Assembly (NCBI RefSeq): GCF_900108295.1
Contig: NZ_FNWK01000001.1
Location: forward strand, 1,674,001-1,738,000
Direction: 5' to 3'
From: Sphingopyxis sp. YR583
Lineage (GTDB): Bacteria > Pseudomonadota > Alphaproteobacteria > Sphingomonadales > Sphingomonadaceae
Length of the DNA stretch: 64,000 nt
Shown: positions 1 to 64,000 of the stretch, in pieces
How positions within the stretch are numbered: the first letter of the stretch is position 1
How the letters are laid out: every line of letters begins with the position of its first letter
Notes under the pieces: generated by a model
What the model saw: only the letters and a program-made list of their open reading frames with translations
Told to the model about the DNA's origin: nothing
Database searches by the model: none
Program-made: the position numbers and the translations under genes

Positions 1-558
1 CGGGTGATCGACCATGCCGAGGGCAAGACGCCGTTCGGCATCCATATCCTGGTCGATCAGCATCACACAATCTTCATGGCGGACACCACGGTCAACGAGC
101 GGCCGACCGCCGAAATGCTCGCCGATATCGCCGAGCGCACCGCGCAGGTTGCGCGACGCATGGGTCACGAACCCCGTGTGGCCTTCCTTTCCTATTCGAC
201 CTTCGGCAATCCCGAAGGGAGCTGGCTCGAAAGCATTCGCGAGGCGGTGTCGATTCTCGACCAACGGAGCCCCGGTTTCGAATATGAAGGCGAAATGGCA
301 CCCGACGTCGCGCTCAACGAGAAGGTGATGAAGAATTATCCCTTCTGCCGTCTGTCGGGACCAGCAAATGTCCTGATCATGCCGGGCCTGCAGTCGGCGA
401 ACCTGTCGGCGAAGCTGCTCCGCGAACTCGGCGGCGGGGCCGTCATCGGCCCGATGCTGGTCGGTATGGAAAAGCCCGTGCAGGTCGCCACGATGGCATC
501 GACCGCATCAGACCTCGTCACCCTCGCCGTGCTCGCTGCGGGCGGGATCGCACAATAA
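1..558 (+). CDS. maeB: NADP-dependent malic enzyme, C-terminal part (5' end outside window)
   Basis: The reading frame is open from the first base and ends in TAA at 556-558, so this is the C-terminal ~185 residues of a longer gene. The visible part matches the phosphotransacetylase-like (PTA/PTB) domain fused to the C-terminus of large bacterial malic enzymes, with the late glycine- and proline-rich segments RLSGPANVLIMPGLQSANL and GGGAVIGPMLVGMEKPV typical of that fold. In the family this domain is regulatory (acetyl-CoA sensing) and is not a true phosphotransacetylase. The N-terminal malic and NAD(P)-binding domains are not visible, so a stand-alone phosphate acetyltransferase cannot be fully excluded. 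The gene converges on bamE, with a shared hairpin terminator between them. Confidence 0.82.
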   Translation, partial: RVIDHAEGKTPFGIHILVDQHHTIFMADTTVNERPTAEMLADIAERTAQVARRMGHEPRVAFLSYSTFGNPEGSWLESIREAVSILDQRSPGFEYEGEMAPDVALNEKVMKNYPFCRLSGPANVLIMPGLQSANLSAKLLRELGGGAVIGPMLVGMEKPVQVATMASTASDLVTLAVLAAGGIAQ

Positions 559-560
559 GA

Positions 561-597
561 AAAAGCGGCGGCGCCTCGATGGTGCCGCCGCTTTTCT
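561..597. terminator. Bidirectional intrinsic terminator between maeB and bamE
   Basis: A perfect 12-bp stem (561-572 with 584-595, AAAAGCGGCGGC and its complement) closes an 11-nt loop. The A-rich and T-rich stem ends give a U-tract on either strand. It lies between two convergent genes and probably terminates both. Confidence 0.85.
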
Positions 598-619
598 GTC
601 TTTGCCGGTGTCTTTGAAC

Positions 620-1102
620 TTATTGCCCCGGAGCACCCGCACCCGGCGCACCCACCGCGCCGATGTTGCCGAAGATATCCTCGAAGAAGCTGCGATGACG
701 GCCGAGCGTCGGCGTCTTGTCGCCGTCGGGGCTGATCCGGCTCACCAGTTCGAGACCGGTGCGGTCGACTGCAGCGACGTTACCCGCCGGATCGAAGCGG
801 ACGCGCAGCACCTGCTGCCCCACCGGGCGCGGCTTGGCAAAGGCGAGCTGCCGCGTTTCGCGCGACACATAATAATATTCATTGTTGCTGAACTGGCCGA
901 CGAAGGTCGGACGGCCGAGCGTCTTTTCCACCGACTCGCGGTTGTCGACACCCGGCGTGATCGCTTCGGTCAGCAGTGGGTCGACAACATAGCCCTGCCG
1001 ACCCTTGAGCTGCGAGCAACCGCTGACGGTCAGCGCGAGCGCCAACCCGGCAACGACCAGGCGCATGGGGCGGGGCGAAATTTTGGGCGCATGGATCGGC
1101 AT
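620..1102 (-). CDS. bamE: Outer membrane protein assembly factor BamE (SmpA/OmlA family lipoprotein)
   Basis: BamE is a small lipoprotein of the BAM complex, which inserts beta-barrel proteins into the outer membrane. The start at 1102 (MPIHAPK) is chosen because GGAG lies 8 nt upstream; an ATG 6 nt earlier would sit too close to that site. An N-terminal hydrophobic segment ends in the lipobox VSGC. The mature part has the SmpA/OmlA pattern: GVDNRESVEKTLGRPTF, then NEYYYVSRETRQLAF and a strand VLRVRFDPAGNVAAVD. The tail is Gly/Ala/Pro-rich. The gene is divergent from the cytochrome bc1 chaperone gene and convergent with maeB. Its neighbourhood with the bc1 chaperone and DUF177 genes is common in sphingomonads. 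Confidence 0.9.
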   Translation of the reverse strand: MPIHAPKISPRPMRLVVAGLALALTVSGCSQLKGRQGYVVDPLLTEAITPGVDNRESVEKTLGRPTFVGQFSNNEYYYVSRETRQLAFAKPRPVGQQVLRVRFDPAGNVAAVDRTGLELVSRISPDGDKTPTLGRHRSFFEDIFGNIGAVGAPGAGAPGQ

Positions 1103-1227
1103 CAACATATCTCCGTTGCGCCCTTTTTCAGCGGGCGCTGGCAATCGCGCCTCTTAACCGCAAGCGGTCGGCGCATACAAGCGGCTTATGCCGCCGCAAA
1201 GCTTGCGCCAAGCTGACTGGCCTCTAG

Positions 1228-1313
1228 GTCCGGCACCGGCCCGCTCCCCCACCCGGCCTCCCCAACGATAGTAGCCTATGGCAAGCGGGGTGGGGAGCGG
1301 GCCGGTGCCGGAC
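1228..1313. repeat. Long inverted repeat in the bamE / bc1-chaperone divergent region
   Basis: The left arm 1228-1254 and right arm 1288-1313 pair over 22 perfect base pairs (GTCCGGCACCGGCCCGCTCC and two more), a one-base bulge, then four more pairs, around a 33-nt loop. No T-tract follows. It sits in the divergent region, inside the probable leader of the gene at 1364. It could be a dispersed palindromic element or a strong RNA hairpin; its function is unknown. Confidence 0.8.
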
Positions 1314-1363
1314 TGTTTCAGCGCCCCCTTTTCCGGTGACATGATTCGGCCTAAGCGTTCCGC

Positions 1364-1897
1364 ATGTTTTCTTCGCTCCGCAAATTCTTCGCATCCGAGC
1401 CCGACCCGCGCGAGGCGCGCCGTCCGCTGTGGAACGCCGTCGTCGAAACCGCGCGCGCGCCGCACTGGTACGCAAACGGCACGGTCCCCGACACACTCGA
1501 CGGGCGGTTCGACATGATCAGCCTGGTGTTGGCGCTCGTCCTGCACCGGATCGACGACGAACCGGCACAAGGCCTCGCGGGCGTTCAACTGACCGAATTG
1601 TTCGTCAACGACATGGACGGCCAGATGCGCCAGATCGGCTTTGGCGACATGGTCGTCGGCAAACAGGTCGGTCGCATGATGAGCGCGCTTGGCGGCCGCC
1701 TTGGCGCCTATCGTGCCGCCGACGGATCGGCCGAATTGCGCGCCGCGTTGGTACGCAACTTGTGGCGCGGGGCGGAACCTGACGAAGCGGGATTGGCGCA
1801 TGTGATGGCTGAAGTCGTATCGCTGCGCAGCCGACTTGCCGCAACGCCGGTGTCCGCCCTCATCGTCGCCGATCGACTGGATGGATCGCGGACGTGA
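1364..1897 (+). CDS. Ubiquinol-cytochrome c chaperone family protein (CBP3-like)
   Basis: This 177-residue protein fits the ubiquinol-cytochrome c chaperone family, related to mitochondrial Cbp3, which helps assemble the cytochrome bc1 complex. Visible family features are the early aromatic segment ETARAPHWYANGTVPDTLDG, the core MISLVLALVLHRID, the acidic LTELFVNDMDGQMRQIGFGD motif, and a helical GKQVGRMMSALGGRLGAYR. There is no signal peptide, consistent with a cytoplasmic or membrane-peripheral chaperone. It overlaps the next gene by four bases, so the two are probably translationally coupled. Confidence 0.88.
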   Translation: MFSSLRKFFASEPDPREARRPLWNAVVETARAPHWYANGTVPDTLDGRFDMISLVLALVLHRIDDEPAQGLAGVQLTELFVNDMDGQMRQIGFGDMVVGKQVGRMMSALGGRLGAYRAADGSAELRAALVRNLWRGAEPDEAGLAHVMAEVVSLRSRLAATPVSALIVADRLDGSRT

Positions 1898-2421
1898 GCG
1901 TGTCCGAATTCTCGCTGATCGTGACGCTCGCCGATGCGGCGCACGGTCGCATCATTTCGGTCGAAGTCGACGCGGCCGCGCGCGACGCAATTGCCCGGCG
2001 GCTCGGCCTGACTGCGCTCGACCGCTTTATCTTCACCGCCGAGGTGCGCACCATTGCGGGCGGGATCGGAGCGAAAGGCGAAGTGCGGGCCGATGTCGTA
2101 CAAGCCTGCGCCGCGACCGACCTGCCTATTCCAGCTGCAATTGCCGAACCTTTCGATCTTCGCTTCCTGCGCGATGTCGATGCGCCGGTCAGCGAGCACG
2201 AAGAAATTGAGATCGATAGCGACGATCTCGACCTTCTGCCGCTCGACGGCGACCGGATCGACCTTGGCGAAGCGGCGGTGCAGACATTGTCGCTCGCGCT
2301 CGATCCCTTTCCGCGTCACCCCGACGCCGAGCGCATCCTTGCCGAAAAAGGCGTGCTCAGCGAGGAAGCGGCGGGGCCGTTTGCAGCGCTGGCGAAATTG
2401 CGCGGGAAGCCGAACGCCTAG
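1894..2421 (+). CDS. DUF177 (YceD-like) domain protein
   Basis: A 175-residue acidic protein of the DUF177/YceD family. The family hallmark is visible mid-protein: strands followed by VRADVVQACAATDLPIPAAI, corresponding to the conserved 'vtxxCxrcLepv' region (a single Cys here), then an acidic stretch and IDLGEAAVQTLSLALDPFPRHP near the end, matching the conserved 'iDLgelvredllLalP..P' signature. In many bacteria YceD precedes rpmF (L32) and is implicated in rRNA metabolism; here rpmF does not follow. Translation starts at GTG 1894, overlapping the previous stop. Its stop overlaps that of the convergent gene at 2418. Confidence 0.85.
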   Translation: MSVSEFSLIVTLADAAHGRIISVEVDAAARDAIARRLGLTALDRFIFTAEVRTIAGGIGAKGEVRADVVQACAATDLPIPAAIAEPFDLRFLRDVDAPVSEHEEIEIDSDDLDLLPLDGDRIDLGEAAVQTLSLALDPFPRHPDAERILAEKGVLSEEAAGPFAALAKLRGKPNA

Positions 2422-3101
2422 CCGCCTTCGTCCGGCGCCGGCTTCACTTCTTCCTCGACCAGATCGGCCACCGCAGCATCGAGTCCCGGCTCTTTCTTTG
2501 CGTCCGGCGCTTCCGATTTCGGTTTTTCGGCTGCCTTTTCGTCGCGCGTCGGCGGAAGCGCACCGCCGAGCGCATTGGCGAGGCCGAGCAATTGTTCGCC
2601 GATCACCTTGTCGACCGCGGGCGCGATCTCGGCGACTTTGAAGCGCATGTAGCCGCCAACGACATAGTCGAAACGCAGCGCGCTGCCCGTCGGGGTTTCC
2701 TTGATCTGGATCGTCAGTGTGCCGTTTAGCGCCTCGCCCTGGAGCGGACCGAAGGCGCCCGACAGTCGCAGCATCTGGCCGGGTTTCGAAAAGAGGACGC
2801 GCGCGTGCTGGACGCTGCCAACGCCCCAACCGGTATCGGGCAATTTCTCGCAGAAACAGCCACCCGCCTGCGAATCGAGCCAGAAGTTCGCGGCATCGCC
2901 CGACCAGCTATGATCCTTGGACCACCAGCTTTCGGGTATACGGAGCATTTTCCACACGTCCGCCGGGGTCGCGGCGACCTGCGCCGTATGCGCGACACTG
3001 AAACCGGCCTCGCTCTGGTCGACAACCTTGGCGTTTGCCACAGGCGCGACAGACAGTCCCGCGATCAGCGCGGCGCCCACGAAATATCTGGTAATTGCCA
3101 T
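2418..3101 (-). CDS. Secreted SRPBCC-fold protein
   Basis: A 227-residue protein with a clear signal peptide (MAITRYFVGAALIAGLSVAP, cleavage after ANA). Residues ~33-165 look like a START/SRPBCC ligand-binding fold: HTAQVAATPADVWKMLRIPESWWSKDHSWSG at the start (split here from VAATPADVWKMLRIP and SWWSKDHSWSG), then the strand pair LTIQIKETPTGSALRFDYVV. The C-terminal ~50 residues are charged and Lys/Glu/Pro-rich, probably disordered. The ligand is unknown. It lies 53 bp downstream of adk, where the alpha ribosomal operon might be expected. Two cysteines (GGCFCEK) could be exported thiols. Confidence 0.72.
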   Translation of the reverse strand: MAITRYFVGAALIAGLSVAPVANAKVVDQSEAGFSVAHTAQVAATPADVWKMLRIPESWWSKDHSWSGDAANFWLDSQAGGCFCEKLPDTGWGVGSVQHARVLFSKPGQMLRLSGAFGPLQGEALNGTLTIQIKETPTGSALRFDYVVGGYMRFKVAEIAPAVDKVIGEQLLGLANALGGALPPTRDEKAAEKPKSEAPDAKKEPGLDAAVADLVEEEVKPAPDEGG

Positions 3102-3154
3102 CAGCCCATCCCCCTCGGCGCCTCAATAACCGGCGTCGGAGGGACTGACTAGCC

Positions 3155-3808
3155 TCAGCCCGCGAGGATCGTTTCGATCGCGTCGTTGACCTCGTCGATC
3201 GGCGCCATGCCGTCGACATGCGTCACGATGCCGCGAGCTTCGTAGATCGGCAGAATCGGCGCGGTCTTGGCGCGATATTCGGCCATGCGCGTGCGCACCG
3301 TTTCCTCATTGTCATCGGGGCGGCGCTTGAATTCATCGCTACCGCAAACGTCGCAAACATTGTCCACCTTGGGGAGCTTGTAGCGGTCGTGATAGCCCGC
3401 GCCGCATTTGGCGCAGCTGAAGCGGCCGGTGATGCGGTCGACGAGCGCGTCTTCCTCGACCTGCAGCTCGATCACATGGTCGAGCTTGCGTCCGCGCGCC
3501 GACAGGATCCCGTCGAGCGCTTCGGCCTGCGCAGCGGTGCGCGGATAGCCGTCGAAAATTACCGAAACGTCGCTGCCAAGCTGGTCGAGCCGTTCGCCGA
3601 TCAGGCCCGAGACGATCTCGTCCGAAACGAGCTCGCCCGCGTCCATCACCGCTTTCGCCTGCACGCCGATCGGCGTTCCCGCCTTGACCGCCGCGCGCAG
3701 CATGTCGCCGGTCGAGAGCTGGACCATGCCATGCTCCTCTTCCAGGCGCACCGCCTGCGTTCCCTTGCCCGCTCCCGGCGGACCCAGCAAAATGATATTC
3801 AGCGTCAT
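3155..3808 (-). CDS. adk: Adenylate kinase
   Basis: It catalyses ATP + AMP = 2 ADP in the cytoplasm. The 217-residue length is the long-LID bacterial form. The P-loop GPPGAGKGTQ is at residues 8-17, the AMP-binding segment QLSTGDMLRAAV at ~30-41, and the LID contains two Cys pairs (CAKC and CDVC) of the zinc-binding type. The conserved RPDDNEETVRTRM follows the LID. It lies directly downstream of secY in the same orientation, as in many bacterial spc operons, and is probably cotranscribed with it. Confidence 0.97.
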   Translation of the reverse strand: MTLNIILLGPPGAGKGTQAVRLEEEHGMVQLSTGDMLRAAVKAGTPIGVQAKAVMDAGELVSDEIVSGLIGERLDQLGSDVSVIFDGYPRTAAQAEALDGILSARGRKLDHVIELQVEEDALVDRITGRFSCAKCGAGYHDRYKLPKVDNVCDVCGSDEFKRRPDDNEETVRTRMAEYRAKTAPILPIYEARGIVTHVDGMAPIDEVNDAIETILAG

Positions 3809-3856
3809 GGAAGCCCCTGTTGCCTCTGCCGTGTCGCAGTTGCCGTAGCGAGCGCC

Positions 3857-5230
3857 TTAGCGCCGCGCAACGCCGCCTTTCAATTTAGCCTTCTTGATGA
3901 GGTCGCCATATTGATGCGCGAGCATGTGACTCTGGATCTGGCTGATCGTGTCGATCGTGACGTTCACGATGATGAGGAGGCTGGTGCCGCCGAGCTGGAA
4001 CGGCAAACCCGACCCCGCGATGAAATATTCGGGGATCAGACAGATCGCCGCCAGATAGGCCGCGCCGAGCACGGTGATGCGCGTCAGCACGAAATCGAGA
4101 TAGGCGGCGGTATTCTTCCCCGGGCGGATGCCGGGAATGAAACCGTTCTGCCGCTTCAGATTGTCGGCGGTTTCTTCGGGATTGAAGACGACCGCGACGT
4201 AGAAGAAGCAGAAGAAGACGATGCCCGCGGCATAGAGCGCCATATAAAGCGGCTGGCCGTGCGCGAGATACTGATTGAGCGTGATCAGAAAATCTCCGGT
4301 GGCGGTGTCGCCCTGAACATTCTGGCCCATCATCTGGGTGACGGTCAGCGGCATCAATAGCAGCGACGAGGCGAAGATCGGCGGGATCACGCCCGCGGTG
4401 TTGACCTTCAGCGGCAAATGGCTGCGGTCGGCCTGCATCACGCCACGCTGCGTCGCGCGCTTGGGATATTGGACGAGGACGCGGCGCTGCGCGCGCTCCA
4501 TGAAGCTGATGAAGGCGATCACGACGATCGCGCCGCCGAGCACGGCGAGGATCGTGCCGCCGCCCATCGAACCTTCGCGAACCTGCGTGAACATCTGTGC
4601 GAAGCTGCGCGGCAGCTGGGCCAGAATGCCCGCCATGATGATCAGCGAGACGCCGTTACCGATCCCGCGACTGGTGATCTGTTCGCCGAGCCACATGAGG
4701 AAGAGCGTACCGCCGACGATCGAGATGACGGCGCCGATGCGGAACATCATGCCGGGATCGACGACCGCGGCGATTCCCTGCGTCGCGCCAAGCGATTCAA
4801 GCCCGACGGCGATAAAATAGCCCTGGATCGCGGTCAGCGCGACGGTGCCGTAACGCGTGTACTGGTTGAGCTTCTTGCGCCCGCTTTCGCCCTCTTTCTT
4901 GAGCGCGGCGAGGCTGGGCGACAGCGCCGCAGCGAGCTGCACGACGATCGACGCCGTAATATAGGGCATGACGCCGAGCGCAATGATGCTCATGCGCTCC
5001 AGGCTGCCGCCCGAGAAAGTGTTGAAGATATCGAGAACGCCGCCCGACGCGGCCTGGCTGTAGAGCGACGCCAGCGCAACGGGATCGACCCCCGGCAGCG
5101 GCACGAACGACAGGAAACGAAAGACGATCAGCGCGCCAATCGTGAACCAGATACGGTTCTTGAGTTCGGTCGCCTGACCGAACTTCGAAAAATTGAGGTT
5201 GGATGCAAGCTGATCGGCGCGAGAGGCCAT
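3857..5230 (-). CDS. secY: Protein translocase subunit SecY
   Basis: The channel-forming subunit of the SecYEG translocon in the inner membrane. At 457 residues it has the ten hydrophobic helices of the family. Signatures include the N-terminal RIWFTIGALIVFRFLSFVPL-type first helix, the GGSLERMSIIALGVMPYITASI region of helix 2, and the cytoplasmic loop RAQRRVLVQYPKRATQRG ahead of the conserved KVNTAGVIPPIFASS. The C-terminus ends in basic residues. A hairpin terminator-like structure separates it from rplO upstream, so secY-adk may have its own promoter. Confidence 0.97.
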   Translation of the reverse strand: MASRADQLASNLNFSKFGQATELKNRIWFTIGALIVFRFLSFVPLPGVDPVALASLYSQAASGGVLDIFNTFSGGSLERMSIIALGVMPYITASIVVQLAAALSPSLAALKKEGESGRKKLNQYTRYGTVALTAIQGYFIAVGLESLGATQGIAAVVDPGMMFRIGAVISIVGGTLFLMWLGEQITSRGIGNGVSLIIMAGILAQLPRSFAQMFTQVREGSMGGGTILAVLGGAIVVIAFISFMERAQRRVLVQYPKRATQRGVMQADRSHLPLKVNTAGVIPPIFASSLLLMPLTVTQMMGQNVQGDTATGDFLITLNQYLAHGQPLYMALYAAGIVFFCFFYVAVVFNPEETADNLKRQNGFIPGIRPGKNTAAYLDFVLTRITVLGAAYLAAICLIPEYFIAGSGLPFQLGGTSLLIIVNVTIDTISQIQSHMLAHQYGDLIKKAKLKGGVARR

Positions 5231-5390
5231 GGGTGTTTTCCTCGGATATTCCGGACCGCGCCCCCCGCGACCCGGCGCCTATGTGCGTTCGGCGGTGACG
5301 AAGCGCAAGGGGAAAGGCCTATTTTGCAACGCAGCTCGTCGATAGCGGCTGCGCCATCCGTTCGCATCGAACGGGAAATAACAGATCGTC

Positions 5391-5429
5391 AAACAACAAA
5401 GGGGCGGCCCGTATCTGGAACCGCCCCTT
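5391..5429 (-). terminator. Intrinsic terminator or attenuator between rplO and secY
   Basis: On the minus strand, AAGGGGCGG (5429-5421) pairs with CCGCCCCTT (5407-5399), followed by TTTGTTGTTT. The stem plus T-rich tract lies within a 206-bp gap inside what is usually an uninterrupted spc operon, just after the rplO stop. Confidence 0.7.
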
Positions 5430-5436
5430 CGCTTGA

Positions 5437-5961
5437 TTATTCCGCCTTGGCTTTGGCGCGGCGCTGAGCCTTCTTGCCTTCGGGTGCCGCTTCCTTGACT
5501 TCGGGAAGTTCGACCTTGCCGCCGGCCTTTTCGACCGCCTCGATCGCGCCCTTCGACGCGCCGGCAACGGCAAAGTTCAGCTTCGCGGTAAGTTCACCCT
5601 TGGCGAGGAGGCGGACGCCATCCTTGCCGCCGCGTGCAACGCCGGCAGCCTTGAGCGCGGCATGATCGATGACAGCTTTGGCATCGAGCTTCTTCTCATC
5701 GACGAGCTTCTGGATCATGCCCAGATTCACGATCGCGAAGTCCTTGCCGAAGATGTTGTTGAAGCCGCGCTTCGGGATACGCATGTGGAGCGGCATCTGG
5801 CCGCCCTCGAAGCCGTTGATCGCGACGCCGCTGCGAGCCTTCTGGCCCTTCTGGCCGCGGCCGGCGGTCTTGCCCTTGCCCGAGCCGATGCCGCGTCCGA
5901 CGCGCATACGGCCCTTGCGGGCGCCATTGTTGTCACGAAGTTCGTTAAGCTTGATAGTCAT
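5437..5961 (-). CDS. rplO: 50S ribosomal protein L15
   Basis: A large-subunit protein important for late 50S assembly. The N-terminus [20 protein letters not shown] and the glycine-rich [22 protein letters not shown] are the L15 signature, followed by [20 protein letters not shown]. At 174 residues it is longer than the usual ~145, owing to a C-terminal Ala/Lys/Arg-rich tail seen in sphingomonads. In most spc operons it directly follows rpmD; here a broken DUF1737 gene intervenes. Confidence 0.97.
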
Positions 5962-6020
5962 GGTTGCACTCGCTTTCGCTGTGTTCGCGCTATGGACCGA
6001 AGCCGATTTGTATTTTCGGC

Positions 6021-6226
6021 TTAGTCCGGTTCGATTTCACTCGATGGCTGAAAGCCGGGGTAAGCCCCGGCCTTTTCCATCACGATGGCCTGGGCGACAT
6101 AGCCGCGGCCATCGACATTGGTGATCGAGGGGCTGCCGTGGAGCTCCACCCCCGGTTGAGCAGTCCTTCGACGCGGGCGCAAAAGGCCGCGTCGTCGGGA
6201 CCGGTCAACAGGCGGTAGAGCTTCAC
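6021..6226 (-). pseudogene. DUF1737 family small protein, frameshifted
   Basis: Between rpmD and rplO, a GTG start at 6226 (7 nt after the rpmD stop) opens a frame reading VKLYRLLTGPDDAAFCARVE then GLLNRGW, a clear match to the DUF1737 N-terminus. The expected WELHGSP then lies in another frame: adding one G near 6145-6147 restores [41 protein letters not shown] and a TAA at 6021-6023. The reconstructed product is about 68 residues. As given, translation would run out of the family frame after residue ~27. It may be a real loss or a homopolymer sequence error (GGG read as GG). The function of DUF1737 is unknown. Confidence 0.75.
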
Positions 6227-6232
6227 CGCCGT

Positions 6233-6418
6233 TTAGCCCTCGACGACTTCCACCATGTGCGGAAGCTTGCGGATCATGCCGCGCACTTCCGGGGTGTCGA
6301 CCAGTTCGACCTCGCGGTTCATCTTGCCCAGGCCGAGGCCGGTCAGGATGGCGCGCTGGCCCTTGGGACGACGGATCGGCGAGCCGATCTGGCGGATCTT
6401 GATCTTCTTGTCAGCCAT
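6233..6418 (-). CDS. rpmD: 50S ribosomal protein L30
   Basis: A 61-residue protein with the L30 pattern: [20 protein letters not shown] followed by [25 protein letters not shown] and a final strand HMVEVVEG. The length is normal for bacterial L30. It lies four bases downstream of rpsE in the spc cluster. The broken DUF1737 gene starts seven bases after its stop. Confidence 0.96.
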
Positions 6419-6422
6419 CGTC

Positions 6423-7115
6423 TTACTCCGTCACCGCCGCGGCTTCGGCCTCGGCTGCGCGGTCGGACGCACCGCCACGCTTGATCAGGTCCGAAACCTT
6501 CTTGCCGCGACGCTGCGCGACCGACTTCGGGCTGGTCTGTTCACCGAGCGCCTCGAAGGTTGCGCGGATCATGTTGTAGGGGTTCGAGGTGCCGACCGAC
6601 TTGGTCACCACGTCGGCAACGCCCAGCGATTCGAACACGGCGCGCATCGGGCCACCGGCGATGATGCCCGTACCGGCGGGTGCCGAACGCAGCGTCACAT
6701 TGCCGGCGCCGAACACACCGCGACCATCATGGTGCAGCGTGCGGCCGTCGCGCAGCGGAACGCGGATCATTGCCTTCTTGGCAGCAGCGGTCGCCTTCGA
6801 AATGGCTTCGGGCACTTCGCGCGCCTTGCCATGGCCGAAACCGGCGCGGCCCTTGCCATCGCCGACGACGACGAGCGCAGCGAAACCGAAGCGCTTACCG
6901 CCCTTCACGGTCTTCGAAACGCGGTTGATGTGAACGAGCTTTTCGATCAGCTCTTCGCCACCTTCTTCGTCGCGCGGGCGACGGTCGTCGCGGCGGCCGC
7001 GGCCACCTTCACGACCACCACGGCCACCGTCGCGGCCGCCACGGCCACGGCGGGGAGCGCCGGTGTTTTCGGTCGCTTCGACAGCGCCTTCGACGTTCTG
7101 TACTTCGTCAGCCAT
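6423..7115 (-). CDS. rpsE: 30S ribosomal protein S5 with RG-rich N-terminal extension
   Basis: S5 acts in decoding accuracy and 30S assembly. The core runs from ~residue 62: [20 protein letters not shown], then [22 protein letters not shown] and the [20 protein letters not shown] signature. The protein is 230 residues against ~165 in E. coli. The extra length is mainly an N-terminal Arg/Gly-rich stretch (residues ~18-55, repeats of GGR, RGG and GGRE) and a C-terminal acidic Ala-rich tail. The N-terminal extension resembles RGG-type RNA-binding segments. It is packed between rplR and rpmD with 2-4 bp gaps. Confidence 0.97.
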
Positions 7116-7117
7116 AA

Positions 7118-7471
7118 TCAGAACTCCAATCCGCCTTCGCGAGCCGCGTCGGCCAGCGCCTTGATGCGCCCGTGGAACAGGAAGCCGCCACGGTCGAACA
7201 CGACCTGCGTCACGCCAGCCTTCTTAGCGGCAGCGGCGAGGCGCTTGCCGACATCGGCGGCAGCAGCCGTGGTCGCGCCGGTCTTGCCGCGGACATCCTT
7301 GTCGAGCGTCGAAGCCGAAGCGAGCGTCTGCCCGGCAGCGTCATCGATGAGCTGAGCGTAGATGTGGCGACCCGAACGGTGCACCGACAGGCGGGCACGG
7401 CCAGCGGCGCGCTGACGGAGGGCGGTACGAACGCGCTGACGGCGTTTCTCGAAAGGGGTAAGATGTGCCAT
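7118..7471 (-). CDS. rplR: 50S ribosomal protein L18
   Basis: It binds 5S rRNA with L5. At 117 residues it has the L18 pattern: [24 protein letters not shown] (two parts), [20 protein letters not shown], and a C-terminal [30 protein letters not shown] signature. It lies three bases after rplF. Confidence 0.97.
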
Positions 7472-7474
7472 GGC

Positions 7475-8008
7475 TTACTTCTTCTTGCCTTCTTTGCGGA
7501 AGATGTACTCGCCGCGATATTTGATGCCCTTGCCCTTATAGGGTTCGGGCTTACGCCAACGGCGGATTTCCGCCGCGACCTGGCCGACCTTCTGCTTGTC
7601 GATACCGGTGATCTCGATCGTCGTGTTGTCCGGCGTCTTGATCTCGATGCCTTCCGGCACCGCGAAATCGACATCGTGGCTGTAGCCGAGCTGCAGCTTC
7701 AAGGTCTTGCCCTGCGAGTTGGCACGATAGCCGACGCCGGTGATTTCGAGAACCTTGGTGAAACCTTCGGTCACACCGGTGATCAGGTTCTGGACCAGCG
7801 TGCGCTGCATGCCCCAGAAGGCGCGTGCTTCGCGGGTGCTGTTCGCAGGCTGCACCGAGATGCTGCCTTCGCCGACTTCATAGTTGATGAGGTCGGACAG
7901 CGGCATCGCGAGCGTGCCCTTCGGACCCTTTACCGACAGCTGGCCGCCGTCGATCGCGGCGGTGACACCGCCGGGGATCGCCACTGCCTTTTTACCAATG
8001 CGCGACAT
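7475..8008 (-). CDS. rplF: 50S ribosomal protein L6
   Basis: A 177-residue two-domain L6 that supports the GTPase-associated region of the 50S subunit. It starts [19 protein letters not shown] and contains [11 protein letters not shown], and near the C-terminus the L6 signature [20 protein letters not shown]. The start codon overlaps the rpsH stop by one base, suggesting coupled translation. Confidence 0.97.
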
Positions 8009-8412
8009 CAGAACACCTCCGCCAGCACTTCGCCGCCGACATTATATTCGCGTGCTTCGGCGTCCGAGAGAACGCCGCGCGGGGTCGACACGATGGTGAT
8101 ACCCAGGCCGTTGCGGATGATCGGAAGTTCTTTCGAACCCGAATAGACGCGACGGCCAGGCTTCGAAACGCGCGCCACATGGCGGATCGCCGGCTGCCCT
8201 TCGAAATATTTCAGTTCGATGCGGATGCCCTTGTGCTGGCCCTTGGCACCCAGCGCTTCTTCGCTGTAGCCGCGGATATAGCCTTCGCGCTGGAGAACAT
8301 CGAGAACGCGGACGCGCAGCGTCGAGGCCGGCGTCAGGACGCTGTCCTTCTTCGCCGTCTGGCCGTTGCGGATGCGGGTGAGCATATCACCCAGGGGATC
8401 GGTCATTGCCAT
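8008..8412 (-). CDS. rpsH: 30S ribosomal protein S8
   Basis: S8 nucleates central-domain assembly of the 30S subunit and in E. coli represses the spc operon. It starts [18 protein letters not shown]; the C-terminal signature [20 protein letters not shown] is present. The length of 134 residues is normal. Twelve bases separate it from rpsN. Confidence 0.97.
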
Positions 8413-8424
8413 CTTGTCAGTCCC

Positions 8425-8730
8425 TTACCAGCTCGACTTCACAACACCGGGGATCAGGCCCTTGTTGGCCAGATCGCGGAGCTGGATACGGCACAGCCGG
8501 AATTTGCGATAATAAGCGCGCGGGCGCCCGGTCAGCTCGCACCGGTTACGGATGCGGGTCGGGTTACCATTGCGCGGGATTTCCGCCATCTTGAGGCGCG
8601 CGATCAGACGCTCGCCATCGTCGAGCGACGTGTCAGCCGCAATCGCCTTCAGCTTCGCGTAACGGCCGGCGTATTTCTTCACCAGCTGCTTGCGACGCTC
8701 GTTCTTGTTTACCGAACTCAGTTTCGCCAT
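8425..8730 (-). CDS. rpsN: 30S ribosomal protein S14 (zinc-independent form)
   Basis: A 101-residue S14 of the long type without Cys pairs (the zinc form has CxxC motifs). The conserved [19 protein letters not shown] and the end [11 protein letters not shown] identify it. It is located between rplE and rpsH as in the standard spc order. Confidence 0.97.
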
Positions 8731-8780
8731 GACTTAAGTTCTCTTTCCTTCTTGAAAGAGCCTGCCAGATCCCGAGGGGA

Positions 8781-9359
8781 TCAGGCGGCTTCCTTTTCCT
8801 GCGCAACGATCGGGAAGGGGAAGCCGAACAGCTTGAGCAGTTCGCGGGCTTCTTCATCCGTGCGAGCGGTGGTGGTGACGATCACATCCATGCCGCGCAC
8901 CTGGTCAATGCGGTCATAGTTGATCTCGGGGAAGATGATCTGCTCTTTCAGGCCCATGGCATAGTTGCCACGGCCGTCGAAGCTGGTCGCCGACACGCCG
9001 CGGAAGTCGCGGATGCGCGGCATTGCGATCGTGATCAGGCGGTCAAGGAATTCGTACATGCGTTCGCGGCGCAGGGTAACCTTGCAGCCGATCGGCATGC
9101 CTTCGCGCAGCTTGAACTGTGCGATCGACTTCTTCGCCTTGGTCACGACGGGCTTCTGGCCGGCGATGAGTTCCATCTCGGCAGCGGCCGCTTCGACCTT
9201 CTTCTTGTCCTGCGTGGCTTCGCCGACGCCCATGTTGAGCGTGATCTTTTCGATCTTCGGCACTTCCATCGCATTCTTGTAACCGAACTTCTCGGTCATC
9301 GCCTTGACGATCACATCGTCATAGCGCTTGCGCATGCGCGGGGTGTAATTGTCAGCCAT
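8781..9359 (-). CDS. rplE: 50S ribosomal protein L5
   Basis: It binds 5S rRNA and contacts S13 at the inter-subunit bridge. The 192-residue protein contains [36 protein letters not shown] segments and the [20 protein letters not shown] signature. Its start codon overlaps the end of rplX by eight bases, indicating translational coupling. Confidence 0.97.
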
Positions 9360-9669
9360 TGAGCGTCTCCCCGGACTTCACGGCCACGCGGACCTTCTTG
9401 CCGTCCTTGGTTTCGAAACGAACGCGCGTCGGCTTGCCGGTCTTGGGATCGGCAACCGCGACCTTGCTCGCGTACAGCGGCGCTTCCTTGCGCTCCAGGC
9501 CACCTTGCGGGTTGGTCTGGCTCGGCTTGCGGTGGCGCGTGATGATGTTGACGCCCGCGACGACGACCTTGCCGTCTTTCGGCAGGCTCTGCGTCACTTC
9601 ACCGGTCTTGCCCTTGTCCTTGCCGGACAGGATGACAACCGTGTCGCCCTTCTTGATCTTGTTCGCCAT
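9352..9669 (-). CDS. rplX: 50S ribosomal protein L24
   Basis: A 105-residue assembly-initiator protein. The KOW motif lies at the N-terminus ([20 protein letters not shown]), followed by [19 protein letters not shown]. Two bases separate it from rplN, and it overlaps rplE. Confidence 0.97.
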
Positions 9670-9671
9670 GG

Positions 9672-10040
9672 TTAGAGGACCTCCGGCGCCAGGCTGATGA
9701 TCTTCATATAGCCACGGCCGCGCAGTTCGCGGACGACGGGGCCGAAGATACGGGTGCCGATGGGCTCTTCGTTCTTGTTGACGAGCACGGCGGCGTTGCT
9801 GTCGAAACGGATGACCGAGCCATCGGCGCGGCGCACGTCCTTGGCAGTGCGAACGATGACGGCGCGATGCACGTCACCCTTCTTCACCTTGCCGCGCGGC
9901 TGTGCTTCCTTGATCGACACGACGATAACGTCGCCCACGCCGGCAGTACGGCGCTTCGACCCGCCGAGCACCTTGATGCACTGGACGCGCTTGGCACCGC
10001 TGTTGTCAGCGACTTCCAATTGTGACTGCATCTGGATCAT
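9672..10040 (-). CDS. rplN: 50S ribosomal protein L14
   Basis: A highly conserved 122-residue protein near the 16S/23S bridge. It contains [20 protein letters not shown] and the signature [20 protein letters not shown], then [14 protein letters not shown] 60-bp gap separates it from rpsQ. Confidence 0.98.
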
Positions 10041-10100
10041 CGATGCATTTCCTTCTTTTTTGGCCTACCGGGATGCCCCGGCGGTTCCGTGAAAATCAGC

Positions 10101-10370
10101 TCAGGCGTCAGCGGCCGTTTTGGGCTTGCTGTGGGTGTCGACCTTGTCGAGCACCTTCCACGTCTTCAGCTTCGAAATCGGCTTCGTTTCCTCGATGCGG
10201 ACGGTTTCGCCAGCCTTGATGGCGTTGTCCTCATCGTGGGCGTGATACTTTTTCGAGCGGCGGATGATCTTGCCGTACAGAGGGTGCTTCACCTTCCGTT
10301 CGACCTTCACAACGACGGTCTTGTCGCCCTTGTCGGACACCACCGTACCGGTCAGAATGCGCTTCGGCAT
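10101..10370 (-). CDS. rpsQ: 30S ribosomal protein S17
   Basis: An 89-residue OB-fold primary 16S rRNA-binding protein. It begins [20 protein letters not shown] and contains [19 protein letters not shown], the family signature. It is the last gene of the S10 part in classical layouts. Confidence 0.97.
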
Positions 10371-10381
10371 CGATAGTCTCC

Positions 10382-10585
10382 TTACTTCGCGGCCGAGCGC
10401 GTGCGCTCGGTCTGCTGCGTCTTGATGCGGGCGATGGAGCGCCGCACTTCCTTGACGCGCGATGCTTTTTCAAGCTGGCCGGTCGCCGCCTGGAAGCGGA
10501 GGTTGAACGCCTCGCGCTTCAGTTCGCCAAGCTGTTCGGCGAGCTGGTCGTCGGTCTTGGCCTTGAAATCTTCGGTCTTGGCCAT
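10382..10585 (-). CDS. rpmC: 50S ribosomal protein L29
   Basis: A 67-residue two-helix protein near the peptide exit tunnel. The pattern [20 protein letters not shown] and [17 protein letters not shown] is diagnostic. Eleven bases lie between it and rpsQ. Confidence 0.96.
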
Positions 10586-10589
10586 GTCC

Positions 10590-11021
10590 TTAACCCTCCA
10601 GATGCGAGGTGTCGCCGAGACGGGCGATCACCTTCGTCTTGATCGGCAGCTTCATCGCGGCGCGTTCGAACGCCAGCGCGGCCACGGGGCCCGGAACGCC
10701 GTCGAGTTCGAACAGGATGCGACCCGGCTTCACGCGCGCGGCCCAGAATTCCGGCGAACCCTTGCCCTTACCCATACGGACTTCGGCAGGCTTCGACGAC
10801 ACGGGGACGTCGGGGAAAATGCGGATCCACAAACGGCCCTGACGCTTGATCGCACGGCTGATCGCACGGCGAGCCGCTTCGATCTGGCGCGCGGTGATGC
10901 GCTCGGGTTCCATCGCCTTCAGCCCGTAGGAGCCGAAGTTCAGGCTGGTTCCGCCCTTGGCATTGCCATGGATGCGGCCCTTGAAAGCCTTGCGGAACTT
11001 GGTTTTTTTCGGTTGCAGCAT
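10590..11021 (-). CDS. rplP: 50S ribosomal protein L16
   Basis: It helps position tRNA at the A and P sites. The 143-residue protein starts [19 protein letters not shown] and carries [20 protein letters not shown] and [19 protein letters not shown]. The start overlaps nothing; 11 bp separate it from rpsC. Confidence 0.97.
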
Positions 11022-11032
11022 ATCAGCAGTCC

Positions 11033-11740
11033 TTAGCGGCGATCTTCACGAGCCGGACGGACACCGGTCGTCTGTGCGTCGAGCATCAGACGGTCGGTTG
11101 CCATCGGATCGTGGCCGAGAATCTCGCCCTTGAAGATCCACACCTTGATCCCGCACACGCCATAGGCAGTGTGGGCGGTCGATTCGGCGTAGTCGACATT
11201 GGCGCGCAGCGTGTGAAGCGGCACCCGGCCTTCGCGGTACCATTCAGTACGTGCGATTTCCGCGCCGCCGAGACGGCCGGCGCAGTTGATGCGGATGCCT
11301 TCGGCGCCCAAACGCATCGCCGACTGAACCGCACGCTTCATGGCGCGACGGAACGCGACGCGGCGCTCGAGCTGATCGGCAATGCCCTGACCGACGAGCT
11401 TGGCATCGACTTCGGGCTTGCGGATTTCGACGATGTTCAGCGACACGTCGCTGCCCGTCAGTTCACCGAGCTTCTTGCGCAGCTTTTCGATGTCCGCGCC
11501 CTTCTTGCCGATGATGACGCCCGGACGGGCGGCATAGATCGAAACGCGGCACAGCTTGGCCGGACGTTCGATCACGACCTTCGAGATCGCGGCTTGCGGC
11601 AGGTTCTTGAACACATACTGGCGGATCTTCAGATCCTCGACCAGCATGCGGCCATAGTCCTGGCCTTCGGCGAACCAGCGGCTGTCCCAGGTGCGGTTGA
11701 CCTGCAGGCGCAGGCCGATCGGATTGCTCTTCTGGCCCAT
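11033..11740 (-). CDS. rpsC: 30S ribosomal protein S3
   Basis: S3 forms part of the mRNA entry channel. The start at 11740 ([20 protein letters not shown]) is chosen because this N-terminus is universally conserved; the frame is open further upstream but that part overlaps rplV. The KH domain contains [19 protein letters not shown]. The C-terminal domain has [20 protein letters not shown] and the signature [20 protein letters not shown]. Length is about 235 residues, normal for the family. Confidence 0.97.
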
Positions 11741-11741
11741 C

Positions 11742-12122
11742 TTACGCCTCTTCTTCCTGTTCGCGCACGACAATGCGGATGCGGCTGAACGGCTTGACGA
11801 TCCGGGTCGACTTGCCGCGGCCACGTGCGTGCCAACGCTTCATCGAGATCGACTTGCCCACGCTCGCTTCCTTGATGACGAGCGCATCAACGTCGAGGTT
11901 GTGGTTGTTTTCCGCGTTGGCGACGGCGCTGGCGAGAACCTTGCGCACGTCCACAGCCATCGCCTTCTTCGAGAAGGTGAGGATGTTCATCGCGTCTTCG
12001 ACCTTGCGGCCGCGGATCAGCGCGGCAACGAGGTTCAGCTTCTGAGCCGAACCGCGGATCTGCGTGCCGACCGAGAGCGCCTCGTTATCCGCAACGCGGC
12101 GGGGGGACTTTTCCTTGCCCAT
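11742..12122 (-). CDS. rplV: 50S ribosomal protein L22
   Basis: A 126-residue protein whose hairpin lines the exit tunnel. Visible: [20 protein letters not shown], the central [20 protein letters not shown] and the hairpin/C-terminal [20 protein letters not shown]. It overlaps rpsS by one base and ends one base before rpsC. Confidence 0.97.
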
Positions 12123-12397
12123 TAGCGTTTGCCCTTCTTGTCGGCCGCGTGGCCGGGGAAGAAGCGCGTCGGCGCAAATTCACCCAGCTTCATGCCGACC
12201 ATGTCTTCGTTCACCGACACCGGCACGAACTTGCGGCCGTTGTAGACGTTGAAGGTCAGCCCGACGAACTGCGGCAGGATGGTGGACCGGCGCGACCAGG
12301 TCTTGATCGGGGCAGAGCTGCCGCCGTCCTGGGCCGTTTCGGCTTTCTTGAGGAGATGAAGGTCGACGAACGGACCCTTCCAGACCGAGCGAGCCAT
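12122..12397 (-). CDS. rpsS: 30S ribosomal protein S19
   Basis: A 91-residue protein at the 30S head. It begins [20 protein letters not shown] and contains [20 protein letters not shown] and the basic signature segment near [20 protein letters not shown]. Three bases separate it from rplB. Confidence 0.97.
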
Positions 12398-12400
12398 GGC

Positions 12401-13237
12401 TTACCTCTTCTTCTTCGCGTGACGCGACCGGATGATCATCTTGTCGGTCGACTTGTTGTTACGGGTACGAGCACCCTTGGTCGGCTTGCCCCACGGGGTA
12501 ACCGGATGACGGCCACCCGAGGTGCGGCCTTCACCACCGCCGTGCGGGTGATCGACCGGGTTCTTCGCAACGCCGCGGGTGAGCGGACGCTTGCCGAGCC
12601 AGCGGTTGCGACCGGCCTTGCCAAGGTTGGTGTTCTGGTTGTCGGGGTTCGACACCGCACCGACCGTGCCCATGCACTCGCCGCGAATGTAACGCTGCTC
12701 GCCCGAACCGAGACGCACGATGACGAGACCGCGGTCACGACCGACGACCTGTGCATAAGTGCCAGCCGAGCGGGCGATCTGGCCGCCCTTGCCCGGCTTC
12801 ATCTCGATATTGTGGACGATCGTGCCGACGGGCATCTGCGACAGTTCCATCGCATTGCCCGGCTTCACGTCGGTCTTCTTGCCAGCGACGACGGTGTCGC
12901 CAACGGCCAGACGCTGCGGCGCGAGGATGTAGGTCTGCTCACCGTCTTCATATTTGACGAGTGCGATGAACGCCGTGCGGTTCGGGTCATATTCCAGACG
13001 CTCGACGGTAGCCGGCATGTCCCACTTGCGACGCTTGAAGTCGATGAAGCGGTACTTCTGCTTGTGGCCGCCAGCGATACCGCGCGAGGTCACATGACCC
13101 TTGTTGTTGCGGCCACCGGTCTTGCGCTTGCCTTCGGTCAGCGCCTTGACGGGCTTGCCCTTCCACAGCGACGACTTGTCGACGAGGATCAGGCCGCGCT
13201 GCGCGGGACTGGTCGGATTATAGGATTTAAGTGCCAT
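12401..13237 (-). CDS. rplB: 50S ribosomal protein L2
   Basis: A primary 23S rRNA-binding protein needed for subunit association and peptidyl transfer. At 278 residues it has normal length. Signatures: [20 protein letters not shown] near the N-terminus and the C-terminal [20 protein letters not shown], which includes the catalytic-region histidine. Confidence 0.98.
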
Positions 13238-13258
13238 TTTCTCTGCCTCTTCCTACAA

Positions 13259-13567
13259 TCAGACGCCGGTCGTGACGTCGATCGACTGGCCTGCGGCCAA
13301 GCGAACGATCGCCTTCTTCACGTCGCTGCGGGTGTAGGGCTTGCCCTTCCAGCGCTTGGTCTTGCCCTTGGTCACGAGCGTGTTGACGCTCACGACCTTG
13401 ACATCGAACAGCGCCTCGACGGCGGCCTTGATGGCGGGCTTGGTCGCGTCGTTTGCGACCTTGAACACCACCGCGTCATTTTCGCTGAGCAGCGTCGACT
13501 TTTCGGTGATCACCGGAGCGAGGATCACGTCATAGTGACGCGCGTCGATGGTTTTTGCCTTAGCCAT
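13259..13567 (-). CDS. rplW: 50S ribosomal protein L23
   Basis: A 102-residue protein at the exit tunnel, docking site for trigger factor and SRP. It has [20 protein letters not shown] and the C-terminal [19 protein letters not shown]. Its start overlaps the end of rplD by eight bases, indicating translational coupling. Confidence 0.97.
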
Positions 13568-14186
13568 TGCAGCGGGCCTCCAGCTTTTCGACCGCCGCGC
13601 GGGTCAGGACCAGCGTGTCGGCACGGATGATGTCATAGACATTGGCACCGATAGCGGGCAGCGCGTCGACACCGATGAGGTTGGCCGAAGCCATTGCGAA
13701 GCTTTCGTGCACCGCATCACCGTCGATGAAGAGGGCGCGATTGCCGAGTTCGAGCTTGCCGAGCTTGCCGGCGAGCGCCTTGGTCTTCGCGTCCTTGAGC
13801 TCGAGCGTGTCGATGACGACGAGCTTGCCGCCCTTCGCCTTGTCGCTCAAAGCCATCTTCAGGCCGAGGGTGCGGATCTTCTTGTTCAGCGAGTGGCCGA
13901 AAGTGCGGGCACGGGGACCGTGCGCCTTGCCACCACCGATGAAGATCGGCGCCTTGCGATCGCCGTGACGTGCGGTACCGCCGCCCTTCTGGCGACCGAA
14001 CTTCTTGCCGGTGCGCGACACATCGCTGCGTTCGCGGGCGGCACGAGCCGGACCACGGCGCTTTTCGAGCTGCCATGCAACGACGCGATGCAGGATGTCG
14101 GCGCGGGCGTCGACGCCGAACACATCGTCGTTGAGATCGATGTCGGTGCCGGCCTTGCCGTCGAGGGTCTGAACCTTGACCTTCAT
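13560..14186 (-). CDS. rplD: 50S ribosomal protein L4
   Basis: L4 lines the exit tunnel and in E. coli represses its own S10 operon. The 208-residue protein contains the loop [20 protein letters not shown] and [19 protein letters not shown], typical of the family. It lies two bases after rplC. Whether the E. coli-type L4 autoregulation exists here cannot be read from the sequence. Confidence 0.97.
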
Positions 14187-14188
14187 GA

Positions 14189-14962
14189 TCAGGACTCCTG
14201 TGCGCCGTCGGTGGCCGCGGTGTCGACGACGGTTTCTTCAACCGGCGTTTCGACCGGTGCGTCAACCGGGGCTTCGTTGCTGTTGGCCGCGCTCTTGACG
14301 CCCGCCGGATAGGGGGCCTCGGGGTGACGCGGCAGCTTCACCGCATCGCGAACGAGCAACCAGCCACCCTTCGAGCCAGGGACCGAGCCCTTGACGAAGA
14401 GAAGGCCGCGCTCGACGTCGGTGCGGACGATTTCGAGATTCTGCTGGGTGCGGTTGCGCGCGCCCATGTGGCCGGCCATCTTCTTGTTCTTGAAGACGCG
14501 GCCCGGATCCTGGCGGTTACCGGTCGAACCATGCGCACGGTGGCTGATCGAAACACCGTGGGTCGCGCGCATACCGCCGAAACCCCAGCGCTTCATCGCA
14601 CCGGCAAAGCCCTTACCCTGGGTCACACCCTGAATGTCGACGATCTGACCGGCGACGAAGTGATCGGCCGACAGTTCGGCGCCGACGTCGAGCGTCGCAT
14701 CGTCAGCGACGCGGAATTCGACGAGCTTCGCCTTGGGCTCGACTTCGGCCTTGCCATAGGCACCGCGCTGCGGCTTGGCGACGTTCTTCGCCTTGGCCGA
14801 GCCAGCACCGAGCTGAACGGCCACATAGCCGTCACGTTCTTTATCGCGCACAGAAACGACCTGGCAGCCTTCGAGGCTCAGGACGGTGACGGGCACGTGG
14901 CGGCCGTCGTCCTGAAACAGGCGGGTCATCCCCATTTTCTTCGCGATCACGCCAGTACGCAT
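14189..14962 (-). CDS. rplC: 50S ribosomal protein L3 with acidic C-terminal tail
   Basis: An early 50S assembly protein near the peptidyl-transferase centre. The start at 14962 ([16 protein letters not shown]) has GAGGAG about 7 nt upstream; another ATG 9 nt earlier is less conserved. The signature [20 protein letters not shown] and [20 protein letters not shown] are present. The C-terminal ~40 residues form an acidic, Val/Ala/Thr/Pro-rich extension ([17 protein letters not shown]) not present in E. coli L3. Confidence 0.97.
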
Positions 14963-15235
14963 GATCATACTCCTCAACAGAGGCCGGGCGGACCATTCCG
15001 CACGGCGTGTGGGACCTCATCAAGGCAAACCCCGACGAGAACCCTCCCAGCCCAAAATTTCGATGCATCGCCCCGTCCGGGCTGAGGTGCCGCTGTCCCG
15101 AGAGACCAGCGGCGAGACGGGGGACGCAGCCCGGTCGTAAATGCCTTCCGAAGAAAGCGACCGGCGGTATCCACCCTATCGTCGGTCCGGATCGCTCCGG
15201 ACAATGCAGTCACCGAAGTGTCCTGCCGATAGAGA

Positions 15236-15253
15236 CCCCGGCTTTCGCCGGGG
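15236..15253. repeat. Small palindromic repeat unit between rplC and rpsJ
   Basis: CCCCGGC-TTTC-GCCGGGG forms a perfect 7-bp stem with a 4-base loop (GAAA on the minus strand). The same core occurs at 28815-28832 and, with a G:C to A:T change, at 28775-28792, so this is one member of a small dispersed family. In the minus-strand transcript it would fold between rpsJ and rplC. Confidence 0.7.
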
Positions 15254-15264
15254 CTGCGTTGGCT

Positions 15265-15576
15265 TTAGGCCAACTTGATCTCAACGTTCACGCCCGCGGC
15301 GAGGTCGAGCTTCATCAGCGCGTCGACCGTCTGCGGGGTGGGCTGCACGATGTCGAGCAGCCGCTTGTGGGTACGCACCTCGAACTGCTCGCGCGACTTC
15401 TTGTCGACATGCGGGCCGCGGTTCACGGTGAATTTTTCAATGCGCGTCGGAAGCGGGATCGGACCGCGAATGAGAGCGCCCGTGCGACGTGCCGTGTCGG
15501 CAATGTCGGTGGTGGCCTGATCGAGCACGCGGTGATCAAAGGCCTTCAGGCGAATGCGAATATTCTGCGTTTCCAT
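15265..15576 (-). CDS. rpsJ: 30S ribosomal protein S10 / NusE
   Basis: S10 sits in the 30S head and, as NusE, joins transcription antitermination. It starts [20 protein letters not shown]; the signature [20 protein letters not shown] is present, and the length of 103 residues is standard. A ~300-bp gap separates it from rplC downstream, so the S10 operon may have an internal promoter or processing site there. tuf lies upstream on the same strand. Confidence 0.98.
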
Positions 15577-15678
15577 GACTGTTCCAGTCGAATCCCGTCT
15601 AACGATGCGAAAGAGCCGAAATGGCCTGCACCGGCCCCCATCAGGAAGCCGGTTCGGCCATCAAAATTCTTTAAGCTA

Positions 15679-15713
15679 CGAGCCGCGCGAATCGGTCCGA
15701 ATCGCGCGGCTCG
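15679..15713 (-). terminator. Hairpin after tuf (possible terminator or attenuator)
   Basis: CGAGCCGCGCGA (15679-15690) pairs with TCGCGCGGCTCG (15702-15713): a perfect 12-bp stem, just 11 bases after the tuf stop on the minus strand. The sequence after it (TAGCTTAAAGAATTTT) is A/T-rich but not a clean T-run, so read-through into rpsJ is likely. Confidence 0.55.
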
Positions 15714-15723
15714 CGGCCCTATA

Positions 15724-16917
15724 TTACTTTGTGATCGTCGCGACAACCCCTGCGCCGACCGTGCGGCCACCTTCGCGAATTGCGAAGCGGAGACCCGGGT
15801 CCATGGCGATCGGGGCGATCAGCTTGACCGACAGCTGGACGTTGTCGCCCGGCATGACCATTTCGGTGCCCTCGGGGAGGATGACCTCACCGGTGACGTC
15901 CGTGGTGCGGAAGTAGAACTGCGGACGATAGTTCGCGAAGAACGGCGTGTGACGGCCGCCTTCGTCCTTCGACAGGACGTACACTTCCGAGGTGAACTCG
16001 GTGTGCGGCGTGATCGAGCCGGGCTTCGCCAGAACCTGGCCACGCTCGACTTCTTCACGGCCGACGCCGCGGATCAGCGCACCGATGTTGTCGCCAGCCT
16101 GGCCCTGGTCGAGCAGCTTGCGGAACATTTCGACGCCGGTGACGACGGTCTTCTTGGTGTCCTTGATGCCGACGATTTCGACTTCTTCACCAACCTTGAC
16201 GATGCCGGTTTCGACGCGGCCGGTGACAACCGTACCACGACCCGAGATCGAGAACACGTCTTCGATCGGCATCAGGAAGGGCTTGTCGAGCGGACGTTCC
16301 GGCTGCGGGATCCACGCGTCGACGGCAGCCATCAGCTTCAGGATCGCGTCCTTGCCGATGTTGTCGTCGCGACCTTCGAGAGCGGCGAGAGCCGAACCCG
16401 GGATGATCGGAATATTGTCGCCGTCGAAATCACGCTTCGACAGTTCTTCGCGGATTTCCAGCTCGACGAGTTCGAGCAGTTCGGGATCGTCCAGCTGGTC
16501 GACCTTGTTGAGGAAGACGACCATGGTCGGAACGCCGACCTGCTTCGCGAGCAGGATGTGCTCCTTCGTCTGGGGCATCGGGCCGTCAGCGGCCGAAACG
16601 ACGAGGATCGCGCCGTCCATCTGGGCGGCACCGGTGATCATGTTCTTCACATAGTCAGCGTGACCCGGGCAGTCGACGTGCGCGTAGTGGCGGCCGTCGG
16701 TTTCATATTCGACGTGTGCGGTCGAAATGGTGATGCCGCGCTCGCGCTCTTCGGGAGCCTTGTCGATGTTCGCGAAGTCGACGGCGGCGTTGCCGGCGAC
16801 GTTTTCGGCGAGCACCTTGGTGATCGCTGCGGTCAGCGAGGTCTTGCCATGGTCGACGTGACCGATGGTGCCGATGTTGCAGTGCGGCTTCGTCCGCTCA
16901 AATTTAGCCTTGGCCAT
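15724..16917 (-). CDS. tuf: Elongation factor Tu
   Basis: A GTPase that delivers aminoacyl-tRNA to the ribosome. At 397 residues it is full length. G motifs: [10 protein letters not shown] (P-loop), the switch region [31 protein letters not shown] and NKVDQLDD. The C-terminal beta-barrel domains end [14 protein letters not shown]. It lies in the fusA-tuf-rpsJ arrangement expected for a str-S10 junction. It is the only tuf copy in the window. Confidence 0.99.
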
Positions 16918-17036
16918 GATGTAACAACCTTCTTGTTCGATGTTTGCGTTGATCAGTCCTGGACGAGCCTGCTGAATCAGGCGCCGCCCTTAGAGGGTCT
17001 TGCCGCGCGGTGCAAGCCCGCGCGGCTTTGACCCTA

Positions 17037-19130
17037 TCAGGCCATCTTGGCCTTCACTTCTTCGGCGACGTTCGTCGGCACTTCTTCATAATGCGAGAAT
17101 TGCATCGAGTAGCTTGCGCGACCCTGGCTGAAGCTGCGCAGCTGATTGACGTAGCCGAACATGTTCGCCAGCGGAACGATCGCCTCGACGACCTGGGCGA
17201 TGCCCCGGCTGTCGGTGCCCTGAATCTGCCCGCGACGGCTGTTGAGATCGCCGATCACGTCACCCATGAATTCCTCGGGGGTAACGACTTCGACCTTCAT
17301 CACCGGTTCGAGCAGCTTGATGCCGGCCTTCGCCGCCACTTCGCGCATCGCCGCACGGCCCGCGATTTCGAACGCCAGCGCCGACGAGTCGACGTCGTGG
17401 TACGCGCCGTCCGTGAGCTTGATTTCGAAGTCGATGATCGGGAAGCCGATCATGTGACCGTTTTCGGCCGACTCGCGCATGCCCTTTTCAACCGACGGGA
17501 TATACTCGCGCGGAATGTTACCGCCCTTGATCTCGTCGATGAAGGTGATGCCCGCCCCGCGCTCGCCGGGAGCGACGCTGACCTTGACGCGGCCGAACTG
17601 GCCCGAGCCGCCCGATTGCTTCTTGTGGGTGTAGTCGACGTCGACGGCCTTCGCGAGCGATTCGCGGTACGCCACCTGCGGGGCACCGACGTTCGCTTCG
17701 ACCTTGAACTCGCGCTTCATGCGATCGACGAGAATGTCGAGGTGAAGCTCGCCCATGCCCTTGATGATCGTCTGGCCCGATTCATGGTCGGTCGACACGC
17801 GGAACGAGGGATCCTCGGCAGCCAGGCGGTTGAGCGCGATGCCCATGCGTTCCTGGTCGGCCTTTGTCTTCGGTTCCACCGACAGCTCGATGACCGGCTC
17901 GGGGAATTCCATCCGCTCGAGGATGATCGGCGCGTTGGTGGCGCAGAGCGTGTCCCCGGTCGTGGTTTCCTTGAGGCCGGCGAGCGCGACGATGTCGCCC
18001 GCATAGGCTTCTTCGATGTCTTCGCGGCTGTTCGCATGCATCAGCAGCATGCGACCGACCTTTTCCTTCTTGTCCTTCACCGAGTTCAGGTACGTGCCCT
18101 TGTTGAGGGTACCCGAATAGATGCGGGCGAAGGTGAGCGAACCGACGAACGGGTCGTTCATGATCTTGAACGCGAGCAGCGACAGCGGGGCCGAGTCCGA
18201 CGTCTCACGCGAGTCGGGCTGGTCGGTGTCGGGGTTGATACCCTGAACGTCAGGAATATCGAGCGGCGAAGGCAGATAGTCGACGACCGCGTCGAGCAGC
18301 GTCTGGACACCCTTGTTCTTGAACGCCGAGCCGCAGAGGACCGGAACGAACGCCTGTGCCAGCGTGCCCTTGCGGATCAGCTTCTTGAGCGTCGCGACGT
18401 CGGGGACGGTGCCTTCGAGATAGGCTTCCATCGCATCGTCGTCCTGTTCGACGGCGAGCTCGACGAGCTTTTCGCGATATTCGGCTGCCTTGTCGGCGAG
18501 GTCGGCGGGGATTTCTTCATAGAAGAATTCGGCGCCGAGGCTTTCGTCCTTCCAGATGATCGCACGCTCGTTGACGAGGTCGACGAGGCCCTTGAAGCCG
18601 CCTTCCGAACCGATCGGCAGATAGAGCACGGCCGGGGTCGCACCGAGACGATCGATGATCGTCTGGACGCAATAATAGAAATCGGCGCCGGTGCGGTCGA
18701 GCTTGTTGATGAAGCACATCCGCGGAACCTTGTACTTGTCCGCCTGACGCCACACGGTTTCCGACTGCGGCTCAACGCCGGCAACGCCGTCGAACGCGGT
18801 GATCGCGCCATCGAGCACGCGCAGCGAACGCTCGACTTCGATCGTGAAGTCGACGTGGCCGGGGGTGTCAATGATGTTCAGGCGATGCTCGGGGCCATTG
18901 CCCTCTTCGGCCTTCCACAGGCAGGTCGTGGCAGCCGACGTGATCGTGATGCCGCGTTCTTGCTCTTGCTCCATCCAGTCCATCGTCGCGGCGCCGTCAT
19001 GGACTTCGCCGATCTTGTAGGACTTGCCGGTGTAATAGAGAATGCGCTCGGTCGTCGTGGTCTTGCCGGCGTCGATGTGCGCCATGATACCGAAATTGCG
19101 ATAGCGTTCGAGCGGATGGCTGCGTGCCAT
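17037..19130 (-). CDS. fusA: Elongation factor G
   Basis: A translocation GTPase of 697 residues, normal length. Domain I: the P-loop [20 protein letters not shown], switch [22 protein letters not shown] and [10 protein letters not shown]. Domains III-V follow, with [29 protein letters not shown] segments and [18 protein letters not shown]. Upstream are rpsG and rpsL, downstream tuf: a classic str operon. Confidence 0.99.
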
Positions 19131-19225
19131 GGTCTTTTCCTTGGATTTGGGGGGAGGCCTTTGGAGCCACCCCCGATATAGGAACGATTGTTACGATTGC
19201 GAGACGCCGGGGCGTCCGCGGTCGC

Positions 19226-19696
19226 TTACCAGCGGTAGTGGCTGAAGGCGCGGTTCGCTTCGGCCATGCGATGCGTATCTTCGCGCTTCTTGACCGCGTT
19301 GCCACGGTTGTTCGACGCGTCGAGCAATTCGCCCGACAGACGCGCGGCCATCGTGGTTTCGCTGCGGTTGCGCGCGGCGGTGATCAGCCAGCGAATCGCA
19401 AGCGCCTGCGCGCGGTCCGGACGGACTTCGACGGGAACCTGATAGGTCGCACCACCGACGCGGCGGCTGCGGACTTCGATGTTCGGACGGATGTTCGCGA
19501 GCGCTTCGTGGAACACGCCGAGCGGTTCCTTCTTGGCGCGGGCTTCGACCGACTCGAGCGCACCATAGACGATGCTTTCGGCGACGGACTTCTTCCCGTC
19601 CAGCATGACGCTGTTCATGAACTTCGACAGCACCGTATCACCGAAACGGGGATCGGGCAGGATTTCGCGGCGTTCAGGACGACGACGACGAGCCAT
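19226..19696 (-). CDS. rpsG: 30S ribosomal protein S7
   Basis: S7 nucleates 30S head assembly and in E. coli feedback-regulates the str operon. It begins [20 protein letters not shown] and has [20 protein letters not shown] and [18 protein letters not shown]. It is 156 residues, the typical length. It is about 95 bp upstream of fusA. Confidence 0.98.
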
Positions 19697-19769
19697 AGGT
19701 AATTCCTTTTACAACAGCATCCGGGCGCGAGAGCGCTCTCGGATGATCAAATAGCCGAAAAAGCGGTCC

Positions 19770-20141
19770 TTACTTCGGACGCTTCGCGCCGTACTTCGAA
19801 CGGCTCTGCTTGCGGTCCTTCACACCCTGCGTATCGAGCACGCCGCGCAGGACGTGGTAACGCACACCGGGAAGATCGCGGACACGACCGCCGCGGATCA
19901 GCACGACGCTGTGTTCCTGGAGGTTGTGGCCTTCGCCGGGGATGTAGGTGATGACTTCGCGGCTGTTGGTCAGGCGGACCTTCGCAACCTTGCGGAGCGC
20001 CGAGTTCGGCTTTTTCGGGGTCGTCGTGTAGACACGGGTGCAAACGCCGCGCTTTTGCGGGTTTGCGTCCATCGCCGGGACCTTGGACTTCACCTTCTGG
20101 GGAGTCCGGCCCTTGCGGACCAGCTGGTTGATCGTGGGCAT
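19770..20141 (-). CDS. rpsL: 30S ribosomal protein S12
   Basis: S12 monitors decoding at the A site; mutations in it confer streptomycin resistance. The start at 20141 ([16 protein letters not shown]) is chosen because this N-terminus is universal; the frame is open upstream but not conserved. The loop [20 protein letters not shown] contains the Lys corresponding to the K42/43 resistance site, and [20 protein letters not shown] is the second signature, so the gene looks streptomycin-sensitive in type. It is first in the minus-strand str-S10-spc block. Confidence 0.98.
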
Positions 20142-20247
20142 GAATGCTTCACCTTTAATTGTTCGCCCATCAAAGCGAACGGTTACTGTACTGCGGTGGA
20201 TGAAGCTCCGGCCGCTGACCCGCCAAAAATGGCGAAAAACGGCCGAC

Positions 20248-20256
20248 CTTATAACA
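20248..20256 (-). promoter_or_regulatory. Possible extended -10 promoter for the rpsL operon
   Basis: On the minus strand, TGTTATAAG matches an extended -10 (TGnTATAAT-like), about 107 bases ahead of the rpsL start. No convincing -35 is seen. The 320-bp gap 20142-20461, between divergent rpsL and a DNA glycosylase pseudogene, otherwise holds only a short hairpin (CGCCA/TGGCG at 20221-20234). Confidence 0.35.
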
Positions 20257-20461
20257 GCAAAAGACCCCGGCGGATCGACATGATCTTCCGGAGGCTCCAT
20301 CCGCGCCAGCAATGTTCAAGCGCTGTTGTAACTGAAAGAGGCAGCAAACCGCCCTTTTCGGTTGAGCGCGCCCCTAGACCCGATTCCCCCGACGGTCAAG
20401 GGTGGGCGGTCAAGGGGCAGGCAATATTGTTGCGCCGACCGGGGCGGGCTATCGGTCGGCG

Positions 20462-20955
20462 ATGTCAGCGATCCGCCACGCCAGCTTCGCCCCCCATGTC
20501 GCGCCCGATACCCGGCTGCTGATTCTGGGAAGTCTACCGGGCGTCCGTTCGCTGCCGAACGGCAATATTATGCGCATCCGACGAACCAGTTCTGGCGCTT
20601 GCTCGGCGAGGTCGTCGGCCAACCACTCGCGGACCTACCCTATGATGACAGGCTGGCCGCCCTGCGCGAAGCGAAAGTCGGGCTATGGGACGTCATCCGC
20701 AGCGCCGAGCGACACACAAGCAGCGACTCGTTGATCCGCGAAGTCGAAGCGCACGATCTCGCGGCACTGATCGCGAATCTGCCCGCCTTGCGCATGATCG
20801 CATTCAATGGCGGAAAGGCCACCGCGATCGGCAGAAAGCAACTTCCGCCGCTCGATGGAGTGACGATCCTCGATTTGCCGTCGAGCAGCGCCGCCAACAC
20901 GATCGGCTTCGCGGCGAAGCGCGATCGCTGGCTGGCGCTGCGCGGCGCGCTTTAG
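20462..20955 (+). pseudogene. DNA-deoxyinosine glycosylase / UDG superfamily protein, frameshifted
   Basis: An ATG at 20462 opens MSAIRHASFAPHVAPDTRLL then ILGSLPGVRSL, the N-terminus of the hypoxanthine/uracil DNA glycosylase family (Mug/UDG superfamily, base excision repair). At 20553-20555 one G appears missing (CTGCCGAA where CTGGCCGAA is expected). From there the family sequence continues in the next frame: QYYAHPTNQFWRLLGEVVG, AKVGLWDVIRSAERHTSSDS, then IAFNGGKAT, to a TAG at 20953-20955. The reconstructed protein is about 164 residues. The reading frame given would end early, so the gene is inactive if the sequence is right. A sequencing or assembly error is the main alternative. Confidence 0.75.
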
Positions 20956-20956
20956 G

Positions 20957-22258
20957 TCAGTCGACGACCGACCCGCGCGCCATCACGAAATCGACCTTCT
21001 TGAGCACTCGCACATCGGCGACCGGATCGCTCGCGACCGCGATGATGTCGGCGCTCTTGCCCGGCGCGATCGTCCCGATCTGATCGGACAGGCCAAGCAG
21101 GTCGGCAGCGTTGACGGTGGCGGCCTTGAGCGCCTCGACCGGCTTCATCCCGTGCTGGACCATCAGTTCGAATTCGTCGCCGTTGCGGCCATGCTTCGAC
21201 ACGCCGGCGTCGGTGCCGAACGCGATACGCACGCCGCGCGGGACGAGCTGCTCAAGACTCTTGCCGGTGATCGAGATGCGCCACTGGATCTTGGCGAGCA
21301 CGTCGGGTTCATAGGCGTTGGCGTTCGCTGCGAGACGTTCCTTGTAACCATTCACCGTCGACAAGGTCGGGACATAATAGGTTTTCGACTTGGCCCACGC
21401 CGCGATCGTCGCTTCGTCGAGGATCGTGCCATGTTCGATCGAGTCGGCGCCGGCGTCGATCGCGAGGCGGATTCCGTCGGCGCCATGCGCGTGGACGGCG
21501 ACCTTCTTGCCGAACAGATGCGCAGTATCGACAATCGCCTTTGCCTCGTCGTCGAACATCTGCTTGCCGAGCCCGGCGCCAATGCGGCTGTTGACCCCGC
21601 CGGTCGAGGCGAATTTGATCACGTCGGCGCCGCGCCCGATCTGCAGCCGAACCGCGCGGCGGCAATCGTCGGCGCCGTTGCAGGTGTTGCCCGCCCCGGC
21701 GAAGAAGGGACGAAGCTCGTCGCGATAGCCGAGCGAGCCGTCCATATGCCCCGCGCTGCCCGAGATGCTGTTGCCAGCATCGACGATGCGCGGTCCCTGC
21801 ACCTTTCCGGCGAGGATCGCGTCGCGGAGCGCCAGCGTCGCACCGTCGCCATCGCCGAGGTTGCGGACCGTGGTGAAGCCCGCGCGCAGCGTCTTCATCC
21901 CGTTTGCTTCGGCATTGAAGGCCTGCGCCGCCGGGCTGAGCGTCATCTCCTCGAGCTGTCCCGCGATACCGCCCGCATCACTCGTCAGATGGACATGGCT
22001 GTCGATGAGGCCAGGGAGGACATATTTATCCTTGAGGTCGATCAGCGTCGCACCGGGATCGGCGGGCTGATACCCGTCGACGATACTCACGATCTTGCCG
22101 CCCTCGACGATGATCGTCGATGCGCCGCGCACAGGCTTTCCGGGTTCGGCGAGCAACTGGCCTGCATGGATGACCGTGCGCGCGGGCGCCTGCGCCGCGA
22201 GCGGCGAGGCGAGTGCCGCGCCGATCAGCGCGAGCGGAAGAATATGAATCGGCTTCAT
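20957..22258 (-). CDS. Secreted metal-dependent amidohydrolase (imidazolonepropionase / Xaa-Pro dipeptidase-like)
   Basis: A 433-residue protein with a signal peptide (cleavage near LAAQA), so periplasmic or exported. The amidohydrolase metal centre is visible: H88xH90 (DSHVHL), a probable carboxylated lysine K215 (ADVIKFASTGG), H256/H258 (VAVHAHGADG), H276 (SIEHGT) and D350 (FGTDAGV). This pattern is typical of the imidazolonepropionase-like branch that includes Xaa-Pro (prolidase-type) and Xaa-Arg dipeptidases. The exact substrate cannot be told from the sequence. It is convergent with the glycosylase pseudogene and follows the S8 protease gene on the same strand. Confidence 0.85.
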   Translation of the reverse strand: MKPIHILPLALIGAALASPLAAQAPARTVIHAGQLLAEPGKPVRGASTIIVEGGKIVSIVDGYQPADPGATLIDLKDKYVLPGLIDSHVHLTSDAGGIAGQLEEMTLSPAAQAFNAEANGMKTLRAGFTTVRNLGDGDGATLALRDAILAGKVQGPRIVDAGNSISGSAGHMDGSLGYRDELRPFFAGAGNTCNGADDCRRAVRLQIGRGADVIKFASTGGVNSRIGAGLGKQMFDDEAKAIVDTAHLFGKKVAVHAHGADGIRLAIDAGADSIEHGTILDEATIAAWAKSKTYYVPTLSTVNGYKERLAANANAYEPDVLAKIQWRISITGKSLEQLVPRGVRIAFGTDAGVSKHGRNGDEFELMVQHGMKPVEALKAATVNAADLLGLSDQIGTIAPGKSADIIAVASDPVADVRVLKKVDFVMARGSVVD

Positions 22259-22299
22259 TCTGGCATCCCCTGTTTTAATTCGGAGAGCGTTAAAGCCGA

Positions 22300-24696
22300 T
22301 CAGAAGCCCATCGTAAAGCGAAGCGCCGCGCCCTGATCATCGGGCATGGCCGCAATATGGCCCGGATCCTGCCGCCACCAGCTGTTCGCGATCAGTTCGC
22401 CGCCGAACAGGGCCATGGCATAGCTTGCCTCGACGACCAGCTCGCGGCCCGTCGGCGCGAGATTATAGGTACGGCGGCCGAAGTCGGTACGGCCCGTCGT
22501 ATAGTCATGCGCGACGGGGAGCATCAGATCGATGCCGCCGCGCGCGACGCGCAAAGGCTGGACGAAACGAAGCGCGGTGCGGTCGCCGGGCTGCACCAGA
22601 TTCGCCTTGGCGATGTCGAAGGAAAAGGCGGTCGACCAGAGCGCACCGCCCGCGACCAAGCCGTGCTGGTCCGGCCGTGTCCACATCTGGCGCCAGTTGG
22701 CCGCAACTTGCCAATCATTGCGCATATCGAGGATGACGCCGGCGTCGCCGACGAGGCTGGTCGCGCCGCCGGCGCCGAACATCGGGCCGAGGCGAGCACC
22801 GAGGAGGCTGTCCGATTCGCGTAGCCAGCTGGCGCCGAGCGCGGTGCGGACGGGGCCGAAGCGGGCGTCCCACGCGGCACCCACGCGCTGGTAGCGGCTG
22901 TCGCGGCCCGAGCGGTAGCGGAGCAGCGGATCGTCCTGCCAGCGGGAGCCCGACACCCACCCATTCTCCAATATGACATTAACATATTGGTTATGAGATA
23001 TATTATGGCGGATCATCGTGCCGATGCCGGGGCTGGCGGCAAAACCGAGCCCCTCGTTCGCAGCGTCGCCGATGAGCATGGCATGACCGCTGTCGCCGCG
23101 TTCGCCGGCCAGCAGGCCGCCGGTGCCGCGCCCTGCGGCAAAGCCGATACGCGTGCGCGCGTCGATGCGCGTCATCACCGAGGCGGCTATCGTGCGGGCG
23201 CGCTGCGCGTCGTGGAAGGAGAGCCCCGCGAGCGCGTCGCTGCCGCCCGTGCCCGGCGCGGTGACGAGCGAAAGCGCGAGCGATGCGTTCGCGGCACTTT
23301 GCTGGCGTATCAGCCCCCCGATCGCGCCCGACAGTTTGAAGTCGGGGCGCCGCGATGCCAGCGAACCGCCGAAATCGACATTGAAAGCGCGGCCGAAACC
23401 GTCGGTGACGAGGCCCGTCGTTCCGATGCCGCCGGCATCGCCCATCGGCCCGCCAAGAACACCGAGCGGCGCATCGAGCGCGACCGCGGTCGAGGTACCG
23501 GCGAGCGCGGTCGCGCCCATCGGCTGGAACGCGCGTGCGATATCGAGGATGCCCCGGCCATAGACGGCGTCTTCGCCCGCCGCGCCGGCATCGCGCGCCG
23601 ACTGGTACAGGAGCGAAACGATCTGCTGGCTGGTAAGATTCGGAAATGCCTGCGCGATCAGCGCGACCGCGCCCGCGACCTGCGGCGCCGCGAAACTGGT
23701 GCCGTTGAGCACGAAGACGAAATTGCCCTCGGTCTCGATCTCGCCATTTTCATAGGCGCAGCACACGCCCTCGCCAAGCGCGGCGAGATAGGAGCCGGCA
23801 TAACCGCCCGCGCGATTGCTGAACCCCGATATCGCCCCGCGATCGTTCACCGCACCGGCGATCACGACGAGCCCGCCGCCGGCATCGCGCAGCCCCTGTG
23901 CGAAGCGGTCGGGATTGTTCGGATCATTGCCGTTCGCGGTCGTGTCGCCCTCATTCCCCGCCGAGACGACGACGATGATTCCCGCCGCGGTCGCACGCGA
24001 GACCGCCGCGCGCAGCGTCGCACCGGGCGGATCTTCGCCGCCGAGCGAGATGTTGACGACGCGCGCGCCCGCGCTGACCGCGCGGTCGAGCCCCGCCGCG
24101 ATCGCGGTTTCGGGATAGCGGCAGCCGCTTTCGTCGTTGGACGGATCTTCGGTCGCGCAGCTTCCCGGCCGGTCGGCGCGCAGCACGAGCAGGCTGGCGT
24201 CGAAGGCGATACCGAAGGTGCCCGCGTCATTTTTCCCGCCAAGCAATATTTGCGCGACATTGGTACCGTGCGTCCCCTCGCCATTGATACCGCGCGATCC
24301 GGCAAGGTCGGCCGACAGCGACGAGATGCGCCCCGCGAACTCGGGGCTGTCCTGGTCGATCCCGTCGTCGATCACCCCCGCCAATATGCCCCGTCCGGTC
24401 GCCCCCGCCTGATAGGCGGTGATCGCGCCGTGGAAATTGACCCCGTCGGACATGCGCGTTTCGGCGGTGTTGAAATTGCCCGTCGGCGGCGGGGTAGGGG
24501 TGGGCGTTGGAGTCGGGGTAGGGGCAGGGGTAGGAGTCGGGGTCGGCGCCGAGGGCGGCGCGGGCGTTGGCGAGGGACGAGGAGTGCCGCCCCCGCCGCC
24601 GCATCCCGCGAGCGAAAAAGCGGCGATCCCGATCAAAAGAGGCAAGGGCCGACCGGCGATCCGGTCGATGCGTCTGCGTCGGTTTGCGTCGGCCAT
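22300..24696 (-). CDS. S8 (subtilisin-like) serine protease, lipoprotein autotransporter type
   Basis: A 798-residue exported protease. The N-terminus has a signal sequence with lipobox LAGC (Cys32), followed by a Gly run and a Pro/Thr-rich linker (residues ~39-72). The S8 domain follows: Asp110 (AGVIDDGID), His143 (GEGTHGTNVA), oxyanion Asn248 (VVSAGNEGD) and Ser334 (NGTSFAAPQ). Residues ~395-798 are Gly/Ala-rich with alternating strands (GMMRHN..., ALRFTMGF at the end) and a terminal Phe, as in autotransporter beta-barrels. This layout resembles SphB1-type lipoprotein autotransporter proteases. The true targets are unknown. It lies 41 bp upstream of the amidohydrolase gene on the same strand, so the two may be cotranscribed. 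Confidence 0.87.
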   Translation of the reverse strand: MADANRRRRIDRIAGRPLPLLIGIAAFSLAGCGGGGGTPRPSPTPAPPSAPTPTPTPAPTPTPTPTPTPPPTGNFNTAETRMSDGVNFHGAITAYQAGATGRGILAGVIDDGIDQDSPEFAGRISSLSADLAGSRGINGEGTHGTNVAQILLGGKNDAGTFGIAFDASLLVLRADRPGSCATEDPSNDESGCRYPETAIAAGLDRAVSAGARVVNISLGGEDPPGATLRAAVSRATAAGIIVVVSAGNEGDTTANGNDPNNPDRFAQGLRDAGGGLVVIAGAVNDRGAISGFSNRAGGYAGSYLAALGEGVCCAYENGEIETEGNFVFVLNGTSFAAPQVAGAVALIAQAFPNLTSQQIVSLLYQSARDAGAAGEDAVYGRGILDIARAFQPMGATALAGTSTAVALDAPLGVLGGPMGDAGGIGTTGLVTDGFGRAFNVDFGGSLASRRPDFKLSGAIGGLIRQQSAANASLALSLVTAPGTGGSDALAGLSFHDAQRARTIAASVMTRIDARTRIGFAAGRGTGGLLAGERGDSGHAMLIGDAANEGLGFAASPGIGTMIRHNISHNQYVNVILENGWVSGSRWQDDPLLRYRSGRDSRYQRVGAAWDARFGPVRTALGASWLRESDSLLGARLGPMFGAGGATSLVGDAGVILDMRNDWQVAANWRQMWTRPDQHGLVAGGALWSTAFSFDIAKANLVQPGDRTALRFVQPLRVARGGIDLMLPVAHDYTTGRTDFGRRTYNLAPTGRELVVEASYAMALFGGELIANSWWRQDPGHIAAMPDDQGAALRFTMGF
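24481..24582 (-). repeat. Pro/Thr codon repeat inside the S8 protease gene
   Basis: The codons for residues 39-72 are nearly all Pro, Thr or Ala (PTPTPTPAPTPTPTPTPTPP), giving a G-rich low-complexity run on the plus strand. It encodes a flexible linker between the lipid anchor and the catalytic domain and may vary in length between strains. Confidence 0.75.
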
Positions 24697-24791
24697 GGCC
24701 GTTCCCCTTTGCCCTGATATCCGCCTTTTAGCGCGGCGGAGGAGCGTGGGGTAGCATCATGCGGTTAACCGAGGGTTGGCCGATCGGTTTA

Positions 24792-24946
24792 TCCTCCCTG
24801 TGGCGAAGCCATGGGGAGGTGGCGGTCGTGACAGCGACTGACGGAGGGGCCGCGACGTCTGAGCCCCTCCACCACCGCCTGCGGCGGCGGTCCCGCTGGC
24901 GCTGCGCGCCGTCTGCGACTCCCCCATCGCTGCGCGACAGGGAGGA
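24792..24946. repeat. Intergenic palindromic repeat, family A copy 1
   Basis: It begins TCCTCCCTGT and ends ACAGGGAGGA (exact complement). Inside are ATGGGGAGGTGGC, CTGACGGAGGGGCC and GCCCCTCCACC, so it is a nested imperfect palindrome. A second copy is at 32496-32620. It fills most of the 298-bp gap between the S8 protease and the nucleotidase genes. No transposase is linked. Confidence 0.85.
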
Positions 24947-24994
24947 TTTGAACGCCTTGCCCGCGCGCACCCCAGCCTTTATGCGGCGGCCATC

Positions 24995-25672
24995 ATGCCC
25001 GCCCCGCTCGACCATATCGACAGCTGGATCTTCGATCTCGACAACACGCTTTATGCGCCGTCGGCGAAGCTGTTCGACCTGATCGACGAGCGCATGGGCG
25101 CCTTCATCATGCGGCTGCTGCGCGTCGATGCGGTCGAGGCGCGGCGGGTGCAGAAGCAATATTTCCACGACCATGGCACGACGATGGCGGGCCTGATGCG
25201 TCACCACGGCGTCGATCCGGAGGATTTTCTGGTCGACGTCCATGACATCGCGCTCGACCGGCTGGGCGTCGATACGCGGCTGCGCGCGGGGCTGGATCGA
25301 TTGCCCGGCCGGAAACTGATCTTCACCAACGCCGACGCCGATTATGCGGCGCGCGTGCTGGAGGCGCGCGGGATCGCCGACCTGTTCGACGGCATCTGCG
25401 ACATTCGCATCACCCACTATACGCCCAAGCCCGACGCGGCGGCCTATGACATGATGGTCGAGCACCTTGGCGTCGATCCGGCGAAGAGCCTGTTCGTCGA
25501 GGATATGGCCCGCAACCTGACGCCCGCCAAAGCGCTGGGCATGACGACCGTCTGGCTGGACAATGGCAGCGAAAGCGGCCATCGCGACCACCTGCCAAGC
25601 CATGTCGATTTCCACGCCACGGACATCACCGACTGGCTCGATAATTTGCCTTCACCCTGGGGAATTTCATGA
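24995..25672 (+). CDS. HAD-family pyrimidine 5'-nucleotidase
   Basis: A 225-residue cytoplasmic phosphatase of the HAD superfamily, closest to the SDT1/YjjG-like pyrimidine 5'-nucleotidase branch. HAD motif I is FDLDNTLY (Asp14 nucleophile, Asp16 acid), motif II is [11 protein letters not shown] (Thr), the motif III lysine lies in [11 protein letters not shown] and motif IV is FVEDMARNL. The helical cap domain lies between motifs I and II. Its stop overlaps the dapD start (ATGA), so the two are probably translationally coupled. The exact nucleotide preference is inferred. Confidence 0.85.
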
Positions 25673-26511
25673 CCACCGACCTGCAATCGACGATCGAAGC
25701 CGCATGGGACGCACGCGACACATTGGGCCTGACGACGACGGGCGCGGTGCGCGACGCGGTCGAGACCGCACTCGCGGGGCTCGACGACGGCAGCTATCGC
25801 GTTGCCGAGCGCGACGCCGGGGGAACCTGGCAGGTAAACCAGTGGCTGAAGAAGGCAGTGCTGCTGTCGTTCCGCCTGAACGATATGGAACTGATCGAAG
25901 GCGGTCCCGGCGGCGCGCGCTGGTGGGACAAGGTGCCTTCGAAATTCGCCGGCTGGGGCGAGAACCGTTTTCGCGACGCGGGATTCCGCGCCGTGCCGGG
26001 TTCGATCGTCCGCCGCGGCGCGTTCATCAGCAAGGGCGCGGTGCTGATGCCGAGCTTCATCAATATCGGCGCCTATGTCGGCGAGGGGTCGATGGTCGAT
26101 GCCTGGGCCACCGTGGGCAGTTGCGCGCAGATCGGTGCGAACGTCCATCTGTCGGGCGGCGCGGGGATCGGCGGCGTATTGGAACCACTGCAGGCGGGGC
26201 CGGTGGTGATCGAGGACGGTGCCTTCATCGGCGCGCGGGCGGAAGTTGCCGAAGGCGTGATCGTGCGCGAGGGCGCGGTCCTGTCGATGGGCGTCTACCT
26301 CGGCGCATCGACCAAGATCGTCGACCGCGCGACGGGCGAGGTCTTCATCGGCGAAGTGCCGGCCTATTCGGTGGTCGTTCCGGGCGCGATGCCGGGCAAG
26401 CCGCTGCCCGACGGGACGCCGGGGCCGTCGCTATACTGCGCGGTGATCGTCAAACGCGTCGATGCGAAGACGCGCGCGAAGACCGGAATCAACGAGCTGC
26501 TGCGCGACTGA
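25669..26511 (+). CDS. dapD: 2,3,4,5-tetrahydropyridine-2,6-dicarboxylate N-succinyltransferase
   Basis: It catalyses the succinyl-CoA-dependent step of the succinylase branch of lysine and diaminopimelate synthesis. At 280 residues it is full length. The N-terminal helical part holds [20 protein letters not shown]. The left-handed beta-helix of hexapeptide repeats spans ~100-230 ([40 protein letters not shown]). [20 protein letters not shown] and [20 protein letters not shown] are at the C-terminus, as in known DapD. Confidence 0.96.
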
Positions 26512-26661
26512 TCGCGAAGTCCATGATCGGGTAGCGAGCGTCCCGACCGACGCTCGTCGAGGTCTGCTGCCGGTTGGTAGACATATAATTACAATATAAA
26601 TATTGCGAATTACTCGCGATTGGGAGGCCTTCTGTTTCGATAGCGGCCGCGAGGGGGAATT

Positions 26662-28752
26662 ATGTCGGCCGTTCTTCACGGGTCATCGCTGGCTTTATTG
26701 GCTTTGCTGGCTGCGGCGCCCGTCGCGGCGCAGGAGTCCACCGGCAACGCGCCGCCGGCAATCCCGGTCCCGGTCAATGGCGCCGAGCGCTATCCTCCCG
26801 CCGACTTCGCGCGCTTCGCGCCGCGCACCGCGCTCGACATGGTCGAAAAGGTACCCGGTTTCCTGATCGTCACCGGCACCAATGGCGGCGAACGCGGGCT
26901 GGGCGCGGCGACCGAAAATGTGCTGATCAACGGTGAGCGCATCGCGAACAAGTCGACCGACGCGCGTACCGCGCTGGCGCGCATCGCCGCCGCCGAGGTC
27001 GCCTATATCGACATCGTCGACGGCGCCGGGCTGAACGTCCCGGGGCTGACCGGGCAGGTCGCCAATGTCGTGCTGGTCGAGGGAGCGGGGAGCGGCGGGT
27101 ATAAGACGACGATCCGCTGGCAGCCCGAATGGCGCCCGCGGCTCGAGAAGAACTGGCTGAACGGCGAGATTTCGACGACGGGCAAGATCGGCGGCACCAA
27201 CCTGACCCTGAGCCTGAAAAATGAAGCGAACCGGCAGGGCCATTGGGGGGCCGAGCAGGTCTATGACGCGAATGGCGTGCTGCTGTTCACGCGCGAAGAG
27301 TTCGGCGCCTATAATGGCGACCGGCCGCGGCTGTCGGCGGCGCTCGCGCGGACGACGGCGAACGGCAACAAATGGAATTTGAACCTTGGCGGGCAATTGC
27401 AACTGCTCGACGAACGCGTCGACAGCGTGTCGGAGCGGCCGGTCGACGGAACGGTGCGCGAGGCGTTCAAATTCACCGAGGACGAATATAATTTCGACAT
27501 CGGCGGCGATTATGAGCTGGGGCTGGGCAAGGGGCGGCTGAAGCTGATCACGCTGTACCGCTTCGAGCACAGCCCCTTCGTCGACCGCTTCATCGTCGAC
27601 CGCGAAATCGGCGGCCGGACGGGCGAGCGCTTCAAGCAGAGTGCCGACGAGGGCGAGTCGATCCTGCGCGGCGAATATAGCTGGCGCACCGTCGGCGGCA
27701 CCGACTGGCAAGTCGCCCTGGAAGGCGCGTACAACACGCTCGACGTCGAGTCCGAATTTGCGGTGTTGCAGGCCGACGGCAATTTCCTGCCCGTGCCCTT
27801 TGGCGGCGAGCGGACCAAGGTCGAGGAAAAGCGCGGCGAGGCGTCGCTGACCTGGGGACGCGCGCTTGCGTCCAACCTGACCGCGCAGGTTAATCTGGGT
27901 GCCGAATATAGCGAGCTGACCTCGTCGGGTCCGGACGGGCTGACGCGCCGCTTTGTCCGGCCGAAGGGCAAGGTCGCGCTGGCGTGGAAAGTCGCCGACA
28001 AGACGACGATCAACTGGTTCCTCCAGCGCCGCGTCGACCAGCTCGACTTTTTCGATTTCGCAAGCTCGGTCGATGTCGCGAACGGGCAGGGGAATGGCGG
28101 CAACGGCAAGCTGGTACCGCCGGTGCTCAATCGCACCGAGCTGGAAGTCGTGCAGGACATGGGCGCGTGGGGCAATGCGTCGGTCGCCTTCGCCTATGCC
28201 TATGCGCAGGATCTGGTCGATCAGGTGCCGCTGTCGCCGACCACTGAAGGCCGCGGCAATTTGCCGCCCGCGCATCTCTATCGCATCAGTTCGAAGGCGA
28301 CCTTGCTGCTCGACCGGCTCGGGTGGAAAGGCGCGCGGATCAACAGCGACGTCACCTGGCGCCGCAACCGCGTGCGCGACCCGCTGACCGGGTCATGGCG
28401 CGACCAGAGCGAAGGGCAGGAATATGTCGTCGACCTGAGCCTGCGCCACGATATTCCCAGGACCGACCTTGCATGGGGTGCCGGCTATTTCGACGAACGC
28501 TACAGCCCGAATTTGCGGCTGGGTGCGATCGAGCATGAATCGACCGACGGGCCGTTCGTCACCGCCTTTATCGAGCATAAGGATGTCGCGGGCTTCACGG
28601 TGAAGCTGTCGTACCGCAACCTTGCGGGGATGAGGGATGGGTTCAACCGTACGGTGTTCGTCGACCGGCGCGACGGGCCGGTGGCGTTCAGCGAAAGCCG
28701 ATCACGCAAGTTCGGCCGATTTTTTCAGCTGACGGTGACGGGGACGCTTTAG
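26662..28752 (+). CDS. TonB-dependent receptor-like outer membrane protein
   Basis: A 696-residue exported protein with signal peptide (cleavage after VAAQ). A plug domain occupies ~residues 40-160: FAPRTALDMVEKVPGFLIVT, NVLINGERIANKSTDARTAL and RIAAAEVAYIDIVDGAGLNV are the TonB plug pattern. The rest is a beta-barrel of alternating strands. It is rather short for a TonB receptor, and no TonB box is evident. An AGGGGGAA ribosome binding site precedes ATG 26662. The 150-bp region upstream is AT-rich (ACATATAATTACAATATAAA) and probably holds the promoter. The substrate is unknown. Confidence 0.8.
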   Translation: MSAVLHGSSLALLALLAAAPVAAQESTGNAPPAIPVPVNGAERYPPADFARFAPRTALDMVEKVPGFLIVTGTNGGERGLGAATENVLINGERIANKSTDARTALARIAAAEVAYIDIVDGAGLNVPGLTGQVANVVLVEGAGSGGYKTTIRWQPEWRPRLEKNWLNGEISTTGKIGGTNLTLSLKNEANRQGHWGAEQVYDANGVLLFTREEFGAYNGDRPRLSAALARTTANGNKWNLNLGGQLQLLDERVDSVSERPVDGTVREAFKFTEDEYNFDIGGDYELGLGKGRLKLITLYRFEHSPFVDRFIVDREIGGRTGERFKQSADEGESILRGEYSWRTVGGTDWQVALEGAYNTLDVESEFAVLQADGNFLPVPFGGERTKVEEKRGEASLTWGRALASNLTAQVNLGAEYSELTSSGPDGLTRRFVRPKGKVALAWKVADKTTINWFLQRRVDQLDFFDFASSVDVANGQGNGGNGKLVPPVLNRTELEVVQDMGAWGNASVAFAYAYAQDLVDQVPLSPTTEGRGNLPPAHLYRISSKATLLLDRLGWKGARINSDVTWRRNRVRDPLTGSWRDQSEGQEYVVDLSLRHDIPRTDLAWGAGYFDERYSPNLRLGAIEHESTDGPFVTAFIEHKDVAGFTVKLSYRNLAGMRDGFNRTVFVDRRDGPVAFSESRSRKFGRFFQLTVTGTL

Positions 28753-28774
28753 TCGTCCGTTCGTATCATGTGTG

Positions 28775-28832
28775 CCCCGACGAAAGTCGGGGTCCATAGG
28801 CGTCGTCGTCTGGGCCCCGGCTTTCGCCGGGG
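28775..28832. repeat. Pair of inverted small palindromic repeats, family B
   Basis: Two hairpins, CCCCGAC-GAAA-GTCGGGG (28775-28792) and CCCCGGC-TTTC-GCCGGGG (28815-28832), are inverted copies of a common unit (TGTRCCCCGRCGAAAGYCGGGG). They lie in the 89-bp gap between convergent genes and could act as a bidirectional terminator. A third unit is at 15236. Confidence 0.75.
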
Positions 28833-28841
28833 TACACATAC

Positions 28842-29528
28842 TCAGCGTTCGCTCAGATAATAGCGTTCGCGCGCGCTGAGATCGTCGTTGAGGTCATAGA
28901 CGATCGGCTGGCCGGTCGGGATTTCGAGGCCGGTGATGTCGGCGTCCGAAATGCCCGAGAGATGCTTGACGAGCGCGCGCAGGCTGTTGCCGTGCGCCGA
29001 GATCAGCACCGTCTTGCCCGCGGCGAGTTCGGGGACGATCGCGGCTTCATAATAGGGCAGCACGCGCTCGATCGTGTCCTTCAGGCTTTCGGCCGAGGGA
29101 ATCGCTATGCCCGCATAGCGCGGGTCGGTCGACAGATCCCACGGCGAGCCGGCTTCGAGCGGCGGCGGCGGGATGTCGAAGCTGCGGCGCCAGATCTTGA
29201 CCTGATCGTCGCCATGCTTTGCCGCGGTCTCGGCCTTGTCGAGCCCGGTGAGACCGCCATAGTGACGCTCGTTGAGGCGCCAGTCCTTGGTGACGGGAAG
29301 CCAGAGGCGGCCCATCGCCTCGAGCGCGAGGTTCAGCGTCTTGATCGCGCGCGACTGCACCGAGGTGAAGCAGGTGTCGGGGGCGATGCCCTTTGCCTTC
29401 ATCAATTCGCCCGCGGCGACCGCTTCGGCGACGCCCTTTTCGGTGACATCGACATCCCACCAGCCGGTGAAGCGGTTTTCGAGATTCCACTGCGACTGGC
29501 CGTGACGGATGAGGATGAGCTGGGGCAT
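28842..29528 (-). CDS. gpmA: 2,3-bisphosphoglycerate-dependent phosphoglycerate mutase
   Basis: A glycolytic enzyme interconverting 3- and 2-phosphoglycerate. The start at 29528 ([15 protein letters not shown]) is chosen for the conserved N-terminus; the frame is open further upstream only by chance. The catalytic histidine is in RHGQSQWN (His9), the acid region in [17 protein letters not shown], and the second histidine in [12 protein letters not shown]. At 228 residues it matches the cofactor-dependent family. It is convergent with the receptor gene. Confidence 0.96.
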
Positions 29529-29597
29529 TTCGGATCCTTGCGCTGGAAGAGATGTGCCGCCCTTTAGCGCGGGTTTTCGCCGAACGCCAACCGCCCT

Positions 29598-29625
29598 CTT
29601 GAAATGGTTTCGCCTGCTACCAGAT
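29598..29625 (+). promoter_or_regulatory. Sigma-32-like heat-shock promoter for hsp20
   Basis: CTTGAAA at 29598-29604 is a perfect -35 for RpoH promoters; 17 bases after CTTG, ACCAGAT (29619-29625) is a partial match to the -10 (CCCCATnT / CYTATnT). It sits upstream of a small heat-shock gene, giving an ~86-nt leader. Confidence 0.55.
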
Positions 29626-29631
29626 TGATCC

Positions 29632-29717
29632 CGTCCGGCCGCCGATACGGGGCCGGGAGGCGATCGCGGCAGCCGCCGCGGTCCTGAGACTTCGCTTTGT
29701 AAAAGGAAGAAAGATCC
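29632..29717 (+). promoter_or_regulatory. ROSE-like RNA thermometer in the hsp20 leader
   Basis: Three hairpins precede the start. CCGGCC (29635-29640) pairs with GGCCGG (29651-29656). CGCGGC (29665-29670) pairs with GCCGCG (29675-29680). The last is CTTCGCTTT (29690-29698) against AAAGGAAG (29702-29709): CTTC:GAAG and CTTT:AAAG, with one bulged G (29694) opposite the ribosome binding site. A weak hairpin with an unpaired G that masks the Shine-Dalgarno is the hallmark of ROSE elements, found on alphaproteobacterial small heat-shock genes. This is inferred from structure; no covariation was tested. Confidence 0.6.
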
Positions 29718-30179
29718 ATGCGTAACAGTTTCGACTGGACCCCCTATCGCCGCTCGACCGTCGGTTTCGACCGCCTGTTCGATTTCCTTGAAACGGGCGG
29801 TTCGGGCGCCGAAAATTATCCGCCCTTCGACATCGAAAAGGTCGCCGACGACCATTTTCGCATCACCGTCGCGGTCGCCGGCTTCAAGTCGGACGAGATC
29901 GATATCACCGCGCAGCAGAATATGCTGACCGTCAGCGGCCGCAAGGCACCGGTCGCCGAAGGCGAGGGGCGCCAGCTCCTGTATAGCGGCATCGCGACGC
30001 GCGCGTTCGAGCGCCGCTTCCAGCTCGCCGATTTCGTGCGGGTCGCCAGTGCCGACCTCGCCGACGGGCTGCTCGTCATCGACCTGGTTCGCGAGGTGCC
30101 CGAGGCGATGAAGCCGCACAAGATCGCGATCGGCGGCGCGCAGCCGACTTTGTTCGATGCGGACAAGAAGGCCGCGTAA
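29718..30179 (+). CDS. Hsp20 / alpha-crystallin family small heat-shock protein (IbpA-type)
   Basis: A holdase chaperone of 153 residues that binds unfolding proteins under heat stress. It starts [20 protein letters not shown], the IbpA-type N-terminus. The alpha-crystallin domain covers ~residues 35-135: [20 protein letters not shown], then [20 protein letters not shown] and the conserved [18 protein letters not shown]. The region upstream has a sigma-32-like promoter and a ROSE-like hairpin, and a terminator follows. The gene is monocistronic. Confidence 0.93.
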
Positions 30180-30205
30180 AAGCACGCCTGATCGATTGAA
30201 ATTAC

Positions 30206-30240
30206 GGGGTCCGGAATCGCTTCCGGGCCCCTTTTTCGTT
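30206..30240 (+). terminator. Intrinsic terminator after hsp20
   Basis: GGGGTCCGGA (30206-30215) pairs with TCCGGGCCCC (30222-30231) with one G:U pair, followed by TTTTTCGTT. It ends the hsp20 transcript and lies directly before the convergent acetyltransferase gene end. Confidence 0.85.
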
Positions 30241-30242
30241 TC

Positions 30243-30716
30243 TTAAAGCGCGCGCGTCATGAAGCGGCTGAACGGGTCGGGCCGGTAATCGGCGAAGGGT
30301 TCGCACTCGGTGAAGCCGTAGCGCCGGTACAGCGCGATCGCGGGTTCGAAGGCGCCGCTCGATCCGGTTTCGAGGCTGAGGCGTTCGAGCCCGCGGGCCC
30401 GCGCCACGTCGATGATATGATCGAGCATATGCGCGGCGACGCCCTGCCGCAGGAAAGCTTCGGCGGTGCGCATCGACTTGATCTCGCCGTGCGCGCTATC
30501 GAGCATCTTGAGCGCGCCGCAGCCCGCAAGCTCATCACCACGCTGGATCGACCAGAAAGTGACGCCGTCGGAACGCAGCCCGTCGAAATCGAGGAAGTGA
30601 CAGCTTTCGGCCGGCGAGTTCGCGAGCATGCCCGCGAAATGCACTTCGAGCAGCGCGCGGATGGCAGCACCCGACAGATCATCCTCGACGATCCGCCAGG
30701 CGCCCGCTTTCGCCAT
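30243..30716 (-). CDS. GNAT family N-acetyltransferase
   Basis: A 157-residue protein with the GNAT fold. The start at 30716 ([16 protein letters not shown]) overlaps the upstream peptidase stop by one base (TGATG). Visible: WSIQRGDELAGCGALKMLDS (beta4 region), the acetyl-CoA loop RTAEAFLRQGVAAHMLDHII (an R/Q-x-x-G-x-A/G variant), and the final helix AIALYRRYGFTECEPFADY. The acceptor substrate is unknown. It is the last gene in a coupled three-gene operon with the DUF4136 and M14 peptidase genes. Confidence 0.88.
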   Translation of the reverse strand: MAKAGAWRIVEDDLSGAAIRALLEVHFAGMLANSPAESCHFLDFDGLRSDGVTFWSIQRGDELAGCGALKMLDSAHGEIKSMRTAEAFLRQGVAAHMLDHIIDVARARGLERLSLETGSSGAFEPAIALYRRYGFTECEPFADYRPDPFSRFMTRAL

Positions 30717-31825
30717 CAGAGCAGCTGGTCCAGCGTCGCGAGGCACGCGTGCGCGAGCAGCTTCGACCGTTCGGGCGACCAGCCGGCGACGGGGTCGGGA
30801 AGGTCGCGATTGTCCTTGAACGGCATTTCGAGCGTCATCGACACCGCGCCGAAGCGTTCGGCGAGCTGCGTCGTCGACATCGAGAGATTGGCCTGTCCCG
30901 GCGCGGTTTCGGCATAGCCGAGATCGACCTGGAAATCGGGGGTGTTCGCCGCGAGCGCAGTTTCGAACGCCTTATACTTCGCCGTTTGCTCGGGCTTGAG
31001 CGACGGGATGCCTTCGAAACCCGCGAGAAACACCGCGGGGATCGCTTCGTCGCCATGGACGTCCATTGCCCAGTCGACGCCGGTTTCGTCCATCGCATTG
31101 CGCACAGCGAGGACTTCGGGGCTGCGTTCGGCGGTCGGATTGTCCCATTCGCGGTTGAGATTCACGCCGGCGAAATTGGTGCGCAGATGCCCGCGGCACG
31201 AGCCGTCGGGATTCATGTTCGGGACGATATGGAAGCGGCACTTGTTGCGCAGCGACCGTGCGTGCGGATCGGCGGGGTCGACGAGCTTTTCGAGTGCGCC
31301 TTCCATCCACCATTCGGCCATGCTCTCGCCCGGATGCTGGCGCGCATAGAGCCACACCTGCGTCTCGCCGGTGCCGAGTTCGAGGCAGTCGATCGGCTGG
31401 CCTTCGAGGCTGGTGCCGAGGCAGCGATAGGTGACGCCTTCGCATTCGGCGATCTGCGCGACGAGGTCGTGGTGCCGTTCCATCGAGTAAGGCGCGAAAT
31501 AGGCGATATAGAGGATCGGGCTTTCGGCGGTGTGCTGGATCGTCAGCGTGCCGGCATCGTAACTCGTATCGAGGCGGAACCAGGTTTCGCGATCGGTGCT
31601 GGCGCAGGCGGCATAGCCGGGCCAGCCGTCGGGATAGGCCGAATCGCCGAGCCCGGTGATCGAAAGGTCGAGCGCATCGCCGACCGCGCACGACACACGA
31701 AAGTGGAACCACTGGAAAAAGTCCGATTCGCGGTCCTTGCGAATCGAAAGGCGCGCCGACGTGCCGTCGACCTGTTCCACGACGATATTGCCGCTGTCGA
31801 AAGCGGCGTTGATGCTGATGGTCAT
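30716..31825 (-). CDS. M14 family zinc carboxypeptidase (cytosolic carboxypeptidase-like)
   Basis: A 369-residue peptidase of the M14 family, bacterial branch related to cytosolic carboxypeptidases (Nna1/AGTPBP1 type). The start at 31825 ([16 protein letters not shown]) overlaps the DUF4136 stop (ATGA); upstream frame is non-coding. An N-terminal beta-sandwich (~1-125) precedes the catalytic domain. Zinc ligands are His164 and Glu167 (ARQHPGES) and His257 (MDVHGDE). The substrate-binding [18 protein letters not shown] and NLNREW precede it, and the catalytic Glu333 is in MTLEMPFKD. There is no signal peptide, so it is cytoplasmic. Its native substrate is unknown. Confidence 0.9.
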
Positions 31826-32442
31826 TTGACGCTGATAGTGCGTCCCGATTCGCCGGGGAAGTCCCTGAATAGGGCGTCGGCCAATTTCGCGGCCGCGAGG
31901 CTCGACTGGTTGGCGGGTGCCTTCACCGGGACCGCGGTCAGCGCGCGGCCTTCCCACAAGGCCTGCCCGCTTGCGGCATCGTCGATGCGCACCGCGAGCT
32001 GCAGGTCGGCCATCCGTTTTGGACCGCCGCCGAGGTTGACACCGATTCCGAGCCCGACACCCGAGCCGTAGCTGCCGGTCGAACCGCCAACCCCGACCGA
32101 AACCGGCGAGCGGCGGCCGCCCTCCTCACGGTTCATGCGTTCGAAACCGATGCGCACTTTCAACGGCGCGCGCGCGCCATCGGGTGCCGCGACGAGTCCC
32201 TGCCGCTGCAATTGTTGTTCGACCGCAGTGCGGTAGCTGTTCCATTCGAGCGACGGCGCGTCGATCATCGCCCCGGCGTTGCCGAGCGGGGCGGTGTCGA
32301 CGGTGTAGCGCGTCCCCGGCGCCCAGCCCGCAGGCGCGCTGGCGTGGAAGCGCGTGACTTCGACCGGGGGAACCGCGGTGGCGCAGCCACCGAGAGCGAG
32401 CGCCGCTGCGGCGAGCAGGGCGACGGAAATTTGACGCGTCAT
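31822..32442 (-). CDS. DUF4136 family lipoprotein
   Basis: A 206-residue protein with a lipoprotein signal ([20 protein letters not shown]; lipobox LGGC). The start at 32442 is chosen because it begins the signal sequence. The mature part contains [40 protein letters not shown] and a Gly-rich strand [19 protein letters not shown], as in DUF4136 proteins. The family is of unknown function and is envelope-attached. It is the first gene of an overlapping operon with the M14 peptidase and GNAT genes. Confidence 0.82.
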
Positions 32443-32495
32443 CCAGCCATCATGCGCCAGCAAATATGGCTTGGCAATGAACGGGGTAACAGAAG

Positions 32496-32620
32496 TCCTC
32501 CCTGTGCCGCAGGCATGGGGAGGTGGCAGCGCGACGCGCTGACGGAGGGGCCGTGACGCGGCCCCTCCACCATCCGCTCCGCGGACGGTCCCCCTCCCCA
32601 TCGCTACGCGACAGGGAGGA
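32496..32620. repeat. Intergenic palindromic repeat, family A copy 2
   Basis: It begins TCCTCCCTGT and ends ACAGGGAGGA, and has the internal units ATGGGGAGGTGGCAGC, CTGACGGAGGGGCC and GCCCCTCCACCAT, CTCCCCATCGC. At 125 bp it is shorter than copy 1 (24792-24946), mainly in the central part. It lies between the DUF4136 and cell wall hydrolase genes. Confidence 0.85.
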
Positions 32621-32627
32621 TCGGATA

Positions 32628-33293
32628 TCAACGATAGAAGATGTGGTTGTCGATCTGCGCGATGCGCGTCTTGCGCCAGCCCGGCGAGACGTAGCGCGCG
32701 TGGAAGAAGAGCGCGCCGGGGGCGTGGTTCTTCCAGCTGCCGTCGCGCGCGATCTGCGCGATCGCAACGGCATTGTTCCACTGCGCCGCGTTGCGCACCG
32801 CGGGCATCTTGCCACCGCGCACGAAGCTGAACTGGCTCTTCTGGTGGACAACACCGCAGAGGCTCTTGGGGAAACGGCCCGATTGGGCGCGATTGATCAC
32901 GACATGCGCGACCGCGAGCTGGCCGGGAAGCGATTCGCCGCGCGATTCGAAATAGACCGCGCCGGCGAGGCAGCGCAGTTCGGGATCGATGTCGGCGGGT
33001 TTCGGCGTCGCGGCGACGAGTTCGGCGAGCGAATCGGCGGTCACCGGCGCCGGCTTCGGCTCGGGAGCGACATCGTCTTCGGTTTTCTTGCTGTCATCGA
33101 CCGGCAGTTCGGCATCGGTCGAGAGGTCCGCCGTTTCATCCGCGGCCGGCGCATCGGTACCCGGCAGGATGATCGCGGGGATATTGGCGTCGGCTGCAAG
33201 ATCGCTTGCAAAGCCCGGTTCCGCCAAAAGCAGCATGGAGGCGGCAGTCATGCCGACGGCAGCCATGCCGGCTACGTTCAAAATGCGACTCAT
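32628..33293 (-). CDS. SleB-family cell wall hydrolase
   Basis: A 221-residue exported hydrolase. The start at 33293 (MSRILNVAGMAAVG) is preferred over a TTG 12 bases earlier because it opens the signal sequence. A Pro/Glu/Asp-rich linker (~35-95) precedes the SleB catalytic domain: LRCLAGAVYFESRGESLPGQ (catalytic Glu116), VAHVVINRAQSGRFPKSLCG and the aromatic GALFFHARYVSPGWRKTR. In the family it acts as a lytic transglycosylase or amidase on peptidoglycan. A two-Cys pair (C108, C~149) may form a disulfide. It stands alone, with repeat family A after it. Confidence 0.88.
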   Translation of the reverse strand: MSRILNVAGMAAVGMTAASMLLLAEPGFASDLAADANIPAIILPGTDAPAADETADLSTDAELPVDDSKKTEDDVAPEPKPAPVTADSLAELVAATPKPADIDPELRCLAGAVYFESRGESLPGQLAVAHVVINRAQSGRFPKSLCGVVHQKSQFSFVRGGKMPAVRNAAQWNNAVAIAQIARDGSWKNHAPGALFFHARYVSPGWRKTRIAQIDNHIFYR

Positions 33294-33490
33294 AGTGTCC
33301 GTCAAAAGTGCGGCCGATGAACCGAACCTCTCAAAACAGGCGGGGGACTATAGTCCTGTATCGCCGCCTGCGGTCATCGTCCGACTGCGTGTCCAAACCG
33401 TTTTGCCGGATGCTTTGCCAAGGCAGTGCAACCCGCGGATCGACCTACGCGTTATCGAATGGGCGCCAGTTATTGTGCGCCGCAACAGAG

Positions 33491-33829
33491 TCAAGTTAAC
33501 GCAGCCCACTCCGCGACGAGTTGTGGCGCATCTGCGATATCCAGTTCGATCAGCCACAGGTCGGGATCGGCCTTTCGCCGCCGATCCTGATAGTTTGCGC
33601 GCGATTCACCATCTTTTGGGTCGGTTGGACCGACGGCCTCCCAAATATAGTGGCCGGTCGGCGAAAAGCGACGTTCGAGCAATGGTCCCGGTTCGCCGCG
33701 CTCGCTGCACTGGACGAGAATGATGCCGGAATTTTCGTCGCCACTGGCAAGCACCGCAGCAAATCCACCGGCCGCTTCGGTACGGCGAAGCAGCAGGTCG
33801 ACGAGGAAGCGGCTTTTAAGCCGAGTCAC
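33491..33829 (-). CDS. DUF1491 family protein
   Basis: A 112-residue protein of the alphaproteobacterial DUF1491 family. It starts MTRLKSRFLVDLLLRRTEAA and carries GGFAAVLASGDENSGIILVQ, RRFSPTGHYIWEAVGPTDPK and the end DLWLIELDIADAPQLVAEW, the family layout. Function is unknown. It lies 21 bp downstream of ptsN on the same strand and is probably cotranscribed with it. Confidence 0.85.
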   Translation of the reverse strand: MTRLKSRFLVDLLLRRTEAAGGFAAVLASGDENSGIILVQCSERGEPGPLLERRFSPTGHYIWEAVGPTDPKDGESRANYQDRRRKADPDLWLIELDIADAPQLVAEWAALT

Positions 33830-33850
33830 GGAAAAACTCGCAGCGCGGCG

Positions 33851-34315
33851 TTACGCCGCGTCACGCGTTTCGGTGTCGGCCAGCAGCGCATAGAGCGCTT
33901 CGTCATTCTTCGCACCGCGCAGCCGTTCGGCGATCGCATCGTTGCGCAGCATGCGCGAAACGCCGGCAAGCGCCTTCAAATGATCGGCGCCGGCGTCGAG
34001 CGGCGACAGCAGGATGAAGAGCAGGTCGACCGGCAAGCCGTCGACCGCGTTGAAGTCGATCGGCTTGGCGAGTTGCAGGAACAGCCCGCGCACGCCGCCG
34101 AGGTCAGCCATCTTGGCATGCGGCAGCGCGATCCCGCGCCCGAATCCGGTCGAGCCCAGGCGTTCGCGTTCGAGCAAGGCTTCGCTGACTTCGCCCGCAT
34201 CGAGACCGAGCGAACGCGCCGCCAGATCGCCGACGAAGGGAAAGAGCGCCTTTTTCGAATCGAGCTGAACATGCGCGCGCACGGTCGCCGGATAGAGAAG
34301 GGAAGAAAGATTCAT
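33851..34315 (-). CDS. ptsN: PTS IIA-like nitrogen regulatory protein PtsN (EIIA-Ntr)
   Basis: EIIA-Ntr is the end of the nitrogen-related phosphotransferase chain and modulates potassium and nitrogen regulation. The start at 34315 (MNLSSLLYPATVRAHVQ) is preferred over a TTG four codons earlier. The phosphorylation-site histidine lies in GIALPHAKMADLGGV, preceded by LLERERLGSTGFGRG, the IIA type 2 signature. The total of 154 residues is normal. It lies about 150 bp downstream of hpf, the usual partner in alphaproteobacteria, but rpoN is not present. Confidence 0.95.
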   Translation of the reverse strand: MNLSSLLYPATVRAHVQLDSKKALFPFVGDLAARSLGLDAGEVSEALLERERLGSTGFGRGIALPHAKMADLGGVRGLFLQLAKPIDFNAVDGLPVDLLFILLSPLDAGADHLKALAGVSRMLRNDAIAERLRGAKNDEALYALLADTETRDAA

Positions 34316-34466
34316 TGCTCTGGTCAAATCTTGTTAAACGCCGGCCGCCGCCAGACACTTAGCTGCTGGCAGGCGATCGCGGATCTGTCGTGGCAGCCCC
34401 CCGCCATCCCGGCTTCGGGTATCGTTGGGCGCGGCCCTTAAGCCGGATGGCGGAGAAAATCCAGCC

Positions 34467-35039
34467 TTATCGTGGTTCGACCCAACCGATCGTCCCGTCG
34501 TCGCGGCGATAGACCATATTATGCGTGCCGGTCTTGCTGTTGACGAAGAGCAGCGCGTTGGTGTTGCGCAGGTCGAGCATCATCACCGCGTCGGACACGC
34601 TGCTGCTCGGAATATCGACGCGCGTTTCGGCGATGATTGCCGGCGCGTCGCCCGCATCCTCTTCGCTACCGGCATCGAAAACGGTGTAGCCGGCATTATC
34701 CTCGATCTCGTCGACGGTCGGCGAGGGTGCCGCCACGCCATTATTGTGATCCTTCAATCGACGCATATAGCGCCGAAGCTGCTTTTCGATGCGTTCGGCC
34801 GCACCCTCGAACGCGACATGTGCGTCCTGCGCCTGGCCGTGCCCTTTCAGCACCAAACCCTGCATCACATGCGCGACGATGTCGCACTGGAAACTGTCGT
34901 GCGGCCCCTTGCCGAAGGTCGCGTGCGCCCCGATCGCGCGGGAGAAATATTTGTCGGCAATCGCGTTCATCCGATCCGATACGTGCGACTGCAGCGCTTC
35001 GCCGGTTTCGATCTGGTGGCCAGAGACGCGGATTTCCAT
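34467..35039 (-). CDS. hpf: Ribosome hibernation promoting factor, long form
   Basis: It binds the 30S A/P site and promotes 100S ribosome dimers in stationary phase. The N-terminal S30AE domain (~1-100) has IRVSGHQIETGEALQSHVSD and FQCDIVAHVMQGLVLKGHGQ, followed by an acidic linker (VDEIEDNAGYTV, GSEEDAGDAP). The C-terminal dimerization domain has DAVMMLDLRNTNALLFVNSK and NMVYRRDDGTIGWVEP. At 190 residues it is the long form (HPF-long), as in most alphaproteobacteria. Confidence 0.95.
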   Translation of the reverse strand: MEIRVSGHQIETGEALQSHVSDRMNAIADKYFSRAIGAHATFGKGPHDSFQCDIVAHVMQGLVLKGHGQAQDAHVAFEGAAERIEKQLRRYMRRLKDHNNGVAAPSPTVDEIEDNAGYTVFDAGSEEDAGDAPAIIAETRVDIPSSSVSDAVMMLDLRNTNALLFVNSKTGTHNMVYRRDDGTIGWVEPR

Positions 35040-35085
35040 TTTTCTTCTCCTTCTGGGCCGGTGCGATGACTTTAAGGGAGCGTCA

Positions 35086-35784
35086 TCACACCGTATCGAG
35101 CCACAGCGGCCGGTTCAGCCCTGCGACAAATTCGGCGTGGCGCGCGAGTTCGGCGGCCGACGCCATATGGGGACGGGGTTCGCGAAAGGGGCGGTCGGGA
35201 CGCCGCGACGCAGGCGCCGCCACTTCCGACGATGCCATGTCCACCGCCGAAGCGGCGAGTCCGAGGCCGATCTGCCGGCCGCCGGTCATTTCGATATAGA
35301 GATGCGCGAGGAGTTCGGCGTCGAGCAACGCGCCATGCTTGACGCGGTGGCTGCGGTCGATGCCATAGCGCGTGCAGAGCGCATCGAGGCTGTGCTTCGC
35401 GCCGGGATGGAGCTTGCGCGCCATTTGCACGGTGCAGCACATGCGCGCCATGTCGAGCGCCGGCCGGCCGGCGCGGGCGAGTTCGGCATTGACGAAGCCG
35501 AAATCGAAGACGGCATTGTGCGCGACGAGCGGCGCATCGCCGAGAAACTCGATCAGTTCGTCGACGCGAGTCGCGAACAGCGGCTTGTCCGACAGGAACC
35601 CGATCGACAGGCCATGCACGGCTTCGGCGGCGGCGGGCATGTCACGTTCGGGATTGAAATAAGCGTGAAAGGTGACGCCGGTTTCGCGGCGGTCGACCAG
35701 TTCGACACACCCGATTTCGACCAGCCTGTCCCCGTTCCTGGGATCGAAACCCGTGGTTTCGGTATCGAAAATAATCTCACGCAT
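35086..35784 (-). CDS. dnaQ: DNA polymerase III epsilon subunit (proofreading 3'-5' exonuclease)
   Basis: The start at 35784 (MREIIFDTETTGFDPRNG) matches the conserved N-terminus. Exo I has Asp7 and Glu9 (FDTETTGFD); Exo II is HNAVFDFGFVNAEL; Exo III has H and D in HGALLDAELLAHLYIEM. At 232 residues it is a normal epsilon subunit, with a C-terminal tail that would contact the polymerase. It sits in the order maf-aroE-coaE-dnaQ read leftward from the replication origin, a conserved origin-proximal run in alphaproteobacteria. Confidence 0.95.
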   Translation of the reverse strand: MREIIFDTETTGFDPRNGDRLVEIGCVELVDRRETGVTFHAYFNPERDMPAAAEAVHGLSIGFLSDKPLFATRVDELIEFLGDAPLVAHNAVFDFGFVNAELARAGRPALDMARMCCTVQMARKLHPGAKHSLDALCTRYGIDRSHRVKHGALLDAELLAHLYIEMTGGRQIGLGLAASAVDMASSEVAAPASRRPDRPFREPRPHMASAAELARHAEFVAGLNRPLWLDTV

Positions 35785-35803
35785 CGAAGTTATAATCTGG
35801 ACC

Positions 35804-36427
35804 TTATCGTGCCCGGAAACAAGAGGCGATGAAGCGAATCTGGCGATGCGTCTCGCTTTTGGGGCGGCCCGTTTCGATGATGAAATCGGCGCGCGATCGC
35901 TTGACCCGATCGGCAACCTGCAGCCGGCGGATCGCTTTCAGCTTTGCGGCGGTCATGCCGCGGCGGCGCATCACGCGCTTGCGCTGCATCCATGCCGGCG
36001 CCGAGACCACGGCGATCGCGCCGACGCGTCGCCAGCCACCCTTTTCGAAGAGCAGGGGAATATCGAGCACGACGACATCGCGCGCGCGGTGGCGCGCAAG
36101 AAAGCGTTTCTGCGCCCGGCCGACCGCGGGGTGAATGATCGCTTCAAGCGCCGCGAGTTCGTGCGTGTTGCCGAGCACCTGCGCGCCGAGTTTCTGGCGG
36201 TCGACCCCGTTCGGCCCGGTCGTGCCGGGAAAGCGCGCCTCGATCGCTGCAACGAGCGCCCCGCCGGGGCCCTGCAGCCGGTGGACCTCGGCATCGGCGT
36301 CGAACACCGGTACGCCTTCACGCTCGAACATCGCCGAAGCGGTCGATTTTCCCATGCCGATCGACCCGGTGAGCCCGATGATGAAGGGGCGGCGGAGCCG
36401 CGAACCGGGACGGCGGTGATGGGTCAT
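35804..36427 (-). CDS. coaE: Dephospho-CoA kinase
   Basis: It performs the last step of coenzyme A synthesis: ATP-dependent 3'-phosphorylation of dephospho-CoA. The P-loop GLTGSIGMGKST is at residues 18-29; the CoA-domain segments HPAVGRAQKRFLARH and VVLDIPLLFEKGGWRRVGAI match the family. The length of 207 residues is normal. Its start overlaps the aroE stop by four bases (ATGA), so the two are coupled. Confidence 0.95.
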   Translation of the reverse strand: MTHHRRPGSRLRRPFIIGLTGSIGMGKSTASAMFEREGVPVFDADAEVHRLQGPGGALVAAIEARFPGTTGPNGVDRQKLGAQVLGNTHELAALEAIIHPAVGRAQKRFLARHRARDVVVLDIPLLFEKGGWRRVGAIAVVSAPAWMQRKRVMRRRGMTAAKLKAIRRLQVADRVKRSRADFIIETGRPKSETHRQIRFIASCFRAR

Positions 36428-37236
36428 GCGGTCAAAAGCGCGCGGAGTTCCTCGTCGCGGCCCTCGGGCGGGGATTTGCCGAAGAAAAGCTCGAAGGCAA
36501 GCGCCGCCTGTCCGATCAGCATGTCGAGCCCGTCGACCGTGTCGAGCCCGCGCGCTTCGGCCGCCTTCAGCAATCCGGTCTGAAGCGGCGAATAGACGAG
36601 GTCATAGACGATCGCATCGTCGGCGAGCGGCGACAGGTCGAGGTCGAGCGGCGGCTGGCCCTTCATGCCGAGGCTGCTCGAATTGACGAGCAGAGATACC
36701 GGCGGGAGCTGCGCATCGAGGGCGACGACCTCGCCCTTCAGCCCGAAGCTCGCGAGCAGGCCCATCGCCTTCAAGGGGCTGCGATTGAGAATGGTGACCG
36801 GGCCGACATTGGCGCGGGCGAGCGCGAACAGCACCGCGCGCGCCGCACCGCCGGCGCCGACGACCGCGACGGGCGCACCCTCGAGATCGAGTTCGGCGAG
36901 CGGCGAATAGAAGCCCGCGGCATCGGTGTTGGTGCCGATCAGCGTGCCATCCTTTTGCCGGACGATCGTGTTCATCGCGCCGATCGAGCCGCGGATATCG
37001 CCGGGATCATCGACCAGATCCATCACGGCCGCCTTGTGCGGCATGGTGACATTGCAACCGCGCCAGTCGGGGTCGGTGCGGCGCTCGGCGATATAGGCGG
37101 CGAGCTCGTCGGGCTTCACATGCGCGCGGCGATAATCGCCGCTGAGCCCGAGCGCCTCGAGCCAGAAGCCGTGGATCAGCGGCGATTTCGACTGGGCGAT
37201 CGGATCGCCGATCACTTCTGCATAGGGCGCGTTCAT
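36424..37236 (-). CDS. aroE: Shikimate dehydrogenase
   Basis: It reduces 3-dehydroshikimate with NADPH in aromatic amino acid synthesis. The start at 37236 (MNAPYAEVIGDPIAQSKSPL) has the conserved SKSP shikimate-binding motif and overlaps the maf stop (ATGA). Catalytic Lys lies in NVTMPHKAAVMDL; GTNTDAAGFYSPL carries the substrate Asp; the NADP Rossmann fold is VVGAGGAARAVLFAL. At 270 residues it is normal. Confidence 0.95.
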   Translation of the reverse strand: MNAPYAEVIGDPIAQSKSPLIHGFWLEALGLSGDYRRAHVKPDELAAYIAERRTDPDWRGCNVTMPHKAAVMDLVDDPGDIRGSIGAMNTIVRQKDGTLIGTNTDAAGFYSPLAELDLEGAPVAVVGAGGAARAVLFALARANVGPVTILNRSPLKAMGLLASFGLKGEVVALDAQLPPVSLLVNSSSLGMKGQPPLDLDLSPLADDAIVYDLVYSPLQTGLLKAAEARGLDTVDGLDMLIGQAALAFELFFGKSPPEGRDEELRALLTA

Positions 37237-37829
37237 TGCGGCGCCAGCCCGGTGGTGCGGAGCCACGCCAGCAAGGGAAGCATCGGCATGCCGATGATGG
37301 TCCAGGGGTCGCCCTCGACCCGTTCGAACAATTGCACGCCCGCTCCTTCGATTTCGTAACAGCCGACGGTCCAGCGAATGCTGTCCCAGTTTTGCGCGAC
37401 ATAGTCGGCGATAAAGGCATCCGACAAGGGACGCATCCACAGCTTCGCTTCGCCGATCGCGCGCCAGACGGGCGCACCGTCGCGCGCGGCGACCGCGGCG
37501 CTGAACAGCCGGTGGCGCGTGCCCGCCATGCGGCGGAGATGGCGCGCGGCGTCTTCGGGGCTTTCGGGCTTGGCGAGCATCATTCCGTCGTCGAGCGCGA
37601 GGGTGGAGTCAGCGCCGATCACCGTAACGCCCGGAAGCCGCGAAGAGATTTTGATCGCCTTCGCCTCGGCGAGCGCGTCAGCAATGTTGCGCGGTGTCTG
37701 ACCGGCAGCGAGCAACGAAGCGGTGAGCGCTTCTTCGTCGACATGCGCGGCGGAGGTTTCGAAAGTGAGCCCGGCGGCACGGAGCATCGCGGCGCGGCCG
37801 CTGCTTTGCGAGGCGAGGAGAAGCGTCAT
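37233..37829 (-). CDS. maf: Maf-family nucleotide pyrophosphatase
   Basis: A house-cleaning pyrophosphatase that hydrolyses non-canonical nucleoside triphosphates. The 198-residue protein begins MTLLLASQSSGRAAMLRAAG with the (S/A)SxSxRR-type motif, and contains VIGADSTLALDDGMMLAKPE (catalytic Asp region) and the C-terminal GVQLFERVEGDPWTIIGMP. The ends overlap aroE and ppsR. The gene order ppsR-maf-aroE-coaE-dnaQ is a single coupled run. Confidence 0.94.
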   Translation of the reverse strand: MTLLLASQSSGRAAMLRAAGLTFETSAAHVDEEALTASLLAAGQTPRNIADALAEAKAIKISSRLPGVTVIGADSTLALDDGMMLAKPESPEDAARHLRRMAGTRHRLFSAAVAARDGAPVWRAIGEAKLWMRPLSDAFIADYVAQNWDSIRWTVGCYEIEGAGVQLFERVEGDPWTIIGMPMLPLLAWLRTTGLAPQ

Positions 37830-38638
37830 GCGGCGCCGCGGTCCTCGACGAGCTTGATCACCGCGGCGGCGGTTTCCTCGATCGAGCGGCGCGTGACGTC
37901 GATCACCGGCCAGCCATTGTCAGCGAACATGCGGCGCGCATAGGCGAGTTCGGCCTTCACGCGTTCGTCGTCGACATAAGCGGTTTCGGGGGCCTGGTTG
38001 AGCGAGAGCAACCGGTTGCGACGGACCTGTACGAGCCGGTCGAGCCCGGTGGTGAGGCCGACGACCATCGGCCGCTTCAGGTTGAACAGCGCATTCGGCG
38101 GCGGCGATTCGGGGACGATGGGGATATTCGCGGTCTTGAAACCGCGATTGGCGAGATAGATGCTCGTCGGGGTTTTCGAGGTACGCGATACGCCCGCGAG
38201 CACGATGTCCGCCTGTTCCCAATTTTCCCAGCCGATGCCGTCATCGTGCGCGACGGTGAACTGGATCGCCTCGACCCGCGCGAAATAGGCGGCGTCGAGC
38301 TGGTGCTGGCGGCCGGGACGCGCCTTCGCCTCTTGTCCGAGCATCCGCGACAGCGCATCGGTGACCGCATCGAGCGCGGCAACCGTCGGCAGGCCCTGCG
38401 CACTCGCGCGGCGCTCGAGGCTGACGCGCAGCTCGCCGTTGACCAGCGTGAAAAGGATCATGCCGGGGCTCGCCTGCACCTCGGCCATGATGCGGTCGAG
38501 ATGCGATTCCGATCGCACCATCGGCCAGAAATGGCGCACGACCTCGACATCGTCGAACTGCGCGATCGCCGCCTTGGCGATATTTTCGAGTGTCTCGCCC
38601 GTGGAGTCGGATATGAGATGCAGGTGAAGCCGGCCCAT
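37826..38638 (-). CDS. ppsR: Pyruvate, phosphate dikinase regulatory protein (DUF299 kinase/pyrophosphorylase)
   Basis: A bifunctional ADP-dependent kinase and Pi-dependent pyrophosphorylase that controls PPDK or PEP synthase by threonine phosphorylation. The start at 38638 (MGRLHLHLISDSTGETLENI) matches the conserved N-terminus; sequence upstream is in the origin region. The P-loop-like GVSRTSKTPTSIYLANRGFK is diagnostic. It is 270 residues, normal. It is the gene next to hemE across the origin in Caulobacter and its relatives, and it is divergent from hemE here. Confidence 0.94.
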   Translation of the reverse strand: MGRLHLHLISDSTGETLENIAKAAIAQFDDVEVVRHFWPMVRSESHLDRIMAEVQASPGMILFTLVNGELRVSLERRASAQGLPTVAALDAVTDALSRMLGQEAKARPGRQHQLDAAYFARVEAIQFTVAHDDGIGWENWEQADIVLAGVSRTSKTPTSIYLANRGFKTANIPIVPESPPPNALFNLKRPMVVGLTTGLDRLVQVRRNRLLSLNQAPETAYVDDERVKAELAYARRMFADNGWPVIDVTRRSIEETAAAVIKLVEDRGAA

Positions 38639-38696
38639 CGCCGCACCATGGCGGGAAAGCTGCGAAAAAGGCAAGTCGCGAAGCGATTGAGGGGCC

Positions 38697-38705
38697 TGTG
38701 GATAA
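38697..38705 (-). promoter_or_regulatory. DnaA box 1
   Basis: TGTGGATAA on the plus strand is the exact complement of consensus TTATCCACA. It is 59 bp from the ppsR start, at the left end of the candidate origin. Confidence 0.85.
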
Positions 38706-38778
38706 GTTTTGGCATAAGCGCAGGGACAGTTTCGGCACGCAGGATTCATCCCCGGCCGTGTCGATTCCGCTCCACCGC

Positions 38779-38787
38779 TTATCCACA
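38779..38787 (+). promoter_or_regulatory. DnaA box 2
   Basis: TTATCCACA, the exact consensus, 20 bp before the third box, a spacing of about two helical turns. Confidence 0.85.
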
Positions 38788-38798
38788 AGGGATGAATC

Positions 38799-38807
38799 TT
38801 ATCCACA
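38799..38807 (+). promoter_or_regulatory. DnaA box 3
   Basis: TTATCCACA, exact, followed by the near-match TGTGAATAT at 38811. With box 2 it makes a tight cluster on the side of the AT-rich region. Confidence 0.85.
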
Positions 38808-38976
38808 GGCTGTGAATATGGGGAGAAGCCGGTGCCGACTCTGCCGACATGCCTGCGAGTCCGGGAGTCAAGCTGTTGGCAAAAGGGACGCCCCGGCCTA
38901 AAGCCGCGCTTGTCCGCCGACCAACAAACCACCACAATCCTATTAAATATTATATGAAGAGAGAAAGAGGGACCGC

Positions 38977-40005
38977 GTGAAGGCGTCACCGAAGAGCTTG
39001 CTGGCAACGTTGCGCGGGGTGCGTCAGGAGCGCCCGTCCCTTTGGCTTATGCGCCAGGCTGGACGCTATCTGCCCGAATATCGCGCCCTTCGCGAAACCA
39101 AGGGTGGTTTCCTCGAGCTGTGCTACGACCCAGAGGCGGCGGCCGAAGTGACGTTGCAGCCGATCCGGCGCTTCGGTTTCGACGGCTCGATCCTCTTTTC
39201 CGACATTCTCGTCATTCCGCATGCGCTCGGCCAACATTTGTGGTTCGAGGCAGGCGAGGGTCCGCGCCTCGCACCGCCACTGGTCGACAGCACGCTGGCG
39301 TCGCTCGAGACGGCGCACCAGCGGCTCGATCCGGTCTATGCCACCGTCGCGCGCGTGGCTGCGGCATTGCCGCCCGAAACGACCTTCCTCGGCTTTGCAG
39401 GAAGCCCCTGGACGGTCGCGACCTATATGGTGGCGGGGCAGGGGTCGAAGGATCAGGCGGCGGCGCGGCGGATGGCGTTCGGCGATCCGGCGGCGTTCCA
39501 GGCGATCATCGACGCGATCGTCGATTTGAGCGTCACCTATTTGTCGGGCCAGATCGAAAATGGCGTCGATGCCGTGCAATTGTTCGACAGTTGGGCCGGC
39601 AGCCTGAGCCCCGCGCAATATGAGCAATGGGTGATCGCGCCCAATGCCGAGATCGTGCGGCGACTGAAGGCGCTCCATCCCAATACGCCGATCATCGGCT
39701 TTCCAAAGGGGGCCGGCGGCAAGCTGCGCGCCTATGCCGACGAGACGGGCGTCGATGCGATTGGGCTCGACGAGACGGTCGATCCCGTTTGGGCGGATGC
39801 GGCCTTGCCGTCACATCTTCCCGTACAGGGCAATCTCGACCCGCTGGCGCTCGTCGCGGGCGGCAGCGCGCTCGATATGGCGATCGACCGTATCCTTGCG
39901 GCTTTCCCTTCGCGTCCCCATATCTTCAATCTCGGCCATGGCATCGTGCCCGACACGCCGATCGCCCATGTCGAACATCTGATCAAACGCGTTCGCGGCG
40001 GGTAA
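38977..40005 (+). CDS. hemE: Uroporphyrinogen decarboxylase
   Basis: It decarboxylates uroporphyrinogen III to coproporphyrinogen III in heme synthesis. GTG 38977 with an upstream AGAGG site is the start. The N-terminal signature PSLWLMRQAGRYLPEYRALR is present and GFAGSPWTVATYMVAGQGSK is the second. The 342-residue length is typical. It is followed four bases later by hemJ, so both heme enzymes are probably cotranscribed. It abuts the replication origin. Confidence 0.97.
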   Translation: MKASPKSLLATLRGVRQERPSLWLMRQAGRYLPEYRALRETKGGFLELCYDPEAAAEVTLQPIRRFGFDGSILFSDILVIPHALGQHLWFEAGEGPRLAPPLVDSTLASLETAHQRLDPVYATVARVAAALPPETTFLGFAGSPWTVATYMVAGQGSKDQAAARRMAFGDPAAFQAIIDAIVDLSVTYLSGQIENGVDAVQLFDSWAGSLSPAQYEQWVIAPNAEIVRRLKALHPNTPIIGFPKGAGGKLRAYADETGVDAIGLDETVDPVWADAALPSHLPVQGNLDPLALVAGGSALDMAIDRILAAFPSRPHIFNLGHGIVPDTPIAHVEHLIKRVRGG

Positions 40006-40008
40006 TCT

Positions 40009-40455
40009 ATGGAACTGGCGGGATTTTTGGGGGCGACGATGCTTTGGGTCAAAGCGGCGCATATCATTTTCGTGATCTTCCTGATGGCCGGCCTGTTCAT
40101 GATGCCGCGCTTTTTCGTCTATCATCATCAGGCACCCGTCGGGTCCGACGAGGACAGGAAATGGATCGAGCGCGAGGACCGGTTGCGCCGGATCATCCTG
40201 AACCCGTCGCTGGTCATCGTCTGGATCTTCGGACTGATGCTCGCCTTTAACGGCGATTATTGGCGCGAGGGCTGGTTCATTGCCAAATTGCTGCTCGTGC
40301 TGGCGCTGTCGGGCTATCACGGCTGGATGATCGGCTATTTCAAGAAATTGAAGAAGGGCGAGCGGCCGCTCAGCGAAAAGCAGCTTCGCATGCTCAACGA
40401 GGTTCCCGGCGTCGCCGCGGCGATCATCGTCGTGCTGGTCGTCGTTCGGCCCTGA
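40009..40455 (+). CDS. hemJ: Protoporphyrinogen IX oxidase HemJ
   Basis: An oxygen-independent-type heme-pathway membrane enzyme that oxidises protoporphyrinogen IX. Four hydrophobic helices in 148 residues, with a conserved early histidine (WVKAAHIIFVIFLMAGLFMM), PRFFVYHHQAPVGSDEDRKW and the loop LSGYHGWMIGYFKKLKKGER, the family pattern. Its position directly after hemE fits the pathway. Confidence 0.93.
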   Translation: MELAGFLGATMLWVKAAHIIFVIFLMAGLFMMPRFFVYHHQAPVGSDEDRKWIEREDRLRRIILNPSLVIVWIFGLMLAFNGDYWREGWFIAKLLLVLALSGYHGWMIGYFKKLKKGERPLSEKQLRMLNEVPGVAAAIIVVLVVVRP

Positions 40456-40652
40456 AATTCGGTCTTCCGGCGCAGCCCGATTGACTTGAACCCGGCCCGG
40501 TTATAGGGGCCGGTCAACCCCGCTTTGCGCGGGCGGCGCGTCACCCGCGCCGATGCTATCGAAACGGTCGTCCCACGGCCGGATAGGCACCCTGGCGGTG
40601 CAACGCGATTATGTCTTAATTTCCTCCCGAATACCTATCTGGAATCCATCCA

Positions 40653-41909
40653 ATGCATCTCAAAGAACTCAAAACCAAAGCGCCCGCCCAGCTTGTCGAA
40701 ATGGCGGAAGAACTGGGCGTCGAGGGCGCGTCGACGCTGCGCAAGCAGGACCTGATGTTCTCGATCCTGAAGGAACTCGCCGAGGAGGGCGAGGAAATCA
40801 TCGGATCGGGCACGATCGAGGTTCTCCCGGACTCGTTCGGTTTCCTGCGCTCGTCGGACGCCAATTATCTCGCCGGCCCCGACGACATCTACGTCTCGCC
40901 GAACCAGGTCCGCAAATATGGCCTGCGCACCGGCGACACAGTCGAAGGCGAAATCCGCGCGCCGAAGGACGGCGAGCGCTATTTCGCGCTAACCAAGCTG
41001 ATCAAGGTCAATTTCGACGATCCTGAAGCGGTGCGTCACCGCGTCAATTTCGACAACCTCACGCCGCTCTATCCGAACCAGAAGCTGTCGCTCGACACCG
41101 TCGATCCGACGGTCAAGGACAAGTCGGCGCGCGTCATCGACCTCGTCAGCCCGCAGGGCAAGGGCCAGCGCGCGCTGATCGTCGCGCCGCCGCGCACGGG
41201 TAAGACGGTGCTGTTGCAGAATATCGCCAAGGCGATCACCGACAATCATCCCGAAGTCTATCTGATCGTCCTCCTCGTCGACGAACGTCCCGAGGAAGTC
41301 ACCGACATGCAGCGCAGCGTGAACGGCGAGGTCGTTTCCTCGACCTTCGACGAACCCGCGACGCGTCACGTCCAGGTCGCCGAAATGGTGATCGAAAAGG
41401 CGAAGCGTCTCGTCGAGCATAAGAAGGATGTCGTCATCCTGCTCGACTCGATCACGCGCCTCGGCCGCGCCTACAACACCGTTGTTCCGTCGTCGGGCAA
41501 GGTGCTGACCGGCGGTGTCGATGCAAACGCACTCCAGCGTCCGAAGCGCTTCTTCGGTGCCGCGCGCAACATCGAGGAGGGCGGTTCGCTGTCGATCATA
41601 GCGACCGCGCTGATCGATACCGGCAGCCGCATGGACGAAGTCATCTTCGAAGAATTCAAGGGCACGGGTAACTCGGAAATCGTGCTCGACCGCAAGGTCG
41701 CCGACAAGCGCATCTTCCCGTCGCTCGACGTCGGCAAGTCGGGCACGCGCAAGGAAGAATTGCTCGTCGAGAAGGACAAGCTCAGCAAAATGTGGGTGCT
41801 GCGTCGCATCCTCATGCAGATGGGTACAGTCGATGCGATGGAATTCCTGCTCGACAAGATCAAGGATTCGAAGACCAACGAGGATTTCTTCGACAGCATG
41901 AACCAGTAA
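40653..41909 (+). CDS. rho: Transcription termination factor Rho
   Basis: A hexameric RNA-dependent ATPase that terminates transcription. N-terminal [20 protein letters not shown] is the Rho-N domain; the RNA-binding OB part is [20 protein letters not shown]. The Walker A is [15 protein letters not shown], Walker B is [17 protein letters not shown], and the R-loop is [20 protein letters not shown]. At 418 residues it is full length. The 197-bp leader (40456-40652) is unusually long for the region and holds short GC-rich hairpins; Rho often regulates itself, but no proof is visible here. Confidence 0.98.
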
Positions 41910-41921
41910 GCCGGCATTCCG

Positions 41922-42215
41922 ATGGCCGTGATCGAACATGCGTTGCTTCCCGTGCGTGCGGGAAGCGAAGCGGCGTTCGAGGCGGCCATCGGCGAAGCGC
42001 GGCCGCTCATCAAGGCGTCGCCAGGCTTTATCTCCATGCAAATCCGGCGCCCGACGGCAACGGGACAGCCTTATCTGTTATTGGTCGAATGGACGTCGGT
42101 CGCGGATCATCGCGACGGCTTTCGGCAATCGGATCGCTATCAGCAATGGCGAGCGTTGCTGCATCGCTTTTATGACCCTATGCCAGAGGTCAGCTATTTC
42201 GGAGAGCCGCTGTGA
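41922..42215 (+). CDS. ABM-fold antibiotic biosynthesis monooxygenase-like protein
   Basis: A 97-residue small ferredoxin-like (ABM) fold protein. EHALLPVRAGSEAAFEAAIG and PGFISMQIRRPTATGQPYLL are the family's beta-alpha-beta pattern, followed by WTSVADHRDGFRQSDRYQQW. In the family these are cofactor-free quinone or heme-related monooxygenases; a substrate cannot be named. It is 12 bp after rho, and its stop overlaps the TerC gene start. Confidence 0.82.
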   Translation: MAVIEHALLPVRAGSEAAFEAAIGEARPLIKASPGFISMQIRRPTATGQPYLLLVEWTSVADHRDGFRQSDRYQQWRALLHRFYDPMPEVSYFGEPL

Positions 42216-42937
42216 TTTTGGAATTTCTGACTCAGGCCGCGGCGCATGCCGGCGGTTTCGGTGGCCCCGCCGGGATGTGGGATGCGATCGTCAAGGATTT
42301 CTCGAACATCACCGAGCCTGCGGCTTTGGCCGCGTTCGTGCAGGTTTTGATGATCGACCTCGTGCTTGCGGGCGACAATGCGATCGTGGTCGGTGCGCTC
42401 GCTGCGGGACTTCCCGCCGATCAGCGCAAAAAGGTCATCCTGATCGGCGTGCTCGCCGCGTTGGTGCTGCGCATCGCCTTTGCGCTCGTCGTGCAACAGT
42501 TGATGGGCATCGTCGGGTTGATCTTCATCGGCGGCATCCTGCTTGCGTGGGTGGCATGGAAAATGTGGCGCGAACTGCGCCACACCGGCCAGTCGCATGG
42601 TTCGCCCGAGATCGAAGGCGACGAGCATTCGGGTCTGAAGCCCGCCAAAAGCTTTGCCGGTGCCGCCTGGGCGGTCGCTGTTGCCGACGTGTCGATGAGC
42701 CTCGACAATGTGCTCGCGGTCGCCGGTGCGGCGCGCGAGCATCCGGGCATCATGATCGTCGGGCTGATCTTTGCCGTCGCGCTGATGGGCGTCGCGGCGA
42801 ACATCATCGCCAAATATATCGAGCGCTACCGCTGGATCGCTTACATCGGCCTGGCCGTCATCGTCTATGTCGCGGTGAAGATGATCTACGAAGGCTGGGT
42901 CGATCCCGGCGTCGGGGTCGGGACGCTCTTCGGCTAA
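42212..42937 (+). CDS. TerC family integral membrane protein (YjbE-like)
   Basis: A 241-residue inner-membrane protein of the TerC/Alx family. Helices carry the conserved acidic motifs LVLAGDNAIVVGALAAGLPA and AVADVSMSLDNVLAVAGAAR, expected to bind a metal, probably manganese export or homeostasis. A cytoplasmic loop (SHGSPEIEGDEHSGLKP) separates the two halves. The start GTG 42212 overlaps the previous stop. A strong terminator follows at 42944. Confidence 0.88.
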   Translation: MILEFLTQAAAHAGGFGGPAGMWDAIVKDFSNITEPAALAAFVQVLMIDLVLAGDNAIVVGALAAGLPADQRKKVILIGVLAALVLRIAFALVVQQLMGIVGLIFIGGILLAWVAWKMWRELRHTGQSHGSPEIEGDEHSGLKPAKSFAGAAWAVAVADVSMSLDNVLAVAGAAREHPGIMIVGLIFAVALMGVAANIIAKYIERYRWIAYIGLAVIVYVAVKMIYEGWVDPGVGVGTLFG

Positions 42938-42943
42938 AAAAGG

Positions 42944-42977
42944 AAAAGCCAGTCCTTCGCGGGGCTGGCTTTTTTCC
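42944..42977 (+). terminator. Intrinsic terminator after the TerC gene
   Basis: AAAAGCCAG (42944-42952) pairs with CTGGCTTTT (42965-42973), closing a 12-base loop, followed by TTCC. It ends the hemE-to-TerC direction of transcription ahead of the DUF1489 gene. Confidence 0.85.
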
Positions 42978-42999
42978 TGCCGGTTCCCATCTTCGGGCT

Positions 43000-43401
43000 A
43001 TGTCGCAACTTCACATGACCCGCGTTGCCGTCGGCTGCGCCGACTATCCGGCGCTGCAGGCGCGGATCGCCAACTACGCACAGGATGGCGAAATCCGTTT
43101 CACGACGCGGTTCAAGCCGAAGCGTGCCGACGAGCTGATTGGCGGCAAGCTGCACTTCATCGTGAAACATACGCTGGTCGCGCGCGTCGAGATATTGCGC
43201 TTCGACGATCGCAGCGACGGGCGGATCGATATCGTTTGTGTCGCGGCGCTCGAGCGGATTCATCCGCAGCCCAAGCGTGCGCATCAGGGGTGGCGTTACC
43301 TTGCCGACAGCGATGCGCCGAAGGGCGTTGATGAGAGCGACGGGCTCGCCGATCTGCCGCCCGAACTCTATCGCGAACTGGCCGAACTCAGCCTGATCTA
43401 G
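43000..43401 (+). CDS. DUF1489 family protein
   Basis: A 133-residue alphaproteobacterial protein. The start at 43000 (MSQLHMTRVAVGCADY) is chosen because family members begin with LHMxKxAVG; a second ATG at 43015 is possible. It contains TTRFKPKRADELIGGKLHFI (the family GGSLYWVIKGxxxxRQ-like segment) and RIHPQPKRAHQGWRYL, then DLPPELYRELAELSLI. Function is unknown. Its stop overlaps that of the convergent glutamate-synthase-like gene. Confidence 0.85.
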   Translation: MSQLHMTRVAVGCADYPALQARIANYAQDGEIRFTTRFKPKRADELIGGKLHFIVKHTLVARVEILRFDDRSDGRIDIVCVAALERIHPQPKRAHQGWRYLADSDAPKGVDESDGLADLPPELYRELAELSLI

Positions 43402-44975
43402 AGTGCGGCGCGGAAGCTGTCGGCGCGTGCCATCGCCCAATAGCGGGCACCGGCAACCGAGCCCGGGTCTTCGAGCAGCACGCCGCGCTCATAGAATTTA
43501 TAGATGCGGTCGATCGAATCCGATCGCGCCGAGTTGAGGCGTTCGTGGAGATGGTGCGGCTGGATCTGCCAGGGCGATTCGAGTCCCATGGCCGCGCTGA
43601 TATCCCATAGCGCATTGACGGTCGCGGCCTGAAAGCGGCGGACGCGTTCGGCCTTGTCTTCGACCACCAGCCCGCGCTGTCGGCCGGGATCCTGCGTCGC
43701 GACGCCGGTCGGGCATTTGTCGGTGTGGCATTTGAGCGACTGGACGCAGCCCAGCGTGAACATGAAGGCGCGCGCGGCGTTCGACCAATCGGCGCCGAGC
43801 GCACAATTCATCGCGAGTCCGGCGCCCGAATGGACCTTGCCCGACGCGGCGACCTTGATCTCCTCCTTGAGCCCGCAGCCGACGAGCGCGTTGCGGACGA
43901 AGATCAGGCCCTCTCTCAAGGGCATGCCGATGCTGTTCGAAAATTCGACCGGCGCCGCGCCGGTGCCGCCCTCGGCGCCGTCGACGACGATGAAATCGAG
44001 CCGGATGCCGGTTTCGATCATCGCCTTCATGACGGCATAAATTTCGTGCGGCTGGCCGACGCATAATTTGATCCCGACGGGCTTGCCGCCGGAGAGGTCG
44101 CGCAGTCGGGCGGCCCACAAGATCATTTCGATCGGGGTCGAGAAGGCCGAATGCGATGCTGGCGATATACAGTCATGCCCTTCGCGAACGCCGCGCGTCG
44201 CGGCGATTTCGCTGCTGACCTTGGGCCCCGGGAGGACGCCGCCGTGGCCCGGCTTCGCGCCCTGGCTGAGCTTGATTTCGATCATCCGGATCTGGTCGTT
44301 TTGCGCCGCATCGCGAAAGCGTTCGGGATCGAAACGGCCGTTCTCGTCGCGGCAGCCGAAATAGCCGCTCCCCAGTTCCCACACGATATCGCCGCCATGG
44401 ATCCGGTGATAGGGGCTGAAACCGCCTTCGCCCGTATCATGGTAGAAATTGCCCATCCGGGCGCCGAGGTTGAGCGCTTCGATCGCATTGGCGCCAAGCG
44501 AACCGAAACTCATCGCCGAGATGTTGAGCGGCGCGGCGGCATAGGGCTGCGCGCATTGCGGGCTGCCGACATGTACACGTTGCGTGCGGTAGGGGCCCGT
44601 CGCCGGTGCGATGCTGTGGCTCATCCACTCATATTCGTCCGAATAGACGTCGAGCTCGGTGCCGAAGGGGTGGCTGTCGAGTTCGCCCTTGGCGCGGGCA
44701 TAGACGATGTCGCGCTCGGCACGCGTAAAGGGCCGCCCGTCGAACGGCCCTTCGACGACATAGGCGTAGAGGAAGGGACGCGCCTCCTCGAACAGCCAGC
44801 GGATGCGGGCGATCAGCGGAAAGTTGCGGCGGAGGCTGTGGTGGCGTTGGACCGCATCATAGGCGGCGATGAGGAGGAGCGGGACCCAGAGCAGCAGCGT
44901 CCAGCGTGCGGGCGCCCACCACGCCGCGAACGCCGCCGCGGCGAGGAGGATGGGGAAGGCGATCCAGCGCAGCAC
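43398..44975 (-). CDS. FMN-binding glutamate-synthase family protein
   Basis: A 525-residue protein homologous to the central FMN/Fe-S part of glutamate synthase large subunit. Residues 1-45 are hydrophobic (WIAFPILLAAAAFAAWWAPA, then LLLWVPLLLIAAY), so it is probably membrane-anchored, unlike GltB. The domain signature SAMSFGSLGANAIEALNLGA, GEGGFSPYHRIHGGDIVWEL and IKLSQGAKPGHGGVLPGPKV are present, and GCVQSLKCHTDKCPTGVATQ carries the 3Fe-4S cysteines. The glutaminase domain of GltB is lacking, so its reaction is unknown. Confidence 0.88.
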   Translation of the reverse strand: MLRWIAFPILLAAAAFAAWWAPARWTLLLWVPLLLIAAYDAVQRHHSLRRNFPLIARIRWLFEEARPFLYAYVVEGPFDGRPFTRAERDIVYARAKGELDSHPFGTELDVYSDEYEWMSHSIAPATGPYRTQRVHVGSPQCAQPYAAAPLNISAMSFGSLGANAIEALNLGARMGNFYHDTGEGGFSPYHRIHGGDIVWELGSGYFGCRDENGRFDPERFRDAAQNDQIRMIEIKLSQGAKPGHGGVLPGPKVSSEIAATRGVREGHDCISPASHSAFSTPIEMILWAARLRDLSGGKPVGIKLCVGQPHEIYAVMKAMIETGIRLDFIVVDGAEGGTGAAPVEFSNSIGMPLREGLIFVRNALVGCGLKEEIKVAASGKVHSGAGLAMNCALGADWSNAARAFMFTLGCVQSLKCHTDKCPTGVATQDPGRQRGLVVEDKAERVRRFQAATVNALWDISAAMGLESPWQIQPHHLHERLNSARSDSIDRIYKFYERGVLLEDPGSVAGARYWAMARADSFRAAL

Positions 44976-44990
44976 CGGCCCGTCCGGCGA

Positions 44991-45389
44991 TCAGCCCGCC
45001 TGTTCCGCTAGCATCGCCGCCATCTTTTCCCAGACCTTGTTGATCGCCTTGAGCGGGCGAACCATCACTTTGAAATCACTTATCTTTCCGTCGTCGTTCC
45101 AAGTGATGATGTCGACGCCGTTGATCTGGATGCCGTCGAGTTCGCTCTGGAACTCGAGCATCGCCTGATCGCCATCGACGATCTCGCGCAGATAGCGGAA
45201 ATTGTCGCCGCCGAGGACGTGGCTCGCCGCATGGAGATAGGCGAAAACCTTGTCGCGGCCTGCTTGCGGGGTGTGGACGACGGGCGAGTGGAACACCGCA
45301 TCTTCGGCGAGCAGGTCGCGCAGCGCCTGCGGGTCGCCGCCGCGCGCCATATAGGCGTGCCAGGCGGCGAGACCGGGATGCGTGGTCAT
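44991..45389 (-). CDS. Nuclear transport factor 2 (SnoaL-like) family protein
   Basis: A 132-residue cone-fold protein. HPGLAAWHAYMARGGDPQAL, RDLLAEDAVFHSPVVHTPQA and DGIQINGVDIITWNDDGKIS (then DFKVMVRPLKA) are the SnoaL-like pattern. It overlaps the dienelactone hydrolase gene start by four bases (ATGA). The two probably act in one catabolic or detoxifying step, but the substrate is unknown. Confidence 0.85.
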   Translation of the reverse strand: MTTHPGLAAWHAYMARGGDPQALRDLLAEDAVFHSPVVHTPQAGRDKVFAYLHAASHVLGGDNFRYLREIVDGDQAMLEFQSELDGIQINGVDIITWNDDGKISDFKVMVRPLKAINKVWEKMAAMLAEQAG

Positions 45390-46084
45390 GCGAGTTGCTC
45401 GGCAAAGAAAGCGCGGGTGCGACCGTCGGCGAGCTGCGCGCCTTCTTCGTTGCGCCGGTTGCCCATCGTGGCGGCAAAGCCATGGTCGAGGCCCGGATAG
45501 TCGTGGAGCGTGACCTTCGGATGCGGATCGAGCGCGTCGTGGACTTTCTTTTGCGCGGCGTGATCGACGAAATGATCCTCGGTCGGGATATGGAGCATCA
45601 GCGGGTTGGCGATCGCGTGGCTTTCGTTCAGCATCTGGTCGATCATCACGCCATAATAGCCGACCGACGCATCGATGTCGGTGCGCGCTGCGGCCATATA
45701 GGCGAGGCGGCCGCCGAGGCAGAAGCCGACGCAGCCGATCTTGTCGGCGCCTTGGCTCCGCAGCCAGTGAATCGCGGCCTCGATATCCTTGACCCCGTCG
45801 TCGGCATCATATTGGCCGAAATATCCGAGCGCCTGCTGGAATTCGGCTTCGATATCGGGGCTGAGCTCGACTCCCGGGGCGAAGCGCCAGAAGATGTCGG
45901 GCGCGATCGCGAGATAGCCCTCGGCCGCCCAGTCGTCGCATTTCTTGCGGATGCCTTCGTTGACGCCGAAGATTTCGGGAATGACGATGATCGCGCGCGT
46001 GCTGTCGGCGTCGGGGCGGGCGACATAGGCGGGGATATTGCCGGCGCCGTCGAGCGTCGGGATCTGGGTGTTGGTCGCGGCCAT
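45386..46084 (-). CDS. Dienelactone hydrolase family protein
   Basis: A 232-residue alpha/beta hydrolase. The nucleophile is Cys in IGCVGFCLGGRLAYM (GxCxGG, as in carboxymethylenebutenolidase), with an acid region in LMLHIPTEDHFVDHAAQK and a final histidine in PGLDHGFAATMGNR. No signal peptide is seen. It may open dienelactone rings in aromatic degradation, but no other catabolic genes are near. The overlap with the NTF2-like gene suggests coexpression. Confidence 0.88.
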   Translation of the reverse strand: MAATNTQIPTLDGAGNIPAYVARPDADSTRAIIVIPEIFGVNEGIRKKCDDWAAEGYLAIAPDIFWRFAPGVELSPDIEAEFQQALGYFGQYDADDGVKDIEAAIHWLRSQGADKIGCVGFCLGGRLAYMAAARTDIDASVGYYGVMIDQMLNESHAIANPLMLHIPTEDHFVDHAAQKKVHDALDPHPKVTLHDYPGLDHGFAATMGNRRNEEGAQLADGRTRAFFAEQLA

Positions 46085-46193
46085 GTGGGGAGCTCTCCTG
46101 TCTCTTGCTTCTTTGCTGTGAAAGCGCGAAGCTAGCGGGGCCGCGGGCAGGGCTCAAGCGGCTAACGGGCATTTTTCGGGGCGGAGACAGGCG

Positions 46194-46490
46194 ATGAAGT
46201 TCAATATCGAGATCGATTGCACCCCCGAAGAGGCACGGCGCCTGTTCGGGCTTCCCGACCTCGAGCCGCTGCACGACATCTATCTCGACCGCGTCAAGGA
46301 ATTGATGGCGAAGGGAATCACTCCCGACATGGTCCAGCAGATGGTCAAGACCTGGGTGCCGATGGGCGAAAGCGGCCTTGGGCTAGTCCAGTCGCTGCTC
46401 GGCCAGTTTGGCGGCGGATTGATGGGCGGCGCTTCGAAATCGGGTAGCGCCGACGATGGCGACAAGTCCGCCAAGGGGCGCAAGAGCTGA
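46194..46490 (+). CDS. DUF6489 family protein
   Basis: A 98-residue acidic protein: MKFNIEIDCTPEEARRLFGL, PDLEPLHDIYLDRVKELMAK and TPDMVQQMVKTWVPMGESGL, a family common in sphingomonads, with a Gly-rich helix and a lysine-rich tail. Function is unknown. Its stop overlaps a CTG that may start mnmE. Confidence 0.8.
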   Translation: MKFNIEIDCTPEEARRLFGLPDLEPLHDIYLDRVKELMAKGITPDMVQQMVKTWVPMGESGLGLVQSLLGQFGGGLMGGASKSGSADDGDKSAKGRKS

Positions 46491-46534
46491 ACGAAACCAT
46501 TGTAAGCGATACGATTTTTGCGCTGTCGAGCGGG

Positions 46535-47818
46535 ATGCCGCCGGCAGCGATCGGCGTCGTGCGTGTGAGTGGGCCGATGGCGGGCCCGGCGCTGAAGGCG
46601 CTGGCAGGGCGATTGCCGGATCCGCGTCATGCCTCGCTCGCCGCGCTCAAGGATGCGAGCGGTGTGCCGCTCGATCGCGCGCTGATCCTGTGGTTCCCCG
46701 GTCCCGCGACCGCAACGGGCGAAGATTTGGCCGAACTGCATTTGCATGGCGGACGCGCGGTTGTCGCTGCGGTCGAAGCGGCGCTTGCGGCGATGCCGGG
46801 TCTGCGGCCGGCGGTGGCGGGCGAGTTTACGCGGCGCGCGTTCGATAACGGCCGGATCGATCTGGCCGAAGCCGAGGGGCTCGCGGATCTGCTGGCGGCG
46901 GAGACCGAGAGCCAGCGGGTGCAGGCGCTCGGCATGGCAAGCGGGCATGTCTCGCGCGCCGTTGCGGAATGGCAGGACCGGTTGCTCGGGCTGATGGCGG
47001 GAGCGGAGGCCGAGCTGAATTTTGCCGACGAGGATGATGTCGAAGTCGGCGAGGCCGTGACCCAGCGCCTGATTGGGGTGATGGGTGCGCTGGCGGAAGA
47101 GTTGGGTGCGTGGCTGGCGCGTCCGGCGGCGGAGGTCATCGCCGAGGGGTTGTCGGTGGTGATCGCGGGGCCCCCGAACGCCGGAAAATCTACCTTGATC
47201 AACGCCTTGGCGCAGCGCGAGCTCGCGATCGTGTCGCCGATCGAGGGAACGACGCGCGATGTGATCGAGACTCCGCTGGCGCTCGACGGAATCGCGATGC
47301 GTTTTTCGGATACCGCCGGGATTCGCGGTGAAGGCGCCGATGTGATCGAGGCGATCGGAATCGACCGTGCAAGGGCGGCAGTCGAAGGCGCCGATATATT
47401 GTTGTGGCTTGGGCAAACGAAGGAAGCGCCCGACCATCCGCGGACGATCCTGATCGCGGCGCAGGCCGATCGCTGGCGCGGCGATGCGGCAGCCGAAGCC
47501 GAAGCGGCGGGTTGCGACCTGACCCTGTCGGCGGCGACGGGCGAGGGGATGGACAAGCTGCATCGCTATATCGTTGAAATGGCGCGGACCTTGTTGCCGC
47601 GCGAAGGCGAGGCGGCGCTCCGCCAGCGCCAGCGCGTGGCACTGGCCGAAGCGCGCGACTGGTTGGCGATTGCTGCGGGCACGCGCGAGGCGAACGACTT
47701 AATCCTGCTTGCAGAACGGCTTAGGCTTGCCGCTACGGCGCTCGACCGCATCACAGGGCGCGCGGGAGTCGAAGAGATGCTCGATGCCTTGTTCGGGCGT
47801 TTCTGCATCGGAAAATGA
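46535..47818 (+). CDS. mnmE: tRNA modification GTPase MnmE
   Basis: With MnmG it makes the (c)mnm5 group at U34 of tRNAs. The formyl-THF domain (PPAAIGVVRVSGP, GEDLAELHLHGGRAVVAAVE, GEFTRRAFDNGRIDLAEAEG) precedes a G domain: GPPNAGKSTLINAL, the K-loop EGTTRDVIETPLAL and SDTAGIRGE. The C-terminus FCIGK is the catalytic CxGK motif. The ATG at 46535 is listed as start, but the in-frame codons just upstream encode DTIFALSSG, conserved in MnmE and lost with this start. No ATG, GTG or TTG lies in that frame from 46448 to 46534; CTG at 46487, 8 bases after AAGGGG, could start the full protein. Confidence 0.95.
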   Translation: MPPAAIGVVRVSGPMAGPALKALAGRLPDPRHASLAALKDASGVPLDRALILWFPGPATATGEDLAELHLHGGRAVVAAVEAALAAMPGLRPAVAGEFTRRAFDNGRIDLAEAEGLADLLAAETESQRVQALGMASGHVSRAVAEWQDRLLGLMAGAEAELNFADEDDVEVGEAVTQRLIGVMGALAEELGAWLARPAAEVIAEGLSVVIAGPPNAGKSTLINALAQRELAIVSPIEGTTRDVIETPLALDGIAMRFSDTAGIRGEGADVIEAIGIDRARAAVEGADILLWLGQTKEAPDHPRTILIAAQADRWRGDAAAEAEAAGCDLTLSAATGEGMDKLHRYIVEMARTLLPREGEAALRQRQRVALAEARDWLAIAAGTREANDLILLAERLRLAATALDRITGRAGVEEMLDALFGRFCIGK

Positions 47819-47834
47819 TGTTCCACGTGAAACA
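47819..47834. promoter_or_regulatory. parS: parS site 1 (mnmE-mnmG gap)
   Basis: TGTTCCACGTGAAACA, one base off a perfect palindrome, begins in the base after the mnmE TGA. This matches the bacterial parS consensus (TGTTTCACGTGAAACA) bound by ParB. Confidence 0.92.
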
Positions 47835-47893
47835 TCGCATCGGTCGCAGCGCGGTGGATTCTATGCGCGCTTTACGCTAAAGGCGCGGCAATC

Positions 47894-49762
47894 ATGCAAG
47901 ATCCAGCAATTTTCGATGTCATCGTCGTTGGCGGTGGGCACGCCGGAACCGAGGCCGCGGCCGCGGCGGCGCGGCTTGGCGCACGCGTTGCGCTGGTCAG
48001 TTTCGACCCCGCGCTGATCGGGACGATGTCTTGTAACCCTGCGATCGGGGGGCTCGGCAAGGGCCATCTGATGCGCGAGGTGGATGCGCTCGACGGTTGG
48101 ATGGCGCGCGCTGCCGATAGCGCGGCGATTCATTATCGCATGCTCAACGCGTCGAAGGGCGCAGCGGTGCAGGGTCCGCGCATACAGGCCGACCGCAAAC
48201 TCTATCGCGACGCGATCCAGAATCTACTCGCGGCCGAAGCGGGGATCAGCGTCATTGCTGGTGAGGCCGCGGCGCTTCGGCTGTCGGATGACGGCGGTGT
48301 CGAGGGGCTCGATCTCTCCGACAGAACGGCGCTGGCCGCACGCGCAATAGTCCTCGCGACGGGCACTTTTCTTGGCGGAAAATTGTTCCGGGGCGAGGAG
48401 CGAATGGAGGGCGGGCGCATCGGCGAAGCCGGGGCGCACCGGCTCGCCGACCAATTGCGCGGTGCCGATCTGCCGATGGCGCGGCTGAAGACCGGGACAC
48501 CGCCGCGTCTCGACGGACGGACCATCGATTGGGGGCGGCTGGACGAGCAGGCGTCGGATAGTGCCGAGGGGGCGAACTGGACCTGTTCCACGTGGAACAG
48601 TGGGCGGACGGTGCCTCAGATTTTTTGCGCGATCACGCGCACCAATACCGAAAGCCATAAGATCATCGCGGCGAATCTCGATCGCTCGCCCTTGTTCACT
48701 GGTGCGATCGGTGCCGCGGGACCGCGCTATTGCCCGTCGATCGAGGACAAGATCCATCGCTTCGCCGATCGCGACGGGCATCAGGTCTTTCTCGAACCCG
48801 AGGGGCTTGATAGCGTCCTCGTCTATCCGAACGGAATTTCGACCTCGCTTCCTGCCGATGTGCAACTCGCGATGCTGCGCACGATGGATGGGCTAGAGGC
48901 GGTCGAGATGGTCGTTCCGGGCTATGCGGTCGAATATGATCATATCGATCCCCGCGCGCTCGACCGGACGTTGCAGGTCCGCGCGATGCCCGGCGTGTGG
49001 TGCGCGGGGCAGATCAACGGGACAACCGGATATGAAGAGGCCGCCGCGCAGGGTCTCGTCGCCGGCGCCAATGCTGCGCTGAGCGTGCAGGGGCGCGAGC
49101 CGCTGATCCTCGACCGCAGCGAATCCTATATCGGGGTGATGGTCGACGACCTAGTGCTGCAGGGTGTGACCGAACCCTATCGAATGCTCACCGCGCGTGC
49201 CGAATATCGGCTGCGGCTGCGCGCCGACAATGCCGCGACGCGGTTGACGCCCAAGGGGATTGCACTCGGTCTCGTCCGACCCGCGACCGCGGCGTTGTTC
49301 GCGGTGCGGCAAGTTGAACGCGCCCGCGCAGAGGCACTGCTCGAAGCCGTGGTGACGACTCCCGATTATGCCACGGTCGGCATTGCGTTGCCGGGCGACG
49401 GCATCGCGCGCAAGCGGATCGACCTGCTGCGCTACCCCGATATGTCCATGGCGCGGCTTGCATTGCTCGCGCCCGAGCTCGATTCGATCGACGCGGCGAT
49501 CCTGTCGGAGATTGCCGAGGATGCGCATTATGCACCCTATATCGCGCGTCAGGATTCCGAGCTTCGCGCACTGGCGGCGAATGAGGCGATCAGCCTCGAT
49601 CCGGCGCTCGACTATGGTGCGGTCGGCGGATTGTCGCGCGAAATGGTCGAGCGGTTGACCAAGGCGCGCCCCGAGACATTGGGGCAGGCGGGCCGGATCG
49701 ACGGGGTGACCCCCGCGGCGCTGACCGCGATCATGGTGCATAGCCGGCGGCGTGCGGCGTGA
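47894..49762 (+). CDS. mnmG: tRNA uridine-5-carboxymethylaminomethyl synthesis enzyme MnmG
   Basis: An FAD protein that works with MnmE on tRNA U34. The FAD Rossmann motif is [20 protein letters not shown] (near residue 10), then [20 protein letters not shown] and [13 protein letters not shown]. The C-terminal tRNA/MnmE-binding domain has [19 protein letters not shown]. At 622 residues it is full length. A parS site at 48584-48599 lies in the variable segment after [11 protein letters not shown]. The stop overlaps the rsmG start. Confidence 0.97.
48584..48599. promoter_or_regulatory. parS: parS site 2 (inside mnmG)
   Basis: TGTTCCACGTGGAACA, a perfect palindrome. It encodes CSTWN within the loop region between conserved MnmG blocks, so the site is tolerated by the protein. 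Confidence 0.92.
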
Positions 49763-50406
49763 TCCTCGATAGCGAAGCCGACGCGCGAGCCTGGATCGAG
49801 GCCTCGTTCGCGTCTGCGCCCGACCAGTGGACGAGGCTCGACCGTTTTGCGGACATGCTCGTCGCCGAAAATGCGCGACAGAATCTGATCGCCGCGTCGA
49901 CCATTCCGACTATCTGGGTGCGCCATATTGCCGATAGCGCGCAGCTTTTGTCGTTCGATCGCGACGGTGAAGGCCTTTGGATGGACCTTGGCAGCGGACC
50001 GGGGTTGCCGGGTCTGGTCATCGCAATCCTCGGTTCGCGGCCGATGATGCTCGTCGAATCGCGCAAGCGGCGCTGCGACTTCTTGCGCGCCGTTGTGGCC
50101 GAGCTCGATCTGAAGCATGTCGACGTCGTCGAGGCCCCTTTGGAACGCGTCGAGACGCAGCCGGCCGCGACGATCAGCGCGCGCGCCTTTGCTCCGCTCG
50201 ACAGGCTGATCGACTTGTCCGCCCGTTTTTCCACCGAATCGACGCTCTGGTTGCTGCCAAAAGGTCGAAACGCAGTTAAGGAACTGGCATTGCTGCCGCA
50301 GCCATGGCAGAGAATGTTCCACGTGGAACAGAGCCGCACCGATGCCGAGAGCCAGATACTGGTGGGGCGGGGCCAGATCGGGGCAAAACAGCGAGGAAAG
50401 CGATGA
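49759..50406 (+). CDS. rsmG: 16S rRNA (guanine527-N7)-methyltransferase RsmG
   Basis: A SAM-dependent methyltransferase for 16S rRNA G527. GTG 49759 overlaps the mnmG stop. The SAM motif is [19 protein letters not shown], preceded by [15 protein letters not shown]; the C-terminal [20 protein letters not shown] is also typical. At 215 residues it is normal. It ends with parS site 3 (MFHVEQ), then overlaps parA by three bases (ATGA). Confidence 0.95.
50315..50330. promoter_or_regulatory. parS: parS site 3 (inside rsmG)
   Basis: TGTTCCACGTGGAACA, a perfect palindrome, encoding MFHVEQ near the C-terminus of RsmG and 73 bp upstream of the parA start. Confidence 0.92.
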
Positions 50407-51185
50407 TCCGTATCGCCGTGGCGAACCAGAAGGGCGGGGTCGGCAAGACGACAACGGCGATCAATCTGGCGACCGCGCTCGCGGCAACCGGATGGCGCAC
50501 GCTGATCATCGACCTCGATCCGCAGGGCAATGCGTCGACGGGGCTGGGCATCAAACAGTCGCAGCGCGAATGTTCGAGTTATGAACTTCTGCGCGGCGAT
50601 GCGACGCTGGCGGAATGCGCGATCGCGACCGCCGTGCCGCGGCTCGATATCGTCACCGCGACGGTCGACCTGTCGGGCGCCGAGATCGAGCTGATCGAAT
50701 TTCAGGACCGGCTGCACCGGCTGCAACAGGCATTGTCGAGCGCCGAGGCGGGGCAGTGGGACATTTGCCTGATCGACTGTCCGCCGTCGCTGGGCATGTT
50801 GACGCTCAACGCACTGATCGCCGCCGAATCGTTGATCGTGCCGCTGCAATGCGAATTTTTCGCGCTCGAGGGGCTCAGCCAGTTGCTCACCACGGTCGAG
50901 CGTGTGCGCGAACGTTTCAACCAGAAATTGTCGATCCTCGGCGTCGCGCTGACGATGTTCGACCGCCGTAACCGGCTGACCGATCAGGTATCGGACGATG
51001 TTCGCGAGGTATTGGGGCCCGTGGTGTTCGAAACGGTGATCCCGCGGAACGTCCGCCTGTCCGAAGCGCCGAGCCATGGCTTGCCGGCGCTGATCTATGA
51101 CCATCGCTGCGCCGGATCGGCGGCCTATATCGCGCTCGCGCGCGAACTGATCGACCGGCTTCCCAACGTTCGCAAGGCTGCATAA
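50403..51185 (+). CDS. parA: Chromosome partitioning ATPase ParA (Soj type)
   Basis: A deviant Walker ATPase that drives segregation of the ParB-parS complex. The start at 50403 ([20 protein letters not shown]) has the deviant Walker A KGGVGKTTT; IDLDPQGNASTGLG is the A' motif and LIDCPPSLGMLTLNAL the B motif. It overlaps the rsmG stop and directly precedes parB, as is usual in chromosomal par operons. It has 260 residues and no N-terminal DNA-binding extension, so it is the chromosomal type. Confidence 0.97.
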   Translation: MIRIAVANQKGGVGKTTTAINLATALAATGWRTLIIDLDPQGNASTGLGIKQSQRECSSYELLRGDATLAECAIATAVPRLDIVTATVDLSGAEIELIEFQDRLHRLQQALSSAEAGQWDICLIDCPPSLGMLTLNALIAAESLIVPLQCEFFALEGLSQLLTTVERVRERFNQKLSILGVALTMFDRRNRLTDQVSDDVREVLGPVVFETVIPRNVRLSEAPSHGLPALIYDHRCAGSAAYIALARELIDRLPNVRKAA

Positions 51186-52157
51186 ATGGCTGATAATAAA
51201 GACGAAACGGGATCTGATTCGACACCAGCGCGGAAGCGGCCCTCGGGGCTGGGGCGCGGCCTTAACGCGTTGTTCGGCGATGTTGCAGTCGAAGCGCCGG
51301 TGCTGGCGACGCCGGGCGGCGCTGCAAAGGCCGCCGCGCCCGTATCGGGCGATGCCGTGCAGCACGTCGGAGTCGGAACGATTCGCCCGCTCCCCGGTCA
51401 GCCGCGCCGTCATTTCGACGAGAATGCGATCGCCGAGCTGGCCGATTCGATCGGGCTGCGCGGATTGCTGCAGCCAATCATCGTCCGTCGTTCGCCCGAT
51501 GGTGACGGCTACCAGCTCGTCGCGGGCGAGCGGCGCTGGCGCGCGGCGCAGCGTGCGGGCCTGCACCAGATTCCTGCGCTTGTGCGCGAACTCGATGACG
51601 CCGCGACCTATGAGATTGCGCTCGTCGAGAATATCCAGCGCCAAGACCTCAACGCGATCGAAGAGGCGAGCGCCTATCGCCGACTGATCGAGGATTTCGG
51701 GCATAATCAGGAAGCGCTCGCGAGACTGGTGGGCAAGTCGCGCAGCCATGTTGCGAACCTGATGCGTCTGCTCGACCTGCCCGACAGCGTGCAGGCGCTC
51801 GTCGGCGACGGGTCGCTCGCGATGGGGCATGCGCGCGCGTTGATCGGCGTCGACGACGCCGAAGCGATCGCGCGCCGCGTCGCAAAGGAAGGGCTGTCGG
51901 TCCGCGCGGTCGAGGCGCTGGTGCGTGCCGACAAGGGCGGCGAGGCGCCGCGCAAGACATCGGGCGATTCGAGGCCACCGGGCGAGGTCGGTCGCGATCC
52001 CGATATCGTGGCGGTCGAACGCCACCTGTCCGAGCTGCTCGGCATCGGGGTCGGAATCCAATATGCCGGCGAGGGCAAGGGTGCGCTGACGCTGAAATTC
52101 GCGTCGCTCGATCAGCTCGACATGATTTGCCAGCGGTTGTCGGGCGAATCGATCTGA
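51186..52157 (+). CDS. parB: Chromosome partitioning CTPase/DNA-binding protein ParB
   Basis: It binds parS and spreads as a CTP-dependent clamp. The N-terminal ParA-activating segment is PSGLGRGLNALFGDVAVEAP, followed by the CTP-binding domain with ELADSIGLRGLLQPIIVRRS and the GERRxRA motif (VAGERRWRAAQRAGL). The helix-turn-helix lies at EALARLVGKSRSHVANLMRL, followed by a dimerization domain at the C-terminus. It is 323 residues, normal. It directly follows parA. Confidence 0.97.
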   Translation: MADNKDETGSDSTPARKRPSGLGRGLNALFGDVAVEAPVLATPGGAAKAAAPVSGDAVQHVGVGTIRPLPGQPRRHFDENAIAELADSIGLRGLLQPIIVRRSPDGDGYQLVAGERRWRAAQRAGLHQIPALVRELDDAATYEIALVENIQRQDLNAIEEASAYRRLIEDFGHNQEALARLVGKSRSHVANLMRLLDLPDSVQALVGDGSLAMGHARALIGVDDAEAIARRVAKEGLSVRAVEALVRADKGGEAPRKTSGDSRPPGEVGRDPDIVAVERHLSELLGIGVGIQYAGEGKGALTLKFASLDQLDMICQRLSGESI

Positions 52158-52261
52158 TTGATCTTTCAGATGGGCTGCCGGGTGCTGGTTTGGACCCGCC
52201 CGATTTGTACCAGTCCGGGCCGAAAAGGACGGTGCGTGCGCCGCACACGTCACTGCAAATC

Positions 52262-52275
52262 CAATCAAGTGATTG
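52262..52275. promoter_or_regulatory. Palindrome in an AT-rich promoter region of the DUF4402 gene
   Basis: CAATCA-AG-TGATTG is a perfect 6+6 inverted repeat, followed by the AT-rich TTATATAGATATTTAATG. It lies in the 284-bp gap 52158-52441 after parB and could be an operator and promoter for the DUF4402 gene. The only support is the pattern. Confidence 0.4.
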
Positions 52276-52441
52276 TTATATAGATATTTAATGTCGAAAC
52301 GCGGGCCAATGCTTACCGCGTCATTAACCAATATTGCTGGCAAAGCCTGAACAGGTCGCCCCTTAAAGAGGTCGGCGAATGGGGTGGGATATCCATTCGA
52401 ATTTCGACTTCCGATTTTTGGAATCTAAGGGACCAAATCAT

Positions 52442-52939
52442 ATGCGCAACTTTGGAATGAAGCGCGCCCTTCTGGGCGCCGCGATTGCTGCTCTCGCCAT
52501 GAACGCCTCGGCGGCCCAAGCGGCGTCGGCCACGGGCACGGCGACGGCGAAGATCCTGCGCCAGATCACGCTCACCAAGACCAGCGACCTGCAATATGCG
52601 ACGATCATCAGCGGTGCGACCGCCTCGACCGTCGCTGTGTCGACCGCTGGTGCCGCGACCTGCGGCGCGGGTCTGACCTGCACGGGCACGACGACGGCGG
52701 GCAATTACACCGTTCAGGGCACGAACGGGGCCGTGGTGCTCGTCGGCGGCGATTCGACCGTCACGCTCAACGGTTCGCTCGGCGGCACAATGACGTCGAC
52801 GCTGACCTATTCGTCGCCGAACATCACGCTGAGCCCGACGGGCGGCAGCTTTCAGGTCGGCGGTACGCTGAGCGTCGGCGCCAATCAGGCTTCGGGCGAC
52901 TATTCGGGTACGTTCAACGTTACCGCGAACTACCAGTAA
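52442..52939 (+). CDS. DUF4402 domain protein, pilin-like secreted subunit
   Basis: A 165-residue exported protein. The start at 52442 (MRNFGMKRALLGAAIAALAM) opens a clear signal peptide with cleavage near ASAAQA, preceded by AAGGGA. The mature part is Thr/Ser/Gly-rich with alternating strands: ATAKILRQITLTKTSDLQYA, NYTVQGTNGAVVLVGGDSTV and the end QASGDYSGTFNVTANYQ. The last strand resembles the donor-strand end of chaperone-usher and spore-coat-U pilins (GxYxGTFxVTxxY). A two-Cys pair (ATCGAGLTCTGT) may form a disulfide. With the chaperone and usher genes next to it, a pilin role is inferred. Confidence 0.8.
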   Translation: MRNFGMKRALLGAAIAALAMNASAAQAASATGTATAKILRQITLTKTSDLQYATIISGATASTVAVSTAGAATCGAGLTCTGTTTAGNYTVQGTNGAVVLVGGDSTVTLNGSLGGTMTSTLTYSSPNITLSPTGGSFQVGGTLSVGANQASGDYSGTFNVTANYQ

Positions 52940-52983
52940 GCTTTGGGGGGCCTGGCGGGCCGAGATCCGCCAGCCGTTAAAAT

Positions 52984-53019
52984 GGGGTCGCCGGCATCGG
53001 TCCGGCGACCCCTTTTTTT
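52984..53019 (+). terminator. Strong intrinsic terminator after the DUF4402 gene
   Basis: GGGGTCGCCGG (52984-52994) pairs with CCGGCGACCCC (53002-53012), followed by TTTTTTTA. A further hairpin (CTGGCGG/CCGCCAG) lies just before. It would end the subunit mRNA before the chaperone gene, allowing higher expression of the subunit. Confidence 0.9.
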
Positions 53020-53129
53020 ACGCAAACCGCCACGATGGTTAGCGAAATATCAACCATGTTGGCGCAGGCAGGATGCGACCATCGGGACGGTGTGGGGCCG
53101 TTTCCCGGACGATTGTGGGGATCGTATCC

Positions 53130-53954
53130 ATGTTTCGCTTTCTGAAGGCCCTTGGCCTGCTCGCCGCGGTTGCGCTCGGCACCGCGGCATCGTCCGCGCT
53201 GGCGGCTGGCGACCTGCTCGTCGCGCCGACACGCGTCATCCTCGACGGATCGCGCGGGACCGAGGTGGTACTCAACAATATCGGCAGCGAGCCTGCGACC
53301 TATCGCATCAGTCTCGAGATCAAGCGGATGACGGCCGAGGGCGGACTCGATGAGATCGCCGAAGAGGATGTCACGCCCGCCGAGCGGGCGGCGCTCGACA
53401 TGATCGCGTTCAGTCCGCGCCGCGTGACCCTGCCGCCCAACCAGCCGCAGGTCGTGCGCGTCGGGGTGCGTTTGCCCGAAGGAACGCCGCCGGGCGAATA
53501 TCGCGCGCATATGCTGTTCCGTGCGGTTCCCGATGCGGCGCCGGCGACCGCTGCGCCCAAGCCCGCAAGCGAGGGCGTGTCGATCGCGCTGACGCCGATC
53601 TACGGGATCACGATCCCGGTGATCGTGCGCGTCGGTGCGGTGGGCGCCGAAGCGTCGATCGGCGAGGCGTGGGTGAGCGAGACGAAGGATGGGCCGGCGT
53701 TCAATTTCGACCTTTCGCGGACGGGAAACCGGTCGGTCTATGGCGATATCGAGGTGACGCGGCCGGGGCTTGCGGAGCCCTTGCTCGTCGCACGCGGTAT
53801 CGCGGTCTATCCCGAGGTCGGCGCGCGCAAGGTGTCACTTCGCGTTCCGGGCGAGCTGGCGGCGAAGCTGAAGGGGCCGGTGCGCATTCGCTATACCGAA
53901 GATCGCGAAATCGGCGGCGGCACGATCGACGATGCCGAGCGGGTCGTGAAATGA
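53130..53954 (+). CDS. PapD-like periplasmic pilus assembly chaperone
   Basis: A 274-residue exported protein with a signal peptide (MFRFLKALGLLAAVALGTAA, cleavage after LAA). The Ig-like first domain reads AGDLLVAPTRVILDGSRGTE, VVLNNIGSEPATYRISLEIK and MIAFSPRRVTLPPNQPQVVR, the PapD/FimC pattern of an N-terminal beta-sandwich that gives a donor strand to subunits. GEYRAHMLFRAVP and ALTPIYGITIPVIVRVGAVG are like the conserved 'PxxLxxxxPV' strand. The second domain (~165-274) is weaker. It precedes the usher-like gene by 31 bp. The function is inferred from the family. Confidence 0.83.
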   Translation: MFRFLKALGLLAAVALGTAASSALAAGDLLVAPTRVILDGSRGTEVVLNNIGSEPATYRISLEIKRMTAEGGLDEIAEEDVTPAERAALDMIAFSPRRVTLPPNQPQVVRVGVRLPEGTPPGEYRAHMLFRAVPDAAPATAAPKPASEGVSIALTPIYGITIPVIVRVGAVGAEASIGEAWVSETKDGPAFNFDLSRTGNRSVYGDIEVTRPGLAEPLLVARGIAVYPEVGARKVSLRVPGELAAKLKGPVRIRYTEDREIGGGTIDDAERVVK

Positions 53955-53985
53955 TCGGGTAGGACGGAGCGAGGCGGGCGGAGCG

Positions 53986-56766
53986 ATGATCCGCGCGGCG
54001 CTTTCCCGATGGAAACCGGCGATACTGGCCGGATTGGCGCTGGTGGGAATGATTCCCGCCGGCGCCGAAGCCGTGGAAAAAAGGCCCGTTTCGATTGCGG
54101 GGGACGGCTGGGCACCCAATGAGGACGATAGCTGGCTGTTCGACGTGCGATCGGGACAATATCGCCTTGGCGACGGGGTACGCGGCTATCAGACTCCGCA
54201 GGGGATTTGTGTCGATCTGGGCGATGTCGTGCTCGCGCTCGACCTTGCGGTGCGCGTCGACAAGAAGTTGCGCCGCGCAACCGGATGGGTGTTCGACGAG
54301 CGGCGGAGCTTGACGATCGATCGCGATGCCGGCGAAGTGCGCGCGGGAAGCCAGAGCTTTCGCCTCGACGCGACGACCATTCGCGACACGTCCGCGGGCT
54401 GGTGCGTCGACCTCGACAGCCTGAACCAGTGGCTCGGCGTGCCGCTCGCGGCGGACCTTTCGAATGCGGTGCTACGGATCGATACCAAGGACAAGCTGCC
54501 GTTCCAGCTGGCCGCCGAACGTCGCGCGCGCGCGGCGTCGATCCGCCCGCAAGCCGCGTTCGACCTCGCAAGCCTGCCGCAGGCGGCGCGGCCGTATCGG
54601 GCATGGGCGACACCATCGGTCGATATCGTCGCGTCGGCGGGCGTGGTGTCGGACAAGCGCGGCGGATCCTATGTCCAGGGGCGTTACGAGATTTTCGCGG
54701 CGGGCGAGGCGCTTGGCCAGAGTTTCGACGCGCGTCTGTCGTCGGACAATGAAGGGGTGCCTGATAGCCTGCGGATGCGGCTCTATCGCACCGATCCGCA
54801 GGGGCAGCTGCTCGGGCCGTTGAAGGCGACGCATTATGGTCTCGGCGATGTCGGTTTGCTGTCGACGGGAATCGTCGCGGCCTCGGCGCCCGGACGCGGC
54901 GCGGTTCTGACCAATCGGCCGATCGAGCGGCCCGATGCCTTCGACAAGACGACCTTTCGCGGCGACCTGCCTGCCGGATGGGATGCCGAGCTGTATCGCA
55001 ACGGACAGTTGCTTGCCTTCACCAGCCCGAACGGCGACGGGCGATATGAGTTTATCGACGTGCCGCTGCAATATGGCGCGAATCGCTTCGAGATCGTGCT
55101 GTACGGGCCGCAGGGGCAGATCAGGCGCGAAATCCGGCAGGTGCAGGTGGGGATGGATTCGATCCCGCCGCAGCAGACCTGGTATTGGGCGGGGGTCGCG
55201 CAGGAAAATGCCGACCTGATCGAATTCGGGAGCCGGCGACGCGGGGCGTTCCGTCGGGGATGGCGCGGGACGATGGGAATCGAGCGCGGACTCGATACGC
55301 GCACGTCGGCCGCAGCCTATCTCCACAGCCTGCTGATCGAAAATGTCCGCTATAATTATGGCGAGATCGCGCTCCGCCGCTCGGTCGGGCCGACCTTGCT
55401 CGAAGTCGGGGGCAGCTATGCCGACAATTCGCGAGGAGGCGGGGGCGGCGTTGCCGCGCGCGCGAGCTGGCTGGCGGCGTTCGGCGAGACCTATGTGCGC
55501 GCCGATGCGATGCGCGGGTGGGGCGGGTTTGTTTCGGATCGCCTGATCAACAATATAAACGGCATATATTCGGTGTCGGTCGACCAGTCGGTGAAGCTGG
55601 GGCGAACGGTGCTGCCGCTGCATTTCGACGTGCGGCAGGTCGAACGATGGTCGGGGGTCGACAGTCTGGAAGCCAGCGCGCGCGCGTCGGCGAGTTTTCG
55701 TGCGCTGACCTTTACCGGCCAGCTCGACTGGAGCCGCACGAAAGTCCCGGTCGGTCCCGATCCGCCCGACAATCTGACCGCCAGCCTGCTCGCCAACGCC
55801 CGGATCGGGCGGGTTCGCGTCCGCGGCGAGGCGCGTTTTGCGCTGTCGGGCGCCAATGCCGATTCGCGCATGACCTTGATCGGCGAATGGGCAGGGAGGG
55901 GCGACGCCGAATGGCGCACCGAGCTTGGCTATGATCGCGGGCTCGATCGCGCGCGAGCGGGGCTGGGATATACGCGCCGTTTCAACAAGTTGCAGCTGAC
56001 CGGATTCGGCGAGGTTGCAAGCGACGGATCGGTCGCGGCGTCGCTGGCGCTCGCGTTCAGCTTTGGACCGAAGTCGGCCGGCGGTTGGCGCGTATCGAGC
56101 GAGAAGCTTGCCAGCAGGGGGCAGGTGGTCGCCGAAGTGTGGATGGACGAAAATGGCGACGGAATCCGCCAGCCCGGCGAAGCGGCGCTGCCCGACGTGC
56201 CGCTGACCGCAGGCAATGCGTTTATCGACGCGGCGACCGACAAGGCGGGATTGGGCGCGATCGACGGGCTCGAACCTTTCCGTCCCGTGATGATCGGGAT
56301 CGACGCGGGCAGCTTGCCCGACCCCTATGTCCAGCCCGCGCTGCCGGGTGTCGTGATCACGCCGCGTCCGGGTGTCGCGACGCGCGTGCTGTTGCCGATG
56401 GCGGCGGCGGGCGAGATCGAGGGGGTCTTGCGCCGCGACGGCGGCAACCCGGTCGAGGGGCTGAGCGTCGAACTGGTCGATGCCGAGGGGCGCCTGCGTG
56501 CGACGACGATCACCGAATTCGACGGCTATTTCCTGTTCGAGGGCGTCGCCTATGGGCGCTATACGGTGCGGCTAGGTAAGGCATCGGCCGCCGCGCTGCG
56601 GCTCGATGCGCAGTTCGCGATCGGCGCGGTGCCGGGCAAGGCAACACCGCGCGTCAGGCTCGGTACATTGACGCTGAAGCCGCTGCGGCGCGATGTTGCC
56701 GTGCAGGATGAGGCGGCCGACGGCGCGAATGCTGTTCGCGGACCGCCGGGTGGGGGTGCGCGATAG
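53986..56766 (+). CDS. Usher-like outer membrane protein with SdrD_B-like C-terminal domain
   Basis: A 926-residue exported protein with a signal peptide (cleavage near AGAEA). Residues ~50-165 hold two short copper-amine-oxidase-N-like repeats (QYRLGDGVRGYQTPQGICVD and AGWCVDLDSLNQWLGVPLAA). Residues ~320-390 hold RGDLPAGWDAELYRNGQLLA and the usher plug-like DGRYEFIDVPLQYGANRFEI. A large Arg/Gly/Ser-rich beta-barrel follows. The C-terminus (~700-880) has an SdrD_B/Cna-B-like fold with a calcium-type DENGDGIRQPGE loop and EFDGYFLFEGVAYGRYTV. The protein differs from classical FimD ushers in N-terminus and length; a usher role is inferred from context and the plug segment. Confidence 0.75.
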   Translation: MIRAALSRWKPAILAGLALVGMIPAGAEAVEKRPVSIAGDGWAPNEDDSWLFDVRSGQYRLGDGVRGYQTPQGICVDLGDVVLALDLAVRVDKKLRRATGWVFDERRSLTIDRDAGEVRAGSQSFRLDATTIRDTSAGWCVDLDSLNQWLGVPLAADLSNAVLRIDTKDKLPFQLAAERRARAASIRPQAAFDLASLPQAARPYRAWATPSVDIVASAGVVSDKRGGSYVQGRYEIFAAGEALGQSFDARLSSDNEGVPDSLRMRLYRTDPQGQLLGPLKATHYGLGDVGLLSTGIVAASAPGRGAVLTNRPIERPDAFDKTTFRGDLPAGWDAELYRNGQLLAFTSPNGDGRYEFIDVPLQYGANRFEIVLYGPQGQIRREIRQVQVGMDSIPPQQTWYWAGVAQENADLIEFGSRRRGAFRRGWRGTMGIERGLDTRTSAAAYLHSLLIENVRYNYGEIALRRSVGPTLLEVGGSYADNSRGGGGGVAARASWLAAFGETYVRADAMRGWGGFVSDRLINNINGIYSVSVDQSVKLGRTVLPLHFDVRQVERWSGVDSLEASARASASFRALTFTGQLDWSRTKVPVGPDPPDNLTASLLANARIGRVRVRGEARFALSGANADSRMTLIGEWAGRGDAEWRTELGYDRGLDRARAGLGYTRRFNKLQLTGFGEVASDGSVAASLALAFSFGPKSAGGWRVSSEKLASRGQVVAEVWMDENGDGIRQPGEAALPDVPLTAGNAFIDAATDKAGLGAIDGLEPFRPVMIGIDAGSLPDPYVQPALPGVVITPRPGVATRVLLPMAAAGEIEGVLRRDGGNPVEGLSVELVDAEGRLRATTITEFDGYFLFEGVAYGRYTVRLGKASAAALRLDAQFAIGAVPGKATPRVRLGTLTLKPLRRDVAVQDEAADGANAVRGPPGGGAR

Positions 56767-56806
56767 ATGCGAGGGCGGCTTTGGGGTTGAGAGCTGTCGT
56801 TCCTAT

Positions 56807-56891
56807 CTTCGTCATTCCCGCGAAAGCGGGAACCTAGAGCGGCCGTCGGCTGGCCTATCGCTGGGTTCCCGCTTTCACGGGAATGACGAAG
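56807..56891. repeat. Inverted repeat, family C (GTCATTCCCGCGAAAGCGGGAA type)
   Basis: The arms CTTCGTCATTCCCGCGAAAG... (56807-56834) and its complement (56864-56891) match with one mismatch (CGCGAAAGCG against CGTGAAAGCG), around a 29-base centre. It is in the 172-bp gap between convergent usher and patatin genes. This is a repeat type widely seen in proteobacterial intergenic DNA. Confidence 0.8.
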
Positions 56892-56938
56892 TGTAGGAGG
56901 CCGAGCGTCCGCTTCCGGTCGCTGGCCGCCGTTCAATC

Positions 56939-57901
56939 TCAGCTCAGCAACGGCTCGAGCGCGTCCCATTCGCGGTCGACGGCACGGCGGCCGGCGTCGA
57001 TCGCGGCGCGGATTTTCGCGGGGTTGAATTCGAGCGTTTCGGCGACTTCCTCTTCGGGCTCGATGATACGGATCGGCGCGAAGCGGTAGCGTGCGATCTG
57101 GACGTCGAGCGGACGGAGGATGCGCGCCGCCTGCGCGCCGCCGATGCCTTCGTTCTGGAGTGCGCGAAGCTGGCCTTCGCGCGCCGCGATCAGGTCGTTG
57201 ATCAGCGCGGCGCCGGCGAGGTCGTTCGCCGACACTTCCGACTGCAGGATATCGACCGCGCGCAGCCCGATCTTGATCAGGTTGGGAAAGGTGCGCACGG
57301 TCCCCGGACGCGGCGCGGGCGACGCGCGCACCGCGATTACGCCCCGCGGGTTCATTTCGAGCGCCGAACTGAGCGGTGTCACGTCGCGCACGCCCCCGTC
57401 GACCCATTGTTCCTCGGTCCCATCGCTTGCGCGCGTCTTCAGGGGATCGAAGAAGAGCGGCATCGCGCAGCTTGCATAGACCCAATTGTGGATGCCTGGC
57501 ACGCTCTCGTCGATCGTGCGGTAGGTGCCGGTGCCGAGATTGACCACGCCGAGGAGCAGCTTGCGCCCGCTCGCGCGCAATTTCGCGTCGTTTGCAAAGC
57601 CCTTGAGCAGGCGTTTCAGCGGTGCTGTGTCGTAGAGTGCATCCTCGCCGAGCAGGCCGCCGACCACGCCCAGCGGGCGCGCCTTGTAGATCGAGCTGTT
57701 GCCCTTGATCGCGAGCCATGTGTCGAGAAGGGCGGGGATATCGTCCTGCGCGACGCCCAGGGCCTGGATCGCGCCGGTTGAGACGCCGGCGACGATGTCG
57801 AGCCGCACACTGCGATTGACGACGAGTTCGTGGACGACGCCGACCTGAAACGCGCCTTTCGCGCCGCCTCCGCTCAATACGATTGCCAAACCGCCTGCCA
57901 T
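56939..57901 (-). CDS. Patatin-like phospholipase family protein
   Basis: A 320-residue lipid acyl hydrolase. The start at 57901 (MAGGLAIVLSGGGAKGAFQV) gives the conserved anion-hole motif SGGGAKGAFQ right away. The nucleophile Ser lies in AGVSTGAIQAL (GxSxG) and the partner Asp in WVDGGVRDVTPL (DGG), making the Ser-Asp dyad. There is no signal peptide. It is convergent with the usher gene, and the repeat family C element lies between. Confidence 0.9.
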   Translation of the reverse strand: MAGGLAIVLSGGGAKGAFQVGVVHELVVNRSVRLDIVAGVSTGAIQALGVAQDDIPALLDTWLAIKGNSSIYKARPLGVVGGLLGEDALYDTAPLKRLLKGFANDAKLRASGRKLLLGVVNLGTGTYRTIDESVPGIHNWVYASCAMPLFFDPLKTRASDGTEEQWVDGGVRDVTPLSSALEMNPRGVIAVRASPAPRPGTVRTFPNLIKIGLRAVDILQSEVSANDLAGAALINDLIAAREGQLRALQNEGIGGAQAARILRPLDVQIARYRFAPIRIIEPEEEVAETLEFNPAKIRAAIDAGRRAVDREWDALEPLLS

Positions 57902-58061
57902 ATCGCGCCTCCTGGCTGGTGGCAGTTTACAGCAACAACCGCGGCTCCCCAAGGCATGAAGCTGCGGTTTCGCGAGAATTGCGCGGCGATATTAACCACT
58001 TTTTAGCCATGATTAGCCACAGGGGTAGCGAGCAAGAATTTGCCTGTGGGGAATAATCATA

Positions 58062-59597
58062 ATGTCCGAAGCCTTTGGTTCGAAAAGCCGTCCGACGAGC
58101 GTCGACGTCGCCATCATCGGTGCGGGGCCGGCGGGGCTGACCGCCGCCTATCAGCTGACGCAGCAGGGTTACAGCGTGACGGTGATCGAAAAGGATCCCG
58201 TCTATGTCGGCGGGATCAGCCGGACGGTCGAGCATGAGGGCTTTCGCTTTGACATCGGCGGGCATCGCTTCTTTTCGAAGAGCCGCGAAGTCGTCGATTT
58301 GTGGAACGAGATACTGCCGCACGATTTCATCGAGCGCCCGCGGATGAGCCGCATCTATTATGAGGGCAAATTCTATAGCTATCCGCTGCGCGCGTTCGAG
58401 GCGCTGTGGAACCTCGGCATCATTCGTTCGACCTTGTGCATGGTGAGCTATGCGGAGGCGAAGCTGTTTCCCAACAAGAAGGTCCGCAGTTTCGAGGACT
58501 GGACGATCAACCAGTTCGGGCGGAAGCTCTATTCGATCTTTTTCAAAACCTATACCGAGAAGGTGTGGGGCATGCCGTGCGACGAGATGTCGGCCGACTG
58601 GGCTGCGCAACGCATCAAGGGGCTTTCGCTCGGCGGCGCGGTGATCGACGGGCTGAAGCGCAGCCTCGGGCTCAACAAGAAGCCCAACGACGGCATGGCG
58701 ACGAAGACCTTGCTCGAAACCTTCCGCTATCCGCGGCTCGGCCCCGGCATGATGTGGGATGCAGCGCGCGACAAGGTCGTCGCGGGCGGCAACCATGTGC
58801 TGATGGCGCATGGCTTCAAACAGTTGACGCAGGACCAGAAGACGGGCCGCTGGCGGATGACCGCGACCGCTCCCGACGGCGATGTCGTCATCGACGCGGC
58901 CCATGTGATTAGCTCTGCGCCGATGCGCGAGCTTGCCGCGCGGATCCATCCGCTGCCGGCGTGCGCGCTGAATGCCGCACCGAACCTCAAATATCGCGAC
59001 TTTCTGACCGTCGCGCTCAAGATCCGGTCCGAAGACCTGTTCCCCGACAACTGGATCTATATCCATGACAGCAAGGTCAAGGTCGGCCGGGTGCAGAATT
59101 TCCGTAGCTGGTCGCCCGAAATGGTGCCCGATCCCGAACTCGCGTGCGTCGGGCTCGAATATTTCTGTTTCGAGGGCGACGGGCTCTGGACCGCGAGCGA
59201 CGAGAAACTGATCGCGCTGGCGACGAAGGAAATGGAAATCCTGGGTCTGTGCGATCCCGAAGATGTCGTCGGCGGCGCCGTCGTACGGCAGGAAAAGGCC
59301 TATCCCGTCTATGACGACGAATATGCCGCGCATGTCGAGACGATGCGCAGCGAACTCGAGGCGCGCTATCCGACGCTACACATGGTCGGGCGCAACGGCA
59401 TGCACCGTTACAACAACCAGGATCATGCGATGATGACCGCGATGCTGACGGTGCGCAACATCGTCGCGGGCGAAAAAATCTATGATATCTGGGGCGTCAA
59501 CGAAGATGCCGAATATCATGAGAGCGGCACCGAGGGCGAGCAGGCGGCGCTGGCGTCGGTCCGCGAAGTGCCGACGCGCGTGGCGAAGGCCGCGTAA
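58062..59597 (+). CDS. FAD-dependent oxidoreductase, UDP-galactopyranose mutase-like
   Basis: A 511-residue flavoprotein with the N-terminal dinucleotide motif VAIIGAGPAGLTAAYQLTQQ and the region EHEGFRFDIGGHRFFSKSRE, then EVVDLWNEILPHDFIERPRM. The segments SIFFKTYTEKVWGMPCDEMS and MHRYNNQDHAMMTAMLTV at the C-terminus are typical of the UDP-galactopyranose mutase / protoporphyrinogen-oxidase-like group found in sugar clusters. It is followed at 22 bp by a GtrA gene and then a GT-C gene, so a role in envelope glycans is inferred. The substrate is not certain. Confidence 0.78.
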   Translation: MSEAFGSKSRPTSVDVAIIGAGPAGLTAAYQLTQQGYSVTVIEKDPVYVGGISRTVEHEGFRFDIGGHRFFSKSREVVDLWNEILPHDFIERPRMSRIYYEGKFYSYPLRAFEALWNLGIIRSTLCMVSYAEAKLFPNKKVRSFEDWTINQFGRKLYSIFFKTYTEKVWGMPCDEMSADWAAQRIKGLSLGGAVIDGLKRSLGLNKKPNDGMATKTLLETFRYPRLGPGMMWDAARDKVVAGGNHVLMAHGFKQLTQDQKTGRWRMTATAPDGDVVIDAAHVISSAPMRELAARIHPLPACALNAAPNLKYRDFLTVALKIRSEDLFPDNWIYIHDSKVKVGRVQNFRSWSPEMVPDPELACVGLEYFCFEGDGLWTASDEKLIALATKEMEILGLCDPEDVVGGAVVRQEKAYPVYDDEYAAHVETMRSELEARYPTLHMVGRNGMHRYNNQDHAMMTAMLTVRNIVAGEKIYDIWGVNEDAEYHESGTEGEQAALASVREVPTRVAKAA

Positions 59598-59618
59598 GGG
59601 CTCGCCGGGGGGATCGGC

Positions 59619-60050
59619 ATGCTGCCTGTCACGAAATTGATCGCGTCGGTGCGGCGCGGCGAAATTCGCTGGCTGAATTATCTACTCGCGAGCGCGCTTG
59701 CGCTCGGCAGCGACGCGGGGCTGTTCCTGCTGCTGCTCGACGCAGGTATGTCGCCGGTGACGGCGTCGGCGACAGGCTATTGCGCCGGGATTCTCGTACA
59801 CTGGATGGTGTCGAGCCGACTCGTCTTTGCCGACGGCGCCGCGGCGCGCGGCACCGGTGAGCGCCATCGCCAGAAATTGCTCTTCGTCGGGTCGGCGCTT
59901 GTCGGGCTCGCGGTGACCACCGCGATCGTCGGCGGGGGCAGCGCGCTCGGCCTCGATCCGCGACTCGCGAAACTCGCAGCGATCGCCGTCAGCTTTCAGA
60001 CGACCTATTTGCTGCGCCGACATATCGTCTTCCGGACCGTCGCCGCATGA
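59619..60050 (+). CDS. GtrA family membrane protein
   Basis: A 143-residue protein with four hydrophobic helices: WLNYLLASALALGSDAGLFL, LLLDAGMSPVTASATGYCAG, LVGLAVTTAIVGGGSALGL and the basic C-terminus AVSFQTTYLLRRHIVFR. The GtrA family is thought to flip or carry lipid-linked sugars in polysaccharide modification. It overlaps the next gene by four bases (ATGA). Confidence 0.88.
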   Translation: MLPVTKLIASVRRGEIRWLNYLLASALALGSDAGLFLLLLDAGMSPVTASATGYCAGILVHWMVSSRLVFADGAAARGTGERHRQKLLFVGSALVGLAVTTAIVGGGSALGLDPRLAKLAAIAVSFQTTYLLRRHIVFRTVAA

Positions 60051-61924
60051 ATGATGCGCCCGCGCTTGCCGCAGGCGGGCAGCCACCGGTTCGCGCCGCA
60101 TCGTCGGGCGATATCGGCCTTAGTCCGTGGTTCACGCCGGTCCGTATCGCGCTGATCGTCTGGGGCTTGATGAGCCTCGTCGCGATCGGCGCGAAATGGC
60201 ATGCGATCGGCGCGCTCGAACTGGCCGACACCGACGATGCGATGCGCATGGCGCAAGTCCGCGACCTGCTTGCCGGACAGGGCTGGTGGGACTTGTCGCA
60301 ATATCGCGTCAATCCGGCGGGCGGCGGGGTGCTGATGCACTGGTCGCGCATCGTCGATGCCCCGCTGGCGGCCGGTATCCTGCTGCTGAAACCGCTGTTC
60401 GGGCAGACGATGGCCGAACGGATCGTCATGACCTTGTGGCCGCCGCTGCTCGGTGCGGCGCTCAGCGTCGCTTGCGTTCTCGGTTACCGGGGACTGTCCG
60501 ACCGGCGAATCGCCTATGTCGCGCCGTTGTTCCTGATCATGTCGGCCTATATCGTCGCGCAATTCCGACCGCTCCGGGTCGATCATCACGGTTGGCAGAT
60601 CTTTCTCGCGATGCTGGTCATGGCGCAGGCGCTGCGCCCGGCGACCTGGAAGGCGGGCGTGCTCGGCGGTATCTTCGCCGCGGCGTTGCTCGCGGTGTCG
60701 ATCGAAGGGTTGCCGCTCGTCGCGCTGTTTGCGGGGCTGGCCGCGCTGCGCTGGGCGCTCGATGGACGCGCGGACGACCGCGCGCGGCTCTGCGGCTATA
60801 TGGGCGCGCTCGCGGGCGGAGCCTTGCTGATTCAATTTGCGACGCGCGGTCCCCTCGGGCTTTCGGGCACATGGTGCGATTCGCTTTCGGCCCCCTATAT
60901 GGCCGCCTTTGTCGCCGCGGCGGCAGTGACCTTTGCTGCCGCCGGGATAAACCCGGGCCGGGCATCGATCCGGTTCCTGCTGCTCGGCGCAGCGGGCGTA
61001 TCGGCTGCGGGGGCGCTGCTATGGACCGAGCCGCAATGCGCGAACGGACCCTTCGCCACGCTCGATCCGATCGTCGTGAAATATTGGTATCGCCATGTCC
61101 TCGAAGGGCAGCCGCTGTGGATGTCGGGGGCAAGCGATGCGATCCATGTGCTCATTCCCTCGCTGATCGGTCTCGTTGGGGCGATCCTTGCCTGGCGGAG
61201 CTGCACCCTCGCGGCCGACCGCAGAAACTGGGCGACGATCATCGTCGCGTTGGTTGGAACGGCGGCGCTGTCGTTGCTCGTCCTGCGCAGCGCGTCGACC
61301 GCGCACCTCTTCGCCTTGCCCGGTTGCGCCTGGCTTGGACTTCGCGCCTGGGCCTGGGCGCGAACGATAGCCTCGACCGTGCCGCGCATCCTTGCGTCGG
61401 TTGCCGCCGCGCTGACGCTGCCGCTGCTGGGCAGCATGGCCGTGGCAACGCTGCTCGGCCCGCTGATTCCGTCGATGAAGGCCGAAGCGATGGCGGCCGG
61501 GGAAGAGGCGGCGACGGTAAATCCCTATAAGGAAAATTGCCTCGATTCGGTCGCGCTTGCCGATCTGGACCGGCTGCCGGCGACCACCATCCTGACCCCG
61601 ATCGACCTTGGCGCCCCGCTGATGTTCTGGACGCGTCACAGCTTCGTCGCGACGCCGCATCACCGCAACAAAGAAGCGATGGCCGACACGATCCGCATTT
61701 TCGCGGACGATCCGGCGAAGGCCGAGGCGCTGGCCCGCAAGCAACAGGCGACGCTGATCGTCTATTGCCGCACGGCGAATGACTTCGGCAAATATCGGGA
61801 CGCGCGCAAGGATGCGTTGGCGGCGCAGCTTTACGCCGGAACGCCGCCAGCATGGCTCGAACCCGTGCCAATTGCGTCGCGCGCGGGGCTGTCGGTGTGG
61901 CGGGTCAGGCCCGCGGCGAAGTGA
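60047..61924 (+). CDS. GT-C fold membrane glycosyltransferase, STT3/AglB-like (unassigned)
   Basis: A 625-residue protein with about twelve hydrophobic segments and a C-terminal soluble part (~470-625). After the first helix is LADTDDAMRMAQVRDLLAGQ, GWWDLSQYRVNPAGGGVLMH and WSRIVDAPL, which resembles the acidic DxD/DPYY-type first external loop of STT3-like oligosaccharyltransferases. The later FRPLRVDHHGWQIFLAMLVM resembles their second loop (DHH). No WWDYG motif is seen, so it is not a classical STT3. With the upstream UGM-like and GtrA genes it probably transfers lipid-linked sugars to envelope molecules. The acceptor is unknown. Confidence 0.65.
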   Translation: MNDAPALAAGGQPPVRAASSGDIGLSPWFTPVRIALIVWGLMSLVAIGAKWHAIGALELADTDDAMRMAQVRDLLAGQGWWDLSQYRVNPAGGGVLMHWSRIVDAPLAAGILLLKPLFGQTMAERIVMTLWPPLLGAALSVACVLGYRGLSDRRIAYVAPLFLIMSAYIVAQFRPLRVDHHGWQIFLAMLVMAQALRPATWKAGVLGGIFAAALLAVSIEGLPLVALFAGLAALRWALDGRADDRARLCGYMGALAGGALLIQFATRGPLGLSGTWCDSLSAPYMAAFVAAAAVTFAAAGINPGRASIRFLLLGAAGVSAAGALLWTEPQCANGPFATLDPIVVKYWYRHVLEGQPLWMSGASDAIHVLIPSLIGLVGAILAWRSCTLAADRRNWATIIVALVGTAALSLLVLRSASTAHLFALPGCAWLGLRAWAWARTIASTVPRILASVAAALTLPLLGSMAVATLLGPLIPSMKAEAMAAGEEAATVNPYKENCLDSVALADLDRLPATTILTPIDLGAPLMFWTRHSFVATPHHRNKEAMADTIRIFADDPAKAEALARKQQATLIVYCRTANDFGKYRDARKDALAAQLYAGTPPAWLEPVPIASRAGLSVWRVRPAAK

Positions 61925-61934
61925 CCGCGCGGGG

Positions 61935-62423
61935 CTATGCGGGGCGGAAGCTCAGCGCTGCGCCGTTCATGCAATAGCGCTTGCCGGTGGGTTTCGGCCC
62001 GTCGTCGAACACATGGCCGAGATGGCCGCCGCAGCGCCGGCAATGCACTTCGGTGCGTGCATAGCCGAGTTCGCGGTCGGTCGCGGTGCCGATCGCCCCT
62101 TTGAGCGGCGCCCAGAAGCTGGGCCAGCCGGTGCCGCTGTCGAACTTGGTCTTGCTCGAATAGAGCGGCAGCGCGCAGCCGGCGCAGGCGAAAATTCCGG
62201 CCCGTTTTTCCTTGTCGAGCGGGCTGGTGAAGGCGCGTTCGGTAGCCGCCTCGCGCAGCACGCGATATTGAAGCGGCGACAGGCGTTTTTTCCATTCGGC
62301 GTCGGACAATTGCCAGCCGGCTTCGCCTGCCGGGCGCTTGCCAGGCCTTGCGAACAACATGGGCGCGGCGATCACCGCGCCGCCAAGCGCGAGACCGGAG
62401 AGAATGTGACGGCGGTCGATCAT
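61935..62423 (-). CDS. msrB: Peptide-methionine (R)-S-oxide reductase MsrB, exported
   Basis: It repairs oxidised methionine. The start at 62423 (MIDRRHILSGLALGGAVIAA) opens a twin-arginine-like signal (RR followed by a hydrophobic run), so periplasmic export is likely; the sequence upstream is not coding. MsrB features: zinc cysteines CAGC (about residue 82) and CRRCGGH, GTGWPSFWAPLKGAIG, GHVFDDGPKPTGKRYC, with the catalytic Cys in the final RYCMNGAALSF. The usual RYCINS is RYCMNG here. Confidence 0.92.
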   Translation of the reverse strand: MIDRRHILSGLALGGAVIAAPMLFARPGKRPAGEAGWQLSDAEWKKRLSPLQYRVLREAATERAFTSPLDKEKRAGIFACAGCALPLYSSKTKFDSGTGWPSFWAPLKGAIGTATDRELGYARTEVHCRRCGGHLGHVFDDGPKPTGKRYCMNGAALSFRPA

Positions 62424-62478
62424 ATCGGGACTCCTTGCCCGGAATACGCGCGCCGGTCGCGCCCGGTTACATCCCCCG

Positions 62479-63735
62479 TCAATATCGTTCGAGTTCGACC
62501 TGCATATGACGATAGCCATGGACGAAGCTGGCGTTGACGCGTTCGGGTTCCGACAGGACGTTCACGCGCAGGCGGCGCTTCTGCATTTCGGAAATTAGCG
62601 TCGTGAGCTGGAGTTCGGCGACACGCGCGCCGACGCAGCGATGGATGCCATAGCCGAAGGCCAGGTGGCGGCGTGCGTTTTCGCGGTCGACGATGATCCG
62701 GTCGCCATCGGGGAAAATCTCTTCGTCGCGGTTTGCCGAGGCGTACCACAGGGCGAGTTTGTCGCGCTTCTTGATCTGGTGACCGAATAATTCGGTATCT
62801 TCCATCGCGGTGCGGCGCATGTGCGCGAGCGGGGTCTGCCAGCGGATGATTTCGTGCATCGCGTTGACCGCGAGGTCGGGATCATGATTCGCCTCGAGCT
62901 TCGCGCGTTCTTCGGGGAAGCAATGGAGGCCATAGGCATAGGCCGACATCGAATTGCGCGTCGTATCGTTGCCGCCGACGATGAGCAGGATCAGGTTCCC
63001 CATGAACTCATGCTCGCTCATATGGTTCATCGCGTCGGACTGAAGCATGATCGAGATGAGGTCGTGCTTGCCGGGATTCTTCGCCTTATGATCCCAAAGC
63101 TCCTTGAACGCCGCACCCATTTCGAATGCCGTCGCGGTGCGCGCGTGGCGAAGCTCGGCGGTGTCGAAGGATTCGATGTCGCCGAGCGCATCGGACCAGC
63201 GGGTGAGGTTGTGGCGGTCGGCCCATGGGAAATCGAACAGGATCGCGAGCATGTCGGTCGTCAGCTCGATCGAGAGCTTTTCGACCCAATCGAAGGGCTG
63301 GCCGACGGGCAGCGTGTCGATCAGCGCCGCGGTGCGTGCGACGGTGTCGGCGCGCATACGCTCGATCTCCGACGGGCCGAAGGCGGGCGCGACGGTGCGG
63401 CGCTGTGCGGTGTGCTGCGGCGGATCCATCGCGATGAACATCGGCATCGGGATCTCACCCTCTTTCAGATATTCGACTCCGTCGCCGGCGACGGTGATCC
63501 CGCCATATTCCCACGATGAAGAGAAGATCTTCGGCAGCGCTTCGACATGCTGGATCGGCTTGTAGGTCGTCACCGACCAATAGGGGCCGAACTTCGAATC
63601 CTCGCAATAATAGATCGGCGATTCGGCGCGTAGCTGGCGCATCGGTTCCTGCCACTTGTCTTCGCGCCACATGTCGGCGCGGCTGACATCGAGCGGATGG
63701 GGGGCTTCGGATTCGACGCGGATCTGGGTGGCCAT
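62479..63735 (-). CDS. Cytochrome P450, CYP153-like (alkane or fatty-acid terminal hydroxylase type)
   Basis: A 418-residue soluble P450. The I-helix segment is LILLIVGGNDTTRNSMSAYA, the K-helix has EIIRW with WQTPLAHMRRTAMEDTELFG, and the heme-binding loop is FGYGIHRCVGARVAELQL (Cys367). The GGNDTTRNSM and WQTPLAHMRRTA motifs are characteristic of CYP153 alkane hydroxylases, so this is inferred to oxidise alkanes or related chains with ferredoxin partners. No ferredoxin or reductase gene is in the window. It lies ~55 bp upstream of msrB on the same strand. Confidence 0.86.
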   Translation of the reverse strand: MATQIRVESEAPHPLDVSRADMWREDKWQEPMRQLRAESPIYYCEDSKFGPYWSVTTYKPIQHVEALPKIFSSSWEYGGITVAGDGVEYLKEGEIPMPMFIAMDPPQHTAQRRTVAPAFGPSEIERMRADTVARTAALIDTLPVGQPFDWVEKLSIELTTDMLAILFDFPWADRHNLTRWSDALGDIESFDTAELRHARTATAFEMGAAFKELWDHKAKNPGKHDLISIMLQSDAMNHMSEHEFMGNLILLIVGGNDTTRNSMSAYAYGLHCFPEERAKLEANHDPDLAVNAMHEIIRWQTPLAHMRRTAMEDTELFGHQIKKRDKLALWYASANRDEEIFPDGDRIIVDRENARRHLAFGYGIHRCVGARVAELQLTTLISEMQKRRLRVNVLSEPERVNASFVHGYRHMQVELERY

Positions 63736-63859
63736 TGGCAGCTCCTCTGCGCGGCCGTCTGGCGCGGCCGATTCAGTTGCAGAATGCCACTATTTACAGC
63801 TTTGTCAACGAAGCAATCCCGCGGATCGGATCACCCGAATTTGGTGCGAGGCGAACGCG

Positions 63860-64000
63860 TCACACGGCCTTTCTTTTCTTCCAGAATTTCCAGCCGCTGC
63901 CACTGCTCAGCACGCCGGCGCGGAAGAGGCGGACCGAAAGCCAGATCACCAGTGCGACCCAGACGGCCTGCCAGCCGAGCGCCAGCAGATGGACCGTTTT
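63860..64000 (-). CDS. ABC-2-type transporter permease, C-terminal end (rest outside window)
   Basis: The last 46 residues of a protein continuing past 64000. The frame reads HLLALGWQAVWVALVIWLSV, then RLFRAGVLSSGSGWKFWKKR and stops at 63860-63862. A last hydrophobic helix followed by RLFRAGVL and a short basic tail is typical of ABC-2 type permeases. The call is tentative because most of the protein is not visible. Confidence 0.5.
   Translation of the reverse strand, partial: KTVHLLALGWQAVWVALVIWLSVRLFRAGVLSSGSGWKFWKKRKAV

Follow-up and report, generated by a model that had tools for sequence, protein, structure and literature searches.

The ppsR–hemE spacer of a Sphingopyxis genome, very probably its chromosomal replication origin, and the dense cluster of GANTC sites among its DnaA boxes

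The chromosomal origin of Caulobacter crescentus, Cori, presumably shares its hemE gene setting with the locus described here. Cori contains GANTC sites (PMC3973325), as does the locus of the present study, and is controlled by CtrA at TTAA-N7-TTAA (PMC4285127), whereas the Sphingopyxis spacer is devoid of such a box. Within the genus itself, the oriC of Sphingopyxis granuli TFA has been located near hemE, a comparison of intergenic regions within Sphingopyxis having revealed the DnaA boxes and the DNA unwinding element (DUE), and the same paper states that the DoriC entry of S. alaskensis should move to hemE (PMC4741004); its main text contains no match for GANTC or CtrA. The origin of strain TFA is like the present one in genus, in its position at hemE, in the conservation of its DnaA boxes and in its putative DUE (PMC4741004), but it belongs to a genome of 4.68 Mb, compared with 4.31 Mb here, and probably to a different species.

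The window, i.e. the whole stretch of 64,000 nucleotides of Sphingopyxis sp. YR583 that was analysed, contains a spacer of 338 bp (38639–38976) that an earlier note had put forward as a candidate oriC. It is free of genes, as claimed there, with ppsR starting at 38638 on the minus strand and hemE at 38977 on the plus strand:

37826–38638, minus strand: ppsR, encoding a pyruvate phosphate dikinase/PEP synthase regulator and bordering the probable origin on the left; 326 bits with NCBIfam NF003742, above the cut-off
38977–40005, plus strand: hemE, encoding uroporphyrinogen decarboxylase and bordering the probable origin on the right, with a GTG start; 389 bits with TIGR01464, above the cut-off

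The GC content of the spacer is 56.5%, versus 64.2% in the window, and hemE is 92% identical to its orthologues from Sphingopyxis sp. HIX and S. panaciterrae. Neither Rfam families at the gathering threshold nor tRNA genes were found within the 64-kb window. The arrangement is that of a hemE-type alphaproteobacterial origin, with divergent ppsR (DUF299) and hemE as flanks and parAB and parS nearby, parA and parB being named from their translations only. Taking together the rarity of the boxes, their conservation, the parS/parAB neighbourhood, the genome-scale skew and the published genus-level call, the ppsR–hemE spacer is very probably the chromosomal oriC of this Sphingopyxis, and the candidate is to that extent supported (PMC4741004). 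It should be pointed out that an origin at hemE is a correct but already known annotation, the genus-level call being in print (PMC4741004).

The elements recognized in the spacer, apart from the remaining GANTC sites, are as follows:

38697–38705, minus strand: DnaA box 1, exact TTATCCACA by motif scan; unchanged in 18 of 23 Sphingopyxis-like spacers
38743–38752, plus strand: left arm GATTCATCCC of a perfect 10-bp inverted repeat, carrying GANTC site 1 (38743); GATTCATCC identical in 12 of 23 Sphingopyxis-like spacers
38779–38787, plus strand: DnaA box 2, exact TTATCCACA by motif scan; identical in 9 of 23 Sphingopyxis-like spacers, several relatives having TTGTCCACA
38789–38798, plus strand: right arm GGGATGAATC of the perfect 10-bp repeat, carrying GANTC site 3 (38794)
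38799–38807, plus strand: DnaA box 3, exact TTATCCACA in tandem with box 2 at a distance of 20 bp; unchanged in 19 of 23 Sphingopyxis-like spacers
38811–38819, minus strand: degenerate DnaA box 4, TGTGAATAT, facing box 3, with two mismatches; its TGTG is present in 23 of 23 Sphingopyxis-like spacers
38876–38904, plus strand: putative hemE promoter TTGGCA-N17-TAAAGC (inferred); TGTTGGCA in 23 of 23 Sphingopyxis-like spacers
38941–38956, plus strand: AT-rich element TATTAAATATTATATG, by its composition a putative DNA unwinding element, its position being kept in relatives

The three exact boxes reported in the earlier note, one of them reversed and two in tandem 20 bp apart, were thus all found again, at 38697 (minus), 38779 (plus) and 38799 (plus), together with its one near match at 38811–38819; the latter, read by eye, is absent from the list of the one-mismatch scan because it has two mismatches. 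Exact copies of TTATCCACA are confined within the window to the three of the spacer, and the entire genome (4,312,099 bases) contains only six, so that half of them fall inside 111 bp of the spacer, a clustering beyond chance. Concerning TTATNCACA, it occurs 20 times in the genome, and outside the spacer group no two of its copies are less than 1 kb apart. The AT-rich stretch described as lying against hemE is there as well, at 38941–38956; it adjoins the boxes, and its role in unwinding is putative. As a separate observation, DnaA box 2 is flanked by the perfect inverted repeat GATTCATCCC/GGGATGAATC, with one GANTC in each arm, which makes the repeat a possible binding site for an origin protein.

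The conservation of these elements was followed in 110 loci, taken as 80 and 30 from two sets, with the window's own genome among the 30. Usable ppsR–hemE spacers were obtained from 104 of them, the six loci without an adjacent divergent ppsR being left out. The 23 Sphingopyxis-like spacers comprise 19 from this and other genomes of the genus and four from loci whose hemE shows 91–92% identity, one of the four being titled only Sphingomonadales; with 66 others, mostly from Sphingomonadaceae and Erythrobacteraceae, they make up the 89 family spacers. None of the 23 Sphingopyxis-like spacers lacks an exact box, and each has two or more boxes when one mismatch is allowed, so that the loss of boxes in close relatives, which the earlier note had named as a refutation, was not seen. 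In the alignment of these 23 spacers, conserved blocks alternate with freely varying sequence, as would be expected of protein-binding sites. Among the 89 family spacers, at least two boxes with up to one mismatch are present in 72 and fewer than two in 17; the facing pair formed by boxes 3 and 4, CACAG[G/C]CTGTG, is exact in 46 and has at most one mismatch in 63. In 15 more distant spacers the facing pair is missing throughout (0/15), and at least two near-exact boxes were found in eight. The most AT-rich 30-mer ends no more than 60 bp from hemE in 83 of the 89 family spacers.

The motif TTGGCA-N17-TA is present in 52 of the 89 family spacers and is preceded within 9 bp by GAGTC in 36 of the 89. 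A simple consensus scan of 38600–39000 yielded no promoter or terminator of the E. coli type, and the call is therefore one from conservation; on this basis, TTGGCA-N17-TAAAGC is probably the hemE promoter, with the DnaA boxes on one side of it and the AT-rich element on the other.

The neighbourhood to the right of the spacer includes a partition locus:

47819–47834, strand unassigned: parS-like site TGTTCCACGTGAAACA, motif scan with up to two mismatches
48584–48599, strand unassigned: parS-like site TGTTCCACGTGGAACA, motif scan with up to two mismatches
50315–50330, strand unassigned: parS-like site TGTTCCACGTGGAACA, motif scan with up to two mismatches
50403–52157, plus strand: parA and parB, named from translated sequences in the list of open reading frames

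With up to two mismatches allowed, the whole genome has five parS-like places, three of which form its only group, 9–11.5 kb right of the spacer and inside a gene series that, judged by the translations, is trmE-gidA-gidB-parA-parB; the remaining two occur singly and at a distance on the same contig. The strand bias described earlier, mostly minus on the left and mostly plus on the right, was reproduced with a custom codon-usage gene caller, which on the left of the spacer counted 43 genes on the minus strand and 7 on the plus strand, and on its right 17 on the plus strand and 6 on the minus strand. The gene dnaA itself lies at position 1,978,334 of contig C1, 266 kb from the spacer, and no TTATNCACA was found within 100 kb of it; an origin at dnaA has been rejected on this ground.

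The skew supports the origin on the large scale only. In this genome, the mean GC skew is −0.013 in 14 samples on the left and +0.031 in 10 samples on the right (Mann-Whitney p 0.003, with a 6-kb overlap between two samples on the left). In the closed genome of a relative (G005), sampled in 40 stretches of 20 kb, the minima of the GC and keto skews were found at 4.125 and 4.105 Mb; their distances of 27 and 48 kb to the spacer, at approximately 4.1525 Mb, are within about 1% of the chromosome length, while the maxima lie approximately 100 kb from the half-turn. The expectation of a skew minimum near 38.8 kb was thus borne out only in part: the sampled minima of the relative fall near the spacer, but the cumulative GC-skew minimum within the window lies at approximately 12–15 kb, and the strand-corrected fit, in which the skew at codon-degenerate sites is fitted together with gene strand, places the switch left of the boxes in both genomes. 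In this genome the best position is 35 kb left of the boxes (accepted range 35–52 kb left), with a penalty of 44.7 at the boxes; in G005 it is 90 kb left (accepted 35–182 kb left), with a penalty of 49.9. Much of this penalty is due to the operons of ribosomal proteins and elongation factors, eight of ten scanned proteins belonging to such operons: without the block, the penalties at the boxes fall to 13.2 in this genome and 10.5 in G005. The preferred offsets are nevertheless unchanged (35 and 90 kb to the left), and the accepted range still does not include the boxes. Codon preference, a past rearrangement or a real offset may each explain the residual mismatch. It may be added that between 11000 and 38800 of the window the strand-corrected GC skew resembles that of the right arm, which the ribosomal-protein and elongation-factor operons explain only in part.

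The left-shifted switch, as well as the presence inside the spacer of the conserved TTGGCA-N17-TA, probably the hemE promoter, would suit a different reading, according to which the boxes belong to a DnaA-regulated divergent ppsR/hemE promoter or serve as a DnaA titration site, the true origin being elsewhere, for instance at dnaA or on the far left side of the ribosomal operons. The TTATNCACA scan of the genome, however, revealed no second group of boxes, either in the region of the switch preferred by the skew or anywhere else, and none within 100 kb of dnaA; moreover, the parS-like group lies beside the ppsR–hemE spacer, and the genus-level call places oriC at hemE (PMC4741004). We regard that reading as highly improbable.

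If the spacer is the origin, then, by analogy with known origins, DnaA-ATP would bind box 1 and the cluster of box 2, box 3 and the degenerate box 4, and the DnaA oligomer would extend towards hemE, where it would open the AT-rich element that precedes the start codon of the gene. The melting may be aided by transcription from the putative hemE promoter, which lies on the way from the boxes to this element. Two forks would then leave in both directions, and ParB, acting at the parS-like sites 9–11.5 kb to the right, may segregate the new origins.

The second feature of the spacer, which the earlier note does not mention, is its richness in GANTC, the CcrM site. In addition to sites 1 and 3 in the arms of the inverted repeat, it contains the following:

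38762–38767, plus strand: CGATTC block with GANTC site 2 (38763); block identical in 23 of 23 Sphingopyxis-like spacers, the column of the site being GANTC in 30 of 89
38836–38841, plus strand: CGACTC block with GANTC site 4 (38837); 23 of 23 Sphingopyxis-like spacers, alignment column 395, GANTC in 66 of 89
38857–38869, plus strand: GANTC sites 5 (38857) and 6 (38865); site 6 is GAGTCAA in 21 of 23 Sphingopyxis-like spacers, its column being GANTC in 40 of 89

The six sites occupy 38743–38869, the last of them ending 6 bp before the putative −35 element of hemE. Among 6,367 sliding segments of 338 bp across the window, at least six GANTC were counted in 22, all of them over this cluster. The origin cluster is also the densest 130-bp GANTC cluster in the sampled stretches of this genome (704 kb, of which 6 kb were sampled twice), where the background is 1.6 per kb; in the 800 kb sampled from G005, the origin cluster, with five GANTC, shares the highest density with two others. 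Across relatives, the density is 13.7 per kb in the 23 Sphingopyxis-like spacers and 13.9 per kb in 64 further ones (87 spacers in total, two near copies having been removed), versus 2.8 and 2.3 per kb, respectively, in the whole loci, and 0.4–5.6 per kb for seven control palindromes of like make-up. Eleven GANTC in 302–312 bp were counted in each of five spacers, all titled Sphingomonas, and 13 in 448 bp in another spacer. Since four spacers from Hyphomicrobiales and similar bacteria have 9.2 per kb, the excess is not confined to sphingomonads.

In the alignment, GANTC accounts for 412 sites in 84 columns, ten of which are common to at least eight spacers, compared with 32–145 sites in 24–40 columns for the seven control palindromes; these column counts depend on a single MAFFT alignment and are inflated where sites have slipped into neighbouring columns. 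The alignment indicates that the sites are a mixture of shared and lineage-specific positions, not all of them inherited copies.

The surplus of methylation sites around the DnaA boxes (13.7–13.9 GANTC per kb) is accompanied by a methyltransferase candidate in the genome. A RAMA-domain protein of CcrM-like length, which we take to be of the CcrM type, was detected in 29 of 31 genomes, including this one, and GcrA was detected in 30 of the 31; both are missing from a single genome, which is 88% complete. The presence of CcrM alone is unlikely to fix the density of GANTC at the origin, since in other families of the order 10 of 11 spacers contain only 0–3 GANTC (the remaining one has 13) in spite of a RAMA-domain protein in 11 of 12 genomes. 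Concerning CtrA, no TTAA-N7-TTAA was found in the spacer when scanned for exact full sites, and such boxes are present in just two of the 89 family spacers; a CtrA-box control of the Caulobacter type has been rejected for this origin. The GANTC excess leads to a testable question, whether bacteria with hardly any CtrA boxes at the origin use cell-cycle methylation instead.

One answer would be that initiation in sphingomonads is gated by CcrM methylation of the maintained GANTC cluster, situated among the DnaA boxes and at the putative hemE promoter, either because a hemimethylated origin is unable to refire or because GcrA acts on the origin promoter. If true, this would be a GANTC counterpart of the GATC/SeqA control at a DnaA-dependent origin. 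No protein that recognizes hemimethylated GANTC at an origin is known to us. In E. coli, where oriC is under Dam/SeqA, the methylation sites are likewise dense among the DnaA boxes, with eleven GATC (PMC10073500) to be set beside the 11 GANTC in the spacers of five relatives, although the methyltransferase motif is a different one (GATC versus GANTC). A hemimethylated origin has also been proposed, by analogy with Dam/SeqA, to hold back refiring at ori2 of Agrobacterium tumefaciens, on which CcrM has an effect, but ori2 is RepC-dependent, and the DnaA-dependent ori1 shows no clear effect of CcrM (PMC11514494). The novelty of the idea is therefore limited to origins of this kind and to this group. 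A search of the open-access literature found no papers on GANTC at sphingomonad origins. The lack of a clear effect on ori1 (PMC11514494) counts against gating, as do two further reports: in Caulobacter the origin contains GANTC sites, yet CcrM is reportedly not required for the control of initiation (PMC3973325), and in Sphingomonas melonis an influence of CtrA on replication has been described (PMC8116508). We consider gating by CcrM unlikely.

The cluster could instead represent the intergenic GANTC excess known from CcrM-bearing alphaproteobacteria, or serve the transcription of hemE, without any role in initiation. The over-representation of GANTC between genes is established, the Caulobacter result just cited (PMC3973325) points the same way, and the ctrA promoters of Sphingomonadales carry up to five GANTC in 300 bp (PMC8116508). 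As a promoter control, the 200 bp before rho in 61 loci contain 3.8 GANTC per kb, above the 1.6 of the sampled genome, and dense clusters of five GANTC are found elsewhere, too, both in this genome and in G005. Against this, the origin spacers of the same 61 loci have 13.3 per kb, the origin cluster is the densest sampled in this genome and shares the first place in G005, and the number of sites and columns of GANTC lies above the ranges of the seven control palindromes. On balance, an intergenic or hemE-related excess seems a reasonably probable explanation.

Finally, five GANTC in 130 bp were observed at C1:1655179–1655308, directly upstream of an open reading frame of 238 amino acids. The same frame in G005 also has a dense GANTC cluster upstream (L165:278–402), the strand of the frame being opposite in the two genomes; in both, the cluster lies approximately 57–62 kb left of the origin.
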